From: Candidatus Peregrinibacteria bacterium CG_4_10_14_0_2_um_filter_38_24
Lineage (GTDB): Bacteria > Patescibacteriota > Gracilibacteria > UBA1369 > LOWO2-01-FULL-3
Assembly: GCA_002792535.1 (NCBI GenBank)
Contig: PFOM01000040.1
Span: 1 to 54,880, forward strand
Length of the DNA stretch: 54,880 bases
Direction of reading: 5' to 3'
A program made the translations under genes and the position numbers. A model generated the notes under the pieces. That model saw only the letters and a list, made by a program, of their open reading frames with translations, ran no database searches and had not been told where the DNA came from. Below are positions 1 through 54,880 of this stretch, piece after piece (positions within the stretch are counted from its first letter, which is position 1; each line of letters opens with the position of its first letter).

Positions 1-207
1 GTGCAAATCTGGATTGCAATGATTTATTATCTTTTGGTCTCGTATATCAAGGGAAAAACAAAATTTTCAGCATCGATTCTTAAGCTAACACGGATACTAT
101 CCGAAGTATTGATGGACAGAGTTTCTATTATCGATATTCTTGGGCTTAAGCCTCGTCAACTTTACAAAATTCGCATCAGAGATGACACTCAACTCGTCCT
201 TTGTTGA
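1..207 (+). CDS. IS4-type transposase, C-terminal fragment (runs off the left edge)
   Basis: Only the last 68 residues lie in the window; the reading frame is open at base 1, so the first codon is not a real start. The segment beginning VQIWIAMIYYLLVSYIKGKT and ending near DILGLKP resembles the C-terminal end of DDE transposases of the IS4 family, where a QIW(I/V)A motif leads into a hydrophobic helix and a basic region with a LL-R-L pattern. The catalytic DDE residues are outside the window, so activity cannot be judged. A terminator-like hairpin follows at 251-291, and the sequence CCGGACACTAGTG just after the stop could belong to the element's right terminal repeat (inference). Family assignment is from memory of the motif. 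Confidence 0.65.
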   Translation: MQIWIAMIYYLLVSYIKGKTKFSASILKLTRILSEVLMDRVSIIDILGLKPRQLYKIRIRDDTQLVLC

Positions 208-250
208 AAATGTTTACCGGACACTAGTGGCTAATTTGAAGGAGGTATTG

Positions 251-291
251 ACGGACTGTGTTCATTGTGATACGAATACAGTCCGTATTTT
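251..291 (+). terminator. Rho-independent terminator after the transposase
   Basis: ACGGACTGTGTTC (251-263) is mirrored by GAATACAGTCCGT (274-286) with one G-U compatible mismatch, followed by ATTTTT. It lies 44 bases past the transposase stop. Because it covers the GTG at 258, it argues against that codon as start of the next gene. Confidence 0.75.
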
Positions 292-305
292 TACCTAATA
301 TCGTT

Positions 306-902
306 ATGAAAGAACCAACATCAACACCGGCAATATTGCTAGCAACAGCCGTATTGACTGCAGGAATACAAGGATGTGACGGATATAGCCCGACTTGCTG
401 GCCGACACACGAGGGCTGCCGTGATGTCCCAACTGTCCCGCAATCAAAGACCGATCAACCGGATCAAAAATGCTACAAAGGTGATGACTTAGCTTTAGTC
501 TCAATTCAGAATATCGCTGAAGAAACTATCGCTGAGGCTTCAGCAGATATGGAAGGTCGCATTCTCAAACAAATTGGCCCAGACACATTCTTAGTGGCAG
601 TATGTAATCCTCAACCGGAAAAATCACGTAAATTGTTGATTAGCCAAGGCGGGGGAGATTGTGGTTCTTTAGAATCAACATTGGAAAATTCCGGTGCTGA
701 TTGCAAAGCGGAACCAACCGCAATAATCGACAACAAATTAACAGTCCCATGTAATCCGGGAGAAAGTGCGACAATTTCGCATACAATCACGACATCTAAA
801 AAGGAAAAAGACGAAGGGACAACAAAATCAGACAGAACTGATAGTGTAAAACTTATCGCTTGCCTCAAGGCTAAAGTGAAATTACTGTTTGACGCGAAAT
901 AG
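306..902 (+). CDS. Putative secreted lipoprotein of unknown function
   Basis: Predicted protein of 198 residues from the ATG at 306. An in-frame GTG at 258 lies inside the preceding terminator hairpin, so the ATG is preferred. The N-terminus MKEPTSTPAILLATAVLTAG followed by IQGC looks like a signal peptide with a lipobox, which would attach a diacylglycerol to Cys-23. The rest is polar, with several cysteines (CWPTHEGC, DQKC, GGGDCGS, SGADCKA, VPCNPG) that could form disulfides outside the cell. No enzymatic motif was recognised. No strong Shine-Dalgarno sequence is visible. Lipoprotein topology is moderately secure; function is unknown. Confidence 0.6.
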   Translation: MKEPTSTPAILLATAVLTAGIQGCDGYSPTCWPTHEGCRDVPTVPQSKTDQPDQKCYKGDDLALVSIQNIAEETIAEASADMEGRILKQIGPDTFLVAVCNPQPEKSRKLLISQGGGDCGSLESTLENSGADCKAEPTAIIDNKLTVPCNPGESATISHTITTSKKEKDEGTTKSDRTDSVKLIACLKAKVKLLFDAK

Positions 903-922
903 CATTTCGAAAACTCACACTA

Positions 923-951
923 TTGTCATTGTTTAGTCGCTTTGCTATACT
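923..951 (+). promoter_or_regulatory. Promoter for the BAX inhibitor-1-like gene
   Basis: TTGTCA (923-928), a 17-base spacer and TATACT (946-951) match the housekeeping sigma consensus and lie about 30 bases before the ATG at 982. Confidence 0.6.
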
Positions 952-981
952 TCTAACCCAAAGGATTAACTAAATTCACCT

Positions 982-1674
982 ATGTTTGAAAATATGAACC
1001 AGTCCCCATATGCGGCAAACCCAAGCGCAAAACTCTCTCCGACATTCTTCGGAAAAGTGATGTTGTTTTTTACTGTCGCGATAATCTCTTCAATCGCAGG
1101 AATTTTCGTAGCAATAGTATTTCTTTTTGATTATTTTATGGCAGTTCCGGGCATAATGTTTGCCTTTTTTGTCGCAGAATTGATTCTCGTTTTCACTGCA
1201 AGAATGTGGAGCACAAAAGTGCCCCTAAACCGCTTCTTGTTCGCATTATTCACCTTTATTAGCGGAATCACGATAGCACCTCTTATCGCAATTGTAGCCG
1301 CTTCTCCTGCAGGGCTTGTAATCCTTGCGAAAGCCTTAATAATCACAGCATTTGTCTTTACGGCGGTCGGAATTCTTGGGTATACAACAAAAATGGATCT
1401 TTCAGGGATGAGAATGTTCTTATTCATAGCACTTATAGGAATGATAATAACAGGAGTTGTGGGCATATTCTTGCCATGGAGCAATACATTCGAAATGTTT
1501 TACGCAGGAATAGGAGTACTTTTATTCGCAGGATTCACGGCCTATGATTTTCAAAAAATCAAAACATATCCGGAAGACAGATACATCGACGCGGCACTTC
1601 ACCTTTATCTCGACATTTTCAATTTATTCCTTTACGTCTTAAGGCTTTTAATGGCCCTAAATAGAAGAAACTAA
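982..1674 (+). CDS. BAX inhibitor-1/YccA family membrane protein
   Basis: Predicted 230-residue integral membrane protein with about seven hydrophobic segments. The C-terminal signature fits the BAX inhibitor-1 (TMBIM/YccA/YbhL) family: GFTAYDFQKIK near residue 191, then ALHLYLDIFNLFLYVLRLLM. The two conserved aspartates of the family's pH-sensing pair are present in AYD and LYLD. Bacterial members such as BsYetJ act as pH-dependent calcium leak channels; that role is carried over from the family, not shown here. The hydrophilic N-terminus (MFENMNQSPYAANPSAK) is typical. It heads the forward run and ends one base before the DUF177 gene begins. Confidence 0.85.
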   Translation: MFENMNQSPYAANPSAKLSPTFFGKVMLFFTVAIISSIAGIFVAIVFLFDYFMAVPGIMFAFFVAELILVFTARMWSTKVPLNRFLFALFTFISGITIAPLIAIVAASPAGLVILAKALIITAFVFTAVGILGYTTKMDLSGMRMFLFIALIGMIITGVVGIFLPWSNTFEMFYAGIGVLLFAGFTAYDFQKIKTYPEDRYIDAALHLYLDIFNLFLYVLRLLMALNRRN

Positions 1675-1675
1675 G

Positions 1676-2209
1676 ATGGACAAACTAATTTTTAAAGTCT
1701 CGGAAATACTACAGAGCCAGATAGGCAACAGCGAAGTGTACTCTTTTGATGTCCCGCTTGAGCTTGAAAATATAGAAAAAAGTGGAAACATCACAGGAAA
1801 AGTTGAAATAATGAGAATAGAAGATGGCCTCAATGTAATAGCAAGAGACATAGAAATGACTTCAAACTCAAAATGTACAAAATGCTTGAAAGATTTTCAT
1901 CCGAAAGTAAAAGTAAAATTTGCAGAAAGACAATTCATGATAGAGAAGCCACTAAAAGTGGAAGATGAAAATGATTTATATTTGATAAATAAGAAAAATT
2001 ACACAATAGATGCCACGGAGATGGTAAGACAGGAAATAATATTGCATTTTTCGATAATTTCGGTATGCTCAACTGGCTGTAAAGGCCTATGTCCATATTG
2101 CGGAAAAAATAAAAATCTGGCAAAATGTACATGTTCAGAGCTGGACGAGGCAGATTTTGAAGAAAATAAACCTCTTATGGCACTAAAAGAATTTTTTAAT
2201 AAAAAATAA
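1676..2209 (+). CDS. DUF177/YceD family protein with C-terminal zinc-finger-like cysteines
   Basis: 177-residue protein of the DUF177 (YceD) family, which across bacteria lies directly upstream of rpmF and has been linked to 23S rRNA accumulation and ribosome assembly (family knowledge). The same order holds here: the stop is two bases before the ATG of L32, so translational coupling is likely. The family core shows CTKCLKDF near residue 62. The C-terminal region carries CSTGCKGLCPYCG, then C-T-C, a zinc-binding arrangement also seen in plant and many bacterial members. It ends LMALKEFFNKK, typical of the family. Confidence 0.85.
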   Translation: MDKLIFKVSEILQSQIGNSEVYSFDVPLELENIEKSGNITGKVEIMRIEDGLNVIARDIEMTSNSKCTKCLKDFHPKVKVKFAERQFMIEKPLKVEDENDLYLINKKNYTIDATEMVRQEIILHFSIISVCSTGCKGLCPYCGKNKNLAKCTCSELDEADFEENKPLMALKEFFNKK

Positions 2210-2211
2210 TC

Positions 2212-2451
2212 ATGGGAAAGAAACCAGTACCAAAAAAGAAGACCTCCGCCGCGAGGTCGGCACGAAGATACGGAAGCTTTAAGACGAAAACATTGAAAAA
2301 GCTTTCAGGGCTAACGGCCCTTGTATCATGCACAAACTGTAAATCAAGAATCCCTTCTCACAGGGTTTGCCCGGATTGCGGAATGTACAGAGGCAGACAA
2401 GTCATAGATAAGAACAAAAAGGTAGATAAGATCACAAAAGTAAAAGCTTAA
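2212..2451 (+). CDS. rpmF: 50S ribosomal protein L32
   Basis: 79-residue basic protein. The N-terminus [19 protein letters not shown] matches the L32 signature (VPKKKTSKSRR-type), and [18 protein letters not shown] supplies the four zinc cysteines of the C+ form. It is slightly longer than the usual 55-60 residues because of a lysine-rich tail. Placed between DUF177 and nusB with only 2-5 base gaps, so it is almost certainly co-transcribed. Confidence 0.95.
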
Positions 2452-2455
2452 AAAT

Positions 2456-2896
2456 ATGTCCAGTTTCAGGCATCTTGCCAGAACTTGCGTAATGCAGACG
2501 TTGTTTGCATATGAATTTCGGGGCGAAAATCCTGAAAAATTCATTGAACGGATTTTGGACGAATTCGCACCGAATATAAAAGATAAAATCTTCGCCAAAG
2601 AAACCCTTCAAGGAGTGATTAAACGTAAGAAAAAACTATTGGAGGTTATAGAAAAATTTGCTCCGGAGTGGCCTCTCGATAAAATCGCAAAAATAGATCG
2701 TGCGATTCTCGAAATAGGAGCATACGAGATTTTATACTCAAAAGAAGTCCCACCGATAGTCGCCATAAATGAAGCAATCGAAATTGCAAAACATTTTGGA
2801 GATGATAATAGTCCAAAATTTATAAATGGCGTTTTAAGTAGTATAATGAAATCAACATGCAAAACTTTACAGACCTCGAGAAAAAAATCGGAATAA
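2456..2896 (+). CDS. nusB: Transcription antitermination factor NusB
   Basis: 146 residues, the usual NusB length. [17 protein letters not shown] at the start and [38 protein letters not shown] and [10 protein letters not shown] toward the end are family hallmarks. NusB with NusE binds boxA in rRNA leader transcripts and supports antitermination. The last 40 bases overlap the start of rnc in another frame. The tail after FINGVL is therefore dictated by the overlap and looks like an unconserved extension. Confidence 0.93.
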
Positions 2897-3549
2897 AATT
2901 TAAAGATCAGAAGCTTTTAGAAAGCGCTTTCATACATCGTTCATACATCAATGAACACAAGAAAGAAGGACTCTCCGACAATGAAAGATTGGAGTTTTTA
3001 GGTGATGCAGTCTTGGAACTTGCCGCGACAAAATATCTTTTCGACACGTGTCCGGGAAACAAAGAAGGGGAATTGACATCTCTTCGCGCGGCGCTTGTTC
3101 GGGGAAAAAATTTGGCATTAGTTGCGGAAGAATTGGATCTTGGAAAATATTTATTTCTAAGTCACGGCGAAGAAAGATCCGGAGGAAGAAAGAAAAAATA
3201 CATACTAGCAAATACGGCGGAATCTCTGATTGGAGCGATTTATTTAGAACAGGGATATGCAATCGCAGAAAAATTCATCAAAAAATTCATACTAACAGGT
3301 TTGGATGAGATAGTCGAAAAAGGGCTTTACATAGACGAGAAATCATTGTTTCAAGAAATTTGTCAGGAGAAAGAAGATTTTACTCCATACTACGAACTCA
3401 TCGAAGATATTGGCCCGGATCACGACAAAAAATTTGTGATGGGTGTTTATATTCGAGAAAAATTGATTGCGCAAGGAACGGGATCAAGTAAACAAAAAGC
3501 AGAGAATGATGCCGCAAAAAATGCACTCAAAGTCCTTAAATGGCAATAA
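2857..3549 (+). CDS. rnc: Ribonuclease III
   Basis: 230 residues. The catalytic domain has the signature [14 protein letters not shown] (about residues 43-56), with the metal-binding Glu/Asp pair, and the second acidic site in [15 protein letters not shown]. The C-terminal double-stranded-RNA-binding domain covers about residues 155-230 and ends in [18 protein letters not shown]. It cleaves structured precursor rRNA and other duplex RNA. The ATG at 2857 is the only start that keeps the conserved N-terminus, so it overlaps nusB by 40 bases. The long duplex elements in this window would be plausible substrates if transcribed (inference). Confidence 0.95.
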
Positions 3550-3554
3550 AATAA

Positions 3555-3971
3555 ATGCAAAAATTTGACGAAAAATCCTGTGGGCTTGTGGTCTTCAGAA
3601 AAGAAAACAACGAAAATCTTTTTCTTGTTTTAAAATACCCGGGAGGACATTTTGATTTTCCAAAAGGGCATATAGAAGACAGAGATTCGTCAGAAAGGGC
3701 TACGGCATTGAGAGAACTTGAGGAGGAAACGGGGATCAAAAGTGTGAAATTTATAGACACATATCGGGAGGAAATTTCATATACTTACAACCGAAAAAAC
3801 ACATCCTCAAACAAACAGGTGATATTTTTCCTCGCGGAAACGGATGAGAAAGATGTCAAAATATCGCATGAGCATACGGATTATTATTGGTTGCCTTACG
3901 ATGTTGCATTTGAAAAACTTACTTTCGATAACGCAAAAAATCTTTTAAAAAAGGCAAAAAGTCTGTTATGA
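3555..3971 (+). CDS. Nudix hydrolase, diadenosine-tetraphosphatase-like
   Basis: 138 residues. CGLVVFRK, LKYPGGHFDFPKGHIED and ATALRELEEETGI follow the bis(5'-nucleosyl)-tetraphosphatase branch of Nudix enzymes, which cleave Ap4A and similar dinucleotides. The Nudix box carries one extra residue: from the Gly of GHIED to the REL core there are 14 residues where the consensus G-x5-E-x7-RE has 13. The catalytic REL-EE-TG-I end is intact. It lies five bases after rnc. Substrate cannot be decided from sequence. Confidence 0.82.
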   Translation: MQKFDEKSCGLVVFRKENNENLFLVLKYPGGHFDFPKGHIEDRDSSERATALRELEEETGIKSVKFIDTYREEISYTYNRKNTSSNKQVIFFLAETDEKDVKISHEHTDYYWLPYDVAFEKLTFDNAKNLLKKAKSLL

Positions 3972-4002
3972 TGGAAAAAATATATCTAACAAAATTTTGC
4001 CG

Positions 4003-5475
4003 ATGATAATAAATTTGGAAAACAAGATTGCGACCGGAAATTGTGTTTTAGTCGTACCGATTTTTGAAGGAGAATCTCCAAAAAACTTAAAAGAATTGCC
4101 AAGCAAGGTGTCTGAGTTTTTCGCTAAGGTAAAAGAAAATAAGGAGTTCTTGGGGAAAAAAGGAGAAAAACTTTACACTTATATCGAGGACAAAAATCTG
4201 CCTGAAAAACTTTTTTTGATTGGTCTTGGTAAAAAAGAAAATTTCAAATACAGGGTCGCAAAAGAGACGGGTGCAATGATAGGAAAACAGCTAAAGGCCG
4301 CAAAGGCAAAAGAGGCAACAATATTTTTGCCGAATGAAGTTAAACAATTCATAACGGAAATTTTGGAAGGTCTTCTTATTTCTCAATACGAAATAGACAA
4401 ATTAAAAACGAAATTTTCAAAGAAGGAAAATCACAAAATTGATAAGGTTAAACTCTTTACGAAATTGGATAAAGACATTGTTGAAGAGGGCTTGGATAAG
4501 GCGAAAACGATGGCAGGAGCTTCCGATTACATCAGAGATTTAGTGAATTATCCTTCAAATATTGTTGATGCCCCTTACCTTGCGAACGAAGCAAAAAAAA
4601 TCGCAAAAGAAAACGGATACAAAATAGAAGTTCTTGGAAAAAAAGAATTGGAGAAAATAAAAGCGGGAGGGATTTTGGCGGTGAATCAAGCCTCCAGAAA
4701 AGAACCAAAACTTGTAGTCTTGGAATACAAAGGCGCGAAAAATAAAGATGAAAAACCGATAGCAATAGTAGGGAAGGGGATAGTTTTCGATACTGGAGGG
4801 CTTCGTGTTAAGCCGGGCGCGCACATGGACGAGATGCATCAAGACATGGCGGGAGCGGCTGTTGTCCTCGGTCTTTTCAAAGTTTTGAAAAAAATGAATA
4901 TTCGGAAAAATGTTGTCGGAGTTATGGCATTGGCTGAGAATTCTTTGGGAAGTGACGCATACAAGCCGTCAGATATAATCACAATGCTTTCAGGATTAAC
5001 TGTCGAAATAAATAATACGGATGCAGAAGGGCGCGTAGTTCTGGGAGACGCAGTGACGTATTCGATTAAGTACAAGCCAAAAAGCATAGTTACCATAGCC
5101 ACGTTGACAGGCGCGGTATACGTAGCGCTTGGTCATAAATATTCCGGACTCATCGCTAACAACAGCAAAATCAGAAGAGAACTTTTGCAGGCGGGAAGGG
5201 AATCGGACGATTTGGGCTGGCCATTGCCTCTACATCCTGAATACAAAAAAGCGATGGATAGCAAATATGCGGATGTAAGAAACAACGACAAAGAAACAGC
5301 AAGCGCGGCAGGAAGTTCAAAAGGTGCGGCATTCATTGAAAGATTCGTAGGCAAAAACGATTGGTGTCACATAGACATCGCAGGAACTGCATTTACTGAC
5401 AGGCCAAAACCATACGAAACCTTCGGCGCTACATCAAGCGGATTCTATATGCTACTAAGATTTTTAGAGAAATAG
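4003..5475 (+). CDS. pepA: Leucyl aminopeptidase (M17 family)
   Basis: 490 residues from the ATG at 4003; a TTG two codons earlier is less likely. The N-terminal macro-like domain covers about residues 1-160 and the catalytic domain follows. The M17 signature NNTDAEGRVVLGDA is present, together with the metal/catalytic segment IVGKGIVFDTGGLRVKPG and MHQDMAGAAVVLG. The C-terminal WCHIDIAGTAF is also standard. These residues bind two divalent metals and remove N-terminal residues from peptides in the cytosol. Large hexameric enzyme in the family. The gene ends the forward run and faces trxB across hairpin element A. Confidence 0.93.
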   Translation: MIINLENKIATGNCVLVVPIFEGESPKNLKELPSKVSEFFAKVKENKEFLGKKGEKLYTYIEDKNLPEKLFLIGLGKKENFKYRVAKETGAMIGKQLKAAKAKEATIFLPNEVKQFITEILEGLLISQYEIDKLKTKFSKKENHKIDKVKLFTKLDKDIVEEGLDKAKTMAGASDYIRDLVNYPSNIVDAPYLANEAKKIAKENGYKIEVLGKKELEKIKAGGILAVNQASRKEPKLVVLEYKGAKNKDEKPIAIVGKGIVFDTGGLRVKPGAHMDEMHQDMAGAAVVLGLFKVLKKMNIRKNVVGVMALAENSLGSDAYKPSDIITMLSGLTVEINNTDAEGRVVLGDAVTYSIKYKPKSIVTIATLTGAVYVALGHKYSGLIANNSKIRRELLQAGRESDDLGWPLPLHPEYKKAMDSKYADVRNNDKETASAAGSSKGAAFIERFVGKNDWCHIDIAGTAFTDRPKPYETFGATSSGFYMLLRFLEK

Positions 5476-5476
5476 G

Positions 5477-5619
5477 AGGGATGTGGCTATATGTTTAAAT
5501 TTTTATGACTTGCTAAACTTTTTGCGTGTACATGTACACGCAAAATTTGCGAAGGCGTACATGTTAGCCTTCACAAACAGTTTAGCGGAATGAAAATTTA
5601 AACATATAGCCACATCCCT
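5477..5619. repeat. Long-hairpin element A between convergent pepA and trxB
   Basis: The outer arms are perfect over 27 bases (5477-5503 with 5593-5619). After a short asymmetric bulge there is an 8-bp clamp GCTAAACT/AGTTTAGC (5512-5519 with 5579-5586). Two hairpins sit inside. One is a 26-base palindrome centred on GTGTACATGTACAC (about 5519-5544). The other is GAAGGC/GCCTTC around GTACATGTTA (5557-5566), the reverse complement of TAACATGTAC found in elements B and C. The whole could fold as a stem with two inner hairpins. It fills the gap between the two convergent stop codons. Confidence 0.8.
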
Positions 5620-5630
5620 AAACAATTTCT

Positions 5631-6575
5631 CTAGAAGTTAGCTTCTTCGCTTTTACAAACCCTATATGAATAATAAGCCGCAGTCACAGCTTCTGCTGAA
5701 CCTGTTATGGCTTGTTTGAATTCGGTGTCGGTACAGTCGCCGGCGGCAAAAATTCCGACTAAGTTTGTTTCACTTTTTTTATTGATTTTGATTTCTCCTT
5801 TGTTATTCAATTCAACTCCAAGATCTTTTGCGAGGGCTGTTTGAGCTATGTGGCCGATTGCAAGGAAAACACCACTAAGCTCAAGTTCTTTTCCTGAATA
5901 AGTTCCTTTCCCTGCCTTGAATTTTATTTTCTCAACTTTTTCGCTTCCAAGAATTTCTTCAATTTCAGTATTATACAAAACTTCGATTTTTGGGTTAGTC
6001 TCAACAGATTTTGCATTTATAGGTTCAGCTCTAAGAACATCACTGCGAACTATTATATAAACTTTCGACGCGTGTTCGGTCAAAAATAAAGCCTCTTTCG
6101 CCGCCGCATCTCCACCTCCGACTATTGCGACAATTTTCCCTTTGTAGAAAGCTCCGTCGCAAAGCGCACAATAAGAAACACCCTTATTCTCAAATTCTTT
6201 TTCGCCCGGAACTCCGAGATTTTTGTGATGCGTTCCGGTAGAGAAGAGGACTGATTTACATTGATATTCAGCACTTGCGGTCTTTACAGTAAAAATCGGG
6301 CAAGTATGCCCAACATTTTCATCACTTTTTGAAACTCCGATAACTTTTTCAGTTTTAATTTCCGCTCCGCTATGAGTAGCATGATCATACAAAGACATAG
6401 CCAAATCAGGCCCTGAAATGCTTTTCACTCCCGGCCAATTTTCAACAAGATGAGTAGTAGTAATAAGTCCACCCGGCATCTCAGCGAAAGTAAGAGTCTT
6501 AAGTCCAAGTCTAGTGCCGTACATTGCGGCAGAAAGGCCGCTTACGCCGCCTCCAATTATAATAAGGTCGTACAT
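5631..6575 (-). CDS. trxB: Thioredoxin-disulfide reductase family flavoprotein
   Basis: 314 residues from the ATG at 6575, which overlaps the ferredoxin stop as TAATG; seven upstream in-frame residues lie inside the ferredoxin gene and are rejected. The FAD-binding IIIGGGVSGLSAAMYG is at the N-terminus, the redox-active pair CALC at residues 136-139 (usual form CATC), a second Rossmann motif VGGGDAAAKEA near 152 and the FAD motif FAAGDCTD near the C-terminus. The family reduces thioredoxin. The usual NADPH 2'-phosphate motif HRRxxFR reads VRSDVLR (176-182), lacking His-Arg. With the coupled ferredoxin this leaves NADH or ferredoxin as possible electron donors (inference). Confidence 0.88.
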   Translation of the reverse strand: MYDLIIIGGGVSGLSAAMYGTRLGLKTLTFAEMPGGLITTTHLVENWPGVKSISGPDLAMSLYDHATHSGAEIKTEKVIGVSKSDENVGHTCPIFTVKTASAEYQCKSVLFSTGTHHKNLGVPGEKEFENKGVSYCALCDGAFYKGKIVAIVGGGDAAAKEALFLTEHASKVYIIVRSDVLRAEPINAKSVETNPKIEVLYNTEIEEILGSEKVEKIKFKAGKGTYSGKELELSGVFLAIGHIAQTALAKDLGVELNNKGEIKINKKSETNLVGIFAAGDCTDTEFKQAITGSAEAVTAAYYSYRVCKSEEANF

Positions 6576-6766
6576 TATTGTTTCCAGATTATGCAATTAA
6601 CAGGGCAACTATCGATAGCTTGTTGGATGTTTTCTTCTGTGTCATCCTGAGTCTTCGCATAAGATTTTCCATCATCGTTCATCTCGAAAACTTTCGGACA
6701 CACCTGTGTACAAAGAGTACATCCTATACAAGTTGGTTCATCTACATATACTATTTTTTTTGCCAT
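6575..6766 (-). CDS. Single-cluster 4Fe-4S ferredoxin
   Basis: 63 residues from the ATG at 6766; another ATG two codons upstream is possible. CIGCTLCTQVCPKVF and the remote SCPVNCI give the four cysteines for one [4Fe-4S] cluster, in the compact acidic type of ferredoxin with a C-terminal CPV motif. It is a soluble electron carrier. Its stop codon overlaps the trxB start (TAATG), so the two are translationally coupled and probably work together. Confidence 0.9.
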   Translation of the reverse strand: MAKKIVYVDEPTCIGCTLCTQVCPKVFEMNDDGKSYAKTQDDTEENIQQAIDSCPVNCIIWKQ

Positions 6767-6814
6767 ACGCAAAATATATCAAAAAAACTATTTAAATAAA
6801 AGAGGAAGGAATAC

Positions 6815-6935
6815 ATGTATAAATTTTTGTTCCGCCAAATACTTTGCTTAGCCCTAACATGTACAGGTTCGCAAATATTGCATATGCATGCATACGCATT
6901 AGTAGTGATTTGGAAATTTTTGATTGAAGGAATCT
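6815..6935. repeat. Degenerate hairpin element B next to the trmB remnant
   Basis: This 120-base stretch contains TAACATGTAC (6855-6864) flanked by short complementary CC/GG bases, the same mini-hairpin seen in elements A and C. A weak inner stem is visible (CCAAAT 6835-6840 with ATTTGG 6908-6913). The outer arms no longer pair well. A palindromic stretch around TGCATATGCATGCATACGCA follows. It looks like a decayed member of the same family. Confidence 0.45.
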
Positions 6936-7055
6936 TTTCCAGATCCATTCCCTCCCGCAGGGAAGGCAAAAAAAAGACTTACTTCTCCAAAATTTTTAGA
7001 AATTTATAGAAAAGTTTTGAGGCCAAACGGGATGATTCATTTAAAAACCGATAAT
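6933..7055 (+). pseudogene. trmB: Remnant of tRNA (guanine-N7-)-methyltransferase
   Basis: The frame reads SFPDPFPPAGKAKKRLTSPK, then FLEIYRKVLRPNGMIHLKTD and N. This matches the conserved TrmB core NFPDPWPK...KRRL...F...R.L.PGG.l...TDN. Upstream in-frame stops occur at once, exactly where element B ends, and downstream the frame drifts away from the family. Both the SAM-binding N-terminal half and the C-terminus are missing. An unrelated open frame of about 60 codons, ending LYREIRQNISR at 7230, follows in another frame and may be a second gene remnant. Between 7231 and 7355 nothing was recognised. Confidence 0.7.
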
Positions 7056-7355
7056 TCTCATCAAAAAATTTCACGATACATCCCCATCTACGTCAGAAAA
7101 ATGGCAAGCTCAGGCACTCGCGGCCAATGAAAGCCAAAATGTTGAACAATGGGATCTAAAAATTGAGCAAGCAAAACTCACAAAGCCTGATTCTTTATAC
7201 AGAGAGATAAGGCAGAATATTTCACGTTAAATGCATTTCAATATATCAGGATGAAATCAATAGTAGAACATAAAAAAAGGAGCTGGTAGTGGCAGAGTCA
7301 CAGCAACAATCCTCTTGTAGAACAATTATATCAAATTAGAAAAAAATACAAAATC

Positions 7356-8525
7356 TTATAACTCTCTTCCCAAAAGTAAAGCGAATTTGCCAGTGTTTAT
7401 CGAAGTCGAAATTTTACCCAATTCAATCAGTATGGATCTTATGCTTAAATCCTTTGTCTTTTCTAGAATTCTCACTATTTTTGCAGTAACAAACGGTGCC
7501 GCTTGAGAAGTTCCGGTAGCATATCCGTATTTATTCCCTGGCATTGTACTTAAAATATCCTGTGCTTTTACAGCATAATCAACCCACGTTCCGAAATTGC
7601 TTTGAGGAAGCTTTGTCCCGTCATTTGCAAGTCCTGTTACAGCGATAACTTTGCCATATGCGGCCGGATAATATTTTTTGCTGGTATTATAATTGCCTGC
7701 CGCGGAAACGACAGAAATGTCATTTTTAAAAGCATAATCAACTGAATCCATAAGAAGAGCCGATTTTTTCTTCAAGCCAAGGCTCAAATTTATAACATCA
7801 ACATCATTGTCGACAGCAAATTTTATCGCTTTCGCTAAATCACTCATCTTACCCGTTTTCCCATCCGTAAATTTTATTGGCATTATCTTCGCCGAAGAAT
7901 TACTCGCAATAATGCCTGCTACATGAGTTCCATGTCCATAATCATCACTAACGTCCTTATCGTCAGAAACCGCATCATATCCGGCGACAATTCTATTCTT
8001 TAAATCCTTATGATTTACGTCTACACCTGAATCTATGACGGCTACAACAATATCGGAATTTGCATGGACTTGATCTACAGTGGAAGCTTCATCATTATAT
8101 TTATTCACTCCGTCATCGCTCAGCTCAACTTGGAAATTTGGTTCGGCATATTCAACAAAATCAAGTGAGTCATATTGGCTGGCGATATCTTGTATTTCTG
8201 CATTCGTTCTCAATTTTAAAAGAAAAACATCTCCAAGGGGCGACGAATTAACATCATTTTTGACTTTTATCACCAACTCTTTCTTTGCCTTAAAAATATC
8301 AAAAATATTTGTTTTTATGGTATTAGAGGCGAACCGTGAGGTTAGATTATTTGGGCCGTTTAGGGCTTCTATTCCCATTAATCCATATTCCGAATTTAAC
8401 CAAGAGAGTTTTTCTTTTCCATTATCAGGTCTATTATCAGCCGTTCTATTACACGAAGAAAAAACAAACAAAATCAAAAGACAGAAGATTAAGGTTTTAA
8501 ATTTTTTAGTAGGGGAGGAGAACAT
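7356..8525 (-). CDS. Subtilisin-like serine protease, lipoprotein
   Basis: 389 residues. The signal peptide ends in a lipobox with Cys-25 (LFVFSSC), so the mature enzyme is probably lipid-anchored outside the membrane. Residues about 80-135 look like an inhibitory propeptide of the fervidolysin/I9 type (DFVEYAEPNFQVEL). The S8 triad is visible as Asp-165 (AVIDSGVD), His-198 (YGHGTHVAG) and Ser-340 (GTSQAAPF), with oxyanion Asn-278 (SAAGNYN). The stop is only five bases upstream-side of the next protease gene's end, and both are on the reverse strand. Two subtilases in tandem suggest duplication or cooperative processing of surface proteins (inference). Confidence 0.9.
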   Translation of the reverse strand: MFSSPTKKFKTLIFCLLILFVFSSCNRTADNRPDNGKEKLSWLNSEYGLMGIEALNGPNNLTSRFASNTIKTNIFDIFKAKKELVIKVKNDVNSSPLGDVFLLKLRTNAEIQDIASQYDSLDFVEYAEPNFQVELSDDGVNKYNDEASTVDQVHANSDIVVAVIDSGVDVNHKDLKNRIVAGYDAVSDDKDVSDDYGHGTHVAGIIASNSSAKIMPIKFTDGKTGKMSDLAKAIKFAVDNDVDVINLSLGLKKKSALLMDSVDYAFKNDISVVSAAGNYNTSKKYYPAAYGKVIAVTGLANDGTKLPQSNFGTWVDYAVKAQDILSTMPGNKYGYATGTSQAAPFVTAKIVRILEKTKDLSIRSILIELGKISTSINTGKFALLLGREL

Positions 8526-8530
8526 AATTT

Positions 8531-11500
8531 TTAAATCATAGAAGCTAATTTAGCAAATTCACCTCTTGTAATATTTTTAGTCGGACCGAACGTCCCGTTT
8601 TTGTATCCATCCACTAATCCCTTAGCTTTTGCATAATTAATATATTTTGCATACCAAGCAGTAGCGCTAGTATCGGGGAAAGTTACAGTTTCAGCGGTCA
8701 AATCTTTCTTTGATGCTTCAAGTAATATTTTCAAAGCCTCAACTCTTGAAACAGCCTGATTTGGTTTGAAAGTCCCATCACTATATCCGCCAATAATCCC
8801 AGCTGTTTTTGCAGCAGAAACATAAGAGGAATACCACTCACCGATTTCAACATCATTGAATGGTTTTTCGGAAAGAGCCTCCGGAACAGTGATTCCATAT
8901 AGATTAACGACAATTTTCAGAAGCTCGGCTCTTGTTATTTGAGAATCTGGTTCAAATTTCCCTTCTGCCTTTCCATTGATAACACCTTCTAGTCTCAAGT
9001 TGTCTATGAATGATTCCGCCCAATGTCCTTTTACATCATTAAACGGTGTAGCAACATCTGACGACTGCAGTTCAAGCACAGCTGAGTCATTTACGAATTC
9101 ATTAATTATTTCTTTAGAAGGTGTTGCTTTGGGTTTTGAAGCGCCTCCACCACCACCTCCACCACCACCACCACCTCCACCACCACCACCACCTCCACCA
9201 CCACCACCACCTCCAGGAGCAACAGGCGCAGGATCAACAACAGGATCAGGTACTACGATAGGCGCATCCAATTTAAGTACAACTAATTGAAAGGCTTTTG
9301 TCTGAACGACAAGCCCTTTCGTAAGAGTTGCAGTAAGAGTTATAGGTGAATCGCCATCTGCGAAAACGGGTCTATTGATAGTTTGCCCGTCATTACTGAC
9401 AACAGTCGGGTCAGACGATTCCCAAGTAATAATAGATCCGTTTACTGTTCCAATTGATGGCAACGGATTTGAAAGAGACAATGTAATATTTAATAAATCC
9501 GGATTTTCGCCTTGAATGCTCTCCTCCGACAAAGCATCTTTATCGGCCGTTACAAGCTCAACATCAGGATCAGAGGAAACAGTAACAGTCACCATGTAAA
9601 CCTGAGTGGAAGAATCCTCGGCCGTGACGGTATATAGGGCAGGATTAGTGAAATCTTGAGCTACGCCTGAGGCTGGATCTATGGAAGCATTATCAGAGAT
9701 TACAATAGTCGGAACAAGAGCGGTAACATCAACTCCAAACGGAACAGTTACGGCAATATTCATTTCTGTAATTACACCACTGCCCTCCGGAAAACCGAAA
9801 GAAGTTATATCTTTATCTGAATTTAGCGGTTCGATTATATTAACCGTATATGTAGTTGTTTGTTCTCCTACTGTTATTGTTAAAACTTGATCAACTGCGA
9901 CGACAGAACTGTCAAACCCGGCGACACTTTCAGAGGTAATTGTTTCTACTTTTGTAGAATCATCGCTGTACGTTCCTGTGATAACCAATCCCGAAATGTC
10001 CAATGCCTCACCAACGGTATATGAAAGCTTGGATGCCGGAGTTGTGATGGCGATGCTCGAAAGAGTTGCAGGGATCAGAGAAGTAAGAGCGTTAAAGGCA
10101 TTAATTCTTTTCCCTGAAACAACTTTTCCGGATAAAGAATCTAGAGAGTCTCCGGTGTTTAAAATTGTATTTTTGACTTCCGTATAAGTTAGATCAGGCC
10201 TATATCCCCAAATCAAAGCGGCAAGCCCGACAACATGAGGAGTCGCCATTGATGTCCCACTACTATAATCATATTTTTCATCTGAACCATCACTAAATCT
10301 TGTGATAGCTAAGTCATCCACGAAACATCCATTTCCTCCGCCGGTGTCAGCATTTCCATTCGCAATCCATCTTAGCCGAAAATCAAAATTACTAACCAAA
10401 TATTCACTCGGAATTGTTAAATTTTGAAAATGATAAACCGCAGAGCCGGAAGGATCACTATCGGGATCTAACATAGCTTCATCCCACCGCAAGACCTCAG
10501 TAAAAGTACTCCCTCCATCATTACTAAATTCCAAAGACATATAATCAGCCCACCCGTCAGTAATATATTCGGTGTCACATCCTGACCAAAAATCAATACT
10601 TCCTCCATTGCTTAAATCATATTCAGGAGAGGTTACGGTTGAATCGGCAGTTTGAGCATATGGGAAATTTACTTGATCGCCATATAAAACATTTGAAAAG
10701 CTTCCGCCCAAACTAACAGTCCCGAAATCTCCGGTTTTCACCCATCCGTCTGGGATATTAGGTGCAACAACACTATCAAAATTTTCAGTCATCACGGGGA
10801 TATCATCAGAGGGGACTGTGCTATAAATACTACTTCCGGGAGCTCCGACATCGACGGAAGTTAAGCCATAATTAGAGAAGGAAGCCAAATTATCATTTTG
10901 GTCTGTAGCCGCAACGGAAATAATATTATCCAAATCGTGATCAGCCGGATAAAAATGACTCAATTCATTGTTGTCACCAATCCCATCGTTTCCACCATTC
11001 CCGGCGGCCGCCACAAAAATTCCTCCCGCAGTTCTAAACCGAGTTATGGCATCAAGTTCTGATTGAGAAAAAGAAGAACCACCATAACTGGCATTTATTA
11101 CTTTAGCCCCATTCTTGATAGCAAAATCGATAGACTTTATTTCAGAAACGATATCAAGCCCGAATTTAAGAGCCATTATTTTTACATTTGGAGCAACTCC
11201 AATAATACCTTTACCATTATTTTTTGCGGCCCCGATAGTACCCGCAACATGAGTTCCATGAAATGAAGTGGTAGGCAATGGAGTTTTATCATTATCTTCG
11301 TAGTCGTATCCGTGATTACAATTATTCAAAGCCTCCCCATTTTCATCTTTGCAATTTATTCCATCCCACATATTATCAATCAAATCAGGATGATTATAGG
11401 CAACGCCTGTATCAATAATAGCCACTATGACCGATGAATTTGTTCCTTCATTTATTGCCCATGCTTCAGGCGCATCAATATCTTTATCATCTGCTCCCGC

Positions 11501-11974
11501 AGTACCGTTTACAGTCTGCCCAGTGTTATCCAGTCCCCATAGCAGTCCGGCATCGGTGTCATCTGTACTTATTGTGGCAGGATAACGCTTATAATTCGGC
11601 TCGGCATATTCAATATTGGGATCTTTTTGCAATTCAGCGACTTTTTCCTCCACAGTCTTATTATCAGTAATTTTAACAACAGATGTATTTATTTCTTTTA
11701 AATCTTCAGACTTCTTCAATGATTTGGAATTCATCAAATTCAAAGCCTTTTTCCTTCCGAAAGAAGTTGAAATATTGATTTTATTATTTTTGTACTTCAC
11801 CAAAACTTCGCCATCCTTGTAGTCATTTGAAATCTTTTCTGAAGGTTGATCGGGAGTATATGCGATATTCTCAGCGTATGCAGAGGCACCAACGCTGAAA
11901 AGAACATACAAAAAGACTAGGAAAGATATTTGGCATCTGAAGAATATTTTCTTGCTTATATTTAATATAGTCAT
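8531..11974 (-). CDS. SLH-anchored subtilisin-like protease with Ig-like domains and a poly-Gly linker
   Basis: 1147 residues. Signal peptide to about residue 34 (SAYA), propeptide to about 130, then an S8 domain with Asp-188 (AIIDTGVA), His-239 (FHGTHVAG), Asn-326 (AAGNGG) and Ser-575 (GTSMATPH). About 170 residues (392-562) rich in aromatic and Gly/Asp residues are inserted before the catalytic Ser; they resemble a jelly-roll or MAM-like carbohydrate-binding module. Next come a bacterial Ig-like domain (about 645-720), a DUF5018-like domain, another Ig-like domain, a pure glycine tract of about 25 residues, and three SLH repeats at the C-terminus (GHWAESFIDNL, FNDVEIGEWYSSY, FPDTSATAWYAKY). 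SLH domains bind cell-wall polymers, so the enzyme should sit on the S-layer. Confidence 0.92.
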   Translation of the reverse strand: MTILNISKKIFFRCQISFLVFLYVLFSVGASAYAENIAYTPDQPSEKISNDYKDGEVLVKYKNNKINISTSFGRKKALNLMNSKSLKKSEDLKEINTSVVKITDNKTVEEKVAELQKDPNIEYAEPNYKRYPATISTDDTDAGLLWGLDNTGQTVNGTAGADDKDIDAPEAWAINEGTNSSVIVAIIDTGVAYNHPDLIDNMWDGINCKDENGEALNNCNHGYDYEDNDKTPLPTTSFHGTHVAGTIGAAKNNGKGIIGVAPNVKIMALKFGLDIVSEIKSIDFAIKNGAKVINASYGGSSFSQSELDAITRFRTAGGIFVAAAGNGGNDGIGDNNELSHFYPADHDLDNIISVAATDQNDNLASFSNYGLTSVDVGAPGSSIYSTVPSDDIPVMTENFDSVVAPNIPDGWVKTGDFGTVSLGGSFSNVLYGDQVNFPYAQTADSTVTSPEYDLSNGGSIDFWSGCDTEYITDGWADYMSLEFSNDGGSTFTEVLRWDEAMLDPDSDPSGSAVYHFQNLTIPSEYLVSNFDFRLRWIANGNADTGGGNGCFVDDLAITRFSDGSDEKYDYSSGTSMATPHVVGLAALIWGYRPDLTYTEVKNTILNTGDSLDSLSGKVVSGKRINAFNALTSLIPATLSSIAITTPASKLSYTVGEALDISGLVITGTYSDDSTKVETITSESVAGFDSSVVAVDQVLTITVGEQTTTYTVNIIEPLNSDKDITSFGFPEGSGVITEMNIAVTVPFGVDVTALVPTIVISDNASIDPASGVAQDFTNPALYTVTAEDSSTQVYMVTVTVSSDPDVELVTADKDALSEESIQGENPDLLNITLSLSNPLPSIGTVNGSIITWESSDPTVVSNDGQTINRPVFADGDSPITLTATLTKGLVVQTKAFQLVVLKLDAPIVVPDPVVDPAPVAPGGGGGGGGGGGGGGGGGGGGGGGGASKPKATPSKEIINEFVNDSAVLELQSSDVATPFNDVKGHWAESFIDNLRLEGVINGKAEGKFEPDSQITRAELLKIVVNLYGITVPEALSEKPFNDVEIGEWYSSYVSAAKTAGIIGGYSDGTFKPNQAVSRVEALKILLEASKKDLTAETVTFPDTSATAWYAKYINYAKAKGLVDGYKNGTFGPTKNITRGEFAKLASMI
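9144..9214 (+). repeat. 18-bp tandem repeat encoding the poly-Gly linker
   Basis: CCTCCACCACCACCACCA-type units repeat about four times. On the reverse strand they encode an uninterrupted glycine run between the Ig-like and SLH regions of the surface protease. The unit is 18 bases, a multiple of three, so length change by slippage would keep the frame. Confidence 0.85.
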
Positions 11975-12014
11975 CTGAAAAAATTTTACTCACTTGTGGG
12001 AAAAAATACAAAGG

Positions 12015-12044
12015 AAAAAGCCTCCCGTTGCCGGAAGGCTCTTT
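12015..12044 (-). terminator. Terminator of the first SLH/FlgD-like surface protein
   Basis: On the reverse strand AGCCTTCC pairs with GGGAGGCT across a short loop, followed by TTTTTCC. It lies about 60 bases past the stop at 12104. Confidence 0.75.
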
Positions 12045-12103
12045 CCCCCTCATTCCTATGAAAAATGTCTAATCGTATATCGTTGTAAGGGTCTGTCTCT
12101 TAA

Positions 12104-14602
12104 TTAGCCTGCAAGTCCTGCTTTATGCATTCTGTAAAGAAGCATAGCGACTTCTCCTCTTTCTACTTCCTGTGCAGGATGTAGGTAAGCTTTTCCTTCT
12201 ACTGAGTATGAGTTGTAAAGATCGTAGCTGAATGCTGCGTTAGCATATTCATAGAACCATTGTGTTTCTGAATTATCAGCATATCCACATCCGTAGTACA
12301 TATCACATTTTGTGTAATCGACTGGTGGGTAGTAGTAACCGTTTGCAAATTCATATCCTGTGAATTGTTTGCTAGCCTCAAGTACGAATTTTAGTAATTC
12401 AACTCTTGAAACATTGTTTTCTAGTCTTGCTTCCGTACCATTGTTGTACCCCTCAAGCATTCCGTAGAATTGAGCAGTTCTTGCGAATGTCATGTACCAT
12501 GCATTTGAATCAACATCCTTGAATCCAAGGTCTGATCCGCTTGCAGGAAGTAAATTAACATTAAACGCTTTCAGAACAACCTTAAGAACTTCAGCTCTAT
12601 TGATGTTCTTGTAAGGTTTGAAGCTTCCATCAGCATATCCAGTGAAGATTCCATTTTCAGAAACCCATGTCAATGCTTCACAAAGTTCGCTAGAGTTGTC
12701 AACCATGTCAGAATAAAATTCTCCACATGCAGCTTCCGTAGAAGGAACTACTTGTACAGGTTCTTCCACAACAGGAGGAACGCAAGTAGGATCTTTGTAG
12801 TTTACTTCGCAGAAAGTAGGCTCTGTTGTTGTATCATCAACGATAACAACATCTTGTCCTCCGAAATATCCTGTGTTTCCAATTACGAATGTTCCGATTT
12901 CAGTATCTTTTGAGCTTCCAGAAGATGCTTTAGAGATAAGTTTGTAAGAATAAACTCCATCTTTCAAAACTTTTTTGCTTGAATCAAGACCGTTCCAGAA
13001 TACTTCGTTGTATCCTGCAGTTTGTTTAACGTAGTCTAGAAGTTCAGCTTTTGCTTTTCCACCTGCTGTAGTACCTTCGTAAACAGCTAGGAAAACCTCA
13101 GCATCACCATCAAGAGTATATCCGAAAGTTCTTCCCATTCCTTTTTCTAAAGCCGCAGGAGCAGCAAAGTCAGCAGTAATATTTGTAGCTTTGCTTGAAG
13201 CTATGTCTTCTTCAACATCGAATTCTACCCATTCTGTATCAAGAACTTTGTCTTCTGTAGCATTCTTAGCTGTGATCTTGAATGACCAGTTTTTACCGTA
13301 ATCAACTTCGTCTCCGTTTTTGTCGTATCCATCAAATGATACTGCGTACCATTTGTTCTTATTCATTGTTTCAGCTTCTACAAGAGTAACCTCTTTCTTT
13401 CCATCTTTGTGAGCTTCTACTGTAACTACAGATGAAGTGTCAACCTTGAAAACAAGAGTTGTTGCTTCGTACTGCGCAGGATCAAAAGATGATTTTGTGA
13501 CGTAGATATTTTTTAATGTTGGCTGAGCATATTCAAGATTTACAGATTTTGTAACCTTGCTTCCGTCAGCTCTAACTGTGACTGCCCATGTTCCGGGTTT
13601 TACATAGTCTCCATCGTCGTCAGTTCCATCCCAAACTTCTTTATAATCTCCATCATCAGCGCCTTGGTCGTCAAGAATCTCAACAACTTTATTTCCCATC
13701 TTAGCTTCAATAGAAAGGTATTTAGCTTTAGATAGAAGTTCGAAGTCGATTTCTAGAGCACCGTCTTTTACCGGATCCCATGTTTTTGAAGGATCAAGTA
13801 CAAGATCGCTGATGTTTCCGTTGCTAGATGCAGGAACAGTTGTAAGATTTACAGGAAGAGTTGCTGTGTTTGTACCTGAATCATTTGTAGCTGAAACGTA
13901 AACTGTATAAAGTCCGTCTGCAAGAGCTACGCCTTTAGAATCTTTTCCGTCCCAAAGCATAGAATGAGCTTCTGTACTTGCGTAGTACTTAGTCCCATCA
14001 TATTTATCAAATGTCTTAACAACAGTAGGTCCGTTTTTAACTTGAACCTTAACGTATGCGTCTTTATCAATAGTGAAAGAAATGTCAGTTTTCTCATTTT
14101 TTTGTGCTGAGAAAGCTGGAAGATCAGCTGAAAGCTCAGTAACCTGAGGAGCAGCTGAAACTGCTACAACTTCATTGTCGATATAAACATCTTTGAAATC
14201 AGAATCTACTGGATTTCCAGCCATATCAAAAACAAGAACTGCAATAGCGTATGTACCATTTGGGTAAGCTGCACCATTTACAGTATTACCTTCCTTTCCG
14301 TACCAAGTATATGCAATACCTGTAGAAGGCTTAGTGGATACAAAACTTACGGAATTACCTTTGCTGTCTACAAGGTCTCCTAAGTTTATACCGGAAGCGT
14401 CTTGAACGCCAGCGACAACACTGTAAGTTGTAGCAGTTCCTACTAGATCGTAAGAAACTTGAACAACTTCACCGTTGTTAGGGTTGAAAGTGCTTGGAGA
14501 AACAACTTTCATGTTGTTTACACCTACACCGGCCGCGAATGCAACTAGATTAGTACTTGCGATTGCAAGAATAGCTGCTGCAGCTAAGAACTTTTTCCAC
14601 AT
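12104..14602 (-). CDS. SLH-domain surface protein with FlgD-like Ig repeats (S-layer candidate)
   Basis: 832 residues. Signal peptide MWKKFLAAAAILAIASTNLV-AFA. The body is a series of about 100-residue repeats, each with a FNP or FDP start, a valine-rich strand and a W-x-G-x-D-x-x-G turn (LWDGKDSKGVALADGLYTVY, VWDGTDDDGDYVKPGTW, FWNGLDSSKKVLKDGVYSY), typical of FlgD Ig-like modules. The C-terminus has three SLH repeats, starting near CGEFYSDMVDNSSELCEALT and GIFTGYADGSFKPYKNINRA. SLH domains dock on cell-wall polymer, so the protein is probably an S-layer subunit or abundant surface protein. It has its own strong promoter and terminator. Related in layout to the genes at 14802 and 27382. Confidence 0.9.
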   Translation of the reverse strand: MWKKFLAAAAILAIASTNLVAFAAGVGVNNMKVVSPSTFNPNNGEVVQVSYDLVGTATTYSVVAGVQDASGINLGDLVDSKGNSVSFVSTKPSTGIAYTWYGKEGNTVNGAAYPNGTYAIAVLVFDMAGNPVDSDFKDVYIDNEVVAVSAAPQVTELSADLPAFSAQKNEKTDISFTIDKDAYVKVQVKNGPTVVKTFDKYDGTKYYASTEAHSMLWDGKDSKGVALADGLYTVYVSATNDSGTNTATLPVNLTTVPASSNGNISDLVLDPSKTWDPVKDGALEIDFELLSKAKYLSIEAKMGNKVVEILDDQGADDGDYKEVWDGTDDDGDYVKPGTWAVTVRADGSKVTKSVNLEYAQPTLKNIYVTKSSFDPAQYEATTLVFKVDTSSVVTVEAHKDGKKEVTLVEAETMNKNKWYAVSFDGYDKNGDEVDYGKNWSFKITAKNATEDKVLDTEWVEFDVEEDIASSKATNITADFAAPAALEKGMGRTFGYTLDGDAEVFLAVYEGTTAGGKAKAELLDYVKQTAGYNEVFWNGLDSSKKVLKDGVYSYKLISKASSGSSKDTEIGTFVIGNTGYFGGQDVVIVDDTTTEPTFCEVNYKDPTCVPPVVEEPVQVVPSTEAACGEFYSDMVDNSSELCEALTWVSENGIFTGYADGSFKPYKNINRAEVLKVVLKAFNVNLLPASGSDLGFKDVDSNAWYMTFARTAQFYGMLEGYNNGTEARLENNVSRVELLKFVLEASKQFTGYEFANGYYYPPVDYTKCDMYYGCGYADNSETQWFYEYANAAFSYDLYNSYSVEGKAYLHPAQEVERGEVAMLLYRMHKAGLAG

Positions 14603-14656
14603 AAATATATAGGTTAAATATATATAGTAAATCTTGTTTTTGATAACAAGGTGACA

Positions 14657-14684
14657 ATTGTACAGGTAATAAAAGATTTGTCAA
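14657..14684 (-). promoter_or_regulatory. Strong promoter of the SLH protein at 12104-14602
   Basis: On the reverse strand TTGACA (14679-14684), 16 bases, TACAAT (14657-14662). The roughly 45-base leader holds a small CTTGTT/AACAAG hairpin before the ATG at 14602, which could stabilise the message. Confidence 0.7.
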
Positions 14685-14734
14685 GTATATTCTTTTATTT
14701 TCTTTGTAATCCCCGAAAACCGCAGTAGATAAAC

Positions 14735-14773
14735 AAAAAACCCCTTTCGGATTGTGAACGAAAGGGGTTTTTA
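14735..14773 (-). terminator. Terminator of the SLH protein at 14802-17939
   Basis: AAAAACCCCTTTCG pairs with CGAAAGGGGTTTTT over a nine-base loop; the A and T runs make it strong on either strand. It is about 30 bases past the stop at 14802. Confidence 0.88.
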
Positions 14774-14801
14774 TGTTGAATAATTTTTTTGTTCGCGATT
14801 C

Positions 14802-17800
14802 TTATTTCATCAATCTGTAAAGAACCTCTGCAACCTCTCCACGTGACATAAGGTTTGCAGGATACAAATTTGATCCGTCAAATAATCCAAACTTGCTAGC
14901 CAAGGCCGCATATGATTCGTACCATGATCCTGATTTTACATCAGAGTAGTTTGATCCGTTAGGGGAGTATGAAAGGCCTATTGCTTTTGCAGTTTCAAAT
15001 ATAAGTTTTATTGCTTCAGCTCTATTTATAACGGCATCAGGTCTTGCAGTTCCTTTTCCTTTATCTCCTGAGAAAATACCTTTATCTTTTGCAGTTTTTA
15101 CATATTTCATATACCAAGATCCCTTAATGACATCTTTAAATCCAAGGTCTGTACCGTCATCAGCCTCTAAAACAAGACCAAAAGCCTCAATAACAACTTT
15201 TAGAAGTTCCACTCTATTTATAGTCTGATAAGGTTTGAATGAACCATCGCTGTAACCATTGAATATGTTGTTTGCAGAAGCCCAAGCGACAGCATCACAA
15301 TATTGATTTGAACTAGATACATCACTGAATTTACTGCAATCGCTAGATGGAGTAGTAGTAGGAGTAGGAGTGACAACAGGTGTAGGTGTTTCAGTTCCTC
15401 CACCTGTAACAATAGTTACATTTGAGCTTACTCCGTTTGAAGAAGATGAAGAACCGCTTGAAGAGCTTGCGCTGATATCTCCAACAACTCCAACTACAAA
15501 CAATCCTGTTTCAGTTTCCGTGCTCTTTGCTTTTGAAACTATCTTATAAGTATATAAATCTTTTGAAAGAGTTTTTCCGTTTTTATCTTTTCCGTTCCAC
15601 ACTATTTCTTGGCTACCTCCAGCCATATCTTGAACATGGTCCAAAAGTGTGGCAATTACAGATCCTGAAGAGCTCTTTCCTTTGTGAATTGTAATAGTAA
15701 CATCAGCTGTCTCTTCAAGCTCAAAATTAAGAGTCATAGAGTCATTACCACTAGTGACAACAGGAGTGATGTAATCATTTGTTACATTTGATTTGCTGCT
15801 TGAATCTGTATCTTCAGCAAGATCAACGGAAACTTTTGCGCTGTCGTAAACAGTGTCGTTTACTGTATTTTTTGCGACAAGTTTGATTGAAATAGTGTCA
15901 TTATAATCATAATTACCTCCATCCCATTCAACGGCATACCAAGTATTTTTAACTACTTCCATGTCCTCTTCGATTGTGTCGTCATCAGATCCTCCCTGCA
16001 TAATAACAATATCAACTTTTGCGTCATTTTTTAGTCTGAAAAGAATATTTGTATGTTCACCAAGATCATTATCAAATTTATCTTTTGATACATACAAATC
16101 AGAAATAGAAGGCTTGTCGTAAGATACTTCGATTGATTTTGAAGCCGTAAGGGAAGTAGATCCTTTCTTTGATTTGAACATTATTTTCCATGAACCGGTA
16201 TCTGCATAATCTCCATTATCATCAGTTCCATCCCAGTTTATTTCAAGATTATTTTCTTTAACAATTGATGTCTCGTTGTAAAGTTCTACTATGTCTGTGC
16301 CTCTTACCGCTTGAACTAAAAGCGAATCAAGATCTTGATCCACATCAAATTTAATTTTCAATTCCTCATCGTTAGCAGGTTCGAATTTTGAAGAAGGGCT
16401 GACAGAAATATCGCCAACATGAGCATTGCTTGAAGATACTGTTCCTCCTGAGTTATTTACAGATACATCTTTTTCTTCTTTTGTTACTCCATATGCATTT
16501 TCAGCAAGGATAACAACTTTATACGCTGCAATACTGACATAGCTTCCTGAAGTGTCTTTTCCGTTCCAAGCGACTGAATGAGTTTGATTTGCATTAAATG
16601 AATCTCTGTCATAGTCACTAAAAGTTCGAATAGCTCCATCATTATTTCTGATTTCTAGAGTAAGTTCAGCATCTTTTGTATTTCTAAATGTAACAATAGA
16701 ATCTTCTATGTCAGGATCAAATGAAGAAGGAATTACGGTAACGCTATCAAAAGCAGGCTTATTTGCATTGCTGTAAGCGACTGTAACACTCTTTGATGAT
16801 ACAAGATTTACTTCTCCACTCTTTGATGCTGTCAAAGTGACAGTATATACTCCGGGTTCAACAAGGTGTCCCGCATATTGTCCATCCCATTGGAAAGACC
16901 CTGAAGTTTTTTCATTAGTTGTTCCAGCCGTAAAAGGTTTAACAACTACGTTATACTGATTTTTAATATCAATTTGTACTGAATCCGCAGGTGCGGCAAG
17001 AGTATAAGCTGTCGTCAAGTCTTCGTTGTTTCCGCTTGCAGAAGGGTCAAAACTTGCTCCAGCTAACGTAGGAGTTGAAGTGAAAGATGTTAGGGAAAGA
17101 GTTGTAGGTGAGTTAACAGTGATATACGTATAATCCTCATGAATATCAGCCCCTGAAGCAGTTTGTTTCGTTGTTGTTCTTACAGTATATTCTTTATTCG
17201 GCAAAATATTTCCGCTTGAATCTTTTCCATCCCAAGAAAGTGTAGGTTCTTGAGTCTTCGTATAATTTCCGGCAGTCAAACTTTTGTTATCTATAAGAGT
17301 ATTTTTTACGACATAGTCTTCTTCGCCCCATTCTACAACTTTTACAGTGACAAATCCGTCCCCGACAAGAGTAAAAGAAATATCAGAAGTCTGAGCATAA
17401 GGATTGAAACTTGCTGGAGTGGCCACAAGATTCTCAGTATAAATATTTGGACGAACGCCAAAATAACGCATATAGTCATTATAGTATTTTGGAGTTCCAA
17501 CATACACTCTGACTATATAATCTCCATCGGGACATACAGCCCCAATTGATCCACATGCGCTTTTAGCGTCAGCAGTATCATCGATAGACTTTCCATCCCA
17601 AGTTAGTGTTGATAAAGAAGTTAATAAGTCAGAAAATGTCCCACTTACAGTTAAATCCCATTGTGGATACAAAGTTTTAATAACTTTATCGTTTTTTTGA
17701 ATTTCCACAATTCCTGAAGAACTAGCTAATTCTCCAGCAAAATCAGTTGTATTAAGAGTTACGTTAACATTCAAAACTTGACCCTTGCTAGGTTCAAAAT

Positions 17801-17939
17801 AATATAAATTTGAGCCATCGACGGTAAGGGATACAGAGTTAACCAAATTAGCATTGGTTGGAGCTGACGCAAAAACAGATGGCATGCTCATCGCAACCAC
17901 CAAAACGGCACATAAGCCGGATAAAAATTTCTTTAACAT
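14802..17939 (-). CDS. Large SLH-domain surface protein with FlgD-like Ig repeats
   Basis: 1045 residues. Signal peptide MLKKFLSGLCAVLVVAMSMP-SVFA. At least six FlgD-like Ig modules are marked by W-(D/N)-G-(K/T)-D motifs (TLSWDGKDSSGNILPNKEY, FQWDGQYAGHLVEPGVY, VAWNGKDTSGSYVSIAAYKV, INWDGTDDNGDYADTGSW, IVWNGKDKNGKTLSKDLY). A Ser/Gly/Pro/Thr linker (SSSSGSSSSSNG, TPTPVVTPTPTTTPSS) precedes three SLH repeats, beginning CSKFSDVSSSNQYCDAVAWA. Same architecture as 12104-14602, suggesting an old duplication. Probable S-layer or S-layer-associated protein held outside the cell by SLH-polymer contacts. Confidence 0.9.
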   Translation of the reverse strand: MLKKFLSGLCAVLVVAMSMPSVFASAPTNANLVNSVSLTVDGSNLYYFEPSKGQVLNVNVTLNTTDFAGELASSSGIVEIQKNDKVIKTLYPQWDLTVSGTFSDLLTSLSTLTWDGKSIDDTADAKSACGSIGAVCPDGDYIVRVYVGTPKYYNDYMRYFGVRPNIYTENLVATPASFNPYAQTSDISFTLVGDGFVTVKVVEWGEEDYVVKNTLIDNKSLTAGNYTKTQEPTLSWDGKDSSGNILPNKEYTVRTTTKQTASGADIHEDYTYITVNSPTTLSLTSFTSTPTLAGASFDPSASGNNEDLTTAYTLAAPADSVQIDIKNQYNVVVKPFTAGTTNEKTSGSFQWDGQYAGHLVEPGVYTVTLTASKSGEVNLVSSKSVTVAYSNANKPAFDSVTVIPSSFDPDIEDSIVTFRNTKDAELTLEIRNNDGAIRTFSDYDRDSFNANQTHSVAWNGKDTSGSYVSIAAYKVVILAENAYGVTKEEKDVSVNNSGGTVSSSNAHVGDISVSPSSKFEPANDEELKIKFDVDQDLDSLLVQAVRGTDIVELYNETSIVKENNLEINWDGTDDNGDYADTGSWKIMFKSKKGSTSLTASKSIEVSYDKPSISDLYVSKDKFDNDLGEHTNILFRLKNDAKVDIVIMQGGSDDDTIEEDMEVVKNTWYAVEWDGGNYDYNDTISIKLVAKNTVNDTVYDSAKVSVDLAEDTDSSSKSNVTNDYITPVVTSGNDSMTLNFELEETADVTITIHKGKSSSGSVIATLLDHVQDMAGGSQEIVWNGKDKNGKTLSKDLYTYKIVSKAKSTETETGLFVVGVVGDISASSSSGSSSSSNGVSSNVTIVTGGGTETPTPVVTPTPTTTPSSDCSKFSDVSSSNQYCDAVAWASANNIFNGYSDGSFKPYQTINRVELLKVVIEAFGLVLEADDGTDLGFKDVIKGSWYMKYVKTAKDKGIFSGDKGKGTARPDAVINRAEAIKLIFETAKAIGLSYSPNGSNYSDVKSGSWYESYAALASKFGLFDGSNLYPANLMSRGEVAEVLYRLMK

Positions 17940-17953
17940 AATCCTTATAGTTA

Positions 17954-18001
17954 ATTATAAAACAGGGGGCTATACTACACAACATGCACCACACTAGTCA
18001 A
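17954..18001 (-). promoter_or_regulatory. Tandem promoter candidates for the SLH protein at 14802-17939
   Basis: Two reverse-strand matches overlap. Distal: TTGACT (17996-18001), 18 bases, TAGTAT (17972-17977). Proximal: TTGTGT (17977-17982), 17 bases, TATAAT (17954-17959). The distal -35 overlaps the stop codon region of the HAD gene. The string TTGACTAGTGTG also forms the -35 region of the rpsT promoter. Confidence 0.5.
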
Positions 18002-18869
18002 TAGAATTCAATAATTTTCCTATCAAATAAATCGTTCCTGGCGCATGAAGAAGTCTTTCGCCATTTTCATCATAAACATTTAAAGGGAAGTTTCCGTCTA
18101 GAACATTTTCTCCCACATTATAAGGCGTGCCGTAAGTTCCTTTTAAAAATTCATGGTCGTTTCCTCCGATTTGTGGGTTATCTCCAACAACGAGTATTTC
18201 TCTAAGCTTAGCATCAAAATCCATTTTTCTTTTCTCTTTCAACAGCTCTCCGAATTTCAAAATCCCATAATCTTTATCTCCATTTTTCGGTACAATCACG
18301 ACACCGATTCCGGAATTCCCAACAGTAACAAAATCTTCATAATTAGGCGAAATTTCTTTCAAAAAGTTCACAACAATGTCGTAAATTTTATCCGAAGTTT
18401 CATAGACATCTTGGATATTAACATCTTCACCACGCCCTTTTGATCCAATCACAACAACAACTTCATGTTTATCATAATGCATTTTTCCAAGGCCTTCCGT
18501 TCGTCCTGCAAGCTCATCCATAAGCCATTTTCGGTTTACTAATTCTTCCGGCCATGCGACTCTGTAAAACTCTTCATATTCGTCGGTATCTGTATTGAAG
18601 GCATATCCAATCGATCCATTTTCAGAGATCAAGTAAAGGTTCTCCAAAAATTTCTGTCTTTTTGAAACTTCAATATTAGAAAGAATAATTTTAAGTCCAT
18701 GTTCTTCAAATGAAGATTTTTGGCGACCTGTACAAAAAGCTATAGGCATTCTACATGCCAATTCGTAAAGAAACTTTGCCATCTCTGCAGATGGAGCAAT
18801 ACTTCCTTTTTCGGTTACAGTTCCGTCAAAATCAAACATCGCCGCCTTAAACTTCTCTAAATTTTTCAT
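17994..18869 (-). CDS. HAD-superfamily hydrolase (class IIB-like phosphatase)
   Basis: 291 residues. Motif I is FDFDGTVTEKG near residue 12, with Asp nucleophile and acid/base Asp. FCTGR near residue 45 is motif II. The C-terminal VVGDNPQIGGNDHEF matches motif IV, and the middle carries a cap-like region (VTVGNSGIGVVIVPKNGDKD). The layout resembles Cof/phosphomannomutase-type HAD-IIB sugar phosphatases; the substrate cannot be assigned. The gene directly follows the small membrane gene at 18870 with no spacer, and its stop overlaps the next gene's -35 region. Confidence 0.8.
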   Translation of the reverse strand: MKNLEKFKAAMFDFDGTVTEKGSIAPSAEMAKFLYELACRMPIAFCTGRQKSSFEEHGLKIILSNIEVSKRQKFLENLYLISENGSIGYAFNTDTDEYEEFYRVAWPEELVNRKWLMDELAGRTEGLGKMHYDKHEVVVVIGSKGRGEDVNIQDVYETSDKIYDIVVNFLKEISPNYEDFVTVGNSGIGVVIVPKNGDKDYGILKFGELLKEKRKMDFDAKLREILVVGDNPQIGGNDHEFLKGTYGTPYNVGENVLDGNFPLNVYDENGERLLHAPGTIYLIGKLLNSID

Positions 18870-19304
18870 TTATTTTTGTGCTTCTTTTTTAATAATTCCC
18901 CAGTGATAAAGATAAAGTGGAAGTGCAACCAAGAACATCGCTAGATATTGAGCAAAATCACGTTTTATCTGATTGTCATTTTGTAATGTATTTCTTTCTT
19001 CAGCTCTCTTAACGCATTCATCGACTTTCACTTTTTTATCTTCTTTCGATAAAGAAGCGTCTACTTCGTATCTCGTGCCCTTCGAATCGTATGAATAAAA
19101 CAAATTATCCTCGCCACATTCGCCGCCTTTTATATCCATAGGGTAGGAGATATTATCCCAGCTTCCATGTACTCCAAAAACATATTCACGAATTACGATA
19201 TTTACAGCTCCAATCACGGAAATAAGCAGTACAACAATAGAAATAGCAGTTACAAGGTAAAGATAAATTGATCTTATTATTCCAACTTTTTTAACATCTT
19301 CCAT
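18870..19304 (-). CDS. Small two-TM protein of unknown function
   Basis: 144 residues. One hydrophobic segment near the N-terminus (SIYLYLVTAISIVVLLISVI) and another at the C-terminus (YLAMFLVALPLYLYHWGI) flank about 70 polar residues with two cysteines (GGECGED, VDECVKR). The RSIYLYLVT start resembles DUF5671-type membrane proteins (weak recognition). It abuts the HAD phosphatase gene, so they are likely co-transcribed. No function can be given. Confidence 0.6.
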   Translation of the reverse strand: MEDVKKVGIIRSIYLYLVTAISIVVLLISVIGAVNIVIREYVFGVHGSWDNISYPMDIKGGECGEDNLFYSYDSKGTRYEVDASLSKEDKKVKVDECVKRAEERNTLQNDNQIKRDFAQYLAMFLVALPLYLYHWGIIKKEAQK

Positions 19305-19376
19305 GATAATTTTTATTAAGGAATTTTCAAAAACACTATAGCATGAAACTTCAGAAGTAGAAAATAATTAGTGAGG

Positions 19377-19526
19377 GAGGGAAGGAACAAAAACATATTT
19401 TCAAAAATAGCTAAAGCGCAACATGCGCATCGCTCGGGCTAACATGTACGCCCTTCGCGAAGCCTCGCATCATGATGCTCGGCTCTTTTAGCAATATTTT
19501 TGAAAATATGTTTTATTCCTTCCCTC
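19377..19526. repeat. Long-hairpin element C downstream of the O-antigen-ligase-like gene
   Basis: The arms 19377-19415 and 19487-19526 pair over about 38 bp, with one C/T difference, one A bulge and a two-base bulge. The innermost clamp is GCTAAA/TTTAGC, as in element A. The loop holds GCGCA/TGCGC, then GGGC-TAACATGTAC-GCCC (decanucleotide at 19440-19449), then AGCC/GGCT around the palindrome GCATCATGATGC: three stacked mini-hairpins. ATCGCTCGGG resembles the loop of element D. The right arm ends three bases from the stop of the reverse-strand gene at 19530. Confidence 0.85.
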
Positions 19527-19529
19527 TGT

Positions 19530-21383
19530 CTAATATTTCTTATCCTCCCTCAATTTCTTCGCTTTCTCGAGCATGCCATCACGAAGCGTTTTGAAAACAT
19601 TATCATAAGGAGGCCTCAAATAAAGCATCAACCAATCCACAGTCTCGGCCACCGCCTCCACATTCTGAGTATAAGCCGTAAAATGAACATTCTTATCGAC
19701 CATATCGAAATATTGCATAATCAACGCTCCGGCATTATGCACAATATATTCGTCGCGATTGCTTATAGTTTTTGGATCAAGGGTGCGAATCAAATCTCGA
19801 TAATAAATAAAATCATTCATCGGATTTTTCTCTATAGCTAGCCTAAAATTCTCTCTGCATTTCTCCAAATTAAAGTCCGGATTTTTTCTGTTACAGTACA
19901 AAACTCCTTTCAAATAATAAGCCTGCGCATCCAAAGGATTCAACGCAATTTCTTTATCTATAAGTATCATCGCTCTTTGAAAATCCTTTTCCTGTAGCGC
20001 TTTGTCGCCAGAAGCTAAAAAATAATTTCTAGGAAAAAGTGAATATTCAAAAACCGCAGGGTTGAATGTTTTTTCAATAAAAAGAAGCGAACCTTCATAC
20101 AAAGAGACAGCGCACACAATCACCGCAAATCCGATCAATAAAAATTTATAAAACTTAGAAGGGGACTTCTCTTTTTTGATGAGCATACTGCGAATAAAAG
20201 CCATAAACAAAAACAGCAAAATCAAATTTTGCAGAAAATTAAAATTATAATCGATTAAATTATGAGCAAATCCTCCAACGACGGAAACAAAAAGAACAAA
20301 CACAATATCTTTTTTTACTATACTCAATTTGACCTTATCCTTGCCAAAAACTCTCTGTATAAAAAATATGAACAACGTTACCAGAAATCCCAAAAATCCC
20401 AAAAGTGCGACAAGTCCATTCTCAACTCCGATCTTCAGGAAAATATTGTGTGGATGGTCTGCATTCGCCAACACAGTTTTTTGAATAGGATTATATGAAT
20501 CTCTGAAACTGAAAGGTCCCCAGCCAAAAAGCGCTTTCTCATCTATAAGTTCAAGCGATCCTTTCCAAAAATCCGCCCTTTCCGTGACAGAAGTAGAGCT
20601 GTCTGTCGTCGCAAACTCAAGCCGTTTTTCGACATCGATAACTTCATTTCCAAATGATCTAAAATAATTCGCTCCGAAGAAAAGTCCGATTGCAATCCCT
20701 CCCGCAAGCATCACATAAATGACTTTCTTGAGATCAATTCTCTTGAAATAATATATAAACAAAACCAAAATCTGTCCCGCAAAAGCAATCAAAGCCCCTC
20801 TCGAAAAAGTGAGTAGAAGTCCTGAAAGAACAAATCCGCACAATACAGAAAACTTTAGATCAATTTTTTTGTTCACAACTGCCACCAAAGGCCACGCCAA
20901 AAGCAAAAACAACGCAAACGCATTTGGCCAAACATTTGAATGTTCGAGGATATTAAAGAACGGACCAAACATCCGTACTTCTCCACGCGTAAAATAAAAG
21001 ATATACCCAAGTAAAACGGCAAAAACGGAAAACCACATAACCACTTTTAAAAACTTATCCACAAAGCCAACCTTCATATTAGAGTAAAGAAGATACAGTA
21101 AAACTGCGCTCAAATAAGCCAAAACTTCGCTAAACCCAAAATTTCGCACTTGCGAAAACATAAAAGACAACACTACGAAAACGCAAAAAATCCCCAAAAA
21201 CATCATCTCATACAAATTCCACTCACGCTTTTTCCGAATCTCATAAACAGCCATAGGCAAAAGCAAAACGCTGAACAAGAGAACCATCGGAAATCCAGCA
21301 CCATAATCATATTTATTAAAAACCGGATTAAAAAGCGTTACCGCCAAAACAAAAACAAGTGTATAAAAAGAAAAATTCTTCAT
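19530..21383 (-). CDS. O-antigen ligase/polymerase-like membrane protein with TPR-like tail
   Basis: 617 residues. About ten to twelve hydrophobic segments occupy residues 1-430. The family's extracellular loop is seen in RADFWKGSLELIDEKALFGW, followed by GPFSFRDSY and ADHPHNIFLKIGVENGLVAL; the H-PHN-FL motif is typical of the Wzy/WaaL ligase family (PF04932). The last 160 residues are soluble and TPR-like (DFQRAMILIDKEIALNPLDA, QAYYLKGVLY). Family members join or polymerise lipid-linked glycans, here probably surface polysaccharide or glycoprotein glycans (inference). Glycosylation of the neighbouring S-layer-type proteins would fit but is not shown. Confidence 0.85.
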   Translation of the reverse strand: MKNFSFYTLVFVLAVTLFNPVFNKYDYGAGFPMVLLFSVLLLPMAVYEIRKKREWNLYEMMFLGIFCVFVVLSFMFSQVRNFGFSEVLAYLSAVLLYLLYSNMKVGFVDKFLKVVMWFSVFAVLLGYIFYFTRGEVRMFGPFFNILEHSNVWPNAFALFLLLAWPLVAVVNKKIDLKFSVLCGFVLSGLLLTFSRGALIAFAGQILVLFIYYFKRIDLKKVIYVMLAGGIAIGLFFGANYFRSFGNEVIDVEKRLEFATTDSSTSVTERADFWKGSLELIDEKALFGWGPFSFRDSYNPIQKTVLANADHPHNIFLKIGVENGLVALLGFLGFLVTLFIFFIQRVFGKDKVKLSIVKKDIVFVLFVSVVGGFAHNLIDYNFNFLQNLILLFLFMAFIRSMLIKKEKSPSKFYKFLLIGFAVIVCAVSLYEGSLLFIEKTFNPAVFEYSLFPRNYFLASGDKALQEKDFQRAMILIDKEIALNPLDAQAYYLKGVLYCNRKNPDFNLEKCRENFRLAIEKNPMNDFIYYRDLIRTLDPKTISNRDEYIVHNAGALIMQYFDMVDKNVHFTAYTQNVEAVAETVDWLMLYLRPPYDNVFKTLRDGMLEKAKKLREDKKY

Positions 21384-21482
21384 GCACGGATTTTACCATA
21401 AATTGGAATTAGACAAAATTTAGTTTAAAATATATGAGGAAAGACTATAAGGTATTTTTTAAAAGAGTCAACACTTAGCAAA

Positions 21483-22745
21483 ATGCAAAACCAGAAATTA
21501 AAAGCGATATTGATAGATATAATAACTCCGGACACAACGCCTGAAGAAGCGCAAAGTCGCATGGAGGAATTGGAAAATCTGACGAATACTTTTGGTGGCG
21601 TTGTCGTGGTAAAGGCAATGCAAAAGCGTGGAATGCCGGACTACGACACATATATCGGAAAAGGAAAACTCGATGAAATAATAGAAATCGGAAAAGCAAA
21701 ATGCGTGGAAGTCATAATAGTAAACAATATTTTGAAACCGCGCCAAAGCTATGCAATAGAGGAACGTTTAGAAAAATCAGGCATGAAAATTTGGGACAGA
21801 ATCGATTTGATTTTGAAAATTTTCGACAAACACGCAAAAACAAGTGAAGCGAAATTGCAGATAGAATTGGCCGGAATCGAACACATGGGGCCGCGAATTT
21901 TCGGAATGGGACTTGATTTGATGAGGCAAGAGGGAAGAGTCGGTGTGCGCTCAGGACAGGGAGAATCGAACATCGAGATAATGAAAAGACATTTGCGAAC
22001 TCGCAAGCAAAATATTTTGAAAAAATTGGAAGATTACGAAAAAATAAGAAAACTTCATCGTGATCGCAGAAAACGTCAAAACTTGAAAACCGCGGCAATA
22101 GTTGGATATACAAATGCCGGCAAAAGTTCACTCCTAAATGCCATGACAAACAAGGGCGCATACGTTGCCGATCAGCTTTTTGCTACACTTAGCACAAGGG
22201 TTGGAAAGCTCTACATCCAGCCGAAAAATGAAGAAGAAGGGAAATACACTCACGGACAAGAAATACTTATTTCCGACACAATCGGATTTATTCAAGACTT
22301 GCCTCCGTCGCTTATCCAAGCCTTCAAGTCGACATTAGCGGAAACTATAGAGGCTGACATGATTTTGCATGTAATCGATGTCACCGATCCACATATTCAT
22401 AAAAAAATAGAAGTGGTGGAGGATATTTTGAATCAGATTGGAGTGGGGGACAGCCCAAAAATTTATGTGTTCAATAAAATAGACTTAAGTGTAAGAAACC
22501 TTCCCGAAGAGCCAGACGCAAACGAATACAGAGGGATTGTGAAGGCGGCGAAAATGGCACCAAAAAACCTTGGTTGGGAAGAAAAAGAAAGAGTGGAAAG
22601 AGAAAAAACCAAAGAAATAAAAACGCCAAAAGATCCACTTCATGAAATAAAAGCAAAATATTTACATCATCGTCCGGTCTTTGTTTCGGCGATGGAGAAA
22701 GCAAATTTGGACGAACTCACTCAAGTGATCTCAAAGTTTTTATAA
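21483..22745 (+). CDS. hflX: GTPase HflX
   Basis: 420 residues. The N-terminal HflX domain includes GGVVVVKAMQKRGMPDYDTY and YIGKGKLDEI, followed by the RQEGRVGVRSGQGES and RDRRKRQ coiled helices and the G domain: GYTNAGKSSLLNAM (P-loop), SDTIGFIQDLPPSLIQAFKS (G3 and switch II) and FNKIDL (G4). HflX binds and splits stalled 70S ribosomes. An insert between G4 and the final VFVSAMEKANLDEL (G5) is lysine- and glutamate-rich. The gene is divergent from 19530 and followed by ldh after about 80 bases. Confidence 0.93.
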   Translation: MQNQKLKAILIDIITPDTTPEEAQSRMEELENLTNTFGGVVVVKAMQKRGMPDYDTYIGKGKLDEIIEIGKAKCVEVIIVNNILKPRQSYAIEERLEKSGMKIWDRIDLILKIFDKHAKTSEAKLQIELAGIEHMGPRIFGMGLDLMRQEGRVGVRSGQGESNIEIMKRHLRTRKQNILKKLEDYEKIRKLHRDRRKRQNLKTAAIVGYTNAGKSSLLNAMTNKGAYVADQLFATLSTRVGKLYIQPKNEEEGKYTHGQEILISDTIGFIQDLPPSLIQAFKSTLAETIEADMILHVIDVTDPHIHKKIEVVEDILNQIGVGDSPKIYVFNKIDLSVRNLPEEPDANEYRGIVKAAKMAPKNLGWEEKERVEREKTKEIKTPKDPLHEIKAKYLHHRPVFVSAMEKANLDELTQVISKFL

Positions 22746-22758
22746 AAAAATTCTGTAC

Positions 22759-22786
22759 TTGCATAGGCCAATAATGTTAATATATA
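22759..22786 (+). promoter_or_regulatory. Promoter candidate for ldh
   Basis: TTGCAT (22759-22764), 16 bases, TATATA (22781-22786), about 40 bases before the ATG at 22829. Confidence 0.45.
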
Positions 22787-22828
22787 AAAAGTTTGATAAA
22801 GATCCCTCATATCCTTATTCAAAAAAAC

Positions 22829-23764
22829 ATGGCCCACAAAAATCACATTACTTGCGCTTTAAAAGTGTCGATTATTGGCTGTGGTAGCGTTGGCGCGACA
22901 ACTGCATATGCATATCTACTTTCTGGCACAGTGACGGATTTGACGATAGTTGATGTCGACAAAAAAAGAGCTAAAGGATTGATGTTGGACTTGGAACATG
23001 CATTGTCGTTTACTCCCCACATGCAAATAACTGCGACAGATGATTTTTCCAAAATTGCAGGGTCAAACCTCGTAGTAGTAACAGCAGGAAAGCGCCAAGC
23101 AAAAGGCGAAACAAGACTCGACCTCGTGAAAGCAAATAAAGAAATTTTCAAAAATATTATTCCAAAAATTGCAACAGCGGCTCCGGATTCAATAATGCTA
23201 ATAGTTTCAAATCCGGTGGACGTCCTCACTTATCAAGCGATAAAACTTGCCAAATTTCCAGAAGGCAGGGTCTTTGGTTCAGGAACTTTATTAGATAGTT
23301 CCCGTCTTCAATCTCACATTTCAAAGAAAATCAGAATCCACCCGAATTCAATCGATGCATATGTTTTGGGAGAACATGGAGATACATCATTCCCGGTTTA
23401 CAGCTCAGCAAATGTTCTCGGAAAACCATTAAAAGACTTTGATGGTTTTTCTCAGAAAGAAGCGGAGAACTGCTACGAAGACACTCGCAAAGCCGCATAC
23501 AGAATAATAAATGATCAAGGTTACACTTGTTATTCAATTGCGACTGCAATTCGCGAAATTACAGAAGCGATTTTTCAGGATCAACATAAAGTTTTCCCAC
23601 TTTCAGTTCCGTTAAAAAACTACTATGGACACAGCAATGTTTGCTTGAGTGTTCCATGCATAGTCGGCCAAGGCGGAGTAGAGCAAATCATCAAAATTCC
23701 GCTTAACGCAAAGGAAAAAATCAACCTCGCAAAAAGCGTCAAAACAATCAAACAATTCTTATAA
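22829..23764 (+). CDS. ldh: L-lactate dehydrogenase
   Basis: 311 residues from the ATG at 22829; an in-frame TTG at 22793 is too close to the promoter. The NAD-binding motif VSIIGCGSVGATTAYAYLLS is near the N-terminus, followed by VVVTAGKRQAKGETRLDLV with the active-site loop arginine, then VSNPVDVLTY and the catalytic histidine in LGEHGDTSFPVYSS. Length and motifs fit L-LDH rather than malate dehydrogenase: the substrate loop has the Gln of AGKRQAKGE where MDH has Arg. It would regenerate NAD+ by reducing pyruvate, consistent with a fermentative life style. Confidence 0.88.
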   Translation: MAHKNHITCALKVSIIGCGSVGATTAYAYLLSGTVTDLTIVDVDKKRAKGLMLDLEHALSFTPHMQITATDDFSKIAGSNLVVVTAGKRQAKGETRLDLVKANKEIFKNIIPKIATAAPDSIMLIVSNPVDVLTYQAIKLAKFPEGRVFGSGTLLDSSRLQSHISKKIRIHPNSIDAYVLGEHGDTSFPVYSSANVLGKPLKDFDGFSQKEAENCYEDTRKAAYRIINDQGYTCYSIATAIREITEAIFQDQHKVFPLSVPLKNYYGHSNVCLSVPCIVGQGGVEQIIKIPLNAKEKINLAKSVKTIKQFL

Positions 23765-23797
23765 ACCTTATTTATTATTTCTTAAATCATATTTTTT

Positions 23798-24037
23798 ATG
23801 GTTAAAAAAACTGGAGAATGTTGCAGTTCAGGAGGTGAGCAAAAATCATGCTGTATGCCACACAGCGGAGGAGTACGCAGATGTAAAGGCATGCTTATGC
23901 TTCTTCTTGGAATAGTATTTTTATTGGGAACACTTGGATATGTTCCTGATCTTACATTTGCAAAATACTGGCCTGTATTCTTAATCGTTCTAGGATTGCA
24001 CGGATTTTGCCCATGCCATAACAATTGCAAAAAATAA
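23798..24037 (+). CDS. Small cysteine-rich two-TM protein (LiaI/LiaF-like segment)
   Basis: 79 residues. A polar cysteine-rich head (GECCSSGGEQKSCCMPHSGG) is followed by two hydrophobic segments split by LGYVPDLTFAKYWPVFLIVLG. That pattern is the LiaI-LiaF-like/DUF5668 membrane motif found in small envelope proteins. The tail FCPCHNNCKK adds three cysteines. Seven to eight cysteines in so short a protein suggest metal binding or disulfides (inference). It has its own terminator and no clear operon partner. Confidence 0.65.
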   Translation: MVKKTGECCSSGGEQKSCCMPHSGGVRRCKGMLMLLLGIVFLLGTLGYVPDLTFAKYWPVFLIVLGLHGFCPCHNNCKK

Positions 24038-24054
24038 AGAGTTTTTCAAATAAA

Positions 24055-24089
24055 CAAAAAAGCCCTTTCTTCCAAGAGATGGCTTTTTT
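24055..24089 (+). terminator. Terminator after the small LiaI-like gene
   Basis: ACAAAAAAGCC and GGCTTTTTTG enclose an imperfect TTCTT/AAGA stem. T-rich on both strands, so it may also serve the reverse-strand aminotransferase transcript. Confidence 0.7.
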
Positions 24090-24155
24090 GTTTATCTATA
24101 AATCTAACGCGCCCTGCCACCTAAAACTTTTCCACCATAATTTTTATTCAACTTT

Positions 24156-25496
24156 CTATGCTCCGGTCTCCAGTTGAACTGTCTTCAACATATATTCTAT
24201 ACAATCGGATACGCTTTCAACAAAAGCGGCAGGAGTGTCAAACTGTAAAGGCAATCTCATAACAGGATTCCTGGCTGACCCACCTTTTGCGACAACTATT
24301 CCAAATTCAGGAGCAATTCTCATACCATGAACAAGCTTGCTGGGATCTCTAAACTCAAGACCGGTCATTCCTCCAATTCCAACAACATCTCTTACCACAC
24401 CGGGATATTTATCAAGCATAGGTCTCAAATTACCCTGAAATTGATGTCCTCTGGCATGTACATTTTCCCAAAGTTTTTCCCCTTGAGTAATCTCTAAAAC
24501 TTTTCCGGCTGTGACAAGAGCATCTCTACCACGATTAAATGTATCAAATGTATTTCCTGCTCCGCCTGGCGCGGCCTTAACTTGTTCTGCAACATCTCTT
24601 CTAACAGCTAACCCTGCCATAGCTTGACCATCTCCGATTCCCTTCGCAAAAGTAACAAAATCAGGCAAATGTTTAGGATTTTTAGGATCGGCCCAGCGAT
24701 TGAATCCAAATAGACCTTTTCCTCCTGTTGCACGAACAAGAGCTTGAACATTATCATAAATTTTTCGTCCGCCGGCATCAGAAATACGTTCAGCCAATTC
24801 TCTCAAAAAGGCTATATCTAAGAGCTTAAATCCTCCAACTCCTTGAATACCGTCTTCCATTATAAGAATAGGTTTTTCTCCGGCGTTTACACATGCCGCA
24901 AAGACTTTGTCCAGATTTGATCCATCAATATTAACATGCCTAGCATTTGACTTCAAAGATGTATCACCTTTCCAGCCTTCTGCATCACAAATAGCATTCA
25001 TTTGTAGTCCGCATCCACCATAATTTTCTGATAAAGCCAATAATCTTGAACTTTTTTCACCACCAAGTGATCCCATTGCCAAACGGATTGCTTGCTCATT
25101 TGCTCCGGTACCAGTAGTAGCCAATTGAAGAAGGAAATCTCCATACGGCCCCAAAGCTTCATGTAAAGCTTGCATAAATAAAGTAGCAGGCTCGAAATAT
25201 TCTGTAGTGTCGACCAATGTTGCATTCGGAAATCGTATTCTCGAAGCGTTAACTGCGGCGTTAATCTCATCAGCATGTCCTCCCATGGAATAACTCAAAA
25301 TACGTTGGTGAAGATCATGTAATTGAAGTCCTTCCGGAGTGACAATATCAAACCCCTTTCTTTGCGCAACTCCGACTCCTGGTGGATATTTCCCTCCCCA
25401 AGGTAAAACAGAGGAAAGAGAAGATTGAGCCTCCATTGCGGCCATATCGGTCGCAGGCATATAAGGTCTCCCGTCAGGAGCATTAATTCCAGCCAT
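24156..25496 (-). CDS. Class III pyridoxal-phosphate aminotransferase (lysine 6-aminotransferase-like)
   Basis: 446 residues. TTGTGANEQAIRLAMGS (about 127-143), EDGIQGVGGF (213-222) and YDNVQALVRATGGKGLFGF (247-265) follow the class III fold order. Lys-285 in TFAKGIGDGQAMAGLAVR is the predicted Schiff-base lysine. The usual DEVQTG is changed to DNVQAL: the pyridine-binding Asp and the Gln are kept, Glu becomes Asn. The N-terminal LPWGGKYPPGVGVAQRKGFD resembles L-lysine 6-aminotransferases, but this is weak. It stands alone between two convergent or divergent units, so substrate is open. Its protein is richer in Ala and Gly than its neighbours. Confidence 0.78.
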   Translation of the reverse strand: MAGINAPDGRPYMPATDMAAMEAQSSLSSVLPWGGKYPPGVGVAQRKGFDIVTPEGLQLHDLHQRILSYSMGGHADEINAAVNASRIRFPNATLVDTTEYFEPATLFMQALHEALGPYGDFLLQLATTGTGANEQAIRLAMGSLGGEKSSRLLALSENYGGCGLQMNAICDAEGWKGDTSLKSNARHVNIDGSNLDKVFAACVNAGEKPILIMEDGIQGVGGFKLLDIAFLRELAERISDAGGRKIYDNVQALVRATGGKGLFGFNRWADPKNPKHLPDFVTFAKGIGDGQAMAGLAVRRDVAEQVKAAPGGAGNTFDTFNRGRDALVTAGKVLEITQGEKLWENVHARGHQFQGNLRPMLDKYPGVVRDVVGIGGMTGLEFRDPSKLVHGMRIAPEFGIVVAKGGSARNPVMRLPLQFDTPAAFVESVSDCIEYMLKTVQLETGA

Positions 25497-25806
25497 ATTA
25501 AATTTTATTATAAAATTAAAACAGAGGATAGTAATATCATAAAATATAATAAAATTTCAACATAAATTTATATACTTTTCAAATCTCTATACAAAACAAT
25601 AAAAAAAAGTTGACAAAACCTCAATAAAAGTATAAAAATAAGCCAATGGAAAAAGCATAGAAGAAATCCGAGCGAATCAGCTCAAGGCAATGAAGCCTGC
25701 CTAATTGCAAAAAAGAAAGCAGCATAAATACAACAAAAAAAGGCCTTTCGAAAGGAAGGTCTTTTTTAAGTCGTATCAATACGGAAACCACTTTTTTTGC
25801 AATATT
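25497..25806. other. AT-rich gap without a recognisable gene
   Basis: About 310 bases between the aminotransferase start and the 3' end of the tRNA. It holds the aminotransferase upstream region (very AT-rich, no convincing -35/-10 picked) and the hairpin at 25734-25767. No coding frame was recognised. Confidence 0.5.
25734..25767 (-). terminator. Terminator downstream of the intron-containing tRNA
   Basis: AAAAAAGGCCTTTC and GGAAGGTCTTTTTT pair around a GAAA loop, with T-runs on both strands. It lies about 40 bases past the tRNA 3' end, as expected for the tRNA transcript. Confidence 0.7.
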
Positions 25807-26142
25807 TGGTGGGTCTGACAGGACTTGAACCTGTGACCAATCGGTTATGCATTTCACTATCACTTTCGTGACCCCTTTCGGGTTTGTAATCTGGACTATA
25901 CCTTCCTCCACAAGGGAGTCTTACCGTCTAGTCTCTACACCTTGTCCGATTTTACATCGGACCTTGGCTCGGTATTGCCATGCTTGAGGCCAAAAGCCAT
26001 AAGTTTAGGTTTCACCGAATTTGATAAGTTATACTTGAAAGTTGCCTCTCAAGCAGCCCATCGACCGCAAAGCTTAGCGCAAAATACGCCTTAGCCATGC
26101 CGTCCTTAAGCCGACTGCTCTAACCAGCTGAGCTACAGACCC
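25807..26142 (-). tRNA. tRNA-Ile(CAU), interrupted by a group I intron
   Basis: On the reverse strand the 5' exon starts GGGTCTGTAGCTCAGCTGG and ends GTCGGCT; the 3' exon starts CATAACCGAT and ends GACCCACCA. Joined, they give a 77-nt cloverleaf with a 7-bp acceptor stem (GGGTCTG/CAGACCC), D arm, anticodon arm GTCGG-CTCATAA-CCGAT, T arm ACAGG-TTCAAGT-CCTGT and encoded CCA. The anticodon is CAU. The body, including GGCTCATAACCG and TTGGTC, is closer to tRNA-Ile2 (lysidine-modified, reading AUA) than to elongator tRNA-Met, but Met cannot be fully excluded. It lies downstream of rpsT on the same strand, past that gene's terminator. Confidence 0.88.
25850..26108 (-). ncRNA. Group I self-splicing intron in the tRNA anticodon loop
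   Basis: 259 nt between U33 and C34. The 5' exon ends in U and the intron ends in G, as group I introns require. An internal guide GGCU about a dozen bases into the intron can pair with exon GGCU, putting U33 in a U-G pair (P1). The conserved core is visible: GAGACTAGACGG (P7/P3 side) followed by AAGGTATAGTCC (3' P7 side and J8/7), separated by a P8-like hairpin ACTCCC-TTGTG-GAGG. These resemble small IC3 introns of bacterial tRNA genes. No homing endonuclease is encoded. Boundaries are inferred from the need for a seven-base anticodon loop and terminal G. Confidence 0.85.
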
Positions 26143-26214
26143 ATTTGTTAACGAACACTCGAATCGTCTAAACTGAATCGCATTATAAACAATAAACTCT
26201 TAAAATAAAACAAA

Positions 26215-26247
26215 AAATTTTGGACACATGTCTGTCATCCAAAATTT
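26215..26247 (-). terminator. Terminator of rpsT
   Basis: AAATTTTGGA (26215-26224) and TCCAAAATTT (26238-26247) form a 10-bp stem; on the reverse strand it is followed by TTTGTTTT. About 15 bases past the rpsT stop. Confidence 0.8.
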
Positions 26248-26260
26248 CGATTAATCTTCT

Positions 26261-26530
26261 TTATTTAGTCTTTATAGCCGCTAAATTTCTAGCTAATCTT
26301 GATTTCTTTCTTGCGGCGTTGTTCTTGTGAATAAGGTTCTTTTTTGCCGCAGTATCGATCACAGAATAAGCCTTAGTCATGAACTTTTCAGCTTCTTCAA
26401 TTTTTCCGTCTTTTATAAATTGAAGCATTTTTTTGAATACTGATTTAAGTTCTGTACGCACAGGAGTATTTCGCTCTCTTTTCTTCAAACTCTGGCGCAT
26501 TTGCTTCTTTGCTGACTGAATTACTGGCAT
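26261..26530 (-). CDS. rpsT: 30S ribosomal protein S20
   Basis: 89 residues, highly basic. QSAKKQMRQSLKKRERN at the start and VIDTAAKKNLIHKNNAARKKSRLAR toward the end are the S20 signature (usual length 85-90). It binds 16S rRNA early in 30S assembly. Monocistronic, with a clear promoter and terminator. Confidence 0.95.
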   Translation of the reverse strand: MPVIQSAKKQMRQSLKKRERNTPVRTELKSVFKKMLQFIKDGKIEEAEKFMTKAYSVIDTAAKKNLIHKNNAARKKSRLARNLAAIKTK

Positions 26531-26563
26531 TTTTTTAGATTTAATATAATAATAAGCGGTGCG

Positions 26564-26592
26564 ATTCTACGGCAATAAAACACACTAGTCAA
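26564..26592 (-). promoter_or_regulatory. Promoter of rpsT
   Basis: On the reverse strand TTGACT (26587-26592), 17 bases, TAGAAT (26564-26569). The string TTGACTAGTGTG is identical to that at 17990-18001 upstream of a surface-protein gene. Confidence 0.6.
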
Positions 26593-26600
26593 CAATTTAT

Positions 26601-27173
26601 ATGAAAAAAATAATTCTCGCATCATTAAGTCCGCGAAGAAAAGAGCTTCTATCTGCGGTAGGACTTAAATTCGAAATCCATCCGAGCAGTTTTGAAGAAA
26701 AAGAAACACATATAAGCCCAGCCCGTTTAGCTCTACATAATGCGATCGGCAAGGCCAACGACATTGCCGAAAAACACAAAAATTCGATAGTAATAGGTGT
26801 GGACACAGTCGTCGCATACAAAAAACACATCATCGGTAAGCCAAAAAACAAGCAAGACGCAAAAAGAATTCTAAACCTTCTAAACGGCACAACTCACAGA
26901 GTGGTATCAGCGATTTGTGTGATAGATACTGCCGAAAACAAGATGTACACGGACACGGAAGTCACATATATAGAGATGGATTGCATCACGGAAAAAGAAA
27001 TCGCCGCATACATCAGCCATGGAGAAGGCGCAGACAAGGCGGCGGGCTACGCAATCCAAGGAATCGGCGGACTTTTTATCAAAAAAATCCGAGGCGATTA
27101 TTTCAATGTTGTTGGACTCCCAATGCACAAACTGAAAAAAATCCTTGAAAAAGCTGGCGTAAAAATCATATAA
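26601..27173 (+). CDS. maf: Maf family nucleotide pyrophosphatase
   Basis: 190 residues. The N-terminal ILASLSPRRKELL signature, VIGVDTVVAYKKHIIGKPKN, LNGTTHRVVSA and ADKAAGYAIQGIGGLFIKKI, then GDYFNVVGLPM, are all conserved Maf motifs. Maf/YhdE-type enzymes hydrolyse dTTP/UTP or modified nucleotides to monophosphates and are linked to septum control. Divergent from rpsT. Element D starts about 22 bases after its stop. Confidence 0.93.
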   Translation: MKKIILASLSPRRKELLSAVGLKFEIHPSSFEEKETHISPARLALHNAIGKANDIAEKHKNSIVIGVDTVVAYKKHIIGKPKNKQDAKRILNLLNGTTHRVVSAICVIDTAENKMYTDTEVTYIEMDCITEKEIAAYISHGEGADKAAGYAIQGIGGLFIKKIRGDYFNVVGLPMHKLKKILEKAGVKII

Positions 27174-27195
27174 ATATATCTGTTTTTACATGTGT

Positions 27196-27304
27196 AATTT
27201 TTGCATAAAATGTATTGACATAGCGCATTGCGTTCGCTCGGTATTGCGCTTGTGTATGAGACAAAAGTAGCTTAAGCTATGTCGATATATTTTATGCAAA
27301 AATT
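27196..27304. repeat. Long-hairpin element D between maf and a surface-protein gene
   Basis: Arms of 29 bases (27196-27224 with 27276-27304). Both mismatches are G-U or U-G pairs in a forward-strand RNA. The left shoulder reads AGCGCATTGCGTTCGCTCGG and the right shoulder GTAGCTTAAGC; a small AGCGCA/TGCGCT hairpin is inside. It starts 22 bases past the maf stop and ends 5 bases before the -35 of the next promoter, so it separates two forward transcripts. Confidence 0.88.
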
Positions 27305-27309
27305 GGCTA

Positions 27310-27338
27310 TTGACAGAAGTAGACACAGATGTTATAGT
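27310..27338 (+). promoter_or_regulatory. Strong promoter of the poly-Asp SLH protein
   Basis: TTGACA (27310-27315), 17 bases, TATAGT (27333-27338), about 44 bases before the ATG at 27382. Because the TTG at 27310 is the -35 box, it cannot be the start codon. Confidence 0.8.
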
Positions 27339-27381
27339 TGCACGCTTTATTACCTATCCACTATTCTTTACCCAAATATAT

Positions 27382-29496
27382 ATGAATAAATTTCTGCAAA
27401 AAATTACCGTATCTCTTGCGACGCTTGCCGTATTATTCGGACAAGTTTTTGGAGCTTTTGCCGGGCTATCTCTTGCAAACGCTGATGAAGCATTTGCGGG
27501 GGGAGGAGGTCTTCCATCCAAGATAAATTCATCTTCTATTATAGAAATGAATGGTTCTTACTACATTAATTACTGTACAGACGTACGAGGTTATCTGACT
27601 GCTGGAGTATATCAAGCGACTTCTAGTGTTTCTTCAAAGAGAGTTGCCATTATTGCGGATAGCATGCGTACAGTAGCTCAATGTTCATACGTTCTTTGGG
27701 ACGGAAATTACGGAGACAAAAATGAAGTTGGGGCAAAAGGCCAAAAAGCGGCTGACGGAGAATATTTCTATGGAGTCACTTTAGAGGGTGAATCTCCATA
27801 CTCATACGGTACTGACTACGAAGCAGATTGGTTTACGGTAGGATCTACTGTAGATGACACGGATGATGACACATACGATGACGACGATGATGACGATGAT
27901 GACGACGATGATGATGACGATGATGACGACGATGATGATGACGATGATGATGACAACACGACTTCAAAGGCAAAAATCACTGATGTAACTATCAAAAATA
28001 CGACTTTTGACCCTTGGGATGACCAAGAGGCAAAACTTACTTTCACGCTTGATAAAAGCGCAGAAGTGACTTTGACGATCGAAGATGAGGACGGATACGA
28101 AGTTGCCACACTTATAGACGAGGAATCATACAAAAAGGGTAAACACAGCGTAAAATGGGATGGTACGGATGAATGGGGCGATATTGTTCCTAAAGGTAAA
28201 TACACATACATTTTGGAAGCTAAATCAAGTGGTGGAACAGACACTGAGGAGGGCACTCTAAAGGTCAAAAAAAGCGTTAGCAGCTCAAATACAGAGGACC
28301 CACGCCTAGACGACGTTTTCGTTACAAAAGACGATTTTGACCCTAATGCAGGCGAATCTACCTATATTGTATACACTCTTACAGATGATGCTGATGTAGT
28401 TGTTGCAATATATGACGAATACAACGACAAAGTAGATACAATTGAGGATGAAAGTGACAAATCTGCCGGTACATATTCGGTAGAATGGGATGGTGGCAAT
28501 GAGAACGAAGGTTCTTATACATACGAAGTATACTCAGAAAATTCAGAAGGAGACGACTCACAAGAAGGGGCAATCATTCTTTCTGAAGACTCAAAAACAA
28601 GCGGAAAACCAAATATTTATAGAGATATGGCGGACGAAGGCCTTTATGCCGCTTCAGAAGGGGATTTGTCTATCAAGTTTAGGCTTAATAAAGACGCAGA
28701 CGTCACTATCGAAATTCGTGACGGAAGCACAGTTTTAGCTACGATTATCAAGGACGAAGAACTTCTTGAAGGTGTAAATTCCGTAAAATGGGACGGATCT
28801 GACAAATACGGTGAGGCTCTAGAACAAGGCTTCTATCAATACAAAATCATCGCGGCAAACAACAAAGGTAAAGACGTAGAACTTGGTACATTCATGATTA
28901 CTGGATTGACTAAGTATAAATATGCCGACAGTTGTGGTTCATTCACGGATATGACAGAAGATTCAGCATATTGTGAGGCAATTCAATGGGCATATGATTC
29001 AGGAATATTCTCAGAATATAATGATGGCTCATTCAAGCCATACAAATCACTTACACGTGCCGAAGCTTTGAAAGTAATTCTTGAATCTCAAAATGTAAAT
29101 ATCGAAAATGTAAAAGGTCAAAATTTCGGATTCTATGATGTCGATAGCTACGCTTGGTATACATCATATTTGAAGACAGCTTTGGATCTTGGAATTGTTC
29201 ACGGTTACAATGATGGTTCATTCAGACCGAACAATACTATTTCAAGAGTTGAAGCCCTGACAATGTTATTGAACACAGCCAAAGTAACATCAAATGTTGT
29301 GGTTCCTACAAACAATTACGGACAGCCATATTATGACACACCAAACACATCCGGCACAAAGTGGTACATGAGCTACGTATGGTTCGCAAAAGAATACAAT
29401 CTTACGGGAAATGACTATTATTTTTACCCTGACTCAAGCATGACTCGCGGAGAAATGGCCGACATGCTATACAGATTGGCTCAAGCAGGATTCTAA
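27382..29496 (+). CDS. SLH-domain surface protein with poly-Asp tract and FlgD-like repeats
   Basis: 704 residues from the ATG at 27382. Signal peptide through about residue 36 (MNKFLQKITVSLATLAVLFG ... LANADEAFA). A first Ig-like region is followed by an almost pure run of about 26 aspartates (DNA 27860-27955), then three FlgD-like modules (VKWDGTDEWGDIVPKGKY, VEWDGGNENEGSYTY, VKWDGSDKYGEALEQGFYQY) and three C-terminal SLH repeats (CGSFTDMTEDSAYCEAIQWA, GFYDVDSYAWYTSYL, GTKWYMSYVWFAKEYN). Overall the protein is acidic; the Asp run may bind calcium, as many S-layers need (inference). Own promoter and terminator; same family as 12104 and 14802. Confidence 0.9.
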   Translation: MNKFLQKITVSLATLAVLFGQVFGAFAGLSLANADEAFAGGGGLPSKINSSSIIEMNGSYYINYCTDVRGYLTAGVYQATSSVSSKRVAIIADSMRTVAQCSYVLWDGNYGDKNEVGAKGQKAADGEYFYGVTLEGESPYSYGTDYEADWFTVGSTVDDTDDDTYDDDDDDDDDDDDDDDDDDDDDDDDDDNTTSKAKITDVTIKNTTFDPWDDQEAKLTFTLDKSAEVTLTIEDEDGYEVATLIDEESYKKGKHSVKWDGTDEWGDIVPKGKYTYILEAKSSGGTDTEEGTLKVKKSVSSSNTEDPRLDDVFVTKDDFDPNAGESTYIVYTLTDDADVVVAIYDEYNDKVDTIEDESDKSAGTYSVEWDGGNENEGSYTYEVYSENSEGDDSQEGAIILSEDSKTSGKPNIYRDMADEGLYAASEGDLSIKFRLNKDADVTIEIRDGSTVLATIIKDEELLEGVNSVKWDGSDKYGEALEQGFYQYKIIAANNKGKDVELGTFMITGLTKYKYADSCGSFTDMTEDSAYCEAIQWAYDSGIFSEYNDGSFKPYKSLTRAEALKVILESQNVNIENVKGQNFGFYDVDSYAWYTSYLKTALDLGIVHGYNDGSFRPNNTISRVEALTMLLNTAKVTSNVVVPTNNYGQPYYDTPNTSGTKWYMSYVWFAKEYNLTGNDYYFYPDSSMTRGEMADMLYRLAQAGF
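27865..27955 (+). repeat. GAT/GAC codon tract encoding poly-Asp
   Basis: An irregular mixture of GAT and GAC codons encodes about 26 consecutive aspartates. The mixed codons give no fixed repeat unit, so the tract is kept by selection on the protein rather than only by slippage (inference). Confidence 0.8.
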
Positions 29497-29516
29497 AAAT
29501 ATCTAAGGAATATTGC

Positions 29517-29545
29517 AGAAAAGCGCCCTTGTCAGGGCGTTTTTC
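29517..29545 (+). terminator. Terminator of the poly-Asp SLH gene
   Basis: GCGCCC-TTGTCA-GGGCG followed by TTTTTCT, about 20 bases past the stop. It shows that element E, a further 20 bases on, is not needed as the simple terminator of this gene. Confidence 0.85.
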
Positions 29546-29564
29546 TTTGAACTAAAGGGGGATT

Positions 29565-29742
29565 GGAAAGAGTACGAAAGATTTTTGAATGATATGCATA
29601 GGACTTGCTGAAGATAGTTTTTTTAAGCGCATTACGTTCTCTTAATTTAAACATTGGTCTTAGATAAAAGAAGTCTAAGCTTAAGGGAACTATCTTCAGC
29701 AAGTCCTGAAAAGGTTTTTCAAAAATCTTTTGTACTCTTTCC
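29565..29742. repeat. Long-hairpin element E, two-tier stem
   Basis: Outer arms of 25 bases (29565-29589 with 29718-29742) differ at one G-U compatible site. After an internal loop of about ten bases per side, inner arms of 29 bases (29600-29628 with 29679-29707) pair except for three adjacent U-G positions on the forward strand. The left shoulder is AAGCGCATTACGTT and the right shoulder AAGAAGTCTAAGCTTAAG, matching D, F and G. It lies between a terminated surface-protein gene and the YtxH gene. Confidence 0.88.
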
Positions 29743-29785
29743 ATCTTTTGTTGTAAAATAAACTTACTCATTAACCTCATCCAAA

Positions 29786-30154
29786 ATGTTTAAAGCACTA
29801 AAAGCTCTTCTAGCAGGCTTAATCGCCGGCACTGCAATCGGTATTTTATTTGCACCGAAAAAAGGCGCAGAAACTCGCGGAAAAATTAAATCAGAAATGA
29901 AAAAAGGAGGCACAGGCCTTAGCGCAGTAAGAGAAACGTTAGAGGGAATAGGCAAAGACCTTAGTGGAACTTGTGACGAATGCATGGAAGATAAACGAGT
30001 AAAAAAATACACAAAAATGGCAAAGGATGAAGCAAAAAAACTTATAAATAAAATCCCGAAAAAAACTCTAACTAAAGCGAAAAAAACATTTGGCGACGCA
30101 AAGAAATTTACAGAAAAAGCCGTCAACAAAGTAGAAAACGTTTTCAAGAAATAA
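29786..30154 (+). CDS. YtxH-domain protein
   Basis: 122 residues. The N-terminal hydrophobic segment LLAGLIAGTAIGILFAPKKG followed by AETRGKIKSE is the YtxH (PF12732) motif: a membrane anchor, then a KxGxETR turn. The remainder is basic and helical (KRVKKYTKMAKDEAKKLINK). YtxH proteins are small, often stress-related membrane-associated proteins with no known enzymatic role. A bidirectional terminator follows. Confidence 0.8.
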   Translation: MFKALKALLAGLIAGTAIGILFAPKKGAETRGKIKSEMKKGGTGLSAVRETLEGIGKDLSGTCDECMEDKRVKKYTKMAKDEAKKLINKIPKKTLTKAKKTFGDAKKFTEKAVNKVENVFKK

Positions 30155-30163
30155 GACATAAAT

Positions 30164-30196
30164 AAAAAACAGCATTATCAAAATATGCTGTTTTTT
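30164..30196. terminator. Bidirectional terminator between YtxH gene and purD
   Basis: AAAAAACAGCAT (30164-30175) with ATGCTGTTTTTT (30185-30196): a 12-bp stem with A/T runs working both ways. Its right edge touches the purD stop codon. Confidence 0.9.
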
Positions 30197-31512
30197 TATG
30201 CACCCCTCACCTCCTTCATCATCTCAACCTTACTATCGATCAACGCCTTCGTCCCGATATCTTTCCTGTGAAACACAGGTCCATTGATCAAGCTCACGCC
30301 TTCCTCCGCCAGCTTCTCCGCCGCAGACACATCATCTCCAATTCCAACAACCGCAACGGCCCTTGAACCCGCCAAATAGAGCCCATCTTCTTTTTCGTCA
30401 ACAGAGCCAAAATACATCCTAACCCCTTCAGGCATTTCTCCAATCTCGATTTTTTCTCCTTTAACAGGCTCATCCGGATATCCATTTGGAACTGCATATT
30501 TGCAAACCGTAGTCTTATTTTCGAACTCAATTTTTACATTATTCAAATCCCCGGAAATAATCGCCTCACAAATTTCAACAAAATCACTCTTCAATAGTGG
30601 CAACACATTCATCGCTTCAGGATCACCAAAACGAGCATTGTATTCAATCAATCTCACTCCATCTTTCACAGCAATAAATCCACCGTACATGATTCCTTTG
30701 AAATGACTTTGTGTTTCTTGTTTAAGCGCTTTTGCAACAAGTCGAGTAATGTCAGCGGCCTGCCTCAAATCCGACTCGGTCAAAAACGGCATGCTGTGAT
30801 TTGCACATGAATAAGTCCCCATACCACCGGTATTTGGCCCGCTGTCGCCATCAAAAGCACGTTTATGATCCTGCACCGCAGGCATATCTTTTGTGTTGTC
30901 TCCATCACAAAAACTCATCAAACTAAATTCCTGTCCAATAAATTTTTCTTCAATAACAACTTTCCCACATTCCAAAATACATTCCTTCGCATAAGAACCC
31001 CCCTCGTCCATATTTGCCAAATGATCTCCCGAAACTTTCACGCCTTTCCCCCCCTTCAATCCGTCCGCTTTTACAACATAATTTCCCTCAAGCGATTCTA
31101 AAAATTCGCGAATTCCATCCTCCGAAAAAAACACTTTAAATTTTGGATTTCCGGGAATGGCGTATTTCTCAAGCAAATTTCTGGTAAAAGATTTTGAAGA
31201 TTCAAGTCGTCCGACAGTTTGAAGAGGGGACGCACTTTTTATTCCCATTTCAAGAAGCATATCTGTGATTCCATAAGCGATCGGAGCCTCAGGTCCGACA
31301 AATGCAAAATCAGGTTTAACTTTATGAGCAAATTCCCTGATAGCATCTCTATCGCATACATCAGCTAATAAATAATCCATCGCCAATTTCGCAAGTCCCG
31401 GATTCTTAGTTTTTCCGACAACAAAAATCTCAGGCCTATCAGCGCTTCGTAAAAAAGTTTCGGCAATCACATGTTCTCTCGCACCGTTCCCAAGTAGCAA
31501 AATTTTCTTCAT
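30196..31512 (-). CDS. purD: Phosphoribosylamine-glycine ligase (GAR synthetase)
   Basis: 438 residues. ATP-grasp enzyme of de novo purine synthesis that joins glycine to phosphoribosylamine, the product of PurF. KKILLLGNGAREHVIAET at the start, FAFVGPEAPIAYGITDML, VVKADGLKGGKGVKVSGD, EEKFIGQEFSLMSFCDGD, QDHKRAFDGDSGPNTGGMG and YNARFGDPEAMNVLPLL are all GARS signatures. It is the last gene of folD-purF-purD, ten bases after purF. No other pur genes are in the window, so pathway completeness is unknown. Confidence 0.95.
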   Translation of the reverse strand: MKKILLLGNGAREHVIAETFLRSADRPEIFVVGKTKNPGLAKLAMDYLLADVCDRDAIREFAHKVKPDFAFVGPEAPIAYGITDMLLEMGIKSASPLQTVGRLESSKSFTRNLLEKYAIPGNPKFKVFFSEDGIREFLESLEGNYVVKADGLKGGKGVKVSGDHLANMDEGGSYAKECILECGKVVIEEKFIGQEFSLMSFCDGDNTKDMPAVQDHKRAFDGDSGPNTGGMGTYSCANHSMPFLTESDLRQAADITRLVAKALKQETQSHFKGIMYGGFIAVKDGVRLIEYNARFGDPEAMNVLPLLKSDFVEICEAIISGDLNNVKIEFENKTTVCKYAVPNGYPDEPVKGEKIEIGEMPEGVRMYFGSVDEKEDGLYLAGSRAVAVVGIGDDVSAAEKLAEEGVSLINGPVFHRKDIGTKALIDSKVEMMKEVRGA

Positions 31513-31522
31513 GTAGAAAAAA

Positions 31523-33037
31523 TTATATCGTAAGATTTAATTGGTTTTCCATTTCTTCTTTCAGGAAAACATCATCGCCAGTCCGATCTCGTTCGCAAGA
31601 CCTTGAATGCGCCTGATTTTGAAGCACTTCTTCGCTCACATCTCCGGTCGGATATTTACCGTTGATACATCCCATGCACATATTCTTAACCTTAGGGTTT
31701 TCTTTAACACATGAGCTTAATACATCATCAGCATCATTATAAATCAGATGATCCGCCCCAAGAAATTTACAAATTTCCTCAATAGAATGAGTCGAAGCGA
31801 TAAGCTCTTTCCTTGAAGGCATATCAACTCCATAAAGACATGGATTGATCACAGGAGGATAATACGAAGCAAAATAAACTTTTTTCGCGCCGGCTTCTCT
31901 CACCATTTGAATAATTTGTTTTGAAGTATTTCCTCGGACAATACTGTCGTCTACAAGCATAACTTTTTTGCCTTTTAGCAAAAGAGGCATAGCATTGAGT
32001 TTATATTTGATGGATTTTTTTCTAATTTTTTGCCCAGGCATAATAAATGTTCGCCCGATATATCTATTTTTCACAAGTCCCTCGCAGTATTTTAACCCAA
32101 GCTCTTCAGATACCGAAAACGCTGCCGTCCTTGAAGAATCAGGAACCGGAACAACGATATCTATATCAAGTTTTGCCGCCTTTATTCTCTTTGCCATTTT
32201 GATCCCCATATTGTGTCTCGCTTGATGAACGGAAATATTATTAAGGATGGAATCAGGTCTAGCAAAATAAACATATTCAAAGATACAAGGTGTAAATTCC
32301 TTATTCGCTATTTTTTTTGAATGAACTTTTCTGTTTTTTTCATCAATGAAAATTGCTTCACCGGCTTCAACATCTTTAACAATTTCAAATCCCAAAATAT
32401 CAAGCGTAACAGACTCTGAAGCGAAAATATAATCAACAGTCATCCCATTATCTCTCTTGCCGAAAAGAAGGGGACGAATTCCGTGTGGATCTCTGAATCC
32501 AACCATTCCTTGTTTCGCGATGTACGAAACAACACTATATGAACCTTTCGCTCTTTTATAAACACTTTCTACAGCTTTCCAAATATGTTCAGGTTTAATA
32601 CCATCTGCAGGATTTTGCGTTGATAAAGATTTAGTGAAAAGATTCAAAATTACCTCTGCATCACAGTCAGAATTAACATGCCTATGATCTTTTTCAAAAA
32701 GTTCTTTTTTTAGTTCAAATGCATTGAAAACATTTCCATTGTGAGCGAGCATTACTCCATACGGTGAAGCTCCCAAAAATGGCTGTGCATCGTCTGTTCC
32801 TCCAGCCCCGATTGTAGAATATCTTGTGTGGCCTATCCCCACATATCCGGTAAGTCTCTTCATATGTCTCGTATGGAAAACATCTTTCACGAGTCCGGTA
32901 TTTTTTCTCACATGAAATTTTCCATCATAAGTAATCATTCCGGTCGCATCTTGTCCACGATGTTGCAAAGTGACAAGTCCGTCGTATACATCTTGAGCGA
33001 CATGATCGTGTCCAAAAACTCCAAGTACTCCACACAT
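31523..33037 (-). CDS. purF: Amidophosphoribosyltransferase
   Basis: 504 residues. The first committed enzyme of purine synthesis, making phosphoribosylamine from PRPP and glutamine. Met-Cys-Gly at the N-terminus provides the Ntn nucleophile Cys after Met removal, with no propeptide. LQHRGQDATGM, GHTRYST and GIRPLLFGKR belong to the glutaminase domain. KVMLVDDSIVRGNTSKQII is the PRPP-binding loop. Cysteines in FTPCIFEYVYFARPDS, INPCLYGVDMP and NMCMGCINGKYPTGD are placed as in the [4Fe-4S] type of B. subtilis, which is oxygen-sensitive. Lies between folD and purD with about ten-base gaps. Confidence 0.95.
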   Translation of the reverse strand: MCGVLGVFGHDHVAQDVYDGLVTLQHRGQDATGMITYDGKFHVRKNTGLVKDVFHTRHMKRLTGYVGIGHTRYSTIGAGGTDDAQPFLGASPYGVMLAHNGNVFNAFELKKELFEKDHRHVNSDCDAEVILNLFTKSLSTQNPADGIKPEHIWKAVESVYKRAKGSYSVVSYIAKQGMVGFRDPHGIRPLLFGKRDNGMTVDYIFASESVTLDILGFEIVKDVEAGEAIFIDEKNRKVHSKKIANKEFTPCIFEYVYFARPDSILNNISVHQARHNMGIKMAKRIKAAKLDIDIVVPVPDSSRTAAFSVSEELGLKYCEGLVKNRYIGRTFIMPGQKIRKKSIKYKLNAMPLLLKGKKVMLVDDSIVRGNTSKQIIQMVREAGAKKVYFASYYPPVINPCLYGVDMPSRKELIASTHSIEEICKFLGADHLIYNDADDVLSSCVKENPKVKNMCMGCINGKYPTGDVSEEVLQNQAHSRSCERDRTGDDVFLKEEMENQLNLTI

Positions 33038-33047
33038 ATGATTGTTA

Positions 33048-33905
33048 TTAAGGAATATTGTTTAAACGCTTTGAGGCATGAACAGTATTTAGCATAAGAC
33101 AGGCAACGGTCATAGGTCCGGCCCCACCTGGAACAGGAGTTATATAACTCGCCTTAGCGGAAACATTTTCGAAATCCACGTCTCCACAAAGTTTTCCATT
33201 CTCCATTCTGTTGATTCCTATGTCAAAAACGACCGCATCATCTTTCACCATATCCGCCGTAATAAGATTTATTTTGCCAACTCCAACGCACAAAATATCG
33301 GCTCTCTTTGTATGAAAAGCCAAATCTTTTGTGTGAATATGGCACACGGTGACAGTTGCGTTTCTATTTAAAAACATCGTTGCGAGTGGCTTTCCGACGA
33401 TATTACTGTGGCCAACGACAACGACTTCTTTTCCTTCAACCGGAATTTTATAATGTTCAATCATTTTTATAATCCCAAGCGGAGTACACGGAATTAGATC
33501 TTCAAAATCCGTACTCAGGAACATTTTCCCTAGGTTGTAAGCGGTAAATCCATCCACATCTTTTTTTGGATCGATAGCGCGAATAACATCCGGCACATAA
33601 ACATGTTTTGGAACAGGCAATTGAACTAAAATTCCATGGATAGTTTCATCCATATTCAATTCCTCAATTTTTTGTATTAATTGCGCCGTCGTGACATCTT
33701 CTTCAAAATCAAATTGTTCCCATTCGATATTAGTTTCGGCACAAGCAAGCTGTTTTTGTTTGATATAAGAAAGAGACGCAGGATTTTTCCCTACAAGAAT
33801 TACAGCAAGTTTCGGCAAAATATGATGAATCTCCAGTCCGGAAACTTCATTTTTTAGCTTCAAAAGCATTTCCTTCGCAACCTTCCTACCGTCTAAAAGT
33901 TGCAT
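33048..33905 (-). CDS. folD: Bifunctional methylenetetrahydrofolate dehydrogenase/cyclohydrolase
   Basis: 285 residues. It interconverts methylene-, methenyl- and formyl-tetrahydrofolate, supplying formyl groups for purine synthesis, which fits the operon. Signatures: SYIKQKQLACAE with catalytic Lys, HGILVQLPVPKH, DVDGFTAYNLG, PCTPLGIIKMIEHY, VVVGHSNIVGKPLATMFLNR and the C-terminal TPVPGGAGPMTVACLM. Normal length. First gene of the operon, with promoter and a leader hairpin upstream. Confidence 0.95.
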   Translation of the reverse strand: MQLLDGRKVAKEMLLKLKNEVSGLEIHHILPKLAVILVGKNPASLSYIKQKQLACAETNIEWEQFDFEEDVTTAQLIQKIEELNMDETIHGILVQLPVPKHVYVPDVIRAIDPKKDVDGFTAYNLGKMFLSTDFEDLIPCTPLGIIKMIEHYKIPVEGKEVVVVGHSNIVGKPLATMFLNRNATVTVCHIHTKDLAFHTKRADILCVGVGKINLITADMVKDDAVVFDIGINRMENGKLCGDVDFENVSAKASYITPVPGGAGPMTVACLMLNTVHASKRLNNIP

Positions 33906-33926
33906 AATTTTGTGAATAAAAAATAA

Positions 33927-33990
33927 ATGGCTTTTAGAGACCGAACTCTAAAGCTATTTCATCATATAGTTACCGTAGGCAATCGTCAAT
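33927..33990 (-). promoter_or_regulatory. Promoter and attenuator-like leader hairpin of folD-purF-purD
   Basis: On the reverse strand TTGACG (33985-33990), 17 bases, TATGAT (33962-33967). The transcript would begin almost directly with AATAGCTTTAGAG pairing with CTCTAAAAGCCATT across TTCGGT, followed by TATTTTTTATT, then the folD ATG about 15 bases later. A terminator-like hairpin at the very 5' end suggests attenuation, or a stabilising 5' stem. Confidence 0.55.
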
Positions 33991-34029
33991 AAAACCTTTG
34001 GTTTACGACAATATACTTTTAACAAAATC

Positions 34030-34061
34030 TTGCATATTCTTATAGAATTATGTATAATTCT
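34030..34061 (+). promoter_or_regulatory. Promoter and operator palindrome of the toxin-antitoxin-like pair
   Basis: TTGCAT (34030-34035), 17 bases, TATAAT (34053-34058). The -10 lies inside the palindrome AGAATTAT-GT-ATAATTCT (34044-34061), with perfect 8-base arms. A ribbon-helix-helix antitoxin bound there would block its own promoter. Confidence 0.7.
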
Positions 34062-34090
34062 TATATAAAAAATAATAACAAAACCGAAAG

Positions 34091-34327
34091 ATGAACACAT
34101 CAATCGCGATAAGAAAAGATATCAGGGATCAAGCTTCCCAAAAGGCTCAAACGGATGGACTTTCCATCAGTGCGGTAGTTCGTATACTTTTACTCGATTA
34201 TGCAAATGGCAGGATAGAAATAGGCTCAAGATCAAACACGAATATTGCAGTAGAAAAAATAGAAGTGGATTCTAAAACTCAAAAAATGATGGATGATGTC
34301 ATTTTGGAATGGAACAAAAATAAATGA
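34091..34327 (+). CDS. Ribbon-helix-helix antitoxin-like protein (RelB/DinJ type)
   Basis: 78 residues. MNTSIAIRKDIRDQASQKAQ followed by DGLSISAVVRILLLDYANG is the RelB/DinJ pattern: a beta strand (SIAIRKD), helix A, a Gly turn, and a helix with SISAVVR. The C-terminal part is polar and acidic, as expected for a toxin-wrapping tail. It is followed six bases later by a small basic gene. Autoregulation through the palindrome at 34044-34061 is likely. Confidence 0.7.
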   Translation: MNTSIAIRKDIRDQASQKAQTDGLSISAVVRILLLDYANGRIEIGSRSNTNIAVEKIEVDSKTQKMMDDVILEWNKNK

Positions 34328-34333
34328 TAAGAA

Positions 34334-34696
34334 ATGAAAATAATTTTCCCTCACAGTTTAGTCAAAAAAGAAAAGCTTTCCAATGACGACATCAAAGAAG
34401 TGATTAAAAACACCTCAAAAGGGATTTACACGCTTATCAAAGGCGAAAATCTTCCAAGAAATTCAAAACTAATAAAAATTTATTCCACCACAATTCAGAG
34501 AGCAAAAAGAATAGTTATGCTTATGGAAACCGTTTCCGGAGATTCATTTTTCTTATTTTACAGATCAAAAAACGACAAAATCGGTAAAAATATCTCAATA
34601 CAAAACCAAATATTTAGAAAAAACCTTCATAAATACCTGCTGATTTTGAAAGAGGACATAAGGTCAAAAAACTATTCGGTTTTCGAGACAGTATAG
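34334..34696 (+). CDS. Putative toxin partner of the RHH antitoxin
   Basis: 120 residues, strongly basic. Position directly after an RHH antitoxin, size and charge suggest a toxin. The core KLIKIYSTTIQRAKRIVMLM followed by SFFLFYRSKNDKIGKN has alternating strands like the RelE/ParE fold, but no diagnostic active-site motif was recognised. It could be a divergent RelE-like mRNA interferase or another small protein. The call rests mainly on context. Confidence 0.5.
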   Translation: MKIIFPHSLVKKEKLSNDDIKEVIKNTSKGIYTLIKGENLPRNSKLIKIYSTTIQRAKRIVMLMETVSGDSFFLFYRSKNDKIGKNISIQNQIFRKNLHKYLLILKEDIRSKNYSVFETV

Positions 34697-34737
34697 GAAT
34701 CTTTACACTCACCTCTATATTTTTAATTCAGATTTGC

Positions 34738-34896
34738 TACAATAACTGTGGAATAGGTTTTCAGCTGTGGTTTCAAGGCCACCCCTAGCGGAAAGCCTCT
34801 TCTTGCAATTCAAAACATTTCTGCTAATGTTTTACCGTATCACCACGAGAGGAGGTTCATAAGGGTTGGTCTTTATGTAATTGCCTCTCATTTTTT
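34738..34896 (+). ncRNA. Putative structured small RNA of unknown family
   Basis: An extended -10 (TTGCTACAAT, 34734-34743) would start RNA near 34750. Downstream are three hairpins: GCTGTGG/CCACCCCTAGC, AAAACATT-TCTGCT-AATGTTTT and GAGAGG..CATAA/TTATG..CCTCTC, the last followed by ATTTTTTATTT, a terminator. TGTGG near the start can also pair with CCACG near 34845 to enclose the first two. No long reading frame is present. It does not match 6S, SRP, tmRNA or RNase P motifs I know. The rest of the gap to 35041 is AT-rich with nothing recognised. Confidence 0.45.
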
Positions 34897-35041
34897 ATTT
34901 ATATTCAAGTTTTAAAGATATATTTCAATGAGTGTAACCAACCGACATTAAATAATCTTAAAATCTTCCTACAAAGTTCGTTGAAATACATTAGCATTTT
35001 TGAGCTTCTTCTACTAAACTTAAAATAAATAACCAAGAATT

Positions 35042-35401
35042 ATGAACATATTATTTCTTCTGCTAGCGTTCGCTTCACTAACAAGTCTAATAATTGGTCT
35101 TATAAAACCATCTGCATTCAAAGAAATATTTAAGCACAAATCGACTAGAAAAAATCTAAGCATTTATTTTCTAGCTGGGATGATAATCTTTTTCATATTA
35201 GCGGCAATATCAACAGGCGAGGTTAAGCAAACGCCTCAATACGAAGTACTCGATACAATAGATTTAATAAATGGCAATAAATTTGCAGAAATATTAATAC
35301 CATCCTTTTCTAAAAGAACTTCACGACAAGAATTAGAAACTGTAGCAAATAAAATTTCAACGAACATGGCGCGAACACGGGCTAGCCGGTTCGCTAGCTA
35401 A
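35042..35401 (+). CDS. Small two-TM protein, possibly truncated at the C-terminus
   Basis: 119 residues. Two hydrophobic segments (MNILFLLLAFASLTSLIIGL and LSIYFLAGMIIFFILAAIS) precede a soluble region with YEVLDTIDLINGNKFAEILI. The end MARTRASRFAS is encoded by a GCTAGC-CGGTTC-GCTAGC hairpin and looks unlike the rest. The gene may have lost its true C-terminus through a small rearrangement (inference). Function unknown. Confidence 0.5.
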   Translation: MNILFLLLAFASLTSLIIGLIKPSAFKEIFKHKSTRKNLSIYFLAGMIIFFILAAISTGEVKQTPQYEVLDTIDLINGNKFAEILIPSFSKRTSRQELETVANKISTNMARTRASRFAS

Positions 35402-35417
35402 AAATAATAAAAAAAAT

Positions 35418-35630
35418 ATGAATTTATCTATATCTGCACCGCCAGATAATGAAGCAATTAGAGAAAGTCGAGATACTTTAAACGATCTCACCAAAGAAAT
35501 TAAGAAATCTAATAAAGCTTCATCTAGGTTAAATAAATCTATTTGGTGGCTAACGCTTATTATGGCGATAATAGCTATTATCGAGTTTTTCACAAAAATA
35601 TTGCCATGGATGATAGATTATTTTTCATAA
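35418..35630 (+). CDS. Small single-TM protein with N-terminal coiled coil
   Basis: 70 residues. Residues about 10-42 are polar with heptad-like Leu/Ile spacing (SRDTLNDLTKEIKKSNKASS). They are followed by one membrane segment (IWWLTLIMAIIAIIEFFTKI). It lies 16 bases after the preceding small membrane gene and is probably co-transcribed. Not a recognised family; similar small anchors occur widely. Confidence 0.5.
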   Translation: MNLSISAPPDNEAIRESRDTLNDLTKEIKKSNKASSRLNKSIWWLTLIMAIIAIIEFFTKILPWMIDYFS

Positions 35631-35859
35631 TTTTCATTATTTTTTCTTACGCTCACTCTCATATTTGCCAGTAGTAGCCCTTTGGGCATATTGTACTGCT
35701 GTGAAACATCGGTTCGCCCACAGGGTATCTGCCATTTTGAAAGAGAGCACAGATTTTATCATCCATACTCCCTTTAAAACTATAATTGTCTCTTTTTACA
35801 GAGAACAATGTGTGTCCAATTGTTCAGCAAGATCAACGCCATTAAATAGCACCCCCCCC
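35631..35859. other. Non-coding gap with one hairpin
   Basis: 229 bases between a forward gene and the tmk stop. CAGTAGTA-GCCCTTTGGGC-ATATTGTACTG (about 35669-35700) can fold as a hairpin with an inner GCCC/GGGC stem, but no T-run follows. A C-rich tract CACCCCCCCCTCACCCC lies at the tmk end. No gene seen. Confidence 0.4.
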
Positions 35860-36444
35860 TCACCCCAACCACCCTTCCACCACTCCCCATACCATCTCCG
35901 CCGTATCGGAGATTTCTTTTTGTGTCTGAATTTTTTTCCAATGATATTTATCAGCCAAGATCTCAAGAACTTTTTGACATTTTTCAATCAACACATCATT
36001 TGTTTCATGAACATGTTGTTTTTCTCTCGATTTCTTATCACGTTTTCCTTCAAGCATTATCGCGAAATCTTCTTTAATCAAATGTTTATTCATCTCTTCA
36101 AGCCATGCAGTATCAAGCCCTTTTGCGGTTCCCCAAGCGATTCCTGTGCCGACATAATCTTCCGCAACAACGATATATCCTTCATCAAGTAGTCGAAGAA
36201 TTTCAGGTTCGTATTGATAACGATTTAAAACAAACCAAAGTTGCAGTTCGTCTTCAGCAATTTTTTGCGAACCACCACGAAGAACATCATTCAAAAATGG
36301 CCCGGTAGGGGACAGATCATAAATAGGATATTTTACATAAAAAACTTTCTTCCCTTCCTTCTCTAAACGCTCAACCAAAAGCTTCGCATGAGTGCTTTTG
36401 CCGATGTTATTGATTCCGTAAATTGTGATTAATTTTCCCTCCAT
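35860..36444 (-). CDS. tmk: Thymidylate kinase
   Basis: 194 residues. P-loop at the N-terminus, ITIYGINNIGKSTHAKLL (Asp of the usual GxDGxGKST replaced by Asn), then VKYPIYDLSPTGPFLNDVLRG for the substrate-binding region, and VVAEDYVGTGIAWGTAKGLD where many Tmk proteins have the DRY motif. It phosphorylates dTMP to dTDP. Directly downstream of dut on the same strand (23-base gap), so the pair covers dUTP to dTMP supply and dTMP activation; thymidylate synthase is not in the window. Confidence 0.82.
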   Translation of the reverse strand: MEGKLITIYGINNIGKSTHAKLLVERLEKEGKKVFYVKYPIYDLSPTGPFLNDVLRGGSQKIAEDELQLWFVLNRYQYEPEILRLLDEGYIVVAEDYVGTGIAWGTAKGLDTAWLEEMNKHLIKEDFAIMLEGKRDKKSREKQHVHETNDVLIEKCQKVLEILADKYHWKKIQTQKEISDTAEMVWGVVEGWLG

Positions 36445-36467
36445 TGTATAAATAATTTATTCAGCCA

Positions 36468-36923
36468 TTAATTAGCCATTAATCGTTGCCCATAGCCTCC
36501 CGTGCTTCCAAACCCACCACGACTTTCTTTGAAAATTTCGTCGCTTTCTTGCCATTCAAATTTGTCGATTCTCACGAAAACTCCTTGCGCGATTTTCTCC
36601 CCGCGTTTTATCTCGACAGGAGTTTCTCTGAAGTTATAGACCAAAACTTTTATCTCATCTTTTTCCCCGCAATAATCATGATCAATAATTCCAAAACCAT
36701 GTGGGGGACTGATGCCTTTTTTCGAAGGTGCGGAGCTTCTGGACGCCACGACAAGCATATATTTTTCAGGCACTTCCACGATGAGATTTGAAGGCACCAT
36801 AGCCATTTCTTTCGGATTAACAACAACATCTTCACGCGCAAGAATATCAAACCCGACAGATCCGTCAGTTTCATACATCGGAAGTGGCAAAGTTTTGTCT
36901 ATACGTTTGATCCGAACTTTCAT
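36468..36923 (-). CDS. dut: Deoxyuridine triphosphate nucleotidohydrolase (dUTPase)
   Basis: 151 residues, normal for trimeric dUTPases. Five motifs in order: YETDGSVGFDILA, RSSAPSKKGI, GIIDHDYCGE, RGEKIAQGV and the C-terminal RGGFGSTG that closes over the active site. Motif 3 has GIIDHDY where the usual form is GVIDxDY. It hydrolyses dUTP to dUMP, keeping uracil out of DNA. Confidence 0.9.
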   Translation of the reverse strand: MKVRIKRIDKTLPLPMYETDGSVGFDILAREDVVVNPKEMAMVPSNLIVEVPEKYMLVVASRSSAPSKKGISPPHGFGIIDHDYCGEKDEIKVLVYNFRETPVEIKRGEKIAQGVFVRIDKFEWQESDEIFKESRGGFGSTGGYGQRLMAN

Positions 36924-37008
36924 AACTTAAGCTTCATTTATAACATTTTATCCTGTAAATTATACATCGTACAGAAGTAAATGAAAGAATAAAAGTTAAC
37001 AAAAAACA

Positions 37009-38025
37009 ATGATGAAGATTTCACACGAGCTAAAAAAAATATTTTATTTCACTACTAATTTTGTATTATCCACAAAAGAAGATATAGATTTCGCAGTTGG
37101 GGGACAGGCGGTTATTGAAGGAGTGATGATGCGCTCGCCAAACTCTGTCGTGATCGCAGTCAGAAAACAAGACAACTCGATAAAAATTTCCGCAAAAAAA
37201 CATCAATCAATAATCCGAAAATACAAATTTCTAAATATCCCGATCGTTAGAGGAATTGTTGGACTTGTCGAAATGATGGGAATTGGAATGACGGCAATAA
37301 ATTTTTCTGCGAACGAAGCGGTGGAAGAAGAGGACGAAATAAAAGCAAAAAAAGAAGCAGAGGTCGAAGAAAAAAGATCTACGCTAACGAAGATTTTTGA
37401 AGCTGGAATGTTCGCCCTTTCAATAATAATCGCACTCTCCGTAAGTGTCTTCATGTTCAAGTTTATTCCACTTTGGCTAACCACAATTTTGGACGGACAA
37501 TTTTCATATATCCACGACAATTATATTGTTTTCAATTTTATGGATGGAATAACAAAACTTTTAATTTTTCTAGTCTATATTTATGTGCTTTCCCTTATCC
37601 CGAGTTTCAGAAGAATTTTCGAATATCATGGAGCGGAACACAAAAGTATTTTCACTTACGAAAAACATTTGGAATTAACAGTGGAAAATGCAAAACCGCA
37701 ATCAAGATTTCATCCACGATGTGGCACAAGTTTCATTTTAATAGTTTTTGTTTTGAGTATTTTGGTTTACACGTTCGTTCCAAAACAAGAAATTTTTTGG
37801 CAAAACTTGGGATTAAGGGTCGCGGCACTTCCATTGATCGCCGGACTTGCATATGAATTTCTGAAATTCAGTGCAAAATATCGCGAAAGTAAATTGGTAA
37901 ATATATTCGTCGCTCCAGGGCTAGCTCTTCAAAAAATTACCACAAAACCCCCAACAGATGCCCAACTCGAAGTCGGCCTAACTTCTCTAAAAGAGGCATT
38001 GGCGGTAGAGAATCATTTAGATTAA
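37009..38025 (+). CDS. DUF1385 family membrane protein
   Basis: 338 residues. [20 protein letters not shown] is the characteristic DUF1385 (COG3872) signature. The region [20 protein letters not shown], followed by [20 protein letters not shown], supplies conserved His, Glu and Cys residues thought to bind metal. Four to five hydrophobic segments lie between residues 120 and 290. The family is often called a putative metal-dependent enzyme; its reaction is unknown. It ends exactly at the left arm of element F, facing rplA. Two ATGs are adjacent; either may start. Confidence 0.85.
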
Positions 38026-38143
38026 AGAGAGCGAAAATTTAGAATATATTTGAGAATTCGTTATGTTCGTTTTAGTTTTAAACAAAGAATTCGGACTAAA
38101 GAAGTCCGAATTCGAAAGTATATTCTAAATTTTCGCTCTCTTT
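38024..38143. repeat. Long-hairpin element F filling the gap between two convergent stop codons
   Basis: Arms of 25 bases (38024-38048 with 38119-38143) are perfect; the next pair is U-G on the forward strand. The loop holds GAATTCGTTATGTTCGTTTT and a second hairpin, GAATTCGGACT-AAAGA-AGTCCGAATTC (38088-38114). The left arm overlaps the TAA of the DUF1385 gene; the right arm ends one base before the stop of rplA at 38145. The AAAGAAGTC shoulder matches element E. Confidence 0.9.
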
Positions 38144-38144
38144 G

Positions 38145-38846
38145 CTATTTGCTTTCCGCCAATGCACTATTCACGTCCATCGGAATCCCAGGCCCCATTG
38201 TACCTGCAAGAGTCATTGTTTCTACGTAAGTTCCTTTAACGCTTGCAGGTTTTGAGTCAAGAACAGCTTTAAGCAAAGCTTTAAGATTGCTCTTTAGTTT
38301 TGCCTCATCAAAAGAAATTTTTCCGAAAATATTATGTAAGTTTGCTTCTTTATCGACACGAAGTTCGACTTTACCTTTCTTGATATCGGAAATCATTTTT
38401 GTAACGTCCGGAGCAACAGTTCCACTCTTTGGGCTTGGCATAAGTCTCTTTTGTCCAAGAATTTTAGCTACTTTTGAAAGATCCTTCATTTGATCTGGCG
38501 TTGCAACAGCAACATCAAAATCAGTCCATCCTCCTTCAATCTTTGTGATAAGATCGCTTGTTCCAGCCATAAGAGCCCCTGCCGCCATAGCTTCTTTTAT
38601 TTTGTCTTCACCAACAAAAGCAACAACGCTGACCTCTTTTCCTGTTCCTTCAGGAAGAACAACAGTTGTACGTAGATTCTGGTCTGCCTGTGTAGGATCA
38701 AGACCAAGTTTCATATGAATTTCCGAGCTTCCGTCAAACTTTACAGTGGAAGTTTTTTTCAATAAAGAAATAGCTTCATCCATTGTGTAAGCTTCCTTCT
38801 CGATAAGCTTTACAGCCTCGAGATATTTTTTGCCATGTTTTTTCAT
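38145..38846 (-). CDS. rplA: 50S ribosomal protein L1
   Basis: 233 residues, the usual length. KKYLEAVKLIEKEAYTMDEA, LRTTVVLPEGTGKEVSVVAF, LAKILGQKRLMPSPKSGTV-type segment (VAKILGQKRLMPSPKSGT) and the C-terminal KGTYVETMTLAGTMGPGIPM are L1 hallmarks. It forms the L1 stalk on 23S rRNA. The 75-base gap from rplK holds GGTCC/GGACC bases that could form a small hairpin. No rplJ/rplL follow; transcription meets element F. Confidence 0.95.
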   Translation of the reverse strand: MKKHGKKYLEAVKLIEKEAYTMDEAISLLKKTSTVKFDGSSEIHMKLGLDPTQADQNLRTTVVLPEGTGKEVSVVAFVGEDKIKEAMAAGALMAGTSDLITKIEGGWTDFDVAVATPDQMKDLSKVAKILGQKRLMPSPKSGTVAPDVTKMISDIKKGKVELRVDKEANLHNIFGKISFDEAKLKSNLKALLKAVLDSKPASVKGTYVETMTLAGTMGPGIPMDVNSALAESK

Positions 38847-38921
38847 GATTTTTATTGTTAAGTGGTGTTATCGGTCCGCTCGTTTTGACGCATAGGACCT
38901 CCCACGAAATAAATATATTTA

Positions 38922-39347
38922 TTAGACTTGAACAGTGACGCCCATACTTCTTGCAGTTCCAGCAATGATTTTCACCGCCGCATCAAGATCATTCGCATTG
39001 AGATCAGCCATCTTAATTTTAGCGATTTCTTCAAGCTGAGCACGTGTGATAGATCCAACTTTGTCCTTATGTGGGACCGCTGATCCCTTAGGGATATTTA
39101 GAGCTTTTCTTATAAGAACCGCCGCAGGAGGGCTTTTCAAGATAAATGTAAAGCTTCTGTCGTCAAATACGCTTAACTCAACCGGAATAATAGTATCTCC
39201 AAGTTCTCTTGTTTGATTATTGAATTCAGTACAAAATTGTTGGATATTTAATCCATGAGGTCCTAAAGCTGTACCAACCGGTGGTGCTGGAGTCGCTTTC
39301 CCAGCCGCGATTTGTAGCTTGATTACTGTTAATAATGATTTTGCCAT
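38922..39347 (-). CDS. rplK: 50S ribosomal protein L11
   Basis: 141 residues, the standard length. [20 protein letters not shown] is the invariant N-terminal signature. [29 protein letters not shown] and the C-terminal [15 protein letters not shown] complete it. It forms the GTPase-associated centre with 23S rRNA. Upstream is mntH rather than nusG, an unusual break in the secE-nusG-rplK-rplA order. Confidence 0.97.
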
Positions 39348-39423
39348 TTTGGTTTTTTCTTAAAAATTATTGAGAAGCTAGTGCGTAAACTGCAAAGGCA
39401 TTTTACGGTTTTTTAGCCTTTTG

Positions 39424-40761
39424 TCAAAGCAAAAAGCTGTAAATCAACCAAAGATTTAAGATCGCTATGAAAATACCTATAGCAAAAGCCAAAATTTTCA
39501 CAATCAATCCATTCACAAATACACCCATTTTTTGTTTGTCGCTCGTAAATACGATAAGTGGGAAAACAGCAAAGGAAAGCTGCATACTTAAAACGACCTG
39601 GCTTAAAATTAATAATTTGGAAAGACCTGATCTTCCATACAAAACAACAATTATTATTGCAGGCACAATGGCGATAAGCCTTGTAATAAGCCTGCGAAGC
39701 CATGGTTTGATGTGAATATTCAAAAATCCTTCCATCACAATCTGTCCGGCAAGAGTCGCGGTGATTGTTGAGTTTTGGCCTGAAGCAAGCAGTGCGATAG
39801 CGAAAAACGTGCTGGCAAGTCCGGCTCCAAGCACAGGTGTCAGAAGGGAATAGGCTTGTTCTATTTCTGCAACCTCGCTATATCCGTTTGCATGAAATGT
39901 CGCCGCGGCAACAATCAAAATAGCGGCATTTACAAAGAACGCAAAGAAAAGGGCCATAGTGGAATCTATAGTCGAGAATTTTAGCGCTTCGCGTTTTCCC
40001 TCTACAGTCTCAGCATAATTCCTTGTCTGAACTATTGCAGAATGCAGATATAAATTATGCGGCATCACAGTCGCACCAAGGATACCTATAGCGATATAGA
40101 GCATTTCCGTGTTTGAAAATATTTCTGTCACAGGAACAAATCCGCCAATAATAGCCAAGAAATCAGGATTTGAATAAAAAATTTCAAATCCAAAAAGTAT
40201 AGCGATCGTAGCAACCAAAACTATTACAAGAGTTTCAAGCACCCTAAATCCTTTAGCCTGTAACATAAGCAAAAGAAGAACATCGGCCGCAGTCACGACA
40301 ACTCCGACAGCGAGAGGAATTCCAAAAAGAAGATTAAGCGCGATTGCAGAACCTATAACTTCAGCAAGATCACAAGCCGTAATCATCACCTCTGTCATAA
40401 GCCACAAAATCACATTTACCCATTTTGGAAAAGAATCTCTACACGCCTGAGCAAGATCTCTGCCGGAAACTATTCCAAGTTTTGCAGACAAATATTGCAA
40501 TAAAATCGCAAAAAGATTTGACATCAAAATTACAAATAAAAGCGTATATCCAAATTTAGAACCTCCGGCCAAATCAGTTGCCCAATTTCCCGGATCCATA
40601 TATCCAACGGCCACCATATATCCCGGTCCGGAGAATGCTAATAATTTTTTAAAGAACGATAGTGTGGTTGGTATAGGAATTGACTTATGGGCTTCCATAA
40701 GGCTTTTGCTGTCGCTTTTTCTTTTCCATCCGAGAGATTCAAATAAATTTTCGTGAGTCAT
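39424..40761 (-). CDS. mntH: Nramp-family divalent metal transporter (MntH type)
   Basis: 445 residues with about eleven hydrophobic segments. The metal-site motif DPGNWATDLAGGSKFGYTLL (TM1) and MPHNLYLHSAIVQTRN (TM6) are the Nramp signatures; Asp, Asn, Ala/Met and the MPH motif bind Mn2+ or Fe2+ and couple to protons. EVMITACDLAEVIGSAIALN is a further conserved stretch. Divergently transcribed from a DtxR/MntR-type regulator with overlapping promoters, which supports a manganese or iron uptake role. Confidence 0.93.
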   Translation of the reverse strand: MTHENLFESLGWKRKSDSKSLMEAHKSIPIPTTLSFFKKLLAFSGPGYMVAVGYMDPGNWATDLAGGSKFGYTLLFVILMSNLFAILLQYLSAKLGIVSGRDLAQACRDSFPKWVNVILWLMTEVMITACDLAEVIGSAIALNLLFGIPLAVGVVVTAADVLLLLMLQAKGFRVLETLVIVLVATIAILFGFEIFYSNPDFLAIIGGFVPVTEIFSNTEMLYIAIGILGATVMPHNLYLHSAIVQTRNYAETVEGKREALKFSTIDSTMALFFAFFVNAAILIVAAATFHANGYSEVAEIEQAYSLLTPVLGAGLASTFFAIALLASGQNSTITATLAGQIVMEGFLNIHIKPWLRRLITRLIAIVPAIIIVVLYGRSGLSKLLILSQVVLSMQLSFAVFPLIVFTSDKQKMGVFVNGLIVKILAFAIGIFIAILNLWLIYSFLL

Positions 40762-40794
40762 TTTATAATCATTTGTTAATATATCCTAACTTTA

Positions 40795-40845
40795 TTAATA
40801 CAGGCTATCTTGCTTGTTGTCAATAATTATTTCTATGTGTATAAT
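40795..40845. promoter_or_regulatory. Overlapping divergent promoters of mntH and mntR
   Basis: Reverse (mntH): TTGACA (40818-40823), 17 bases, TATTAA (40795-40800). Forward (mntR): TTGTCA (40817-40822), 17 bases, TATAAT (40840-40845). The two -35 boxes occupy the same seven bases, TTGTCAA. Polymerases could not bind both at once, and one regulator site could control both. Confidence 0.75.
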
Positions 40846-40851
40846 GGAAAC

Positions 40852-41220
40852 ATGGAACAAGAAGATTACTTGGAAGAAATATACAATCTGTTTAAAGAAA
40901 ATGGCCACATAAGGATCTCTGACATTGCGAACTCTTTAAACGTAAAAAAACCATCCGTGACTCAAATGATGCAAAGGCTTAAGAAAGAGGATTGTCTCTT
41001 GTATGAACCGTATTCACCAATAAAACTAACAGAGAAAGGATATAAAATAGGAAAAAGTGTCGCGGAAAGGCACAGAGTCCTTGCCGAATTTTTCACGATT
41101 TTAGGAATATCAAAACAGATTCAGGAAAAAGATATTCATGGAATAGAGCATTCTTTAAGCGAAACAACATTAAAACGCCTCAAAGAGGTTTCGGCATTTC
41201 TAAAGAAAAAGAAATTTTAA
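40852..41220 (+). CDS. mntR: DtxR/MntR family metal-dependent regulator
   Basis: 122 residues from the ATG at 40852; an upstream TTG lies in the promoter. The winged helix includes IRISDIANSLNVKKPSVTQM followed by MQRLKKEDCLLYE. Dimer/metal region: ERHRVLAEFFTILGI and IHGIEHSLSETTLKRL. Aligning to B. subtilis MntR, Asp-8, Glu-11, His-77, Glu-102 and His-103 have counterparts, but Glu-99 is replaced by His. The -10 ends six bases before the ATG, so the mRNA is probably leaderless. No SH3-like third domain, as in MntR. Its stop overlaps the stop of the convergent gene. Confidence 0.88.
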   Translation: MEQEDYLEEIYNLFKENGHIRISDIANSLNVKKPSVTQMMQRLKKEDCLLYEPYSPIKLTEKGYKIGKSVAERHRVLAEFFTILGISKQIQEKDIHGIEHSLSETTLKRLKEVSAFLKKKKF

Positions 41221-42059
41221 AACTCCATATCAAGAAGCTTAACCAAATTTTTCACTTGAGGATGATATTCTTTTGGATAAGAAAAACCGTAAATCAAACT
41301 GCCAAATCTTACTGTCAAAAACGCCACATTTTGGCGACGGGAATCATTCATGTAAAAAGAGCCGTCTCCAAATTCGCCAGTCTCGTTTACCTCTATATCA
41401 AGGCCTTCCGAGCCACGAGTCTTGAGAGTATCATACACGGTTTTTGGTGAATTCATCGGGCCTACATCAATGATATAAATTTTAGCAATCATCGAGTCGA
41501 CAGACTTAATAACATTTTTAAATATTTTTAGATCTTCCAAATCCTGAAGATAAATAGTTTTATACAAAAATCCGTCAAAATCCTCGGTGTCGATAGTGGT
41601 ATTCGTAAATCCCGCACTCTTAAGCTGATCCTGATTCAGATAAATACTTAAAACCGCAGGTTTATAGGTATTGCTTTCAAAATCGTCGGCTGTTCCGGAA
41701 ATAGGTGCCTGAGGAGAGGAATTTGATTGATTAGTCGAATCATCTAAACCTGGCACTTCTAAGCCATTTATGTCACTAGCTCCACTTGGGACATCAAGTC
41801 CGTCGCCAAATTCAGTAGGAGGTAAAGTTGAGGCATCAAGCCCCAGTCCTGAAGTTTCAACAGGATTTACCGGTTGTCCATCAGCTCCAAGAACATTCGC
41901 GCTTAGATTTAAAGAATTTGGGAGGGGATTCGTAGCGCTATCGGTTCCCGTTATGGAGGCCAAATCAAGATTTGGCCAGTATTGATTTGCAACAACCTGT
42001 GCCGCGACAACCACTACGACCAAAGTAAGAATGACGGTAAAAACCGTAAATTTTCGCAT
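41217..42059 (-). CDS. Membrane-anchored protein of unknown function
   Basis: 280 residues. One N-terminal membrane segment (FTVFTVILTLVVVVVAAQVV) is followed by about 100 residues of Ser/Pro/Gly/Asp-rich linker. Then comes a folded-looking domain of about 150 residues, LSIYLNQDQLKSAGFTNTTI through VKNLVKLLDMEF. The single anchor and linker suggest an extracellular domain. No family recognised. It lies between element G and the mntR end and could be read through from secE-nusG. Confidence 0.55.
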   Translation of the reverse strand: MRKFTVFTVILTLVVVVVAAQVVANQYWPNLDLASITGTDSATNPLPNSLNLSANVLGADGQPVNPVETSGLGLDASTLPPTEFGDGLDVPSGASDINGLEVPGLDDSTNQSNSSPQAPISGTADDFESNTYKPAVLSIYLNQDQLKSAGFTNTTIDTEDFDGFLYKTIYLQDLEDLKIFKNVIKSVDSMIAKIYIIDVGPMNSPKTVYDTLKTRGSEGLDIEVNETGEFGDGSFYMNDSRRQNVAFLTVRFGSLIYGFSYPKEYHPQVKNLVKLLDMEF

Positions 42060-42162
42060 AACTTAGAAATGAGGAAATTTCCTTTCTACAAAGATAAGAG
42101 ATTTAACATTAAAAAGCAAGAAATAGATTGCGAATTTCCCACGGTAAAGAAGAAATATGGTT

Positions 42163-42270
42163 AGGAAAGAGACTTAAATATCCTTTCGAGCGCATTGCGT
42201 TTGTTTTAGGAAAAAGATTGAATACAAAAAAAAAAGCTTAAGCTCGAAAGGATATTTAAGTCTCTTTCCT
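42163..42270. repeat. Long-hairpin element G, perfect 29-bp arms, downstream of nusG
   Basis: Arms 42163-42191 and 42242-42270 are perfect reverse complements over 29 bases, the cleanest copy. The left shoulder GAGCGCATTGCGTTTG and right shoulder AAAAAGCTTAAGCTC match elements D and E. The 50-base loop is A/T-rich with an A10 run. The right arm ends eight bases before the nusG stop codon, so it lies at the 3' end of the secE-nusG transcript. Confidence 0.92.
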
Positions 42271-42278
42271 TGCACCCC

Positions 42279-42824
42279 TTATTTCTTCTTTACCTGCGTG
42301 AAATCAAGCTCCATTGGAGTCTCTCGCCCAAAAATCGTAATCAAAACCTTAACTTTTCCTTTTTCTTCATCAATATTGCTGATAGATCCATCGTAATTTG
42401 CAAAAGGTCCATCCAAAACGGTGACATGGTCTCCGACAGCAAAATCGATCTTGAATTTTGGCTCTGACTGGCCCATATGTCTCTTTATGACTTTCCATTC
42501 TTCAGGGGAAACCGGCACCGGAATAGTCCCAGCCCCGACAAATCCGGTAACATTTGGAGTATTTCTGACCACATACCAGCTATCGTCTGTAACAGTCATA
42601 TCTACAAGTACATATCCCGGAAAAATGCGTTTTTCCTCAGTAACAGGTTCACCTTTTTTGATAACAATCTGAGTTTCTTTAGGCACAACAACATCAAAAA
42701 TCATATCTTGCATTCCAAGAGATTCGATACGCTGAAGCAATGCTTCACGAACGGCATCTTCATAACCTGAATAAGTATGAATTACGTACCAATGTCTACC
42801 TGTATTTTCGGCTTGCCTTCCCAT
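42279..42824 (-). CDS. nusG: Transcription termination/antitermination protein NusG
   Basis: 181 residues. NGN domain: RHWYVIHTYSGYEDAVREAL and EEKRIFPGYVLVDM, then NTPNVTGFVG. The C-terminal KOW domain reads FAVGDHVTVLDGPFANYDGS and ends in a typical FGRETPMELDFTQVKK. NusG contacts RNA polymerase and Rho or S10. It follows secE by 12 bases, the usual pair. Confidence 0.97.
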   Translation of the reverse strand: MGRQAENTGRHWYVIHTYSGYEDAVREALLQRIESLGMQDMIFDVVVPKETQIVIKKGEPVTEEKRIFPGYVLVDMTVTDDSWYVVRNTPNVTGFVGAGTIPVPVSPEEWKVIKRHMGQSEPKFKIDFAVGDHVTVLDGPFANYDGSISNIDEEKGKVKVLITIFGRETPMELDFTQVKKK

Positions 42825-42836
42825 TTAGTATATTAT

Positions 42837-43046
42837 TTATTGTGCTTTAAATGATCCTGCGACTTGAAGCAGGTATGTATATCCTGTAGTAAATCCGTAA
42901 TCAACGACAGCAAGGAAAACAGCTGTAGTAAGACAGAATATAAGAACGATAATAGTAATCTTTATAGCCTGATTTTTGGTAGGCCAGACCACCTTTGGTA
43001 GTTCTTCAAAAGCTCCCTTAATGTAATTTTTTATCGTTTTGAACAT
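42837..43046 (-). CDS. secE: Preprotein translocase subunit SecE
   Basis: 69 residues. GAFEELPKVVWPTKNQAIK is the conserved cytoplasmic segment before a single membrane helix (ITIIVLIFCLTTAVFLAVVD). Part of the SecYEG channel. Normal short bacterial form, in operon with nusG. Confidence 0.93.
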   Translation of the reverse strand: MFKTIKNYIKGAFEELPKVVWPTKNQAIKITIIVLIFCLTTAVFLAVVDYGFTTGYTYLLQVAGSFKAQ

Positions 43047-43304
43047 AATATTTTATAGATAACCTGAAAAAGCCTTACGGCTCACCTGTCCAAATTACCA
43101 CTACCTTTTAAAAAATGCAAGAAAATTTTCAAGATATCAATAAACAAAATTTCGATACACACCCATGCTGTTAAAAAATACAAAAAGCCAAAAACACGAG
43201 TTTTATTACACGTCACATTTTAAGAATTCGCTACTCGAAAAAGTTAAAATTTTGGCTTGTGCCTGCTATTATTCGAGCATAAATATCTTCTAAAAATCAC
43301 TCCT

Positions 43305-44567
43305 ATGCATAATACAATCACAACTGATGGCAGGCAAAATATGGCAGTCATAAGCCCGATTTGGCAAAATCCCGCACCGGTATCAAGGCCATGCGGCAGT
43401 GAAAGTGTCCAGCTCTCGAAAACCTCATCTATGAGCCAAAATCTTCAGTCCATGCCCGACAAAAACTTATACAATCTCTGCAAAACCCACGGCGAGCGCG
43501 CCCGAATCTGGCGACAACGATTCGCGGGACTGCTTCCCGAAGTCTTCAAACGCAAATTATACGAGAAGAAAGGCTTTATTTCGATTTTTGAATTTTCAAA
43601 AAAACTGGCGGGACTAAGCGAAGAACAGGTCAGACTTGTTCTAAATCTCGAAAAAAGATTCGAAACAATGCCAGCCCTGAAAACCTTACTCACAAGCGGA
43701 AAAGTGAGCGTGAACAAACTTTCCCGAATCGTCTCGATCGCAACCCACAAAAATGAAATGTTTTTGGCGACTCAAGTCCAAGTCCTATCAAAAAACGCCG
43801 TGGAAACTTTGGTTAGGGATGAAAAATTTGCGACGGGGAATTATGGCAAAAATGAAACAAAAAATATGAATTTTGCGAATAGAAACAGTGATAGAATCGA
43901 CGAAAATTCCATCTCAAATCCTGCCAATTTTTCCACAGCGAATGGCTCACAAAAGCCGCTTTTTGCCCCAAAAAGTCTGCCCGGGCAGATGTGTTTTGAC
44001 ACAAAAAATGAAAAAAGCAATGAACAAAATTATCCAAAAATCATTTTCGGAAATGAAAAAATAACCGACAAAAAAACAGAATTTGAAACATTGGAAATTT
44101 CTCCGGAAGTGCGGAAAAAACTTCTCGAACTCCAGCAAAAAGGCCTCGACATAAACGCAATCATCCTCGAATCCCTCCAAAAACGCGAACAAGAAATCGC
44201 GCAGAGGAAAGCCGAAATCGGGGGAAACCTTGCGCGAAAATCGGAAAAAATGGCACAGAAAAAATCTCCTTCCCGCCATATCCCCATCTCCATAAAACGC
44301 ATCCTTTACGCCGAACATGGCACAAAATGTTCCGCCCCAAACTGCCAAAAACCTTCGGAACAAATCCACCACATCCAAAGATTTTCCGCACTACCAGGCC
44401 ACAATCCGCACTCCCTCGCCCCGCTTTGCAAAGCCCACCACGAACTCATGCATTGCGGGGATCTTGACTATTTGGAGATTCGAAAAAAAAGTATGTTAAA
44501 GTCACATGAGCATCTTACAGGGGAGTCCTTCACCGCGAACCCACCCACACCTAAAGAAATACCTTAA
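43305..44567 (+). CDS. HNH endonuclease domain protein
   Basis: 420 residues from the ATG at 43305; an upstream TTG is less likely. An N-terminal helical region (KRKLYEKKGFISIFEFSKKL, AGLSEEQVRLVLNLEKRF) resembles the DUF222-like helical part seen in many HNH proteins. A long polar middle stretch follows, then a C-terminal HNH domain: KCSAPNCQKPSEQIHHIQRF followed by LAPLCKAHHELMH, with paired cysteines and the His-His/His motif. Such proteins are common near mobile elements and may cut DNA, but the target is unknown. The nucleotide composition is richer in GC than its neighbours by eye, which may mean transfer. Confidence 0.82.
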   Translation: MHNTITTDGRQNMAVISPIWQNPAPVSRPCGSESVQLSKTSSMSQNLQSMPDKNLYNLCKTHGERARIWRQRFAGLLPEVFKRKLYEKKGFISIFEFSKKLAGLSEEQVRLVLNLEKRFETMPALKTLLTSGKVSVNKLSRIVSIATHKNEMFLATQVQVLSKNAVETLVRDEKFATGNYGKNETKNMNFANRNSDRIDENSISNPANFSTANGSQKPLFAPKSLPGQMCFDTKNEKSNEQNYPKIIFGNEKITDKKTEFETLEISPEVRKKLLELQQKGLDINAIILESLQKREQEIAQRKAEIGGNLARKSEKMAQKKSPSRHIPISIKRILYAEHGTKCSAPNCQKPSEQIHHIQRFSALPGHNPHSLAPLCKAHHELMHCGDLDYLEIRKKSMLKSHEHLTGESFTANPPTPKEIP

Positions 44568-44672
44568 GCCCCGACTTCGCTTATCGCAAAATACGATAGG
44601 GAGAATAACTATTGCTACAATGATCAAAGTTTATCAGGCACGAACATCTTCAGGCGTGCCAAGCTTTTCCCC

Positions 44673-44701
44673 TTGAGTTCAAACTCAATTTGTGCTAAAA
44701 T
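44673..44701 (+). promoter_or_regulatory. Promoter with overlapping palindrome before the VirB2-like/PKD cluster
   Basis: TTGAGT (44673-44678), 17 bases, TAAAAT (44696-44701). The -35 lies inside TTGAGTT-CA-AACTCAA (44673-44688), a palindrome that could be an operator. Upstream, GGCACG-aacatcttcagg-CGTGCC (44637-44660) forms a hairpin, possibly the terminator side of the HNH gene although the T-run is short. Confidence 0.65.
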
Positions 44702-44731
44702 ATATAGAAAAATAAAAACAAAAACGACTAC

Positions 44732-45805
44732 ATGTCAAAACAAAATTTAAAACACGGGAAAAATCTGTGCAAACCAATACGAAAATTGATAATCGCAGAT
44801 AGGCCTGCAGTCTCACAGGAATCGACAACCGTATTGCGGACAACCGTATTGCAATACGCCTTGCAGTTTATCTTCGTACTCGGACTCATGAGCGTTGCGC
44901 TTGGAATATTTGCATTTTTGACGAATTCAGGTCTAGCACATGCGGCGTCACTTCTACCTGTCCCGACTGAATACGACAAATATAACATTCCTCAAGCCCC
45001 AAAGAAATCAGGTCAGCTCATCATAGTCGATCTTGTAATGGGCGCTTTGTCTTACGTAAAAGTACTCGTCGGAGTCGGAGGGATAGCGATGCTGGTTTAC
45101 CTTGGGTATGAATTGGTTCTCTCCTCGGGGGACGAAGAAAGCGTAACCAAAGTAAAAAAAGCATTCACTTACACCTTGGTTTCATTTGTAATAGTCAGTA
45201 TGTCTCAGGACTTGGCGAAAATATTCGACATGTCTCAGGGAACAGTCTTGGGAAACGCTTCGGAAATTTCAAATAGAGTGAAGCTTTTTGACAAACAGGT
45301 CGAAATCTTTATGACTTTTATAAAATACGTGATTGGAGCCTACGCGATGATAATGGCGGTAAAACATGGAATAAAATTCATAACGGCGGGAGGAGACGAG
45401 GAAGCTGTAAAAAAATCAAGAAGCGGGCTTATGTACAGCATCGGAGGCTTGCTTCTGATTTACGTCGGAGACATATTTATAAACAAAGTTTTCTACAATG
45501 TCAGCAATGTTTATTCCGGAGTAAACGGAGTTCACCCGATGGTAAACGTAAAAACCGGAATTGCCCAAATCGCCGGAATTATAAATTTTCTAATGTATTT
45601 CATCGGACCGGCGGCATTTGTTATGCTTATAGTCTCAGCAATAATGTATTTGAGCTCCGGAGGTGAAGAAGAAAAAACGAAAAAAGCAAAAAATATACTT
45701 ATAGCAACAATAATCGGAATTGTAATAATTTACGGCGCTTTTGCGCTTGTAAGTACGGTTTTATCAAGCCAGCTTGCGAGTTTTGGTGCCATAGCCAACG
45801 AATAA
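44732..45805 (+). CDS. Triple VirB2-like membrane protein 1
   Basis: 357 residues. N-terminal cytoplasmic tail and one hydrophobic segment with a possible cleavage site (SGLAHA), then three copies of a two-helix module. Each has a helix, a G(G/S)-(D/E)-E-E-x-x-x-K-x-K/R loop and a second helix: SSGDEESVTKVKKAF, TAGGDEEAVKKSRSGLMYS and SSGGEEEKTKKAKNILIATI. This resembles the TrbC/VirB2 pilin family, whose usual subunit has one such module. Three fused modules suggest a fixed membrane scaffold rather than a polymerising pilin (inference). First gene after a good promoter, four bases before the next. Confidence 0.75.
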   Translation: MSKQNLKHGKNLCKPIRKLIIADRPAVSQESTTVLRTTVLQYALQFIFVLGLMSVALGIFAFLTNSGLAHAASLLPVPTEYDKYNIPQAPKKSGQLIIVDLVMGALSYVKVLVGVGGIAMLVYLGYELVLSSGDEESVTKVKKAFTYTLVSFVIVSMSQDLAKIFDMSQGTVLGNASEISNRVKLFDKQVEIFMTFIKYVIGAYAMIMAVKHGIKFITAGGDEEAVKKSRSGLMYSIGGLLLIYVGDIFINKVFYNVSNVYSGVNGVHPMVNVKTGIAQIAGIINFLMYFIGPAAFVMLIVSAIMYLSSGGEEEKTKKAKNILIATIIGIVIIYGAFALVSTVLSSQLASFGAIANE

Positions 45806-45809
45806 ATAT

Positions 45810-46814
45810 ATGAAAAAATTTATAAAATCATTTTTAGTCTCATTTCTGCTCATGAATCTTGGGCTTACAATTTATGCCTTTGCGACATTTGGAGGGGTTT
45901 CACATAAAGCATTTGCGATAAATCCGCTTCAGAAAATACAAGAAGTTGGTGAACCGACAAAGCTACCTGGCTTTATAACAGGCCAGCATCCCGAAGCTCC
46001 TGCGGATTATTCACAGCCGGGAGTGGGAACGCTTACGAGTCCTGTGTTTTTCGCACTTGATATGGCGAAATTAGCTCTTAGCGGAATCGCAATGATTATC
46101 ATAGTCATTGCCGCGATAAAACTGATTTCAACGACAAATGAAGAAGCCGCGGGAAAAGCAAAAAGAACACTCATTTACTCAATAATGGGAATGATCTTGA
46201 TTCAGCTTGCGGATACAATCGTAAGAAAAATGTTCTTTGGAGAATTGGGAGACGCATTTGAAAATATAGCCGTCACAAAATTATATGCGGAACAATCCGT
46301 CGGACAGGTAAGAAACATAATAGGTATGGCAGAGGCATTCCTTGGAATCGCGGCCGTACTCGTAATCATAGTTCGTGGATTCACGGTAATGGTTAGCGGA
46401 GGAAACGAAGAAGAACTTGGCAAAGCGAAAAAACATCTGATGTACGCTGTCGCCGGACTTTTTGTAATCATACTTTCTGAAGTTATAATTCGTGGAGTTG
46501 TCTTCCCGGAAAACGGAGAAGCTATGCCGGATCCTGAAATTGCAAAATTCATAATAGTAAAAATAGTAAATTACGTTGTTGGATTTATATCCATAATTGC
46601 ATTTGTTTCGCTCTTTTATTCGGGATATCTATATGTCACATCTGCCGGAAACGAAGAGGCGACAGCAAAAGTAAAAAAGATATTCACAGCGTCGGTTATC
46701 GCTATAGTCCTTGCGCTCGGCTCATTTGCAATTGTAAATACATTGATAAAATTCACACCATACTATGGAGCAGAGCAGGTGGCACCCGGAACCACGCCTC
46801 CTCCGGCAAAATAA
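45810..46814 (+). CDS. Triple VirB2-like membrane protein 2
   Basis: 334 residues, same design as the preceding gene. Signal-anchor at the N-terminus, then three modules with the loops STTNEEAAGKAKRTLIYSI, VSGGNEEELGKAKKHLMYAV and TSAGNEEATAKVKKIFTASV. Loop sequence, spacing and helix pairs are alike, so the two genes come from duplication. The end is Pro/Gly-rich (VAPGTTPPPAK). Its stop is 60 bases before the giant PKD protein. No ATPase of the VirB4/VirB11 kind is visible in the window. Confidence 0.75.
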   Translation: MKKFIKSFLVSFLLMNLGLTIYAFATFGGVSHKAFAINPLQKIQEVGEPTKLPGFITGQHPEAPADYSQPGVGTLTSPVFFALDMAKLALSGIAMIIIVIAAIKLISTTNEEAAGKAKRTLIYSIMGMILIQLADTIVRKMFFGELGDAFENIAVTKLYAEQSVGQVRNIIGMAEAFLGIAAVLVIIVRGFTVMVSGGNEEELGKAKKHLMYAVAGLFVIILSEVIIRGVVFPENGEAMPDPEIAKFIIVKIVNYVVGFISIIAFVSLFYSGYLYVTSAGNEEATAKVKKIFTASVIAIVLALGSFAIVNTLIKFTPYYGAEQVAPGTTPPPAK

Positions 46815-46875
46815 AAAATAATACATTGCTATAAACGTTCAAAAAAAATATAATTAAGCAAAGTGCCTCAACACT

Positions 46876-49800
46876 ATGAAAAACAGAATAAATAAAATAA
46901 TAAAAATTGCCCTAATCCTAGGGATTTTTACAACGATACTATCAACTCATATATTTGTTGCATCAGCGGATTGGTACGATAATCTGAAAAATGATGCAAA
47001 AAAACTTTTCACCACAACTGAACAGGGGCAGGATTTTTCGCAGTTCAAGCCGGGGGACAGCCTTGCATTAGGGAAAGAAGGAATTAACACATCTCTTACA
47101 CAATCCAGTGATGTTCGTGAATTCGTTATAAAAATCGTGAATTTCGCACTTGGATTCTTGGGACTAATTGCTGTGTTGATTGTAATATATGGAGGTGTCC
47201 TTTATTTGACAGCCGGAGGGCAGGAAGAAAACACGGGCAAAGCCAAGAAAGCGATAGGATACGCGGTAATAGGACTGATAATAGTTGTTGGATCTTTCGC
47301 ATTTGTAAACACAGTAATAAAAGGAATTGGAGGAGGAGGAACAGGAACAGGAGGAACAAAAGTCGTAGGCTCAAACTATGGAAACAGCTTTAACGCCTCC
47401 GCAATCCAAGTGCAAAGTGTAGCTCAAGAAATTTATTCGAATTTTCTACTTTTCGGACAGAGTGCCGAGGAAATAAAAGGAATTGTAAATGATGCGAACA
47501 AAGATTCTTTAAATTATTCAAAAACACTCGTTTCCAGACAAGATGTTTTAAATTTCCTATTCAGCGAGAAGGAAAAAATTTCAAATGTAAGGGGAAGAAT
47601 CCCTCAATTCTCGGCGGCATATATTCAGACAAATACAATCATAAACAACATTGAATCCCAGACAGACGCAATAAAAGTCATGCCTGAAATGTTGGTAAAA
47701 TACGAGCAAGTCGCAGGCACAGTCGGCGACTGTATGGCTCCGGCAACGGACAATTGCATAACCTATCCGAAAGAACTTTATGCAAAGTGGACGGAAATAA
47801 AGACAGACATAATCGCTCCCGAAAATAGTCTTACAAAACTTTTCACTGCAATAAAAACTGATTATTTGGACAGACTGAAAAATGAATACATGCCGAAGAT
47901 TTACGACATGAAACAAATTTATGCAGGCACTGGTTCAACAGCCGATGCTGGATCAGACCTAAAGAAATTATTTGACGACATGATCCTTAATTACGGATAT
48001 AACCCTGCAAATACAAGTACTTTTACTCCGGAATCATTCCTTGGCAAGATAAATTCATGGAGCATTGCCGCTTCGTCAGACGCGGATATTAGCGCAACGG
48101 CGCAACTCCTTATAAAGGTATTAAAAATCCAAATCGCATTCTCTGAAGGACTTAAGTCTATCCAAAGCGTAGAAGCTCATTTGAGCGCAAATGTCGTGGA
48201 AGGAAGCAGTCCATTGGTCGTGACTTTCAATGTCCTTGATTCTCAAGATCCCGCTGGAGGAAGCATCGTTGACACAAGTATAGATTGGAAAAATATTGAT
48301 GGATCAAAATCTTTCACGGGAAAGGCTGTCGAGGTTTCAGCCGCAGTTGTTTGTACGGCGCCGAAGGAAAAAGAACTCTACGGTCCTGCTTACAGACAAT
48401 GTACATACAAATATCCGGGCACATACGCCGCAACCGTCACAATAAAATCAAACGACCCTTCTAAATATATTCCGGGAATGAGCACTCTTATAATAAAAGT
48501 AAATCCACCTACGACAAAAATAGATTTACAAATGGCCATTCAAGGAAAAACGATTCCTATAATGTCATATTATGAAAATGGAATTTTGAAAAACGATAGA
48601 GATATTATTGGAGTAACATTAAACGAGGCAAAGCAAGGAATAGTCTTGGATGCTTCAAAAACTATTAATGTAGAAAATTTCAAATGGAGTTTTGGTTCAG
48701 GCAAAGCTTCGGGCACGGGGGATAGCTCTGTTGACACAGACAAAACCGGACAACAAACAGTCACCTTCGACTCCGAAGGGAAAAACGTAATAAGACTCGA
48801 TGTAATGAGCAAGCTCGGAGAGTTGGACAGCAAATCTTTTGTTTTGGAGATAAGAAATGTTGCCGCAAGAATACAAGTTTCCCCAAATGAAAATATATTT
48901 ATAAACAGACCTACTATAATAGACGGAACTCTTTCGTCAGCCACTTCCGGAAAAATAAAATCATATGAATGGAGTATCTCAAAAACATCCGGAGAAATAG
49001 AAGAGATAGACCTCGGAACAAATGTAAACAAAAACTCTTTTATTCACAATTTCGAAAAACCGGGAAAATATAAAATAAGTTTGAAAGTGACTAGCGATCT
49101 TGAAACAGTCGAAGCCGAGCCATATACATTGACGGTGGAATCACAAGTCCCAAAAGCGATTTATGAATATTCACTTCCGGACAAGACCCAGCCATCCACG
49201 GTAAATTTCAACGCTTCGAAGAGTTTTGATCCGGATGGTTCAAATCCATTCCTTGTTTACAGCTGGAGCATCACTCCGGATTCGAAAGCCGGAGACAATT
49301 GGGTTTTCTTAAACGGAAGCACCGCAACAGACAAAAATCCAACTATTAAATTCAGAAAAAAAGACGATTACAAAGTGACTTTACGAGTCTCGGATTCGAG
49401 CACTGTTGGATCGGGATTAAAAGAAGAGTACACGGAAACGACAAGAACGGTATCAATTCAAGATGTATTAGATATAGCTTGGGGAAGTTCTCAGGCTACA
49501 ACGGCGGTCGTGGATGCGGACGGAAAAGCCACTGTGAATTTCATTCTTGCTAGTGAAAACTCAATCGCTTACGAAATAAAATTCGGCGACGGCGACGTCA
49601 GCACAGGGGATATCAGCAAGTCAAAAACAATCCCTCATACATATATGAATCCGGGGAAATATGATGTAAAAGCCACTGTCTACGACGACAACGACAACGA
49701 CAATTCAATCACAAAGAAAATTTTTATAGGAGGAGGCGACAAGCCTATCGCAAAAATGACGGTTTTTGTAAACGGAGTTGAAATCACAGATTTATCGGAC

Positions 49801-51732
49801 GAAATAAACGCCTCAAAAGGCAATGTCATAACATTTGACGCGAGCGACTCGAAAAATACGGACGGAACAGGAAGAAATCTAAAATACAGTTGGGATTTTG
49901 GAGACACATACAAAAGCTCAAACAAATCGGTTACACATATATATAAGGAGTTAAGTCCAAAAGATCCGGGGTATTTCACGGTGAAATTGAAAATATACGA
50001 CAAGGACTCTACTGAAAAAGAGGCAACCGATGAAATCAAAATGAAAATCACAAACAAACCTCCAACTTTTTCTTCCATGGAGGCCGTACCTGATGCCTCA
50101 AACAAAGACATGGTTACTCCGGTAAAAGTTGACTTGAAAGCTTACGGAGCGGAAGACAAAGACGGAACAATTTCTCAATTCAGATGGTGGTATTTTGATG
50201 TTGATGATCCGGAAGAACCGCTTGGTTTACAAACGACGAAGAATTCGTCGACAAAAATGGTAATAGGTACAAATGGTAAAGAAGGAAAAGAAGTTGAGTA
50301 TGGATTCGGACTTGAACTAATTGATAATGATAACGCAAAAACTTTAAGCGAAGACGTTTTGACAGAGGAACAAATACCGACATTGAAAGTGAAAAATGGG
50401 CCAAACGAGCCTCCTGTTGGAAAATTCAAACTAAGTGCCTCAAAAGTTTTCACAGCTGATAAAATCGTATTTACAAGCGTTTCGACAGATTCGGATGGAG
50501 AAATAGTTTCATATATTTGGGACTTCGAAGGCGATGGATTCTTCAATAACGCTCCGGTAAAAGAGTCGATTGTGGAACATACATATCCAACCAAAAACTT
50601 GAACGGTTATGATGTAAGATTAAAAGTAATCGATGACAAGGGAGGAGAAGCAGTTTCACCTCCTGTCAAAGTCTACGTAGACAGTCTTTCAAAACCTCCG
50701 AAAGCCGCATTCAAATACGCGGTAATGGATGGAAGTAACGGTAAAAAAGTTAAATTCACAAACAATTCAACAGCGGACGAAGGTACGGGCGCAACAATAA
50801 CAAAATATGTATGGGATTTTGACACAAACTCAAATCTTACAACTACAGATGCGGACGGTGATGGCAAAAAAGACAATGACACGGATTCGGAAGCAAAAGA
50901 TCCTGAAAGACTTTATTTGGAACAAGGAACATACACTGTAAAACTTACTGTCACGGACAGCAACGGGGCATCGAATTCAGTTATGAACTCGATGAAAATC
51001 CCTATGGCAAATCCGCCAAAAGCCGCATTTACAGCCACTGTTTTAGAAGACGGAGTTCATTTCAAAAATAACTCAACGGCTGACAAAGAAAAAGGTGCAA
51101 CAATAGAAAAAAACACATGGGATTTTGACGCGTTTGTCGATTCAGACGGAGACGGAATCAAAGACAATGACGCAGACTCAAGCGACAAAGAGCCTATCCG
51201 TTTTTACGAGAAGGCCGGCAAATACAAAATAAAATTAGTTGTAAAAGATAATCAAGGAAATTCTGATGAAGTCTCCAACGAAGTGAATACTTTGACAGGA
51301 GATTTCCTAAGCCCGGGCTTCAATTCGGGAGTCATCCCGGGCGGCCTAAATAGCGGCATAGAGGGCGAAGGTGGCTTAATAGGAGGAACGCCGGAAAGTA
51401 CATCCGGAACATCAAATGTAAAAGCAGTCCTTGAAACAACTCCAACCGTTGCAGAAGACGGAGTCCTTTATCTCACGGGAACTGCAGGCTCGGTTATATT
51501 TAATTTCTCAAATTCAGAAGGAAATATCGCAAGTTATTCAATAGATAAAAATATTTATTTTGACACTGACGGAAACGGGGTAAAGACGGACGACAACGAT
51601 TTCAAGACGCAGTTGCCGGGGACATGGAAGACAAATTTTGACAAATCATGGGGACCAACAGTCGTAAAATTAACAGTTATCGATATATATGGAAATATAA
51701 ACACGGTAACAAAAGAAATAAAATTTAAATAA
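46876..51732 (+). CDS. Giant VirB2-like/PKD-repeat surface protein
   Basis: 1618 residues. Signal or anchor segment at residues about 10-30; one VirB2-like module at about 70-155 (ALGFLGLIAVLIVIYGGVLY, TAGGQEENTGKAKKAIGYAV); a helical region to about 430. Then about ten PKD-like or Ig-like domains to about 1500, marked by FKWSFGSG, YEWSISK, YSWSITPDSK, YEIKFGDGD, YSWDFGDTYK, YIWDFEGDG, YVWDFDTNSN and NTWDFDAF. Acidic DxDxDG loops (DADGDGKKDND, DSDGDGIKDND) may bind calcium. PKD arrays make long extracellular stalks or adhesins. The same membrane module as in the two preceding genes implies joint assembly. Ten bases before the next gene. Confidence 0.8.
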   Translation: MKNRINKIIKIALILGIFTTILSTHIFVASADWYDNLKNDAKKLFTTTEQGQDFSQFKPGDSLALGKEGINTSLTQSSDVREFVIKIVNFALGFLGLIAVLIVIYGGVLYLTAGGQEENTGKAKKAIGYAVIGLIIVVGSFAFVNTVIKGIGGGGTGTGGTKVVGSNYGNSFNASAIQVQSVAQEIYSNFLLFGQSAEEIKGIVNDANKDSLNYSKTLVSRQDVLNFLFSEKEKISNVRGRIPQFSAAYIQTNTIINNIESQTDAIKVMPEMLVKYEQVAGTVGDCMAPATDNCITYPKELYAKWTEIKTDIIAPENSLTKLFTAIKTDYLDRLKNEYMPKIYDMKQIYAGTGSTADAGSDLKKLFDDMILNYGYNPANTSTFTPESFLGKINSWSIAASSDADISATAQLLIKVLKIQIAFSEGLKSIQSVEAHLSANVVEGSSPLVVTFNVLDSQDPAGGSIVDTSIDWKNIDGSKSFTGKAVEVSAAVVCTAPKEKELYGPAYRQCTYKYPGTYAATVTIKSNDPSKYIPGMSTLIIKVNPPTTKIDLQMAIQGKTIPIMSYYENGILKNDRDIIGVTLNEAKQGIVLDASKTINVENFKWSFGSGKASGTGDSSVDTDKTGQQTVTFDSEGKNVIRLDVMSKLGELDSKSFVLEIRNVAARIQVSPNENIFINRPTIIDGTLSSATSGKIKSYEWSISKTSGEIEEIDLGTNVNKNSFIHNFEKPGKYKISLKVTSDLETVEAEPYTLTVESQVPKAIYEYSLPDKTQPSTVNFNASKSFDPDGSNPFLVYSWSITPDSKAGDNWVFLNGSTATDKNPTIKFRKKDDYKVTLRVSDSSTVGSGLKEEYTETTRTVSIQDVLDIAWGSSQATTAVVDADGKATVNFILASENSIAYEIKFGDGDVSTGDISKSKTIPHTYMNPGKYDVKATVYDDNDNDNSITKKIFIGGGDKPIAKMTVFVNGVEITDLSDEINASKGNVITFDASDSKNTDGTGRNLKYSWDFGDTYKSSNKSVTHIYKELSPKDPGYFTVKLKIYDKDSTEKEATDEIKMKITNKPPTFSSMEAVPDASNKDMVTPVKVDLKAYGAEDKDGTISQFRWWYFDVDDPEEPLGLQTTKNSSTKMVIGTNGKEGKEVEYGFGLELIDNDNAKTLSEDVLTEEQIPTLKVKNGPNEPPVGKFKLSASKVFTADKIVFTSVSTDSDGEIVSYIWDFEGDGFFNNAPVKESIVEHTYPTKNLNGYDVRLKVIDDKGGEAVSPPVKVYVDSLSKPPKAAFKYAVMDGSNGKKVKFTNNSTADEGTGATITKYVWDFDTNSNLTTTDADGDGKKDNDTDSEAKDPERLYLEQGTYTVKLTVTDSNGASNSVMNSMKIPMANPPKAAFTATVLEDGVHFKNNSTADKEKGATIEKNTWDFDAFVDSDGDGIKDNDADSSDKEPIRFYEKAGKYKIKLVVKDNQGNSDEVSNEVNTLTGDFLSPGFNSGVIPGGLNSGIEGEGGLIGGTPESTSGTSNVKAVLETTPTVAEDGVLYLTGTAGSVIFNFSNSEGNIASYSIDKNIYFDTDGNGVKTDDNDFKTQLPGTWKTNFDKSWGPTVVKLTVIDIYGNINTVTKEIKFK

Positions 51733-51741
51733 AACTTACAT

Positions 51742-53928
51742 ATGGAAAACAACAACGAAAACACAAATGATATAAAAGTGAACACTTACGGAAACGAGCC
51801 AAATAACAATGTCCCAAAAATGGATCAAGAAAAAGTTGAGCCGGAAAAACAAACAATCGGCCAAGTAAAAAACAATGTTGATCCGACAGCAAAACCTCCA
51901 TTGGATCCGACTGCAAGAAGAAAAGCGATCAAAAAAGTGCTTTTGGTTTTAGGAATAGTCGGTGCTGTCATTGTCGCGGCAAGTCTTTTCGTGGTATCCC
52001 AAGTGGATATAGACGGAAACAACGTAATAGCTCAAACGCTCGGCCTAAACAGCCTCGCGTTCACAAATATTATTAGCACTATAGTACATATAATTTTCAT
52101 GTTGTTTTCTCTAGTGATGGTTGTATTTATTCTAAGAAGTTTTATGGCGGTGAACAGAGTTCCAAAAGAAGATCCGATCGGGCGCAAAGCCGCGCTAAAA
52201 CCTTTGATCATTCGTGGAGTTATTCTATTTTTACTCATGGTTGTATGGGTCGCCGCATTCGTTTTTGTTGAAATGAACAGATCGCTCGTAACAAAATACT
52301 TGCAAAATCCTATCGTAACTCTGCCGGCACAGACATTAAATCTTACCGCTCCGGTAGAAGTGAAATTCGACGCATCACACGCGCCGGTTGATAGAGCTAT
52401 TTTTCAGGTAATTTCTTACGATTGGGATTTCGGTGACGGAAAAACCGGAACAAGCCAAGTCGTGACGCACAAATATGAAAGAAAAGGCAGATTCGACGTG
52501 GTTTTGGCGATTACAAAACGAAACAAAACAACGAGCGAAGAATCAAAAGACACATATGCAATCACAGTAGTAATAGATAAGCAGGCATTAAGCGCAGTAG
52601 TAAAAGCAGACAAAGAAAGCGGAGCCGTTCCACTCGAAGTAAGTTTCGACGGATCGGATTCTGTAAATCCTGACGGTACAATAAGTAAATATGAATGGGA
52701 TTTTAACGGCGACGGAAAAATAGATGCCACAGGAGAAACCGCAAAACACACTTTTGAAAAAGCTGGACGCTATAAAGTTTCATTAAAAATAACTTCAGCA
52801 ACAGGCGACACGGCGGTCGGAGAAAAAGAAATCATGGCCGGAGAATCTGATGTTACTGCGGCAATAAGCATTCTAAACGAACCGACGGAATTCCTGAAAG
52901 ACAATTCATACATTTTCAAGGGAGACAAATCGGCTTCAAAAAACAGCACAATTGAAAAATACGAATGGGATTTTGGTGATGGCACAAAACCTGACACAGG
53001 AAAAACAATTTCCCATACATTTAAAAAAGAAGGAACATTTGAAATTTTACTAACAGTCACAGACAAAAACGGAAGCGAAGGAGAAGTCAAAAAAATCATA
53101 AATATAGGAACTCCAAAAGGAAATCCAAAAGCGATAATTATAACTGATCCGGTCATGAAAGAAGGGGATTTGGCGATTTCCGGAAAACTACCGTTCACCG
53201 TAATTTTTGATGGAGGATCCAGCGCAGACAGCGACCAAAATATAGTTGATTACAAATGGGATTTTAACAACGACGGAAAATATGAAGGTTTCGGAAAAAA
53301 CATTTCACACATATTTACAGAAGAGGGAACATACACTGTGACTTTGGAAGTGGAAGACGCGGACAGCAATATTTCAAAAGCAACTGCGGCAGTAAAAGTG
53401 CTTGCACAAGGCATACAAGCCAGCTTGAAAGCTGACAAAGTCGAAGGCACTGCACCATTGATCGTATCATTCGACTCCAGTGGATCGACTTATAAAAACG
53501 GAAAAATCACAAGTTACAAATGGGAATTCGGAGACAATACTGCTCCAAAATTATCGACAGCTTCAATCACGCACAAATATTCGGCAGTCGGAACATACTC
53601 CGCAAAAGTGACGATAATAGGTGCGGACAATTCATCCGACATGGCAGAGCTAACGATCACAGTTAGAGAGACACCGCTCACAGCATGTTTCACTACAAAT
53701 TTCAAAGAGGGGCAAGCTCCTTTAGACGTAATATTTGACCCTGCATGTTCGACCGGAACAGCCGCAAATTACTATTGGGACTTCGGAGACTCCGCTTCGT
53801 CTACAGATGTTAAGCCTACTCACTCTTTCACAAAAGAAGGCACATACAAGGTAGAGCTTCAAATCACGGATGTTGACAATACTGTAAGTTCATTCGATAC
53901 TGAAATCAAAGTTTTGCAAAAACAATAA
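51742..53928 (+). CDS. Three-TM protein with six PKD domains
   Basis: 728 residues. Polar Asn/Glu/Lys-rich N-terminus (about 1-65), three membrane segments (VLLVLGIVGAVIVAASLFVV, ISTIVHIIFMLFSLVMVVFI, IIRGVILFLLMVVWVAAFVF), then six PKD domains to the C-terminus with YDWDFGDGK, YEWDFNGDGK, YEWDFGDGT, YKWDFNNDGK, YKWEFGDN and YYWDFGDS. Each has the PKD HxFxxxGxYxVxLxV ending. Topology would put the PKD array outside. Likely a partner of the giant PKD protein. Confidence 0.8.
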   Translation: MENNNENTNDIKVNTYGNEPNNNVPKMDQEKVEPEKQTIGQVKNNVDPTAKPPLDPTARRKAIKKVLLVLGIVGAVIVAASLFVVSQVDIDGNNVIAQTLGLNSLAFTNIISTIVHIIFMLFSLVMVVFILRSFMAVNRVPKEDPIGRKAALKPLIIRGVILFLLMVVWVAAFVFVEMNRSLVTKYLQNPIVTLPAQTLNLTAPVEVKFDASHAPVDRAIFQVISYDWDFGDGKTGTSQVVTHKYERKGRFDVVLAITKRNKTTSEESKDTYAITVVIDKQALSAVVKADKESGAVPLEVSFDGSDSVNPDGTISKYEWDFNGDGKIDATGETAKHTFEKAGRYKVSLKITSATGDTAVGEKEIMAGESDVTAAISILNEPTEFLKDNSYIFKGDKSASKNSTIEKYEWDFGDGTKPDTGKTISHTFKKEGTFEILLTVTDKNGSEGEVKKIINIGTPKGNPKAIIITDPVMKEGDLAISGKLPFTVIFDGGSSADSDQNIVDYKWDFNNDGKYEGFGKNISHIFTEEGTYTVTLEVEDADSNISKATAAVKVLAQGIQASLKADKVEGTAPLIVSFDSSGSTYKNGKITSYKWEFGDNTAPKLSTASITHKYSAVGTYSAKVTIIGADNSSDMAELTITVRETPLTACFTTNFKEGQAPLDVIFDPACSTGTAANYYWDFGDSASSTDVKPTHSFTKEGTYKVELQITDVDNTVSSFDTEIKVLQKQ

Positions 53929-53956
53929 CTTATAAAATTTCTAACCTCTCCATCAT

Positions 53957-54880
53957 ATGAATAAGAAAGCACTCATTACTTTACTGTTAGTAATAATCGT
54001 TGCTCTTGGCGGCGGACTTTATTACAGACAATACTTAGACGAAAACGAAGCGCCTCCTTCCATACAGGCCACGGGAACCTATCAAGGGCTAACATCAGCG
54101 AAGCCGACAGGTTTCTTGAAAGCCGGCAAATCACAACTTGGCAAGGCTTTTGAATCGACAAAAGGGGATGGTGAAGAGAAAGCTTCTTTGAAAGTGGAAA
54201 AAGATTCAGGTGGACTTTCAGATGTTTATTCTGAAGACGACACAGACTTCAGTGAAGTAATGGAAAATTTCAAAGCTTCAAAGACCGGACAAGAATACAT
54301 GGTCGGATTTTACGACAATAACGACACGGAATGGAAAACGACAAAACAAAAATACTATGGGACAAAAGGAATATCCGTAATCTCAGATGAGGAGGATCTT
54401 GTTGATACGGAAATTCCTGCGAATAACGCATTTGTTTTTGTTTCAAACGAAAACAGCGAACTTTATGGATATAAAGATACTTCCGAAGAACCAAGCGAAA
54501 GCTATGATTTCTGTCGAGACGGGAAAGAAGGATGGACTGCCGGAGTTGTCATGGAGGATGAACTTTATGACTCTCTTGCCGACTGTTTGGACAGCGTAAC
54601 ATCGGTTTGGGTGAAAGTAAGAAACGAACCTTTAAACGATAAATTCAAAAAAATTTACACAGCGGGCAAAAGCGACAGCGCCCTCAAGAAATACGAAATG
54701 AAAAAATTCTACATGGCTTGGGTAAAATTTTCTGAAGACCCTGTCATAGCAGAGGAGGAAGAAACTCCTGCAAAAGATACAACAGTAAGACCTGAACTAA
54801 AAGACCTAAAAGTCATATCTGACTCAAAAGATTTGGGCAAAGGAAAAGTTGTATTGGACGACAAAGGAATCCCTGCAAAA
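53957..54880 (+). CDS. Single-anchor protein of unknown function (runs off the right edge)
   Basis: 308 residues are visible and the frame is open at the last base; no stop occurs in the window. The ATG at 53957 is followed by MNKKALITLLLVIIVALGGG, a signal-anchor, then an extracellular-looking acidic region. Segments include FDFCRDGKEG-like SYDFCRDGKEGWTAGVV and a cysteine pair about 30 residues apart. It follows the PKD gene by 28 bases on the same strand and probably belongs to the same operon. No family recognised. Confidence 0.65.
   Translation, partial: MNKKALITLLLVIIVALGGGLYYRQYLDENEAPPSIQATGTYQGLTSAKPTGFLKAGKSQLGKAFESTKGDGEEKASLKVEKDSGGLSDVYSEDDTDFSEVMENFKASKTGQEYMVGFYDNNDTEWKTTKQKYYGTKGISVISDEEDLVDTEIPANNAFVFVSNENSELYGYKDTSEEPSESYDFCRDGKEGWTAGVVMEDELYDSLADCLDSVTSVWVKVRNEPLNDKFKKIYTAGKSDSALKKYEMKKFYMAWVKFSEDPVIAEEEETPAKDTTVRPELKDLKVISDSKDLGKGKVVLDDKGIPAK

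Follow-up and report, generated by a model that had tools for sequence, protein, structure and literature searches.

We identified, in a genome of Candidatus Peregrinibacteria/Peribacteria (Patescibacteria), four adjacent genes (A–D) in which seven T4SS pilin modules are fused as three, three and one within A, B and C, and in which C and D carry arrays of PKD domains. The A-B-C-D set is old, strictly conserved and order-wide, not local, and what it encodes is a fixed assembly for which parts of T4SS pilins were used, rather than a random repeat. That its products assemble together, couple to a T4SS and contact a host is what we infer from it. The genome is 1.10 Mb long and 98.5% complete, and the window, i.e. 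the whole stretch of 54,880 nucleotides that was analysed, is its entire contig C3. Genes A–E run in one direction with open reading frames and intergenic gaps of 4, 61, 9 and 28 bases, and they lie where a first-pass annotation of the same DNA had placed them (Table 1). The contig stops inside gene E, which is the right edge of the window, so the readable locus stops there.

Table 1. Positions of the genes, pilin modules and PKD regions of the cassette in the window
Feature	Position	Strand	Description
Gene A	44732..45805	+	357 aa; hydrophobic N-terminus, then three T4SS_pilin modules; PF18895 E=6e-19, 3 stretches
Module A1	45023..45241	+	Residues 98-170; HMM built here, 1.4e-21
Module A2	45287..45502	+	Residues 186-257; HMM built here
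Module A3	45563..45772	+	Residues 278-347; apolar, pilin-like
Gene B	45810..46814	+	334 aa; signal-like N-terminus, three T4SS_pilin modules; PF18895 E=5.6e-20, 3 stretches
Module B1	46032..46244	+	Residues 75-145
Module B2	46302..46514	+	Residues 165-235
Module B3	46545..46754	+	Residues 246-315
Gene C	46876..51732	+	1618 aa; a signal-like N-terminus followed by one T4SS_pilin module, a helical stalk and 10 PKD-like domains
Module C1	47116..47331	+	PF18895 1.2e-7; HMM built here, 1.4e-28
Helical stalk of C	47380..48159	+	Residues 169-428; AlphaFold mostly pLDDT 70-95
Ten PKD-like domains of C	48172..51276	+	PKD model built here, 10 matches
Gene D	51742..53928	+	728 aa; three-TM base and six PKD domains; PKD_4 4.6e-90, 6 stretches
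TM2-loop-TM3 of D	52039..52275	+	Probable degenerate eighth pilin module; profile comparison
Six PKD domains of D	52312..53892	+	PKD model built here
Gene E	53957..54880	+	Exported one-TM protein, cut by contig end

A, B and C matched the Pfam family T4SS_pilin (PF18895) with 68.3, 71.6 and 32.2 bits, respectively, all above the curated cut-off of 26.6, which confirms the seven VirB2-like modules, split 3+3+1, that the first-pass annotation had counted. B also scored 45.8 bits, in 3 stretches, against the pilin-like conjugal protein model NF045849 (cut-off 40), and its profile, compared with CPR pilins of which some come from a VirB6-like/PrgI/VirB4 locus, gave an E-value of 1.2e-18 (Prob 99). 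Against TrbC/VirB2 (PF04956), the window proteins scored 17.7 bits at most, below the cut-off of 27.9; C and A matched it weakly (E 0.004 and 0.019, respectively). The Pfam matches of these proteins included no family of type IV pilins. The loop G-(D/N/E)-EE-x3-K-x-K had been described as always present; it is exact in 4 of the 7 modules, but A2 ends in K-x-R, B1 has T in place of G and C1 has Q, so that "always" was overstated. As single-module pilins elsewhere in the genome carry much the same loop, it is a signature of the family and is not peculiar to the cluster.

A search with B gave a match in all 60 relatives examined, 55 of them with long B matches. We examined the ORFs around these matches, and among the relatives with A, B and C all inside the stretch read, the module count was 3+3+1 in 39 out of 39 (11 families). 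A second collection of 18 loci, whose genomes overlap the first set, agrees with this count. In nearly all relatives the cassette adjoins nusG, mostly with secE, rplK and rplA; D follows C. Gene order is thus strongly conserved in relatives, and the lack of such conservation, one of the two refuting outcomes set beforehand, was not observed. Apparent loss of the cassette in two genomes (G017 and G026) was rejected, since their contigs end there, that of G026 within gene A.

When every module was compared with those of other genomes, the best match fell at the same position for 168 of 178 modules. This positional orthology rules out chance repeats or a recent duplication, and the seven modules are, judged by sequence, seven old lineages. 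Together with the constant count, it bears out the earlier claim of covalent triplets of fixed number and order. In more distant members of the class, the positional match was weaker for the inner modules and best for A3 and C1 (C1 in one case).

The positions also differ in their charges. Towards its outer end, helix 1 has a conserved basic residue in A1, A2 and B1 (84-92% of loci), and helix 2 a conserved acidic residue in A2, B1 and B2 (58-83% of loci); module A2 has the basic TM1 residue in 85% of loci and the acidic TM2 residue in 58%. A3, B3 and C1 have neither charge at the corresponding sites, so that in each triplet the inner two modules are charged and the last is plain and pilin-like. 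Such position-specific charges mean that the positions within A and B are non-equivalent, which fits a fixed assembly rather than a polymer of equal subunits.

The PKD model built here recovered 10 domains in C and 6 in D, in line with the first-pass counts of about ten and six, while Pfam by itself recovered 7 and 6. PKD_4 scored 183 bits in C and 296 bits in D, above cut-off and on exported proteins. The length of C ranged from 1367 to 1991 aa, with a median of 1643 (21 genomes). Exactly six PKD domains were present in 23 of the 23 D proteins read (12 families), and in the same kind of comparison between genomes 135 of 138 of these domains matched best to their positional counterpart. Adhesin repeat arrays are usually variable in copy number.

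The base of D has the three hydrophobic TM segments that had been claimed for it: a charged start, which lacks a typical signal peptide, is followed by one TM and then by a TM hairpin with a pilin-like loop. Comparison of the D profile with CPR pilins gave Prob 91.8 and an E-value of 7e-7, and in genomes without D the same profile made weak-score matches to single pilin genes. On the other hand, D had no Pfam match to T4SS_pilin, and HMM significance for this family was reached in a minority of D proteins. It is likely that the hairpin of D is an eighth, degenerate pilin module.

Other class families, too, have pairs of A and B triplets (G405, G396, G103, G284, G161, G219 and G240), while one genome (G372) has 4+4 modules and another (G276) a five-module protein. 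A five-module class relative scored 52.7 bits against PF04956, above its cut-off of 27.9. C and D co-occur, both being found in five class relatives. Three genomes (G103, G284 and G396) keep both A-B and C-D, though on separate contigs, whereas family f18 has A-B pairs in the loci read but no detected C or D. Thus, A-B is one unit and C-D another, and the two are joined as an operon in the taxonomic order to which the window belongs.

In other Patescibacteria, fused two- and four-module pilins are found within pilin arrays, and one of them adjoins PrgI and VirB4. The fused pilins observed include one of five modules (L135:8997-10376), three of four modules each (L136:3786-4880, L172:1292-2536 and L173:6669-7817) and a two-module pilin (L177:7164-7880) adjoining VirB6-like, PrgI and VirB4 genes. 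A putative VirB4 beside the four-module pilin of L136 proved to be GyrA. A single pilin module also stands at the head of proteins of about 620 to more than 3000 aa in other Patescibacteria. In loci L129-L134, from other Patescibacteria genomes, paired genes of about 620-850 aa and about 1900 to more than 3000 aa each have one N-terminal T4SS_pilin module, and the pairs repeatedly adjoin a small gene of about 150 aa that is YqeY/GatB-like by eye. By their predicted proteins, these pairs appear to be another conserved cassette of a pilin and a giant ectodomain.

The first-pass annotation had noted the absence of VirB4. None lies within the window, but the same genome encodes VirB4 (PF19044, contig C23) and PrgI (contig C14). 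On contig C38 (L011:439-4111) a PilT-like ATPase is followed by five sequence-divergent single-module T4SS pilins, and further single pilins are on contigs C37 and C19. A similar ATPase-pilin array was seen in locus L169. VirB4 was above cut-off in 53 of the 60 relatives, at tens to hundreds of kb from the cassette where both are on one contig: in G007, a genome in one contig, their positions are about 571 kb for the cassette and 787 kb for VirB4, and the two are also far apart in G015 and G054. No T4SS gene was found near the cassette. Since VirB4, PrgI and separate single pilins are encoded in the same genome, the cassette most likely works with a dispersed Patescibacteria T4SS. For S. epibionticum, T4SS pilins have been reported as essential (PMC10633639, PMC12857230).

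A, B and C have signal-like N-termini and charged loops between the module helices, and their sequences suggest a topology in which the hairpin loops would be cytoplasmic, and the linkers, the helical stalk and the PKD rods extracellular. As to the other refuting outcome set beforehand, a predicted structure that lacks a VirB2-like fold, AlphaFold modelled B as three helical hairpins, but with low confidence (mean pLDDT 57); residues 1-620 of C were modelled with a pLDDT of 67. Foldseek comparison of these two models with the PDB gave no match at E<=0.001, and when the PDB was searched by sequence, using B and CPR pilins as queries, all matches were to unrelated proteins.

We give about an even chance to a fixed membrane base of concatenated hairpins, bearing extracellular rods for host contact and probably acting with the dispersed T4SS. 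Each hairpin would span the membrane, its charged loop on the inner side and its ends on the outer. A and B would pack side by side in the cell membrane, and their non-equivalent hairpins would form a ring or plate that is fixed and does not grow. C and D would dock on it by the hairpins that they themselves carry, and their rods would reach out for tens of nanometres, a PKD domain being about 4 nm long; base and arms together would make contact with a host cell. For the dispersed T4SS, the cassette would most likely provide a contact collar or a specialised base of the pilus, and would not be the polymerising pilus itself. Of the two roles that the first-pass annotation had proposed, host attachment is plausible, as a role that we infer, while we found no evidence for DNA uptake.

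It is possible, if somewhat improbable, that the products form a surface adhesion complex independent of any T4SS, in which the pilin hairpins would be plain anchors and C and D PKD adhesins tethering the cell to a host or to neighbours. The cassette is unlinked to VirB4, as this would have it, and VirB4 was not found, despite a close query, in three nearly complete genomes that keep the cassette (G032, G043 and G052), although drafts can lose genes and assembly gaps could explain this. The single module that heads very large proteins in other Patescibacteria points the same way, as do the giant membrane proteins with PKD or adhesion domains reported in Vampirococcus (PMC8080830). However, a plain anchor would need neither two triplets with position-specific charges nor copy numbers that are fixed order-wide, and the A-B pair is kept where C and D were not detected.

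Perhaps, though we find it doubtful, A-B would be a previously unrecognised fixed membrane channel or assembly platform of concatenated VirB2-like hairpins that replaces VirB6 in the class, with C-D as an extracellular scaffold of set length docked on it, so that pilin parts would have been rebuilt into a non-polymerising host-contact machine. We regard as quite unlikely that A and B are the T4SS membrane platform of the class, a polytopic channel or pilus-assembly base of concatenated pilins standing in for an undetected VirB6. No VirB6 match (PF04610) was above cut-off in the 60 relatives, and VirB6 is reported as absent or extremely diverged in Gracilibacteria (PMC12102498); the occurrence of A-B pairs in several further families of the class and the conserved charges within membrane helices would also suit such a platform. 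However, A and B have no sequence similarity to VirB6 and no linkage to VirB4, and PF04610 remained below cut-off even for a likely VirB6 in a different Patescibacteria genome, an insensitivity that makes the apparent absence of VirB6 weak. It is very improbable that the fused proteins are normal subunits of a pilus, extruded into a polymer in blocks of several modules, C being the tip or a minor pilin with decoration. Although the modules are homologous to T4SS pilins and fused pilins do occur within the pilin arrays of other classes, the positions are strongly non-equivalent with charges in membrane helices, D retains its base of three TMs and lacks a typical signal peptide, and a separate array of five single pilins is already in the genome.

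Among the closest known systems are the T4SS_pilin family (PF18895) and the VirB2 arrays of the same phylum, which share the two-helix module and the loop motif with the cluster. The arrays comprise 2-11 pilin genes according to the main text of PMC12102498, whereas the modules of the cluster are chained 3+3+1, far from virB4, and one is joined to PKD domains; the essential array of S. epibionticum (PMC10633639) is one of these Patescibacteria arrays. VirB2/TrbC (PF04956) is a single-module polymerising subunit, unlike the window genes with 3, 3 and 1 modules, the last with PKD domains. The Mbov_0395 family of mycoplasma ICEs (NF045849), which B matched in its 3 stretches, is a single module of 80 residues with neither triplets nor PKD domains. 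PKD arrays on large exported membrane proteins, as in C and D, are known from the giant Patescibacteria membrane proteins (PMC8080830); in contrast to PKD-repeat surface proteins, D has a count fixed at six and a base of a pilin-type hairpin. Part of one PKD domain of D matched the CPR pilus protein PamR (NF058578) with 44 bits against a cut-off of 300, and identity with PamR was rejected, the match being to a generic PKD domain far below cut-off.

The main text of the Patescibacteria T4SS paper (PMC12102498) has no PKD, and we found no pilin concatemers described in that paper; a 2025 review does not mention PKD. In the main texts of the published open-licence papers searched, we came upon neither concatenated pilins nor fusions of pilins to PKD domains, nor any experiment on these genes. 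The earlier suggestion of an undescribed machine is thus supported in part: concatenation and PKD fusion are apparently without earlier description in that literature, but the modules are members of a pilin family already known from Patescibacteria, and the genome has T4SS genes.

How Patescibacteria grip and feed on their hosts is an open question on which the cassette bears. A T4SS is essential in the one Patescibacteria species tested, with its role unknown (PMC10633639, PMC11665869). The cassette offers defined genes, order-wide and with fixed module numbers, that link pilins of the T4SS with long rods at the surface. Pilins, it suggests, can evolve away from being interchangeable subunits of a polymer and become parts of fixed position, which makes questions on the T4SS base and on length control testable.

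Gene E had no family match above cut-off with Pfam and NCBI models. The genes 3′ of D differ among relatives, often encoding a long protein (about 300-1300 aa) with one TM and in some families being unrelated; given these variable equivalents, gene E may not be part of the set. Between secE and gene A, the window has an HNH-endonuclease-like ORF (43257-44567) that is absent from that place in the relatives read. Contig C38 (L011:6067-6519) carries a start very similar to that of this ORF, which suggests that it is a mobile or multicopy gene. In one relative (G038, L053:5820-6503), a 227-aa ORF on the opposite strand separates genes B and C.
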